From positions 7,832-28,535 of IMG/VR virus record IMGVR_UViG_3300030098_006138: a stretch of DNA of 20,704 nt, one strand, 5' to 3'. Position numbers and translations under genes: made by a program. Origin of the DNA: a virus. Shown here piece by piece: positions 1 to 20,704 of this stretch. How positions within the stretch are numbered: the first letter of the stretch is position 1; every line of letters starts with the position of its first letter. The notes under the pieces are model-generated. The model was not told the DNA's origin and made no database searches. It was given only the letters and a program-made list of their open reading frames with translations.

Positions 1-712
1 CTATAACATCAGCTTTTGCTACTAATGAAGATGCAAGTCCTCTTGGTAAATCAGGTGAAAGCTGTGCCTTACCATCAGTTACTGTTGTGGTCTTGCTATG
101 TGCATTTATAATTAGATTTCCAGCATACTTTTTCATAAGCTGTTGTAATCTAACCATTATATCCACATTCTTTTTTCTTGCTAAAGCCCAATCTGAGCCC
201 CAACTACCTTCTCCCATAGCATTGATACCTAATTCTCCTTGAACTATCTTCTCTATCCATTCATTAACGGCAGATATAGTATCAACTACAATAGTATCAT
301 ATGGAAGTTTGTCCCATTCTTTCCTTAACCAATTAAGGATTTCTACCATGGAATAGACAGGCATAGGTTTACCTTTATCTTGTCCTGTTCTACAATAGAA
401 TCCTCTTTCTTCAGGTGGAATAGGTACAGGAATGTCTTTTCCATTAACTTTTTTAGTTACAGGAACTTTCACTCCATCTTTTACTTCTGATTGAAAAGGA
501 ATGTTAATACTATTGCAATGAACTACATTAGCTTCATCACACCAATCAGTACCTGATTCCGTATCAATTATAAGTACTCCAGCAGTTCCTTTTTCTGACC
601 ATTTAGAAGCTGCTGTTGTTTTACCACTTTTGGGTTGTCCTACAAACATCCAAGTAACACCACTTGGCATTAGATTCCAATCCGTTTTTATATTTTGAAC
701 TTTTATGTCCAT
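1..712 (-). CDS. Sak4-like RecA-fold ATPase, C-terminus cut by window edge
   Basis: Open from an ATG at 712 to the left edge (237 codons, no stop), so the C-terminus is missing. The protein begins MDIKVQNIK and carries a Walker A motif GQPKSGKTT at about residues 25-33, followed by a strand ending in IIDTESG. A Walker B-like YDTIVVDT lies near residue 140, and a later LIINAHSKTT strand fits the polar sensor position. This is the arrangement of the AAA_24/Sak4 group of phage single-strand annealing ATPases. Known members promote annealing or strand exchange together with a phage SSB. The start has a good ribosome binding site (GAGGATAA just upstream). It is the last gene visible in the minus-strand cluster, downstream of an SSB-like gene, which supports a recombination role. 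The fold is confident; Sak4 rather than another small RecA-like ATPase is inferred from size, motifs and context. Confidence 0.8.
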   Translation of the reverse strand, partial: MDIKVQNIKTDWNLMPSGVTWMFVGQPKSGKTTAASKWSEKGTAGVLIIDTESGTDWCDEANVVHCNSINIPFQSEVKDGVKVPVTKKVNGKDIPVPIPPEERGFYCRTGQDKGKPMPVYSMVEILNWLRKEWDKLPYDTIVVDTISAVNEWIEKIVQGELGINAMGEGSWGSDWALARKKNVDIMVRLQQLMKKYAGNLIINAHSKTTTVTDGKAQLSPDLPRGLASSLVAKADVI

Positions 713-740
713 TTATCCTCACTTTCTGTTATTGAAAATT

Positions 741-813
741 AAAAGAGAGTAAAGAATACTTGGGAATAAGGAGACCCGGCTCGCCTTGCGGTTAGAGCTC
801 TCTACTCTCTTTT
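741..813 (-). ncRNA. Structured RNA element D with 14-bp closing stem
   Basis: On the minus-strand transcript the arm AAAAGAGAGTAGAG (813 to 800) pairs with CTTTACTCTCTTTT (754 to 741). This gives 14 continuous pairs including one G-U. The interior of about 45 nt is GC-rich and contains a GAGC/GCTC complementarity. On the plus strand the 3' arm is followed by a run of T, so it could also terminate transcripts from either side. It sits just upstream of the ATPase ribosome binding site. The pairing is visible directly; function as a leader RNA, processing site or terminator is inference. Confidence 0.5.
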
Positions 814-825
814 TTTTAATTTAAA

Positions 826-871
826 AGCCCTAAAGGGTCCATGGTATATTACAGCAATAACCTAAAGGGCT
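826..871 (-). other. Imperfect inverted repeat AGCCCT/AGGGCT
   Basis: Arms at 826-836 and 861-871 pair as six base pairs, a symmetric 2x2 mismatch, then three base pairs, around a 24-nt loop. The AAAGGGCT-type sequence recurs at several gene junctions of the minus-strand cluster. It lies between the 141-aa gene and the ATPase gene and may mark a terminator or RNA-processing point. No U-run follows on the minus strand. Confidence 0.35.
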
Positions 872-950
872 CTATTTCCTGACATTCTCACTTCGTGTTG
901 TTCCTTTAAAAAGTACTAAGTCCGTGTGTGAGCACGATTCTCATCAGGGG

Positions 951-1376
951 TTAATGACCGTTGGGTATAGCTTCTCCATGTCTAAAGTATAATGGATGTG
1001 ATTCAGGAGTTATTACCTGAATATGTTCTTCTACCCATTCTGCTATTTCTTTAAATGTCCAACCTAAGTTATCGTTTAGATTTATTAAATCTTCTACTAA
1101 ACAGGTATTGACATCTGATGATAGCCAACCAAAGTCAAGTTCAGCTTGATTATCTTCACTATAATCATCAGCTTTATCAAGAGTTATTTTATTTATTTTT
1201 GCAACATAAGTTCCTATTGCACAAGCACATATCTTTCCATCATGTGTTCCGTTTATGTAGAAATCAGGCTTTTGTTCAAATTCATCAGAATTTAGTGCAT
1301 CTATAAATATTTTCTTGTGTTCAGCTTCCATCCAATGGTTGTGTTTCTTACAAAGAGGTTTATGCTTGGGCATCAT
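951..1376 (-). CDS. Hypothetical phage protein, 141 aa
   Basis: I do not recognise a family. The protein starts MMPKHKPLCKKHNHWMEAEH and contains His/Cys residues early (C9, H12, H14) and an internal CACAIG, so metal binding is possible but not shown. The middle and C-terminus look soluble, with an amphipathic helix (TFKEIAEWVEEHI). Start at 1376 or the next codon at 1373; AAAGGA lies just upstream inside the preceding gene. It overlaps the 3' end of the upstream small gene by 17 bases, so the two are translationally linked. Its place between SSB-like and Sak4-like genes suggests membership of the early DNA-metabolism operon. Confidence 0.7.
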   Translation of the reverse strand: MMPKHKPLCKKHNHWMEAEHKKIFIDALNSDEFEQKPDFYINGTHDGKICACAIGTYVAKINKITLDKADDYSEDNQAELDFGWLSSDVNTCLVEDLINLNDNLGWTFKEIAEWVEEHIQVITPESHPLYFRHGEAIPNGH

Positions 1377-1611
1377 GCATTCCTTTCTTTATACTTTTCT
1401 CAAACATAGAATCAAAATGTTCAGAAGCTTCTGCTGCCATTTGACCTATATCTGTAAGTATATCTCTATTTTTTGATAATAAATCCATAACCTTTTTTCT
1501 ATCAGTTACTTCTATATTATTATTTACAAGAATATTATAAATCAACTCATTATTAGAATTTATTATATGTATAACAACTTCTACTGCAGTCATTTTATTG
1601 TCTTTACTCAT
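1360..1611 (-). CDS. Hypothetical small phage protein, 83 aa
   Basis: No family recognised. I chose the ATG at 1611 (MSKDNKMTAVEVV). The longer reading frame begins at a TTG (1647) inside the 3' arm of a strong hairpin and has no ribosome binding site. Even the chosen start has only a weak GTGAG upstream, and the later Met (MTAVEVV) is a third option. The protein looks mostly helical, with a mixed-charge body (AVEVVIHIINSNNELIYNI, then a DRKKVMDLLSKNRD segment), and has no membrane segment. Its stop lies inside the next gene (17-base overlap), so it is part of the same operon. Confidence 0.6.
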   Translation of the reverse strand: MSKDNKMTAVEVVIHIINSNNELIYNILVNNNIEVTDRKKVMDLLSKNRDILTDIGQMAAEASEHFDSMFEKSIKKGMHDAQA

Positions 1612-1636
1612 TGTTCTCACTTTTTTTTTATGGTTA

Positions 1637-1722
1637 AAAAAGGGCAATCCTCTGAATATACATTATAGGCTCTTGACTTTCCATTGCTACAATTATATAA
1701 TATATATTCGACTGCCCTTTTT
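1637..1722 (-). ncRNA. Structured RNA element C, long multi-helix hairpin
   Basis: On the minus-strand transcript AAAAAGGGCAGTC (1722 to 1710) pairs with GATTGCCCTTTTT (1649 to 1637). This gives 13 pairs with one G-U. Directly inside, GAATATA pairs with TATATTC, and after a 2x2 internal loop TTATA pairs with TATAA, closing a loop of about 28 nt. The 3' arm continues into a six-T run, so it could act as an intrinsic terminator or attenuator after the SSB-like gene. The stacked, mutually consistent helices make chance pairing unlikely; function is inferred. Confidence 0.6.
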
Positions 1723-1736
1723 ATTAATAAGGAGCT

Positions 1737-2018
1737 TTACTCAAAAGGTAACTTTTTAGGGTTTCCTTTTACATTATCTGAAAATAAATCTTCCAGAGCT
1801 CCTCCGTTATTTTGCTGAGGTGCAGATTCAGGCTTAGTTTCAACATCAAATGATAGAGATATTATTTGTCCACCATCTTTTTGTTTAATCCAACCTGCAA
1901 TATTCACCTCTTTGTTGTTTACAGTTGCTTTTCCTTTAAAAAATGGTTCATTATCTTTCTTTTTGAACTTATTTTTAGTTAAATAGCCTCTGCCTACAGT
2001 TTCATAATGAGATTTCAT
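1737..2018 (-). CDS. Small SSB-like/DUF736-like single-strand DNA-binding candidate, 93 aa
   Basis: The core (KNKFKKKDNEPFFKGKATVNNKEVNIAGWIK, then KDGGQIISLSF) matches the pattern of small phage beta-rich proteins with a compact 'G-x-hydrophobic / W-hydrophobic-K / G-x-hydrophobic-SL' layout (DUF736-like/OB-fold-like). The tail is disordered and Q/N/acid-rich, and ends LPFE, recalling the acidic tail and terminal PF of bacterial SSB proteins that recruit partners. The start at 2018 has a strong AGAGGAG site. It overlaps the E1-like gene by 17 bases, and a Sak4-like ATPase lies three genes downstream; SSB/annealase pairs are common in phages. ssDNA binding is inference from fold pattern, tail and context. 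Confidence 0.55.
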   Translation of the reverse strand: MKSHYETVGRGYLTKNKFKKKDNEPFFKGKATVNNKEVNIAGWIKQKDGGQIISLSFDVETKPESAPQQNNGGALEDLFSDNVKGNPKKLPFE

Positions 2019-2718
2019 TATGCTCCTCTTCTTTATTAATAGAGTTTTTTGGAGGTGCTACCATTTCTGAAACATTAGTTTCTCTTGGTAATAAAGTAGT
2101 GTTAATATAAGCATAATATATTGTTTCTTGCAACAATAAAAATGCCTGTGCAACACCATCAAAAGCAACTAATCCACCACAAAATATGGTGTGTTTTGCA
2201 GTACAGGGGTCGTCTGCTACATCACTACCATCATGCCAATGTTCCATATAGTTATCATAATACTTAGTAGCTGTAATGATTTCAAATCCTAATGCTGACA
2301 TTCTCATATCAATAAAGAACCCTCTATCATCATTTTGAACCCATTGATTATATGCATCCAGCCTTGATTCCATGTTATCTGTGCAAACCATTACATTTCT
2401 TAGTAATGGTGTTTTGCTATATGGGGTAAATTTCCGTGGTACTTTGCCGAAAAGTTGGTCTTTATCAGCATATCTAAACCATTCTTTTTCTGCAACATCC
2501 ACTTTATATTCACCTATTCCACTTTTTGGATAACAAGTAGTAGAGCGATTATGCTCTTCTATCTTATCATAATCAATTAATACAACATTCCTCCAACCCA
2601 TAATGGAAAGAGGGGCAATAAGGTGTGACCCTATGCCCCCTGCTCCTATTACTGTTAAATCAGTTAAATGATTTTGATTAATTAAGTCTTTATTCCTTAA
2701 AAATCTTGCTGATTCCAT
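2002..2718 (-). CDS. E1/ThiF-like ubiquitin-like protein adenylyltransferase, 238 aa
   Basis: This is the predicted activating enzyme of the cassette: family members adenylate the C-terminus of a ubiquitin-like protein with ATP and may pass it to a cysteine. The Rossmann nucleotide loop is TVIGAGGIGS (GxGGxGS at residues 25-31), followed by the acidic strand LIDYDKIEEHNRS with D49, D51, N57 and R58 in the family positions. K72 is a candidate ATP-contacting lysine, and CTDNMESR (112-119) matches the conserved TDN..R motif. C172 and C180 (PCTAKHTIFCGG) are candidate acceptor cysteines. The paired CxxC zinc motifs of MoeB/ThiF are absent. It is short, with no added Ubl or E2-binding domain. The start at 2718 has GGAGG upstream and shares one base (TAATG) with the JAB stop. 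The substrate is presumably the 83-aa Ubl encoded upstream. Confidence 0.88.
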   Translation of the reverse strand: MESARFLRNKDLINQNHLTDLTVIGAGGIGSHLIAPLSIMGWRNVVLIDYDKIEEHNRSTTCYPKSGIGEYKVDVAEKEWFRYADKDQLFGKVPRKFTPYSKTPLLRNVMVCTDNMESRLDAYNQWVQNDDRGFFIDMRMSALGFEIITATKYYDNYMEHWHDGSDVADDPCTAKHTIFCGGLVAFDGVAQAFLLLQETIYYAYINTTLLPRETNVSEMVAPPKNSINKEEEHNEISL

Positions 2719-3563
2719 TATACTATACCTCCAAACATTTGCATATTAAGAGACTCTTCTTGAGAATCTAATTTTTCAGATTCTTCATCAAACATTTCAT
2801 CGGTAATTTCACCTTTATTATGTTTAACATTTAAAGTTTCTCTCTTAGTTTCAATAATTTTCATCTCTTCATCGAACCTATCATCAATAGTTTTAGGTTG
2901 TTCATGAACAAATTGTTGAAGATTATTATCCCATTTACCAATATTTTGTACTTTATTGTTTGAATAATAACCTGTATTGAAAAATGTTTGTTGAGGTACT
3001 TTCTTTTTCTCTTTTTTAATAAAGTTTTCAACAAAAGTAAATGTTTGTTTTGCCCATTCATCTTTTGGAATATCAACTTTATCAATAGGATTCTCTCCAT
3101 CCATTATTTGAACATTACCATATTGGTCTTTATAAGATACAGCAAAAGCCCAAGGTTCATCACTATCAGCACATATAATAGATGGATAGAAGAAATCATT
3201 GGTTTTACCCATTTCCTCTAACAATTCAACATCTGTTTGAGAGAAGAAAGCTTTCATAGTATTATGGCTATGAATATTTCCTCTATACCATTTATTTGTA
3301 GCTGTTTCTGGAGCTATTTCCCATATTTTTTGTAAATCTTTAACTAAATCTTCTTCATCCCAATCTGTTTCTGATTTACTTCCAACATTTAAAACCCAAA
3401 AGAACTCTAAATTCCAATGACATGGAAATCCATTCTTATTTGTTTTATATGTAAACCATGCAGGTCCACTCCATTCCCTATTTCTAAGGTGTTTGTTGTT
3501 CAATAATGCTCTTATCAATTTCTTGCATTTCTGATTCACTGAAAATGTCATAGTGTTTTGCAT
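2718..3563 (-). CDS. JAB/JAMM-domain metalloprotease (Ubl-specific isopeptidase candidate), 281 aa
   Basis: The protein has a complete zinc-metalloprotease JAMM signature. H98-S-H100, seven residues, S108, two residues, D111 (sequence HSHNTMKAFFSQTD) follow an upstream catalytic Glu candidate, E30, in REWSGPAWF. In related operons these enzymes trim Ubl precursors or remove Ubl from targets. The JAB domain covers about residues 10-180. The remainder is charged and probably helical/coiled (DERFDEEMKIIETKRETLN), ending in MFGGIV. The ATG at 3563 overlaps the E2-like gene by 80 bases out of frame. Residues coded in the overlap (VNQKCKKLIRALLNN) look like the first helix of the JAB fold, so a later start is unlikely. 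AAGGA precedes the start. A protease partner supports a reversible tagging system. Confidence 0.9.
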   Translation of the reverse strand: MQNTMTFSVNQKCKKLIRALLNNKHLRNREWSGPAWFTYKTNKNGFPCHWNLEFFWVLNVGSKSETDWDEEDLVKDLQKIWEIAPETATNKWYRGNIHSHNTMKAFFSQTDVELLEEMGKTNDFFYPSIICADSDEPWAFAVSYKDQYGNVQIMDGENPIDKVDIPKDEWAKQTFTFVENFIKKEKKKVPQQTFFNTGYYSNNKVQNIGKWDNNLQQFVHEQPKTIDDRFDEEMKIIETKRETLNVKHNKGEITDEMFDEESEKLDSQEESLNMQMFGGIV

Positions 3564-5199
3564 CTTCTTTCATCCTTTCCATTGTTGTTCTAAAACTTGA
3601 TACCATAGAATTATATAAATCTCTTTTAAATAAAACTCTTAATCGCTTTACTTTATTTAGATAATCATCAAGCTTTTTTTCTTTACCATTTAAAGCTGTC
3701 TTTTTAATAGTGACATAACTATTAGGGTCAGGTAAATCTCTAAACCCTATATCTCCAAGTGCTCTTTTAGGGTGGAGACCATCTCCATTTTCAAACATTA
3801 CACAATTCATTATGTATTCATAACAATCATTAACATACTTAATAACTTTTAAAGACCTTTCTTTTTTAGTAAAGTAATGAACCATGTCACTTGGTATATA
3901 ATCAAAAACATCTTTCCATTTTTCTGTAACACTTCTCAATCCTAAATCAGTTTTATCATCAATTTCTTCAGATGGAATACCTATATTTAGTTGAAGAAGT
4001 TTACCTGCACTTACTAAATTGCAAAATTCAGGTGTAATATCTACATGTACATTAGTATGTATTCTTGAATCATAATAAATTCTATTATATCTTAACTCCT
4101 GATGTACATTTTCTTCTATTTCACAATATTCTCTAATCTTCATTTCTTTTTTCAGAAGATTTAAAGTGTCTTTTTGTTTTGTTTCTTCAAGATATTTTTT
4201 ATAATCAGATACATCATCAAAGTTATTTGCAGGATTTCCTAATCTGTGTTCAAGAGAGAGTATTATTAAATAAACAATAACAGAGCATTCATACATACCG
4301 AACCCTGCTTTTCTTGTCTTCTGAAGTACTTTTTCAAATATTTTTGCAGTATCTTTCCTAAATATATATTTAGTGTTACGATAGTCTCTGTTCCAATATC
4401 CATTTTCAAAGTCAGCTCTTTCCTTACCTTCAAATTCATAATTTGCTAATGTATTTCCATTTTCATCAGAATATGTAAATCTTCTACTAAGTATTCTAAT
4501 TGGGTCCCAGTAAGGAGAATTACCATTGAACTTTACTAAGAATGCTCTAAGAGCACCATATAATAAAAATATGTTACCATTTTTAATATATTCTTCAAAG
4601 TCATTTTTAAATCCACCTGCACAAGGATGAGCATCACTTGATATATGTGGATGATGTAATGGCACTAAACAAGGTTTACCAAAAACTGTTGCTTTTTCAT
4701 AAAAATGAAAATTACAATCATTTGTTACTATTATAACAGCATCTGATAGATGTATTCTTCCTAATGATTTAGGTGTAATGTGTATATTTTTAATATTTAT
4801 TCTTAAAAACAACTCATTGTCGTGATTTGTATAAATATCTCTAATACATAACTCTCTTATATCATCTTTAGTGATAAAGTCTAACTGATTCGAGTTATCT
4901 TCTAACATCATACCAATCTGTTCTCTTGCATTTTTAAAGCTCTGCAAAAGAAACTCTTCTTCATGAACATTTAATTCATCAGCTCTAATTTGAACATTGT
5001 AAGTTCTACGAATTATGTTACTAAAAGCTTTCAGAATCATCTTCTCTTTTATAGCTTCTCTTTCTTCAGAAAGCATGTTTTTTATTGAAGAAGCATGGAA
5101 ATATTGTCCATTCACTATCAGTTTGGTTCTATCATAAGTAAATTCTTCTGAAAAACCTTTTAATATGTCACCATATACAGCTTGTTCTACAGCTTCCAT
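3484..5199 (-). CDS. Large protein with prokaryotic E2-like (Ubl-conjugating) domain, 571 aa
   Basis: Predicted conjugating enzyme. In the 571-aa numbering a region at about residues 140-235 contains two hydrophobic strands (DAVIIVTND, NFHFYEKATVFGK). They are followed by HHPHIS at 182-187 and HPCAGG with Cys193, then a helix and SPYWDP. A His-Pro-His turn a few residues before a lone Cys-x-Gly, then a helix and a Pro-rich turn, is how bacterial E2-like proteins (including PRTRC protein B) place their catalytic cysteine. The N-terminal 130 residues and the C-terminal 330 are unassigned; the C-terminus looks mainly helical. The ATG at 5199 is preferred: the longer frame from 5289 would read through a 14-bp hairpin and add 30 atypical hydrophobic residues. 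AAAGGA lies 14 bases upstream, a long spacing. It follows the Ubl gene and overlaps the JAB gene by 80 bases. E2 assignment rests on motif and context. Confidence 0.75.
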   Translation of the reverse strand: MEAVEQAVYGDILKGFSEEFTYDRTKLIVNGQYFHASSIKNMLSEEREAIKEKMILKAFSNIIRRTYNVQIRADELNVHEEEFLLQSFKNAREQIGMMLEDNSNQLDFITKDDIRELCIRDIYTNHDNELFLRINIKNIHITPKSLGRIHLSDAVIIVTNDCNFHFYEKATVFGKPCLVPLHHPHISSDAHPCAGGFKNDFEEYIKNGNIFLLYGALRAFLVKFNGNSPYWDPIRILSRRFTYSDENGNTLANYEFEGKERADFENGYWNRDYRNTKYIFRKDTAKIFEKVLQKTRKAGFGMYECSVIVYLIILSLEHRLGNPANNFDDVSDYKKYLEETKQKDTLNLLKKEMKIREYCEIEENVHQELRYNRIYYDSRIHTNVHVDITPEFCNLVSAGKLLQLNIGIPSEEIDDKTDLGLRSVTEKWKDVFDYIPSDMVHYFTKKERSLKVIKYVNDCYEYIMNCVMFENGDGLHPKRALGDIGFRDLPDPNSYVTIKKTALNGKEKKLDDYLNKVKRLRVLFKRDLYNSMVSSFRTTMERMKEDAKHYDIFSESEMQEIDKSIIEQQTP

Positions 5200-5225
5200 A
5201 ATATTAATTAAATTCCTTTCAATAT

Positions 5226-5259
5226 AAGACAAGAGGGCTAATAAAAGCCCCCTTATCTT
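5226..5259 (-). other. 14-bp intercistronic hairpin between Ubl and E2-like genes
   Basis: On the minus-strand RNA, AAGATAAGGGGGCT (5259 to 5246) pairs with AGCCCTCTTGTCTT (5239 to 5226) in 14 continuous pairs, two of them G-U, around the 6-nt loop TTTATT. No U-run follows, so it is more likely a stability, attenuation or processing element than a simple terminator. It would allow the small Ubl to be made in excess over the large E2-like protein. That role is inference. Confidence 0.65.
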
Positions 5260-5278
5260 GGTTAAATAAAACAATAAA

Positions 5279-5530
5279 TTAAGAACCACTTTTATGTGAT
5301 GTCTTTGAGAAAACTACAACATCTCCGGATGATAAAGTATCCGTTATTCTTGCTTCTCTCATATCACCACCTTTTGAGGTTACTTTAATAGAATAACCAC
5401 TACCTACAGGTACATTCCATTCTTTAGCAATAGCATCAATTGTAGGATAATCTTTAAGATTTAAATCCTCAGGAGCTCCTCCATTTCTACCTTGAAATAT
5501 TGCTCTTACTACTTGTTTTCTTGCTGGCAT
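5279..5530 (-). CDS. Ubiquitin-like beta-grasp protein (prokaryotic Ubl), 83 aa
   Basis: Predicted modifier of the cassette. Length and pattern suit a single beta-grasp domain. A first strand VVRAIFQG is followed by a glycine-rich turn, a helix TIDAIAKEWNV, the strand YSIKVTSKGG, and the closing TDTLSSGDVVVFSK. The 'L-x-x-G-D-V-V-V' ending is typical of ThiS/MoaD-like and PRTRC-C-type proteins. The C-terminus is KTSHKSGS, without the terminal Gly-Gly of ubiquitin, so activation would be at Gly/Ser or after trimming by the JAB protease. It is the first gene of the four-gene cassette, starting two bases after the stop of the 67-aa gene. GAAAGGGCT lies upstream as a weak ribosome binding site. 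The Ubl assignment combines fold pattern with adjacent E2-, JAB- and E1-like genes. Confidence 0.75.
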   Translation of the reverse strand: MPARKQVVRAIFQGRNGGAPEDLNLKDYPTIDAIAKEWNVPVGSGYSIKVTSKGGDMREARITDTLSSGDVVVFSKTSHKSGS

Positions 5531-5734
5531 TTATAGCCCTTTCTTTTTTATTGTTGTGCTATTGATAGATTTATCTTTTTCAAGACTGAGATAATGTGCA
5601 TCAGCATCTTCTATATCTCTTGAGGTTACTTCTGCAGCAACCTCTCCATCAATAGCATTAGTTGTGTCATCAATTAAGTGATACTCATGTAACACTTCTT
5701 CATCATCAATGACTTTATCTGCAGAAATCTTCAT
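5531..5734 (-). CDS. Hypothetical acidic protein, 67 aa
   Basis: No family recognised. The body is strongly acidic (DDEEVLHEYHLIDD, then EVTSRDIEDADAH) and ends in a basic tail, TIKKKGL. It has no cysteine, membrane segment or known motif. Its start overlaps the preceding stop in the ATGA arrangement, and its stop abuts the Ubl start, so it is translated in series with the Ubl. An accessory factor or substrate of the Ubl system is possible from position alone. Confidence 0.65.
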   Translation of the reverse strand: MKISADKVIDDEEVLHEYHLIDDTTNAIDGEVAAEVTSRDIEDADAHYLSLEKDKSINSTTIKKKGL

Positions 5735-5946
5735 TGTAACTGTCTTTTTAAAGCCCTTTCATAGGCTCTTCTTAAGACTCTTCTCTGCCTTGCATTACCA
5801 ATAAACTTATCTTTATCGGAATGCTCTATCTTCATAATGTAATCAGATAGAAATGGAAGTAATACTTTATGCCTTAAAGTATCCAACATATTTAATATTC
5901 TTCCTGTACCTAACCATAGATACTGAATGATTTCACCTTTTTTCAT
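5731..5946 (-). CDS. Hypothetical basic protein, 71 aa
   Basis: No family recognised. It begins MKKGEIIQYLWLGTGRILNM and ends with a strongly basic helix (NARQRRVLRRAYERALKRQLQ), suggestive of nucleic-acid or acidic-partner binding. The ribosome site AAAGGGAAGA immediately precedes ATG 5946. The start overlaps the previous 46-aa gene by 14 bases and the stop overlaps the next start by four (ATGA). It is part of a tightly packed string of small early genes. Confidence 0.65.
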   Translation of the reverse strand: MKKGEIIQYLWLGTGRILNMLDTLRHKVLLPFLSDYIMKIEHSDKDKFIGNARQRRVLRRAYERALKRQLQ

Positions 5947-6073
5947 TCTTCCCTTTCTTTTTTTTTACACGATTACAGGGTGAACAATAACCATTACTGC
6001 TCTTATACAGAACATTATAGTAATTAGGACACCCTTTATTATTACACTTATAATGATATTCTTTTTTCATCAT
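5933..6073 (-). CDS. Zinc-ribbon micro-protein, 46 aa
   Basis: A short frame MMKKEYHYKCNNKGCPNYYN... with cysteines at 10, 15, 30 and 33 (CNNKGC, then CSPC), the spacing of a small zinc ribbon, and a lysine-rich tail (VKKKKGKNEKR). Start at 6073 (MM) or 6070; AAGGATA lies directly upstream, so the second ATG may be better spaced. It starts ten bases after the stop of the 53-aa gene and overlaps the next gene by 14 bases. Zinc binding is inferred from the cysteine pairs; the target (nucleic acid or protein) is unknown. Confidence 0.6.
   Translation of the reverse strand: MMKKEYHYKCNNKGCPNYYNVLYKSSNGYCSPCNRVKKKKGKNEKR
5997..6014. repeat. 18-nt repeat, copy 1 (inside the zinc-ribbon gene)
   Basis: CTGCTCTTATACAGAACA on the plus strand; it matches 17 of 18 bases of the sequence at 6439-6456. 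The copy is inside the coding region of the 46-aa protein and keeps a small TGTTC/GAGCA hairpin on the minus strand. Confidence 0.7.
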
Positions 6074-6082
6074 TATCCTTTT

Positions 6083-6244
6083 TTAACTTAAACTTTTCCT
6101 TTTTTTCTTTAATAAATGAGGGTTGTAATAAAAATAGTACAACTGTTTCTTAGTCATACTGTTAGCTTTGCTGAACTTGATATGATGATATTTAACTATC
6201 CACCATACAAGCTCATATCGGTATTTATAAGGACAGCTACTCAT
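6083..6244 (-). CDS. Hypothetical micro-protein, 53 aa
   Basis: The frame runs from ATG 6244 to TAA 6083. The protein starts MSSCPYKYRYELVWWIVKYH and contains SMTKKQLYYFYYNPH, followed by a basic tail KKKRKSLS. The 'S-M-T-K-K-Q-L-hydrophobic-x-hydrophobic-Y' segment resembles a helix seen in many tiny phage ORFs. It is rich in aromatic and basic residues with no predicted membrane segment. The ATG overlaps the upstream stop (ATGAGTAG) and both codons lie in the loop of a 7-bp hairpin, suggesting coupled translation. No function assigned. Confidence 0.6.
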   Translation of the reverse strand: MSSCPYKYRYELVWWIVKYHHIKFSKANSMTKKQLYYFYYNPHLLKKKRKSLS

Positions 6245-6255
6245 CGAACTGTCCT
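6230..6255 (-). promoter_or_regulatory. Hairpin presenting a stop/start overlap in its loop
   Basis: On the minus-strand RNA, AGGACAG (6255 to 6249) pairs with CTGTCCT (6236 to 6230), seven perfect pairs. The 12-nt loop contains the ATG of the 53-aa gene and the TAG of the 59-aa gene. This would favour termination-reinitiation between the two genes. The pairing is visible; the regulatory role is inferred. Confidence 0.55.
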
Positions 6256-6416
6256 AAAAAAGCTACTGAATACTGCCATATTAAGAATGGAATACTCAAT
6301 ATAAATCCTATAGACCATAGGTTACCAAAATTAGCTATTGATTGAATTAACAAATAGCTGAACATTGATGTAAATAACACCAATGAAATGATGTTTAATA
6401 GTATATTTCTTACCAT
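6237..6416 (-). CDS. Small two-span membrane protein, 59 aa
   Basis: From ATG 6416 to TAG 6237, with a GGAG ribosome site seven bases upstream. Two hydrophobic stretches are evident: residues about 5-25 (ILLNIISLVLFTSMFSYLLI) and about 34-54 (WSIGFILSIPFLIWQYSVAF), with a short NFGN turn between and a polar FDE end. It is therefore a likely inner-membrane hairpin protein. Its place in an early small-gene cluster fits a host-takeover or superinfection role, but nothing in the sequence proves this. Confidence 0.65.
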   Translation of the reverse strand: MVRNILLNIISLVLFTSMFSYLLIQSIANFGNLWSIGFILSIPFLIWQYSVAFLGQFDE

Positions 6417-6433
6417 TATTACTCCAAAATTAT

Positions 6434-6462
6434 AAGGACTGCTCTTATTCAGAACAGCCCTT
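6434..6462 (-). other. 11-bp intercistronic hairpin
   Basis: On the minus-strand RNA, AAGGGCTGTTC (6462 to 6452) pairs with GAGCAGTCCTT (6444 to 6434) in 11 continuous pairs, two of them wobbles, around the loop TGAATAA. It lies between the stop of the 71-aa gene (6475) and the ribosome site of the 59-aa gene. No U-run follows, so RNA processing or attenuation is more likely than strong termination. Confidence 0.6.
6439..6456. repeat. 18-nt repeat, copy 2 (intergenic hairpin core)
   Basis: CTGCTCTTATTCAGAACA on the plus strand, 17 of 18 identical to 5997-6014. This copy forms the loop and upper stem of the hairpin at 6434-6462. Confidence 0.7.
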
Positions 6463-6474
6463 AGTTGTTGTTAA

Positions 6475-6690
6475 TTAATATCTTTTAAATACAAAACCTT
6501 TATGTTTAATTCTTAAGTTTAACCACTTACTTGTAGTTAAACCCCAAGAATTGCATCTTGCAATGCTAATTGATTTATATTTAAAACCATTATCACTAAA
6601 ATCTCTATAATACTGTACTTTAAATAGATTAAATAAAGTAAAGAATATAGACTTGTCCATCATATCTTTCTTCAAGATTTTATCAAACAT
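6475..6690 (-). CDS. Hypothetical small basic protein, 71 aa
   Basis: Starts MFDKILKKDMMDKSIFF with a good AGGAG site upstream of 6690. Basic, with aromatic-rich segments (FFTLFNLFKVQYYRDF) and a C-terminal stretch TSKWLNLRIKHKGFVFKRY that looks like two antiparallel strands. No membrane segment long enough to be convincing and no known motif. It is the first gene after structured element B and probably the head of the small-gene run leading to the Ubl cassette. Confidence 0.6.
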   Translation of the reverse strand: MFDKILKKDMMDKSIFFTLFNLFKVQYYRDFSDNGFKYKSISIARCNSWGLTTSKWLNLRIKHKGFVFKRY

Positions 6691-6704
6691 TTTATAATAC
6701 TCCT

Positions 6705-6789
6705 AACAGCCCAAAGACAGATTACCCCTAAGATAGGGAGTTGTCCACTTAATGGCTTACTGCGTATTCTGCTACCACTTTGAGCTGTT
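6705..6789 (-). ncRNA. Structured RNA element B, three-way-junction-like leader
   Basis: On the minus-strand RNA, AACAGCTCAAAG (6789 to 6778) pairs with CTTTGGGCTGTT (6716 to 6705), 12 pairs with one wobble. Inside, GACA/TGTC encloses a TCCCTA/TAGGGG hairpin with the 3-nt loop TCT, and TGGT/GCCA closes a second side arm. The 3' arm ends just before the AGGAG of the 71-aa gene, so folding could control access to that site. It contains no ATG frame. It could be a regulatory leader, a processed small RNA or an antisense target; I do not recognise a known riboswitch class. Confidence 0.5.
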
Positions 6790-6802
6790 TATATTAAAGT
6801 TT

Positions 6803-6829
6803 AAAAAAAAGGGGGAAATAAATCCCCCT
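6803..6829 (-). terminator. Rho-independent terminator after the 82-aa gene
   Basis: Minus-strand RNA AGGGGGA, loop TTTATT, TCCCCCT, followed directly by a run of eight U in total. It begins seven bases after the stop of the 82-aa gene. The U-run is on the minus strand only, so direction is clear. Confidence 0.85.
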
Positions 6830-6835
6830 GTGTAC

Positions 6836-7084
6836 TTATCGTACTATTGTTACCTCACTTTCATTAACTGCAACACCACCTTTCCATAGAGCAACCTCAT
6901 TAGGGAAATCCCTACGCTTTTCACCAAGAACATATATCTCACCTTGGTATTGTATTGATGTTTCATATTCAACGGGTTTAATCTTATTCTTAGAACAGAA
7001 TACTTTCCATTGATTTACAGTACATTTGAGCATTTGGTACAGTTTACCAGTTTTCTTTGCTTCAACTTCGTTATGTATAAACAT
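6836..7084 (-). CDS. Hypothetical protein, 82 aa, first gene of the leftward region
   Basis: No family recognised. The protein starts MFIHNEVEAKKTGKLYQMLK and appears alpha/beta, with strands YETSIQYQGEIYVLG and GVAVNESEVTIVR. AAGGAAAG lies upstream of ATG 7084. It is isolated from the other leftward genes by its own terminator and lies next to the divergent control region, a position where phages often put a small early regulator. There is no clear helix-turn-helix, so regulator status is only a guess from place. Confidence 0.65.
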   Translation of the reverse strand: MFIHNEVEAKKTGKLYQMLKCTVNQWKVFCSKNKIKPVEYETSIQYQGEIYVLGEKRRDFPNEVALWKGGVAVNESEVTIVR

Positions 7085-7120
7085 ATCATCTTTCCTTTTG
7101 TTTGTTATTGTTATAGTAAA

Positions 7121-7216
7121 GAGGAGATAGCAGGGGCTACAGCACGGGAGATTTCAACAGGATGCGACCCCCCAGTGCCGTGAAATCGAACCGTGCCTAC
7201 TGAATGTATATCTCTC
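7121..7216 (-). ncRNA. Long stem element A in the divergent control region
   Basis: A series of nested complementarities shares one axis: GAGATA/TATCTC, CAG/CTG, GCACGG/CCGTGC and GATTTCA/TGAAATC, closing a 24-nt loop with a CCCCCC run (on the plus strand). It is GC-richer than its surroundings. On the minus strand it lies in the 5' leader of the 82-aa gene. Both strands can fold it, so the transcribed strand is assigned by context. It could be a regulatory leader, a phage-encoded small RNA, or a DNA structure for an origin or packaging site. The T-arm-like GGTTCGATT does not complete a tRNA. Confidence 0.5.
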
Positions 7217-7238
7217 ACTCCCATTCTGGAATATTTTT

Positions 7239-7268
7239 TTGAAAATTTTCCTTGTACACTACTATAGT
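7239..7268 (+). promoter_or_regulatory. Candidate promoter for the late (structural) operon
   Basis: TTGAAA at 7239-7244 and TATAGT at 7263-7268 are separated by 18 bases, close to a sigma70 pattern, and lie about 75 bases before the terminase small-subunit ATG. An alternative is TTGTAC (7252-7257) with TATATT (7277-7282), with 19-base spacing. The -10 regions fall within the palindromes, so repression or activation by a palindrome-binding protein is plausible. AT-rich DNA produces such matches by chance, so confidence is modest. Confidence 0.4.
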
Positions 7269-7280
7269 AGTACTACTATA
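7258..7280. promoter_or_regulatory. Overlapping palindromes, likely operator
   Basis: ACTACTATAGTAGT (7258-7271) is a perfect 14-bp palindrome. TATAGTAGTACTACTATA (7263-7280) is a perfect 18-bp palindrome overlapping it, giving three alternating half-sites. A further TAGTAGTAC occurs at 7331-7339, just before the terminase small-subunit start. A dimeric repressor or activator binding here could switch between the leftward and rightward operons. No repressor gene is identified in the window. Confidence 0.6.
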
Positions 7281-7344
7281 TTAGGGAGGTGAATAGGTTT
7301 ATCTTTTATAGTTAATCTAATAGTTAGGGGTAGTAGTACGGCTT

Positions 7345-8103
7345 ATGTACACAATAACGATAAATCATAAAGATAAGGGTACTGTTCATTACAAAATCTA
7401 CACTAAGGAAGAAGCTGACTCTAAGGGGCTACTCTATAGGTCTTGGAGAGAAGCACAGATTGGTGATTATGCTCTAAGTGATGACGATATGGTAGCAGAA
7501 GTTATACAAAGGAAGGAGTATAATCATAAAGAAGGCAAGAAGACTACTTACATCAGAATGCCTTGGGGTTATGCCCTATGTAACCCTTCCTATAACTCAA
7601 ATCATTATGCAATAAAAGGTAGAACTACAGCATCTACTCTTACTGGTAAACCAGCAGAGATTGTTAGGGCTAACAGTAGGGAGATGAAGGATTTAGCTAT
7701 GACTTATGCTTTCACAATGGACATAGAAAAGACCTTAGAGATAGCATTTGCTAACAAACCTCTACCTAAATGGAAGAAAACAGACCTCAGAAAGAGGATG
7801 AGAACAAAGGTATTCAGAGATATGGTAACAAAAGAGTTAAAAGCAAGGCTTCAGGACCACGGAATAGATGAGGATTTTGCATTGAACCTCCTTAAAGATG
7901 CTATAGACATAGCTAAGGATAAGAAAGATGTGTCCTCTCTTATGCGTGGAGTAGAGAATATACAGGATATGCTTGGTATGAAGGAGAAAACCAAGGTAAC
8001 ATCTACTAAACAGATAGAAGCCAGCTCTACACAAGAGCTTTTAGATGAGATAAATAAACAGGAAACAGTCCTAACAGAGACTACCAAGGTAGAGAATGGC
8101 TGA
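7345..8103 (+). CDS. Terminase small subunit (TerS-like), 252 aa
   Basis: Predicted DNA-recognition subunit of the packaging motor. The N-terminal ~90 residues are beta-rich and unassigned (including YAIKGRTTASTLTGKPAEIVR). The centre contains the helical pattern usual for TerS: LEIAFANKPLPKWKK, LRKRMRTKVFRDMVTKELKA, then GIDEDFALNLLKDAIDIA and a hydrophobic helix ending in IQDMLGM. The C-terminus is charged and flexible. It lies directly before TerL with an 8-base overlap, the normal TerS/TerL arrangement. The ATG at 7345 has no close Shine-Dalgarno; AGGGG sits 14 bases upstream. It is longer than many TerS proteins because of the N-terminal extension. Assignment is mainly by position and helical pattern. 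Confidence 0.7.
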   Translation: MYTITINHKDKGTVHYKIYTKEEADSKGLLYRSWREAQIGDYALSDDDMVAEVIQRKEYNHKEGKKTTYIRMPWGYALCNPSYNSNHYAIKGRTTASTLTGKPAEIVRANSREMKDLAMTYAFTMDIEKTLEIAFANKPLPKWKKTDLRKRMRTKVFRDMVTKELKARLQDHGIDEDFALNLLKDAIDIAKDKKDVSSLMRGVENIQDMLGMKEKTKVTSTKQIEASSTQELLDEINKQETVLTETTKVENG

Positions 8104-9595
8104 AGATTATGAAGCTAAGTACCAAAGAAGGCAGGCTCTTAAGAAATTACAGACCAATATGGCTTTATTTGGGAAGATTTGCTTTCCAACAGCTTTAAGA
8201 AAAGATACCCCACCCTTTCATAAGGAGATATATAGGAACTTGATGGACCCTTCTGTACGGAGAGTCCTTACTGCCGCACCTCGGGGTACAGCTAAAAGCA
8301 CAGTAACCTCATTAATCCTACCATTATGGCGAGCAGCCTTTAAAAGAAGTACTGAAGACCTGTTTATGGTGATAATATCTGAATCACAAGCCCAGTCTAT
8401 CAACTTTTTAAGTAGGATTAAGTATCATTTAACTCATTCTCACAAATTTAAAGCATTATTCGGTGATATGGGACCCAAAACAGCTAAAAGATGGACAAAT
8501 ACAGATGTAGTCCTTGCGAATGGTACTCGTATAGTAGCTGTTGGTACAGGTCAGCGAGTTAGGGGTTTCATTGAGGGTGATACTCGACCTAATCTAATTA
8601 TTATTGATGACTTTGAGTCAGAATTAAACGCAGCAACTGCTGAAGCAAGGGTTAAGAATAGAAAGTGGATAACTGAAGCTGTTATTCCTTCTTTATCTGA
8701 TGACGGAAGAATAGCTCTTATTGGAACAGTTATATCAGAAGATTGCTTCCTTTACTGGGCTAAAGACTCTCCTGCATGGAAAGTTCTATGGTTTTCTATC
8801 ATAGATGAAGAAGGTAAGAGTATTTGGAAAGATAGGTTCCCTTTAAGCAGAATAGACGAAATAAAGAAAGAGTTTGCCTCCGTTGGCAATTTAACAGGCT
8901 TCTATCAGGAGTACATGAATATAGCTCAGGCTCCTGAAGATGCCCCTTTTAGACCAGATTGGATGAAACTTCATCATTATGACTTTACAAGGAAGAAACA
9001 TGGGCACCCAGCATTAGAAAGACTTGTTGGGGAGGAAACGAAAGTTATACCTGTAGAAACCTATATGGGTATTGACCCTGCATCTTCTTTAAATCCTAAC
9101 GCAGATTACTTCTGTATGGCAGTTATTGCTAAGGACCATGATGATAATGCATACTTGATTGATGTCATAAGACAGAGAATATCACCTGCTATGCAACCAG
9201 ATAAGATTATAGAGTTCTATTTGAAGTATAAACCTAAAAGAACTACTATAGAAACAGTAGCGTATCAAGAAGCTTTGAGAGATACAGTTCGCAAAAAGGC
9301 ACTTGAGATGAATGTAATTATCCCGGGATTGGAACGAAAAGTGAAACCCCGTACCAGAAAGTCTGAAAGACTGTTGTCACTTGCTCCTATACTTGCTAAA
9401 GGTAAATTTTTCTTCAGACCACAGGATACACTTGCTCAACAGGAGTTTATGAGCTTCCCTAAAGGTAAGCATGATGATATAATGGATGCTATATGGTATG
9501 CTATGGATTGTGCAAAACCTTGTAGAATTAAAGAAATTGATAAAAATCCAGAAAAAAAGAAAAAAAGAAAGTTTATTGATTGGATGGTTATGTAA
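8096..9595 (+). CDS. Terminase large subunit (TerL), 499 aa
   Basis: ATP-driven DNA translocase and headful/cos nuclease of the packaging motor. N-terminal ATPase: Walker A APRGTAKST (61-69), Walker B NLIIIDDFE (166-174) and the coupling motif ALIGT (207-211). C-terminal RNase H-like nuclease: first acidic motif MGIDPAS (324-330), glutamate in IETVAYQ (385-391), and last motif HDDIMDA (459-465) with D461/D464 candidates. All catalytic positions are present and the length is typical. The start overlaps the TerS stop by 8 bases, implying coupled translation. A lysine-rich tail (PEKKKKRKF) closes the protein. A 13-base gap with GAGG leads to the portal gene. Confidence 0.95.
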   Translation: MAEDYEAKYQRRQALKKLQTNMALFGKICFPTALRKDTPPFHKEIYRNLMDPSVRRVLTAAPRGTAKSTVTSLILPLWRAAFKRSTEDLFMVIISESQAQSINFLSRIKYHLTHSHKFKALFGDMGPKTAKRWTNTDVVLANGTRIVAVGTGQRVRGFIEGDTRPNLIIIDDFESELNAATAEARVKNRKWITEAVIPSLSDDGRIALIGTVISEDCFLYWAKDSPAWKVLWFSIIDEEGKSIWKDRFPLSRIDEIKKEFASVGNLTGFYQEYMNIAQAPEDAPFRPDWMKLHHYDFTRKKHGHPALERLVGEETKVIPVETYMGIDPASSLNPNADYFCMAVIAKDHDDNAYLIDVIRQRISPAMQPDKIIEFYLKYKPKRTTIETVAYQEALRDTVRKKALEMNVIIPGLERKVKPRTRKSERLLSLAPILAKGKFFFRPQDTLAQQEFMSFPKGKHDDIMDAIWYAMDCAKPCRIKEIDKNPEKKKKRKFIDWMVM

Positions 9596-9608
9596 CTTAT
9601 GAGGTCAG

Positions 9609-11690
9609 ATGGCGTACAAAAATAAGACAAATAAAAACAAAAAGAAGATTGTAGACGAAACAATCGAACTTTTCAGGCTTTATTCCCGAAAAAGGGAGAC
9701 TTGGGCTCAACATGCACAAGAAGATAAAGAGTTCAGACTTGGCAGGCAATGGACTGATGAGCAGAAAAAAGAGCTTGAAAGGAGAGGACATTCTCCTATA
9801 GTTGTTAATCGCATACATCCAGCAGTAGAAACTGCTAAAGCTATGCTTACATCCAATAGACCACAGTTTAGAGTATCCGCAAGAGAAGATTCTGACAATA
9901 AGGTAGCACAGGTATTCAATGGAATGATTGAGTATATGTGGCAAGTAAGCTCAGGAGAGTCTGTTATGCGACAGGTAGTAGATGATTACTATGTTGCAGG
10001 CATGGGTGCATTGCTTGTTTACCAAGACCCTGAGAAGGATAATGGACAGGGAGAGGTTTGTGTCCATGATGTAGACCCACTTGATATTTACATAGACCCT
10101 AACTCAAGAGATAGATTCGGTGATGATGCTGAGAATATTATTATTTCAAGGCTTTTTACAAGAGAACAAGCCAAAAAAATGTACCCGAACTATGATAAAG
10201 CCATTACTAATGCAAATGCAGACCTTTTTACTGATAGACCTGTAACAGATAATGCAGATGACGGTGAACTTGCTTTCCCCGAAGACATACAGACTAATGA
10301 ATATAATGAAGAGTATGTAAGAGGATATGAGAGATATTATCAAATAAAAGCTGATAGATACCACATTAGAGAAAAATGGAGTGGGTCTGAGTATATTTAT
10401 GATGAGAATGAATTTGACGAGTATATCAATAAACCAGCTTGGTTATTAGATGGAACACCTATTGTAGATTTTAAGGCAGCTAAAGGGCTTGCTGACCAAG
10501 GAGCACCTGTTCAAGATGCTAACTATAAGATGCTTGCTACTATGGGTCAAATAGAGATTGTAAATGTAGCTTTACCAAGAATTAAGCAGTGTGTAATTAT
10601 TGGTGATAAACTTCTTTATGAAAGAGTATTGCCTGTTGAAAAGTACCCAGTAGTGCTTTTTATGAATTTACATACAAGAACACCTTATCCTGTATCTGAT
10701 GTACGAATGGTTAAGGGATTGCAAAGATTTATTAATAAGACAAGGTCTCTTATTATCGCTCACGCAACAACATCTACGAATACGAAGGTGCTGATACCTG
10801 CTGGTTCTGTAGATATGAGGGAGTTTGAAGAGAAATGGGCACAGCCCGGAGTGGCAATAGAGGTTGATTTTGCTGAGGGGCAACCAATGCCTGTTCCTCC
10901 TACACAGTTACCCAATGAACTTTATGCTAATGAAAATAATGCTAAAAATGACATTGACCATCAGCTTGGTATATACGAGATGATGCAAGGTAATGCAGCG
11001 GCAGCCCCTCAAACATATAAAGCTACAGTAAGTCTTGATGAGTTTGGACAAAGAAAGATTCGTTCTAAACAGATGGATATAGAAGTAGGGCTTACAAGAA
11101 TGGCTGAAATAGCTATTCCTATGATGCAACAGCTTTATAAGAAAGAAAAAGTATTCAGAATTGTACAACCAAATAATTCTATTAATGAATTTGTTATAAA
11201 TAAAAAACTTGTAGATGATAAGACTAAAGAGATTGAGGTTTTTAATGATATTGGTCGTGGTAAATACGACATTATAGCTGTATCAGGCTCTACTATGCCT
11301 ACAAATAGATATGCTCAACTTGAACTTTATATGGAAGCTTATAAGAATCAAATCATTGATAAGGTGGAAGTATTGAAGAAAAGTGAAGTATTTGACATGC
11401 AAGGTATACTTGAGAGAACAGATATGGTTTCACAATTACAATCTCAGTTAAATTCAGCACAAGAACAAATAAAGAAACTTAAAGGAGATTTACAGACGAG
11501 AGATAGAGAATCTGTTAATCTTAGGAAGAAAGTTGAAGTTGAGAAGTTCAAAGGACAGTTGGATAAAGTTCAAAACAAATCAACTGCAGCTGGAACTATT
11601 TTTGAGAAGAGACTCGATGATGTTCTTAACCAAACAAGGAAAGAACTTATGGAAATTTCATCTTCTGAAAAAAAGAGTTCTTCTAAATAA
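9609..11690 (+). CDS. Portal protein, P22-type, 693 aa
   Basis: Forms the dodecameric ring through which TerL pumps DNA and to which the tail attaches. The N-terminus has the P22-portal signature: FRLGRQWTDEQKKELERRG, then PIVVNRIHPAVETAKAMLTS with NRPQFRVSARE, and later VDDYYVAGMGALLVYQDPE and HDVDPLDIYIDPNS. Length is close to the P22 portal (about 725 aa). The C-terminal quarter (SQLQSQLNSAQEQIKKLKGD onward) is a coiled coil, matching the helical barrel or crown of P22-type portals. It ends in a Ser/Lys-rich tail. It follows TerL and precedes the scaffold gene, the usual order. GAGG lies upstream of the ATG at 9609. Confidence 0.9.
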   Translation: MAYKNKTNKNKKKIVDETIELFRLYSRKRETWAQHAQEDKEFRLGRQWTDEQKKELERRGHSPIVVNRIHPAVETAKAMLTSNRPQFRVSAREDSDNKVAQVFNGMIEYMWQVSSGESVMRQVVDDYYVAGMGALLVYQDPEKDNGQGEVCVHDVDPLDIYIDPNSRDRFGDDAENIIISRLFTREQAKKMYPNYDKAITNANADLFTDRPVTDNADDGELAFPEDIQTNEYNEEYVRGYERYYQIKADRYHIREKWSGSEYIYDENEFDEYINKPAWLLDGTPIVDFKAAKGLADQGAPVQDANYKMLATMGQIEIVNVALPRIKQCVIIGDKLLYERVLPVEKYPVVLFMNLHTRTPYPVSDVRMVKGLQRFINKTRSLIIAHATTSTNTKVLIPAGSVDMREFEEKWAQPGVAIEVDFAEGQPMPVPPTQLPNELYANENNAKNDIDHQLGIYEMMQGNAAAAPQTYKATVSLDEFGQRKIRSKQMDIEVGLTRMAEIAIPMMQQLYKKEKVFRIVQPNNSINEFVINKKLVDDKTKEIEVFNDIGRGKYDIIAVSGSTMPTNRYAQLELYMEAYKNQIIDKVEVLKKSEVFDMQGILERTDMVSQLQSQLNSAQEQIKKLKGDLQTRDRESVNLRKKVEVEKFKGQLDKVQNKSTAAGTIFEKRLDDVLNQTRKELMEISSSEKKSSSK

Positions 11691-11721
11691 TATTTTATTT
11701 ATAATATAATAAGGATAGAAA

Positions 11722-12672
11722 ATGGACAATTTAATGGAAAATACACAGTCAGACACTCAGGAAAATGCTTTTGAAGCCGCCTTTGGCGTACCCCAAGAAG
11801 CTCCTGACTCTAATAATGTAGAACCATTTGGAGAACCTCAAGAGACTGGAACGGTAGATACTGCCTCCCCTGAGATGGGAGAACCAGAACCTACACAAGT
11901 ACAAGCTCAACCAGAACCTCAAGCTGACCCTAATGACCAGCAAAGGTATCAATATTGGCAATCTGAAGCTGATAAAAGGAATAATGAACTGGCTGAAATA
12001 AAAAGACAGAATGACCTTTTACAAAATCAGATGAATATTATGATGCAACAACAGCAAGAACAGCCCCAACAGGCTGAACAACCTGTTCAAGAGGAAGAAC
12101 AAGGTTTTCCACCTCCACCAGAAAAACCTGAGAGACCTCACAATTTTAGTCGTGAGGAAGCCCTTAGTGACCCTAATAGTGATTCTGCGAGGTATCTTGA
12201 TGCTCAAGATGAGTATAGAGATACAATGGATGAATATAATCAATTATATCAACAATGGACTTATGCTAAAGTTCAAGAGGATAAACAGAAGTTTTATGAA
12301 GAACAGCAAAGAGTTGCTGAAATTCAAAGACAGCAAGCTGAGGCAGAGCAAAATAGAAACTCTGCTGTAGATTATGCTCAAAAAACTTTCAATGCTACTC
12401 CTGAACAAGCACAACAATTTGTTAAAGATATGTCATCCAGAGAATCTATAAGCATGGATAATCTTTGGCAGTTATGGTTAATGAGAAATAATCAGCAAGT
12501 TAGTGGGAATGTGCCACCTAAGAGTGACTCTTTCCAACAAGTACAGAACGCACAGCAAGTTCCATCTCCAATGGGAGTTGTTCCTGCAGTAAATTCTGGA
12601 CAAGCTGACCCAGCTGATTCTCTTATGGACTCTATGATTGCAGATTTTAATAGACAAAACCCTTTCGGGTAA
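11722..12672 (+). CDS. Capsid scaffolding protein candidate, 316 aa
   Basis: Between portal and major capsid, the standard place for the internal scaffold that guides procapsid assembly and is then lost. The composition fits: very acidic and rich in Gln, Pro and Glu (QEQPQQAEQPVQEEEQ), with a helical middle (YLDAQDEYRDTMDEYNQLYQ) and coiled coil (VAEIQRQQAEAEQNRNS). A short C-terminal helix ends DSMIADFNRQNPFG and could bind the coat. No protease motif is seen, so a separate maturation protease is not evident. AAGGATAG precedes the ATG. Identification rests on context and composition. Confidence 0.75.
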   Translation: MDNLMENTQSDTQENAFEAAFGVPQEAPDSNNVEPFGEPQETGTVDTASPEMGEPEPTQVQAQPEPQADPNDQQRYQYWQSEADKRNNELAEIKRQNDLLQNQMNIMMQQQQEQPQQAEQPVQEEEQGFPPPPEKPERPHNFSREEALSDPNSDSARYLDAQDEYRDTMDEYNQLYQQWTYAKVQEDKQKFYEEQQRVAEIQRQQAEAEQNRNSAVDYAQKTFNATPEQAQQFVKDMSSRESISMDNLWQLWLMRNNQQVSGNVPPKSDSFQQVQNAQQVPSPMGVVPAVNSGQADPADSLMDSMIADFNRQNPFG

Positions 12673-12688
12673 TAAATAGGAGTCAGTA

Positions 12689-14077
12689 ATGGCAACAAGT
12701 AAGTATGTGCCACAAACCGGTGGTGCGATGCAAGGTGGCTTATCAATTAATGATAGTCGCAGAATATTTAATTTTGGTGATAGAGTAGCAGAATTAGCTC
12801 CTCAACAATCACCTTTTTTCACATATTTAGCTAAGGTAGCTAAGAAAGCAACAAACGACCCTGTGTTTAAGTTTCTTGAACAGCGTCATCAATGGCAAAG
12901 AAGAAACTTTGAAGTTGAAACAGCAATGACAGGTACAGGTAGTGATGTCCATGAAGCTTTAACAGGTGGAGATACTGGAACATTTACCAATAATAACGAC
13001 ATGGCACTTGACCTTGATTGCGGCTATGATAAATATGGTAATATCAAGGCAGGTCAATCATGTGATTTTATTTTGCCGGGACAAGTTCTTGCAATAGCTG
13101 ATAGTGGTGGGACTGTAAGGCATTTAAAATTAAAACCAAATGCTCCAATTACTCATGCCGGTGGTACAGGTAAAACTACTATTACGCTATATACCCATTC
13201 TACTACTACTTGGTATGTAGAGCCTGTTGGAACATGGACTGCTTCTGTTTCTTTTGATGCTAATGCCAAAGGTCAGGTAGTTGGTAGTGCATGGGCTGAG
13301 GGTTCAACAGCTCCAGATGGTTGGGAAGATGCTCTGTTTGATAGAGAAGGATACTGTCAGATTTTTAAGACAGGTATGAAATTATTCTCTAACACAAAAA
13401 GAGCTACTGTTTACCGTGGTATTGCTAATGAGTATCAAAGAGTGTGGCAAGAAAAGTTAATGGAACATAAAATGGATTTAGAGCATGCATTCCTATTTGG
13501 ATTAGGTGCTTCTAATGAAGTGACTAATGCTGGTCCTGTAAGATATACTCATGGTATTCTTCCTTATACAGAATCAAATGGTAAAGTTTATAACTTTAAT
13601 TATTCTTCTTCAGGCTATGATGCTTTCTTAGATGCAATGGAAGATTTCTTTGCTCCTGAGTCAGGTAATAGTGGAAATAAACTTGTATTAGCTTCAAGAA
13701 AAGTTATCACTTATCTTAATAAGTTAGGTAACGGCTCTTTCTTGAATAATACTATAGGGGCTTCTCAGTATAACTTAGATGTTCAGAACATTAAAGGTGC
13801 CTTTGGTCATACTGTAACTAAAGTAAATACTATTTATGGTAATTTACATTTTGTTCCAGACCCATTACTTCGTGGATTATGGGAAGATTATTGTGTAGCA
13901 GTAGATATGAAGAATGTTGCTTATAGACCTTTAGCAGGTAATGGTATAAATCGTGATACTTTCATAGAAACTAACATTCAAGCTAATGATGAAGATGGTA
14001 GAAGAGACCAAATCATTACTGAAGCTGGTTTAGAAATTAGTTTACCTGAAACTCACGCAATCCTTAAATGGAGTTAG
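12689..14077 (+). CDS. Major capsid protein (HK97-fold, SU10/P22-like group candidate), 462 aa
   Basis: Directly after the scaffold with a good AGGAG site. The N-terminus INDSRRIFNFGDRVAELAPQ then SPFFTYLAKVAKKATNDPVFK resembles major capsid proteins found with P22-type portals in environmental phages. An inserted beta-rich domain (about residues 85-200: LPGQVLAIADSGG, TTITLYTHSTT, GTWTASVSFDA) lies before the helical spine (RGIANEYQRVWQEKLMEHKM). The C-terminus (ITEAGLEISLPETHAILKWS) is a plausible axial strand. The family name is a judgement from pattern; major capsid by gene order is firm. A 147-aa putative decoration protein follows after nine bases. Confidence 0.88.
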   Translation: MATSKYVPQTGGAMQGGLSINDSRRIFNFGDRVAELAPQQSPFFTYLAKVAKKATNDPVFKFLEQRHQWQRRNFEVETAMTGTGSDVHEALTGGDTGTFTNNNDMALDLDCGYDKYGNIKAGQSCDFILPGQVLAIADSGGTVRHLKLKPNAPITHAGGTGKTTITLYTHSTTTWYVEPVGTWTASVSFDANAKGQVVGSAWAEGSTAPDGWEDALFDREGYCQIFKTGMKLFSNTKRATVYRGIANEYQRVWQEKLMEHKMDLEHAFLFGLGASNEVTNAGPVRYTHGILPYTESNGKVYNFNYSSSGYDAFLDAMEDFFAPESGNSGNKLVLASRKVITYLNKLGNGSFLNNTIGASQYNLDVQNIKGAFGHTVTKVNTIYGNLHFVPDPLLRGLWEDYCVAVDMKNVAYRPLAGNGINRDTFIETNIQANDEDGRRDQIITEAGLEISLPETHAILKWS

Positions 14078-14086
14078 GAGTATATT

Positions 14087-14530
14087 ATGGCTTGGACTAA
14101 AACAAGTATAGGCAATGGATGGTCTAAATTAACCGAAACTCAATCAGCTTTAGCAGCTGGTACTTCAGCTGGTGTTACAAGTAGTGCTATTACTGGTTCA
14201 ATGTTAAATGAATTAGCAAAAGCAGGAAGCTATCTTCTTGAAGTTGTTATTCCTGATACAGGAACAGTTGTAGCTGATACTTCTATTCATGGAGCTCAGA
14301 GTGATGGTACTACATATCAAAGTATTGCAACTGATATAATAGCTGACCAAAACCAAAACACTACGAAAGTTTATCATCAAAATGGCGTATCTTCGAGTGG
14401 TTTGAAGTTTAACAGCACTAAAGATAGTGGTAGTGGTACAGCTGCTATTACATATAATGTTGTATATTGGGATAATGGTCCAGCTCAAGCTGATATGACT
14501 ATTGCAGGCATAGGTGCTGACCCTTCTTAG
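14087..14530 (+). CDS. Head decoration/stabilisation protein candidate, 147 aa
   Basis: Follows the major capsid gene with a good TAGGAG site. The protein is Ser/Thr/Gly/Ala-rich and mostly beta (YLLEVVIPDTGTVVADTS, AAITYNVVYWDNG). It has no cysteines or membrane segment, in keeping with an outer-capsid decoration or head-stabilising protein. A hairpin terminator lies about 20 bases after the stop, so this gene closes the highly expressed head block. Function is inferred from position. Confidence 0.6.
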   Translation: MAWTKTSIGNGWSKLTETQSALAAGTSAGVTSSAITGSMLNELAKAGSYLLEVVIPDTGTVVADTSIHGAQSDGTTYQSIATDIIADQNQNTTKVYHQNGVSSSGLKFNSTKDSGSGTAAITYNVVYWDNGPAQADMTIAGIGADPS

Positions 14531-14548
14531 GAAGGTAATTATTAGTAT

Positions 14549-14576
14549 AGGGGCAGTTTACTCACTTTCTGCCCCT
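14549..14576 (+). terminator. Intrinsic terminator/attenuator after the capsid block
   Basis: AGGGGCAG pairs with CTGCCCCT around the 12-nt loop TTTACTCACTTT. It is followed by a short, interrupted T-rich stretch (TTTACTATATCTT), so termination is probably partial. Its place after the capsid and decoration genes fits down-tuning of the connector and tail genes. Confidence 0.75.
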
Positions 14577-14593
14577 TTACTATATCTTAATTA

Positions 14594-15583
14594 ATGGGAA
14601 CACCCGTATCAAATCCAGTAGTAGAAAATGTAAGCTTTACAGCTCAAATAGGCTATTATGCAGGTTCAACAGGAAGTTACACTAATGAAATAGCACAATG
14701 GCTTAAAGATGGAGTAAAGGATGTTATAAGAAAAATCTCCATTGTATCTCCACAGAAGTTAAGCTTATTTACATCTACAGAAGCAGTTACTAATTCAGGC
14801 TTAACTTTGACAACTCCTTATGTTTTTCATGTATATCAGGGTACAAAAACGGCTACAGAACTTCCGTTAGAGCATAGGCATCAAGCTGCCGATGCAAGTA
14901 GTATTTATTATGCTACATTGGAATCCCCTGTTTATTATATATCTGAAAACAAGTTATACAGACTGCCTGAGAGTAATACTGCAGGTTATGCTGAAATAGT
15001 TAAATATAGCACTCCTAATGATTCAAGCTCCCCATCTATAGACTTTTTTCCTGAACAATATTATCCATATGTAGTTTTATATGCATCAGCTAATGTTCTT
15101 CATGCTAAAATGGTAGCCAAAATGGGAGATGCTGATATTTTAGATTCTTTAAATAAGGCTAAAGATGCTGTGACTGCTTTTAAAAATGATATAGATGAGC
15201 AATTAGATGAATCAGATACTGCAGATGATTTTAATCTTGTAGATACATATATAACAACTGCTTATAATTACCTGACAGATTGGACACAAATAACAGCAGG
15301 TAAAAACTTTGACTTTGAAGCTATGCAGGAAGATGAAGATGTTGAGTTAGCACAGACAGCAATGAGTGGTGCTCAATCTCAGCTTAATTTAGCTTCCCTA
15401 CTTCTTAACAGAATACAAGGTCAGGTTCAAGTAGCCAGTCAATATCCCCAAGTAGCACAGGGATATATTAATGCTGCTCAAGGCAAGTTGAGTTTAGATA
15501 ATGCAGAATATCAATGGCTTACAAGTCAATTAGCCTATGTGAGACAAAAATATGAAGAAGGGTTTATCCCAGAACAGAAATGA
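14594..15583 (+). CDS. Head-tail connector/structural protein candidate, 329 aa
   Basis: No firm family. The N-terminal half (ENVSFTAQIGYYAGSTGSYT, EIAQWLKDGVKDVIRKISIV) and the helix YPYVVLYASANVLHAKMVAKMGDADI resemble proteins encoded just after the capsid gene in environmental phages, where they are usually taken as connector or head-completion proteins. The C-terminus is long and helical (QSQLNLASLLLNRIQGQVQ, GYINAAQGKLSLDNAEYQW), probably coiled coil. The ATG at 14594 lies 18 bases after a terminator hairpin and has no Shine-Dalgarno, which is unusual for this genome. The stop overlaps the next start in ATGA form. Confidence 0.6.
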   Translation: MGTPVSNPVVENVSFTAQIGYYAGSTGSYTNEIAQWLKDGVKDVIRKISIVSPQKLSLFTSTEAVTNSGLTLTTPYVFHVYQGTKTATELPLEHRHQAADASSIYYATLESPVYYISENKLYRLPESNTAGYAEIVKYSTPNDSSSPSIDFFPEQYYPYVVLYASANVLHAKMVAKMGDADILDSLNKAKDAVTAFKNDIDEQLDESDTADDFNLVDTYITTAYNYLTDWTQITAGKNFDFEAMQEDEDVELAQTAMSGAQSQLNLASLLLNRIQGQVQVASQYPQVAQGYINAAQGKLSLDNAEYQWLTSQLAYVRQKYEEGFIPEQK

Positions 15584-15861
15584 CACAAAAAGAACTTATA
15601 GAATTAGTACAGCAACATCACCCTCATATGAGGAATACAGAGATAAGAAAGCTTCTTGATAGAGCTCAAGCTAATTTCTGTATTGAAACTGAAATACTTG
15701 AAAAGCCTTATACTACTTTAAGTGTAGCTGATAAAAGATATTATACATTAAATGATGAAGTGATAAAGGTGCTATCTGTTCAGTTTGATGATGTTGAGAT
15801 ACCGAGATTAATGTTTAAAGATGGGTATAGACTGCCCATCGAAGATGATGAGTTTGTATAA
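15580..15861 (+). CDS. Head-tail adaptor candidate, N-terminal part, 93 aa
   Basis: Starts MTQKELIELVQQHHPHMRNTEI, a helical region, then a beta segment SVADKRYYTLNDEVIKVLSVQF. It ends soon after FKDGYRLPIEDDEFV. The layout looks like the first half of the ~200-aa adaptor proteins seen in related phage neighbourhoods, in which a helical start is followed by 'YYTL...ikv..v.fd....IP'. The next gene continues the pattern with a different frame. The stop and next ATG share a base (TAATG), so the two halves may be made in fixed ratio. Adaptor role is inferred from order. Confidence 0.55.
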   Translation: MTQKELIELVQQHHPHMRNTEIRKLLDRAQANFCIETEILEKPYTTLSVADKRYYTLNDEVIKVLSVQFDDVEIPRLMFKDGYRLPIEDDEFV

Positions 15862-16232
15862 TGGCACAAAGATTTTATTATATAGATGGTAATAGATTAG
15901 GTCTTGTACAAGATGGAGCATCTGTTACAAAAAATAATGTTACACAGAATTATGTTAGTGTTACTGAGGCTAAAGAAATTCGTATATTTGCAGTAGCAAA
16001 AGCTAACAAATTTAAAGAAGATGTAGTAACTGACACTCCTCAGATACCTGAACAATTTCATGAATCTTTGGCTTTTAAAGTAATAGCTATGGGTTATAAA
16101 GACCCAAGGAATTTAAATATAAACTTAGCACAATATTTTGATGGAGAGTTTGATAAGTGTTTAAGAATGGGCAAGAAGCATGCAAGGTCTCAAAAAAGAA
16201 GAGGTGGGGTTATTATACCCCATGAGTATTAA
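15861..16232 (+). CDS. Head-tail adaptor candidate, C-terminal part, 123 aa
   Basis: Begins MAQRFYYIDGNRLGLVQDGA and carries TPQIPEQFHESLAFKVIAMGYKDP, then a helix AQYFDGEFDKCLRMGKKHARS and a basic KRRGG stretch. 'YYIDGNRLGLV' and 'P-x-IP-x-QFHE-x-L' appear in the second half of adaptor-type proteins, so this gene and the preceding one may be halves of a single ancestral gene. It starts by a one-base TAATG overlap without its own ribosome site, and it overlaps the next gene the same way. Confidence 0.55.
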   Translation: MAQRFYYIDGNRLGLVQDGASVTKNNVTQNYVSVTEAKEIRIFAVAKANKFKEDVVTDTPQIPEQFHESLAFKVIAMGYKDPRNLNINLAQYFDGEFDKCLRMGKKHARSQKRRGGVIIPHEY

Positions 16233-16393
16233 TGGCTTGGGTTGAAGAAAGAGCAATCCCTAATTGGGCTGATGAAAGATTTGATGAGAAAGACGGTACA
16301 TCAAAATTTCCTTTAGAGATTCATTTTGATTATACACTTAGCTATAATTTTAGTTCCGGATGGGATGAAGAAGAAGACCCTTCAGAAGGATAA
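16232..16393 (+). CDS. Small hypothetical virion-region protein, 53 aa
   Basis: From ATG 16232 to TAA 16393, linked to the upstream gene by a TAATG overlap. The protein MAWVEERAIPNWADERFDEK... is strongly acidic and aromatic, ending SSGWDEEEDPSEG, with a beta-like middle (FPLEIHFDYTLSYNF). There is no homologue I can name. The clean overlap and the next ATG three bases after its stop support a real gene. Confidence 0.6.
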   Translation: MAWVEERAIPNWADERFDEKDGTSKFPLEIHFDYTLSYNFSSGWDEEEDPSEG

Positions 16394-16396
16394 TAT

Positions 16397-18016
16397 ATGC
16401 CAACATTAACATCAGATAATATAGCTGGAGTATGGACAAAATTAGTCTTTACTACAGGTGACGGAAAACTTAAAGATACCTCTGGAGGTGGAACTACTGA
16501 TGCAGAAATAACTTTAACTGCACCTCATATAAATGAAGCCGTAGATTTAACCTCTACATCTACCGAATTAAATGCTCTTGATGGTATTGACTTTGCAACA
16601 GGTGGAGCAGCTAAACTTAATCAAGCTATAGCAAGAGACCAGATAAATAATGCTCTTGGTACTGCTAAGGCTTCTACTAATCTTACTCTTGATGCTAATA
16701 AAGATGCTACTGCTATAAGAAATCTTACAGGAACAGGCACTTTTCAAGCAGGTATTTTAACAGCAACTTCAACAGGAGCTATTCCTGCATTAACTTCTAC
16801 TACATCAGTAACTACTCCTCTTGTTACTAATTCAGGTGCAGTTGATTTAACAGCTGGTGCTACCTCTACTTGGAAAACTACTTCAGGAAATATAGTTGTA
16901 GATTCTAACGCAGGTACACTTACTTTAGATGGTCATTCAGGTATAACTATTGATTCACAGTTAGGGGCTGTTTCTATAGATGGTACTAATATCAATATAG
17001 GTATAGCCGAAGATACTCCTATTGATATAGATGCCTCTACTCTTGATATAGATGCTTCTACTTCTATAGAAATAGATACTGCAGATTTATCTATAGATTC
17101 TACTGATACAACAAATTTAACAATGACTGCTAATGCTCATGCAGATAAGACTATGACAATAGCAGCTTCTAATAGTGGTGCTGGTGATGGTAAGATAGCT
17201 ATTACAGGTGATACTATTACTTTTACAGGCACCGTGGTAGGGGATAATAATACTACTTATTCTTCGGCTAATTTTTTAGCAAATGGTGCAGCAACTACTC
17301 TTGGAGCTACAACTACTGTTACAACTGCATCAAGTAAGGATTTTTTAGTAAGTGGTGCAGGTCTTGCAAATTTAACTTCTACAGCTAATTCTACTAATGC
17401 AGTATTGCTTTATGCAAATTCAGCCGATTCTAAGGTAAATATAGAAAGTAATGTTTCTACAGCGTCTGACAGTGTTAGACTTAAATCAAATAATGGTGGA
17501 GTAAAGATATTAGCAGAACATACTGATGCTAATGGTAAAGTTTTAATACAAGGTAATGGTTCAGGATATGGTATAGATTTACTTGGTAATGCTGCTCCTG
17601 TGCAAGTTACAAGAGGTAGTACGGGTAAAACGGACCATTTAAGGATTGCAAATACTGCTGATAGCTATTATTCTCATTTTGGAGCTGTTATTAAAGCAGT
17701 TTCAGTTGGACATGAGCTGCAGATGACTTTTGGGGAATCTGAGAAATATGCTTTACTTTTTATAAGAAAAAGAGGTGGTGGTGTTGCAGCTAACTATGCT
17801 CTTGGCATGGCTTATGTATCGAGTGGCAATGTAGCAAGTTGGATTAATATAGCTCCAAGTAGTGGAGGTCTTAGTCCAGCAGCGTTATCTACTCCAACTG
17901 ATTTTAAATTAAGAATACCTACAGGTGAAGTTGCAAATTCTACTGTAGAAATAACTCAATTAGGTGGAGGTAATTTTATCTCGGCTCTTGCATCTGTAAC
18001 TTCAGTTGGTGGATAA
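16397..18016 (+). CDS. Repetitive tail-fibre-like structural protein, 539 aa
   Basis: Likely appendage or tail fibre. The N-terminus contains LTSTSTELNALDGIDFATGG, a segment repeated in many marine-phage fibre proteins. The middle is Thr/Ser/Ala/Asp-rich, low in Cys and strand-forming, including heptad-like repeats IDIDAST, LDIDAST, IEIDTAD, LSIDSTD (bases 17022-17105, with a 21-nt period) consistent with a beta-helix shaft. The last ~100 residues (HFGAVIKAVSVGHELQM, KYALLFIRKRGGGVAANYAL) have a different composition and may be a globular tip. AAGGATAA precedes the ATG. Function is inferred from repeats and location. Confidence 0.65.
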   Translation: MPTLTSDNIAGVWTKLVFTTGDGKLKDTSGGGTTDAEITLTAPHINEAVDLTSTSTELNALDGIDFATGGAAKLNQAIARDQINNALGTAKASTNLTLDANKDATAIRNLTGTGTFQAGILTATSTGAIPALTSTTSVTTPLVTNSGAVDLTAGATSTWKTTSGNIVVDSNAGTLTLDGHSGITIDSQLGAVSIDGTNINIGIAEDTPIDIDASTLDIDASTSIEIDTADLSIDSTDTTNLTMTANAHADKTMTIAASNSGAGDGKIAITGDTITFTGTVVGDNNTTYSSANFLANGAATTLGATTTVTTASSKDFLVSGAGLANLTSTANSTNAVLLYANSADSKVNIESNVSTASDSVRLKSNNGGVKILAEHTDANGKVLIQGNGSGYGIDLLGNAAPVQVTRGSTGKTDHLRIANTADSYYSHFGAVIKAVSVGHELQMTFGESEKYALLFIRKRGGGVAANYALGMAYVSSGNVASWINIAPSSGGLSPAALSTPTDFKLRIPTGEVANSTVEITQLGGGNFISALASVTSVGG

Positions 18017-18052
18017 TAAATGCCTTAGTTAGTTAATAAAAATTACTTTTCA

Positions 18053-18067
18053 TGCCTTGTCAAGGCT
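18053..18067 (+). terminator. Weak hairpin between fibre and next virion gene
   Basis: GCCTT pairs with AAGGC across a 3-nt loop (18054-18066). Only a short stem and no U-run (TTAAAC) follow, so at best an attenuator. Recorded as the only structure in the 77-base gap. Confidence 0.25.
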
Positions 18068-18093
18068 TAAACAACTCTTAGAAGGGAGATAAT

Positions 18094-18432
18094 ATGGCAG
18101 CAATAACCTCAACACCAAACCCAGCACCAAGTGCTCAAAAGTATACTGTTAAAGAATCGGGTAACTTAGGACTTGGACAGGCTGGTTCCTCTTTTGTAAA
18201 AACAGCAACATCAGCTCTTTCAGGTGTAAATGTAGTAGCTATAACAATTATAGAAGATGCTACTTTTAGTGAATTAACTGCAAGAGATACTATTGTAGCA
18301 GGTGTATCTGCAGCAGGTGTATCAGGAGATGCTATTGACAATAGCCTTACATTCCCTGCAGGTGTAACCATATATGGTAGTTGGACTAATATAAATGTTA
18401 GTGCAGGCTCAGTTATCTGCTATCATGGTTAA
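18094..18432 (+). CDS. Small virion-associated protein candidate, 112 aa
   Basis: Starts with a strong AGAAGGGAG site. The region ITIIEDATFSELTARD followed by SLTFPAGVTIYGSWTNINVSAG matches a beta-sandwich-like pattern ('I-x-x-L/IED-x-x-F-x-x-L... TFPAGVTIYG') common in small proteins next to fibre genes of aquatic phages; exact role is unknown. Cysteine is limited to the C-terminal CYHG. A fibre-tip or tail-associated component is the best inference from its position between the fibre-like protein and the lectin-like proteins. Confidence 0.6.
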   Translation: MAAITSTPNPAPSAQKYTVKESGNLGLGQAGSSFVKTATSALSGVNVVAITIIEDATFSELTARDTIVAGVSAAGVSGDAIDNSLTFPAGVTIYGSWTNINVSAGSVICYHG

Positions 18433-18435
18433 TCT

Positions 18436-19965
18436 ATGTTAGGATTAGGAAATACTCTTAGAAAGGCAAGCGGAGCCCTTTCCTCTTATGTTAGAGATGG
18501 TCTTAAACTCTATATGCCTTATAACTCTCCTAAAGAAGTCAAGTTTGTAGGACAAGGTAGTACATCTTTTGATGGCAGTGATGACTATATAGATTGTGGA
18601 ACAGACTCATCTTTAACTGTTGGTACTTCTGATTTTACAGCTTGTGCATGGGTAAAATTATCTTCTAAAGGAGGTAGTGATTATCATGATATAGTTGCAA
18701 GAGGTGATACTTTAAGTACTGGTAATGGTTGGGGTTTAAATTTTAATGAAACTAATAATGCTATATATTTTGATATAGGTAATACTTCATCAGACCATAG
18801 AGATAATATTACTTCTGGTAATAATGTATGGGAGTATAATAAATGGCATCATATAGCAGTTTCAAGAGTTAATAGCACTAATATGATGAATATGTATCTT
18901 GATGGTGTTCTTATTAAGTCATTAGCAAATAATGATATAGATGACATAGGAGATAGTAGCTCAAATTTTCGCATAGGAAGGTCTGATGACACAAGATATG
19001 CTAAGGGCAATATCAAAAATGTAGGTTTTTGGAAAAGAGCTTTATCTGCTACAGAAGTACAGAATGTAATGTATAAAACTTATGATAATTTATCAGGAAC
19101 TTTAAAGCAAGGGATGGAGTCTTGGTGGAGTTTAGATAATATAGCAGGATGGTTAGGAACAATTACTGCTATAGATTCTAATGGAACTAATCATGGCACC
19201 AATAGTGGTTCTACTCCAAACACTTCTCTCTATGGTGGAGTCACTCCACTTATTCCAAGAGGTGTAGATAATGCACCAACAGTACAAGCAGATGCTATAG
19301 GTACAGGGTATGCAAGTTTTATTGCTTCAGGTGATGATTATATAGATTGTGGAGATGCTGTATCAGGTATATCTGATTATCCTTTTACAGTAGCAGGATG
19401 GTTTAGAGCAGAATCAGTAGGTACAGATGGGTATTTATTCTCTATTAGTGATTTAAGTGAATCTGATGTATATTACGGAGTTTATGTTAGAAAAACTGCT
19501 GGTGAAGGTGAGTTAAGAATAGTTGCGAGAAATACTACAACTCAAGAAGTAGATACAGGTGTAGCTGATGAGTTTAATGATGATACTTGGCATCATTTTG
19601 CAGCAGTATATACAAATGCTACTGATATGAAACTTTATACAGATGGAATATATCGTGTTCAACAAACTACAAGTGTAACATTTAATAGTGGTACTGATTC
19701 TTTTGCTATAGGCATACGGAAAACAAGTGGTGGATTAGATAAAGAGTTTCAAGGAGATATAAAGAATGTAGGCATATGGTCTGGTGCTTTAACACAACCA
19801 CAGATACAATCTATAATGGAAAAGACTTATTCAGAACTTACATCAAGTGAAAAGACTAATCTTACAAGTTGGTGGGGATTGGATACAGAAACTGGTACAG
19901 ATGGACAGGCTGGAACAGGTGGGGTAAAAGATGAGCATGGCTCTAATCATGGGACTTTAAACTAA
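18436..19965 (+). CDS. Tandem LamG/concanavalin-like lectin protein, 509 aa
   Basis: Predicted adhesion or receptor-binding protein. Two LamG/Con A-like domains are visible, about residues 45-205 and 290-470. Each carries FDGSDDYIDCG or SGDDYIDCG, a strand ending in W (TACAWVKL, TVAGWFRA), KWHHIAVS or TWHHFAAVY, DGV or DGI (YLDGVLIKS, YTDGIYRVQ), and a final GNIKNVGFW or GDIKNVGIW. The shared KTYDNLSG/KTYSELTS plus SWWSLD/SWWGLD linkers show that the protein arose by internal duplication. The start at 18436 has no ribosome site and lies three bases after the upstream stop, implying coupled translation. The stop shares a base with the next gene. LamG modules bind glycans, so a role in host recognition is likely. 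Confidence 0.75.
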   Translation: MLGLGNTLRKASGALSSYVRDGLKLYMPYNSPKEVKFVGQGSTSFDGSDDYIDCGTDSSLTVGTSDFTACAWVKLSSKGGSDYHDIVARGDTLSTGNGWGLNFNETNNAIYFDIGNTSSDHRDNITSGNNVWEYNKWHHIAVSRVNSTNMMNMYLDGVLIKSLANNDIDDIGDSSSNFRIGRSDDTRYAKGNIKNVGFWKRALSATEVQNVMYKTYDNLSGTLKQGMESWWSLDNIAGWLGTITAIDSNGTNHGTNSGSTPNTSLYGGVTPLIPRGVDNAPTVQADAIGTGYASFIASGDDYIDCGDAVSGISDYPFTVAGWFRAESVGTDGYLFSISDLSESDVYYGVYVRKTAGEGELRIVARNTTTQEVDTGVADEFNDDTWHHFAAVYTNATDMKLYTDGIYRVQQTTSVTFNSGTDSFAIGIRKTSGGLDKEFQGDIKNVGIWSGALTQPQIQSIMEKTYSELTSSEKTNLTSWWGLDTETGTDGQAGTGGVKDEHGSNHGTLN

Positions 19966-20704
19966 TGGCTACTACAATAACAACATTAACAGAAAATTTT
20001 GCTGCTTCTCTACCTCAAAAGAAAGGCGACCCACCAAACTTAGGTACAGTTAAGTCAGGTAGAGCATTAGCTTTTGATGGAGTAGTAGATTATTTAGAAA
20101 CTCCTTCAATACATTCATTCGATGAAAAATCAAGTATAACTATAACTTGTTGGGTTTATATAAATTCAGCTCCAAGTGGTATAGCTTATTTAGTATCTTT
20201 GCCAGAAACAGTTATTGGTAGTAGAGGTGTTGATATACAAGTTGATGCAGATGAGATAATTTTTAGTATTTACACTCATAGCGATAGCAGTACTTCGGAT
20301 ATTAAATATACATTTAATACAGGAGTTTGGTATAGAGTAGTTCTTACTTATGATGGTACAGATTTAAAAGGCTATATAAATGGTAGCTTAGTAGGTGCTA
20401 ATTCTGTTACTGTAGGTTCAGGTATAAAGCATGCTTCTTCAAGTTTATATATAGGTCAATTTAGTTCATCTGCTGGCACGATATATTTAGATAGCAACCT
20501 TTCTGATGTCCAAGTATGGGATGCAGCTTGGACTTTAACAGATGTAACAAATGATTATACTCATCCAGAGATGTTAGCACATACTTTAAGTGGTACATCT
20601 TTAACAGAGTCTAATTTAAAGATTTGGTATCCAATGACTGAAGGTAATCCTGAAAGTCCTCAGACAACTATATTTGATGGTAGTCCTAAAGTGTTGGGTA
20701 GTGA
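19965..20704 (+). CDS. LamG-like lectin protein, partial, runs off right edge
   Basis: Starts by a TAATG overlap with the preceding lectin gene and remains open to the window end (246 codons). A third LamG-like domain is visible: VVDYLETPSIHSFDEKS, TITCWVYINS, GVWYRVVLTYDG, LKGYINGSLV and LYIGQFSS, then LSDVQVWDAAW. It is related in layout to the two domains upstream but lacks the paired HH after W (WYRV instead of WHH). It continues with LKIWYPMTEGN, similar in place to the SWWSLD linkers. It is probably another receptor-binding unit; the C-terminus is unknown. Confidence 0.7.
   Translation, partial: MATTITTLTENFAASLPQKKGDPPNLGTVKSGRALAFDGVVDYLETPSIHSFDEKSSITITCWVYINSAPSGIAYLVSLPETVIGSRGVDIQVDADEIIFSIYTHSDSSTSDIKYTFNTGVWYRVVLTYDGTDLKGYINGSLVGANSVTVGSGIKHASSSLYIGQFSSSAGTIYLDSNLSDVQVWDAAWTLTDVTNDYTHPEMLAHTLSGTSLTESNLKIWYPMTEGNPESPQTTIFDGSPKVLGS

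Follow-up and report, generated by a model that had tools for sequence, protein, structure and literature searches.

The 20,704-nucleotide stretch of viral DNA analyzed here (the window) encodes a small ubiquitin-like protein (Ubl) whose C terminus raises the question of how, if at all, it could be conjugated. It ends in KTSHKSGS and lacks the Gly-Gly (GG) typical of modifiers of the ubiquitin, SUMO, or NEDD8 kind, having Ser-Gly (SG) instead. A preliminary description of the locus had offered three answers, namely that the last serine is trimmed to leave SG, that a different residue is joined, or that the protein works without conjugation, and had named a JAB protease of the same operon as a possible trimming enzyme. 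Translation of the minus-strand open reading frame at positions 5279 to 5530 gave 83 amino acids with the C terminus ...VVVFSKTSHKSGS followed by a TAA stop codon, which bore out the described ending. The Ubl of a homologous locus, L001, is 82% identical, shares the last eight residues with the window protein, and lies in an identical gene order, while the last eight codons of the two genes differ only synonymously. Because L001 keeps the gene order and the C terminus with only synonymous changes there, the window reading frame is a real gene, and a sequencing or start-site artifact behind the SGS end could be discarded on the same grounds. Two small genes located 5′ of the Ubl (67 and 71 amino acids, positions 5531 to 5946) are also both present at L001 and had no confident family match.

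The assignment of the protein as a β-grasp modifier rests on the family alignment, an AlphaFold2 model, and profile matches. The model (mean pLDDT of 79) has β-grasp topology, with elements in the order strand-strand-helix-strand-strand, and residues 80 to 83 form a flexible tail with pLDDT below 50. All matches obtained with the model in Foldseek were Ubl-type folds with a probability near 1, yet with E values above 1e-3, and TtuB and MoaD were among them. When the family profile was compared with the PDB, the best interpretable matches were ThiS (2cu3, E = 1.5e-4) and SAMP2 (5lda, E = 2.3e-3).

On the minus strand of the window, the Ubl is the first gene of an operon and is followed by genes for an E2-like protein, a JAB protease, and a ThiF-type E1. 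The parent record is a 28.5-kb virus sequence with terminase and portal genes and thus belongs to a phage, whose terminase is about 27% identical to those of the best-matching annotated phages. Two consecutive genes at positions 18436 to 20702 carry what appear, from their translation only, to be repeated LamG/concanavalin-type domains and probably encode virion adhesins. Using an E1-based scan, tblastn in annotated phages, and JAB-based scans, we found the four-gene operon in well over 100 phage contigs, with the same gene order in marine phage contigs, crAss-like phages (Steigviridae), Flavobacterium phages, and others. The E1 alignment contained no stretch conserved enough for scanning, whereas the JAB motif was suitable; most scanned loci were gathered through JAB, so the frequency of JAB loss is not readable from this sample. 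With the E2-like protein as query, nothing was retrieved in the viral-contig scan or by tblastn in annotated phages. Because the Ubl sequence diverges fast, searches with it alone yielded a single relative among viral contigs and no convincing one among annotated phages. A JAB-profile scan that covered Bacteria and Archaea with one genome per species (84,980 species) hit two contigs only, each belonging to a metagenome-assembled genome. Thus, at the sensitivity of that scan, the system looks confined to viruses.

We then compared the C termini of the Ubls. The Gly that precedes the last residue of the window protein was present in every identified Ubl (about 117 distinct sequences), and the domain ended in SG in 109 of them (about 94%), in GG in 4, and in NG in 3. 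In an alignment of 31 Ubls, Met1 and Gly82 were the sole invariant residues and Ser81 was found in 30, while the next column was free. Among 45 distinct Ubls, 41 had SG and 4 had GG at the domain end, with tails of 0 to 205 amino acids: nothing followed the Gly in 5, a single residue followed in most, and the rest carried longer tails. The position after the Gly was occupied by K, S, L, R, C, V, A, I, Y, N, T, or no residue at all, which makes twelve states; the ending SGS was common to the window, L001, L004, and L089. On the crAss-like side, 71 Ubls, in which the motif was located by a pattern that demands S/N-G, ended in SG (68) or NG (3) and had tails of 1 to 217 amino acids that nearly always measured at least 53. 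A recount with open reading frames picked by position only found 72 of 74 with a Gly at this column; neither of the two exceptions was a Ubl, one being a tail-only reading frame (L098, cr106_1 genome) and the other a misassigned one (L151).

Because the Gly is invariant while the residues after it are free in both identity and length, SG appears to be the working end and Ser83 a tail. The possibility that Gly82 is kept for folding was rejected, since residues 80 to 83 are disordered in the model and the conservation is therefore not structural. Judged from these comparisons, SG in place of GG is the standard terminus of a large family of phage Ubls and not a deviation specific to the window. 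Gly82, which together with Ser81 is encoded at positions 5285 to 5290 (minus strand), is the predicted mature C terminus, and Ser83 (codon at 5282 to 5284, minus strand) is an unconserved, disposable one-residue tail that is probably clipped before use. The alignment of homologs proposed in the preliminary description as a check on the penultimate Gly was clearly positive, and it favors the first of the three answers, in which the last serine would be trimmed. Joining through a different residue is disfavored by the free position after the Gly, and function without conjugation by the strict conservation of the Gly and of the E1 and E2-like active sites.

Several loci provide natural experiments on the tail. 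In the Ubls of L036 and L051, a TAA codon directly follows SG, whereas L043 and L049, which are closely related to them, carry a Val codon there before a TAG stop. In cr106_1 (L011, positions 1677 to 2880), the Ubl reading frame terminates with ...KKIKSGKF and is directly followed by an HNH endonuclease gene, and the leftover tail forms its own open reading frame. These cases indicate that the tail can do without attachment to the Ubl. The crAss-like loci L010, L012, L015, L016, and L097 to L176 carry a conserved extension after the Ubl, typically ...YGKNFTQCSTADL..FI and about 55 to 217 amino acids long; a single full-length protein was compared with Pfam and matched no family. At L008 (positions 4522 to 6792), the Ubl precursor contains an internal KIKGG. 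The Xanthomonas jumbo phage PhiXhv-12 (L014, positions 2748 to 6624) encodes a 140-amino acid Ubl with a bare SGG end, together with an E1 and an 892-amino acid HPH...C protein with Cys-rich ends. Neither the Pfam Prok-JAB model nor the family profile detected a JAB in its 227-kb genome, and the same family profile found JAB at once in three other phages. The bare SGG without JAB comes from one lineage and is only suggestive of trimming by JAB; a search for further relatives of the jumbo-phage type to widen this comparison found none.

The JAB/JAMM metalloprotease of the window (281 amino acids, positions 2718 to 3563, minus strand) was assigned by Pfam, alignment, and motif count. Its match to Pfam Prok-JAB (E = 1.7e-4, 21.9 bits) lies just under the 25-bit gathering cutoff. 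The JAB alignment placed the JAMM motif H98-S-H100-x7-S108-x2-D111 at positions 3231 to 3272 (minus strand), and E30, H98, H100, S108, and D111 were invariant; H98 had thus been named correctly in the preliminary description. The motif H-S/T-H-x7-S-x2-D was complete in the JABs of 173 of the 177 loci, and all but one of the examined lineages had a JAB with the full motif. JAB is the obvious candidate enzyme for trimming Ser83, as had been suggested, and the complete motif supports this part of the suggestion. Trimming cannot, however, be its sole job, since an intact JAB persists in phages with a Ubl that already stops at SG: the motif was retained at all four tail-less loci that we checked (L036, L047, L051, and L069). 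By the same token, the presence of JAB alone is no proof of trimming. JAB probably acts as a deconjugating enzyme too.

The ThiF/E1-type Ubl-activating enzyme (238 amino acids, positions 2002 to 2718, minus strand) was recognized by Pfam (ThiF, PF00899, E = 2.4e-12), alignment, and PDB profile matches, and it contains GAGGIGS, D49-x-D51, and a candidate catalytic C172 within PCTAK. Conserved in the family are GxGG(I/V)G, D49-x-D51, K72, D114, and C172, of which GxG, D-x-D, and C172 are invariant; in the window group, C172 lies in the context P-C-T-x-K. The best PDB match of the E1 profile was UBA5 (E = 6e-18), followed by MccB, Uba1, and ThiF, and the adenylation domain of Cap2 also matched (7tsq, E = 1.5e-9).

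The gene between the Ubl and JAB encodes an E2-like protein of 571 amino acids when read from its ATG (positions 3484 to 5199, minus strand); the listed open reading frame starts at an upstream GTG, overlaps the Ubl gene, and comprises 601 amino acids. The protein carries the motif H183-P-H185...C193-x-G195 (H213-P-H215 and C223 in the longer version), and the codon of Cys193, the predicted E2 thioester cysteine, occupies positions 4621 to 4623 (minus strand). In an alignment of 51 sequences, the H, P/S, H, C, and G of the motif are near-invariant, with the His pair and the Cys kept in 50. The window protein thus has HPH-x7-C and not the classical HPN; a true HPN...C occurs only in the relative L009, which also matched Pfam UQ_con weakly (E = 0.014). 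The sole PDB matches of the core profile were three E2 chains, aligned at HPN...C with E of about 1. The AlphaFold2 model of the full-length protein was poor (pLDDT of 60) and gave no significant match in Foldseek, where an RWD domain stood fourth in the list with a probability of 0.16. We therefore call the protein E2-like, a name suggested by the motif, the position in the operon, the weak UQ_con match of L009, and the PDB matches at E of about 1, with the structure model adding no confirmation. The E2-like protein of L008 seems to be without the otherwise near-invariant Cys and His and may be inactive or misaligned.

The surroundings of the core genes are also recurrent. The gap between the Ubl and E2-like genes (positions 5200 to 5278) contains a strong stem-loop at positions 5226 to 5259 (minus strand; folding z of -4.4 for the gap), and the corresponding gap folds at z ≤ -3 in 25 of 41 loci. 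In L008, L012, L013, and L031, the stem-loops look like intrinsic terminators. The element is a candidate attenuator or processing site, which may keep the Ubl in excess over the enzymes. A survey of neighbors identified an SSB-like protein directly downstream of the E1 and outside the core operon (positions 1737 to 2018, minus strand), as well as a Sak4-like recombinase/ATPase that is open at the window end (positions 2 to 712, minus strand). The latter is a recurrent neighbor, since a Sak4-like ATPase gene starts at or near the E1 end in most marine loci (L018 to L096), with 63 of the 78 loci having more than 2.5 kb beyond E1 showing it, and it is often accompanied by an SSB-like or annealing-type gene. 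Neighbors of the crAss-like operons include uracil-DNA glycosylase, nucleases, and primase. Together, these genes point to the stage of DNA replication and recombination. No rhodanese or other sulfurtransferase and no CD-NTase were recognized among the operon genes, and PADLOC models gave generic E1-E2 and JAB matches only, plus a weak BilD match for a crAss-like E1.

We consider it probable that the operon of the window specifies a ubiquitin-like conjugation system of the phage with a Ser-Gly modifier, which runs through precursor, trimming, activation, transfer, conjugation, and deconjugation and has Gly82 as its reactive residue. The computed support for it consists of the operon, the Ubl, JAB, and E1 folds, the conservation of the active sites, the invariant Gly, the near-invariant Ser, and the free tail. 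In such a system, the 83-residue Ubl would be made as a precursor with Ser83 as a one-residue tail, and JAB would remove Ser83 to expose Gly82. The ThiF-type E1 would adenylate Gly82 and then form a thioester, probably on C172, as its conservation suggests. The E2-like HPH...C protein could subsequently carry the Ubl on C193 and join Gly82 to an amino group of the target, for example that of a lysine, and the same JAB may later cleave the Ubl from the target. A bolder proposal, possible but rather doubtful in our estimation, is that this is a complete pathway confined to viruses, with an SG modifier and, in crAss-like phages, a second, conserved domain in the precursor, and that it modifies recombination and replication proteins of the phage or the host. 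The Sak4-like recombinase and the SSB encoded next to the operon would then be among the candidate targets during infection.

Other readings of the locus have to be weighed against conjugation through Gly82. The Ubl could be a sulfur carrier similar to ThiS, MoaD, or TtuB, with JAB only maturing the precursor and the E1 and a sulfur donor producing a thiocarboxylate at Gly82, from which sulfur passes to a nucleotide, a tRNA, or a small molecule. The profile matches to ThiS and SAMP2 and the structural matches to TtuB and MoaD would agree with this, as would a ThiF-type E1 with one conserved Cys; JAB and ThiS/MoaD-like proteins also occur together in known sulfur-carrier operons (PMC1779556). 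However, the neighboring gene always encodes an E2-like protein whose Cys is near-invariant, the operon contains no recognized sulfurtransferase, and UBA5, the E1 of a protein modifier, ranks ahead of ThiF. On balance, we hold a sulfur carrier to be unlikely. It is distinctly unlikely, in our view, that the mature end is indeed SG but a host protease takes off the tail and JAB is a deconjugase only. Although the retention of intact JAB where the tail is absent would suit such a division of labor, the PhiXhv-12 lineage combines a bare SGG with no JAB found, and long tails are always found alongside JAB, albeit in a sample itself gathered through JAB. Moreover, trimming of the modifier in the Bil system of bacteria is the work of the JAB enzyme (PMC11354881).

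The two remaining readings dispense with trimming. That Ser83, or whichever residue follows the Gly, is itself joined is barely credible: four Ubls including that of the window do share the SGS end, but no chemistry can hang on a position with twelve states, one of which is absence. Some Ubl domains work non-covalently, and a non-covalent adaptor that is neither cleaved nor conjugated, with SG as a binding motif, would readily tolerate the very different tail lengths. Such an adaptor is nevertheless very improbable, given the strict conservation of a Gly exactly where the disordered tail ends, beside E1 and E2-like genes with conserved active sites, and a binding motif would leave the joint retention of E1, E2, and JAB unexplained.

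If conjugation through Gly82 is correct, hundreds of phages, including relatives of the crAss-like gut phages, would run a private ubiquitin-like system, and the end of its modifier (SG, at times followed by a long domain that is cut off) would be readable straight from the sequence. Because the residue before SG is Lys both in the window protein and in many of its relatives, modified proteins would carry a Ser-Gly remnant after trypsin (+144.05 Da on lysine), and existing phage-infection proteomes would become searchable for targets of viral Ubls.

Operons combining Ubl, E1, E2, and JAB are an already known kind. In the literature outside subscription papers and preprints, we found nothing on a phage-borne four-gene SG version with a long cut-off domain in one branch. 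Iyer, Burroughs and Aravind predicted prokaryotic operons of this composition in 2006 (types 6a to 6e; PMC1779556), and the passages of their article that we consulted describe a conserved C-terminal Gly in the type 6d Ubl and propose that JAB releases a phage Ubl, the lambda-type TAPI (TAPI/TAPK), at its last Gly. As described there, types 6a to 6e come from bacteria and have other E2 motifs and fusions, whereas the present operon is phage-borne, and TAPI, a tail-assembly gene, lacks the E1 and E2 partners that lie beside the phage Ubl. Those passages contain no phage operon of separate Ubl, E2, JAB, and E1 genes with an SG terminus.

Type II CBASS resembles the phage operon in having prokaryotic E1, E2, and JAB activities (Cap2/Cap3). 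Cap2, however, is a fused E1-E2, whereas the phage E1 and E2-like proteins are encoded by separate genes with JAB between them, and it acts on the C terminus of a cGAS-like enzyme without a separate Ubl, which the phage operon has. BilABCD, an ISG15-like conjugation system of bacteria, likewise unites Ubl, E2, JAB, and E1 in one operon, and the reactive Gly of its modifier BilA becomes exposed through trimming by the JAB, BilC (PMC11354881). Two Ubl domains make up BilA as compared to one in the phage Ubl, BilB has a CEHH motif in place of HPH...C, and BilD consists of an inactive and an active adenylation domain, while the phage E1 is a single adenylation domain of 238 amino acids. Furthermore, BilABCD defends bacteria against phage, whereas the present operon is carried by phages.

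The eukaryotic modifier UFM1 has a single C-terminal Gly, which is exposed only once a Ser-Cys tail has been taken off (PMC10952357). The phage Ubl similarly has one C-terminal Gly, and not GG, behind a short tail that is predicted to be removed, with Ser before the Gly where UFM1 has Val (VG). The UFM1 system uses the UFSP proteases, which are cysteine proteases, whereas the candidate in the phage operon is a JAB metalloprotease; UFC1 and UFL1 are without recognized counterparts in the phage operon, which has the HPH...C protein. The likeness extends to activation, as UBA5, the small single-domain-type E1 of UFM1, ranks first among the PDB matches of the phage E1.
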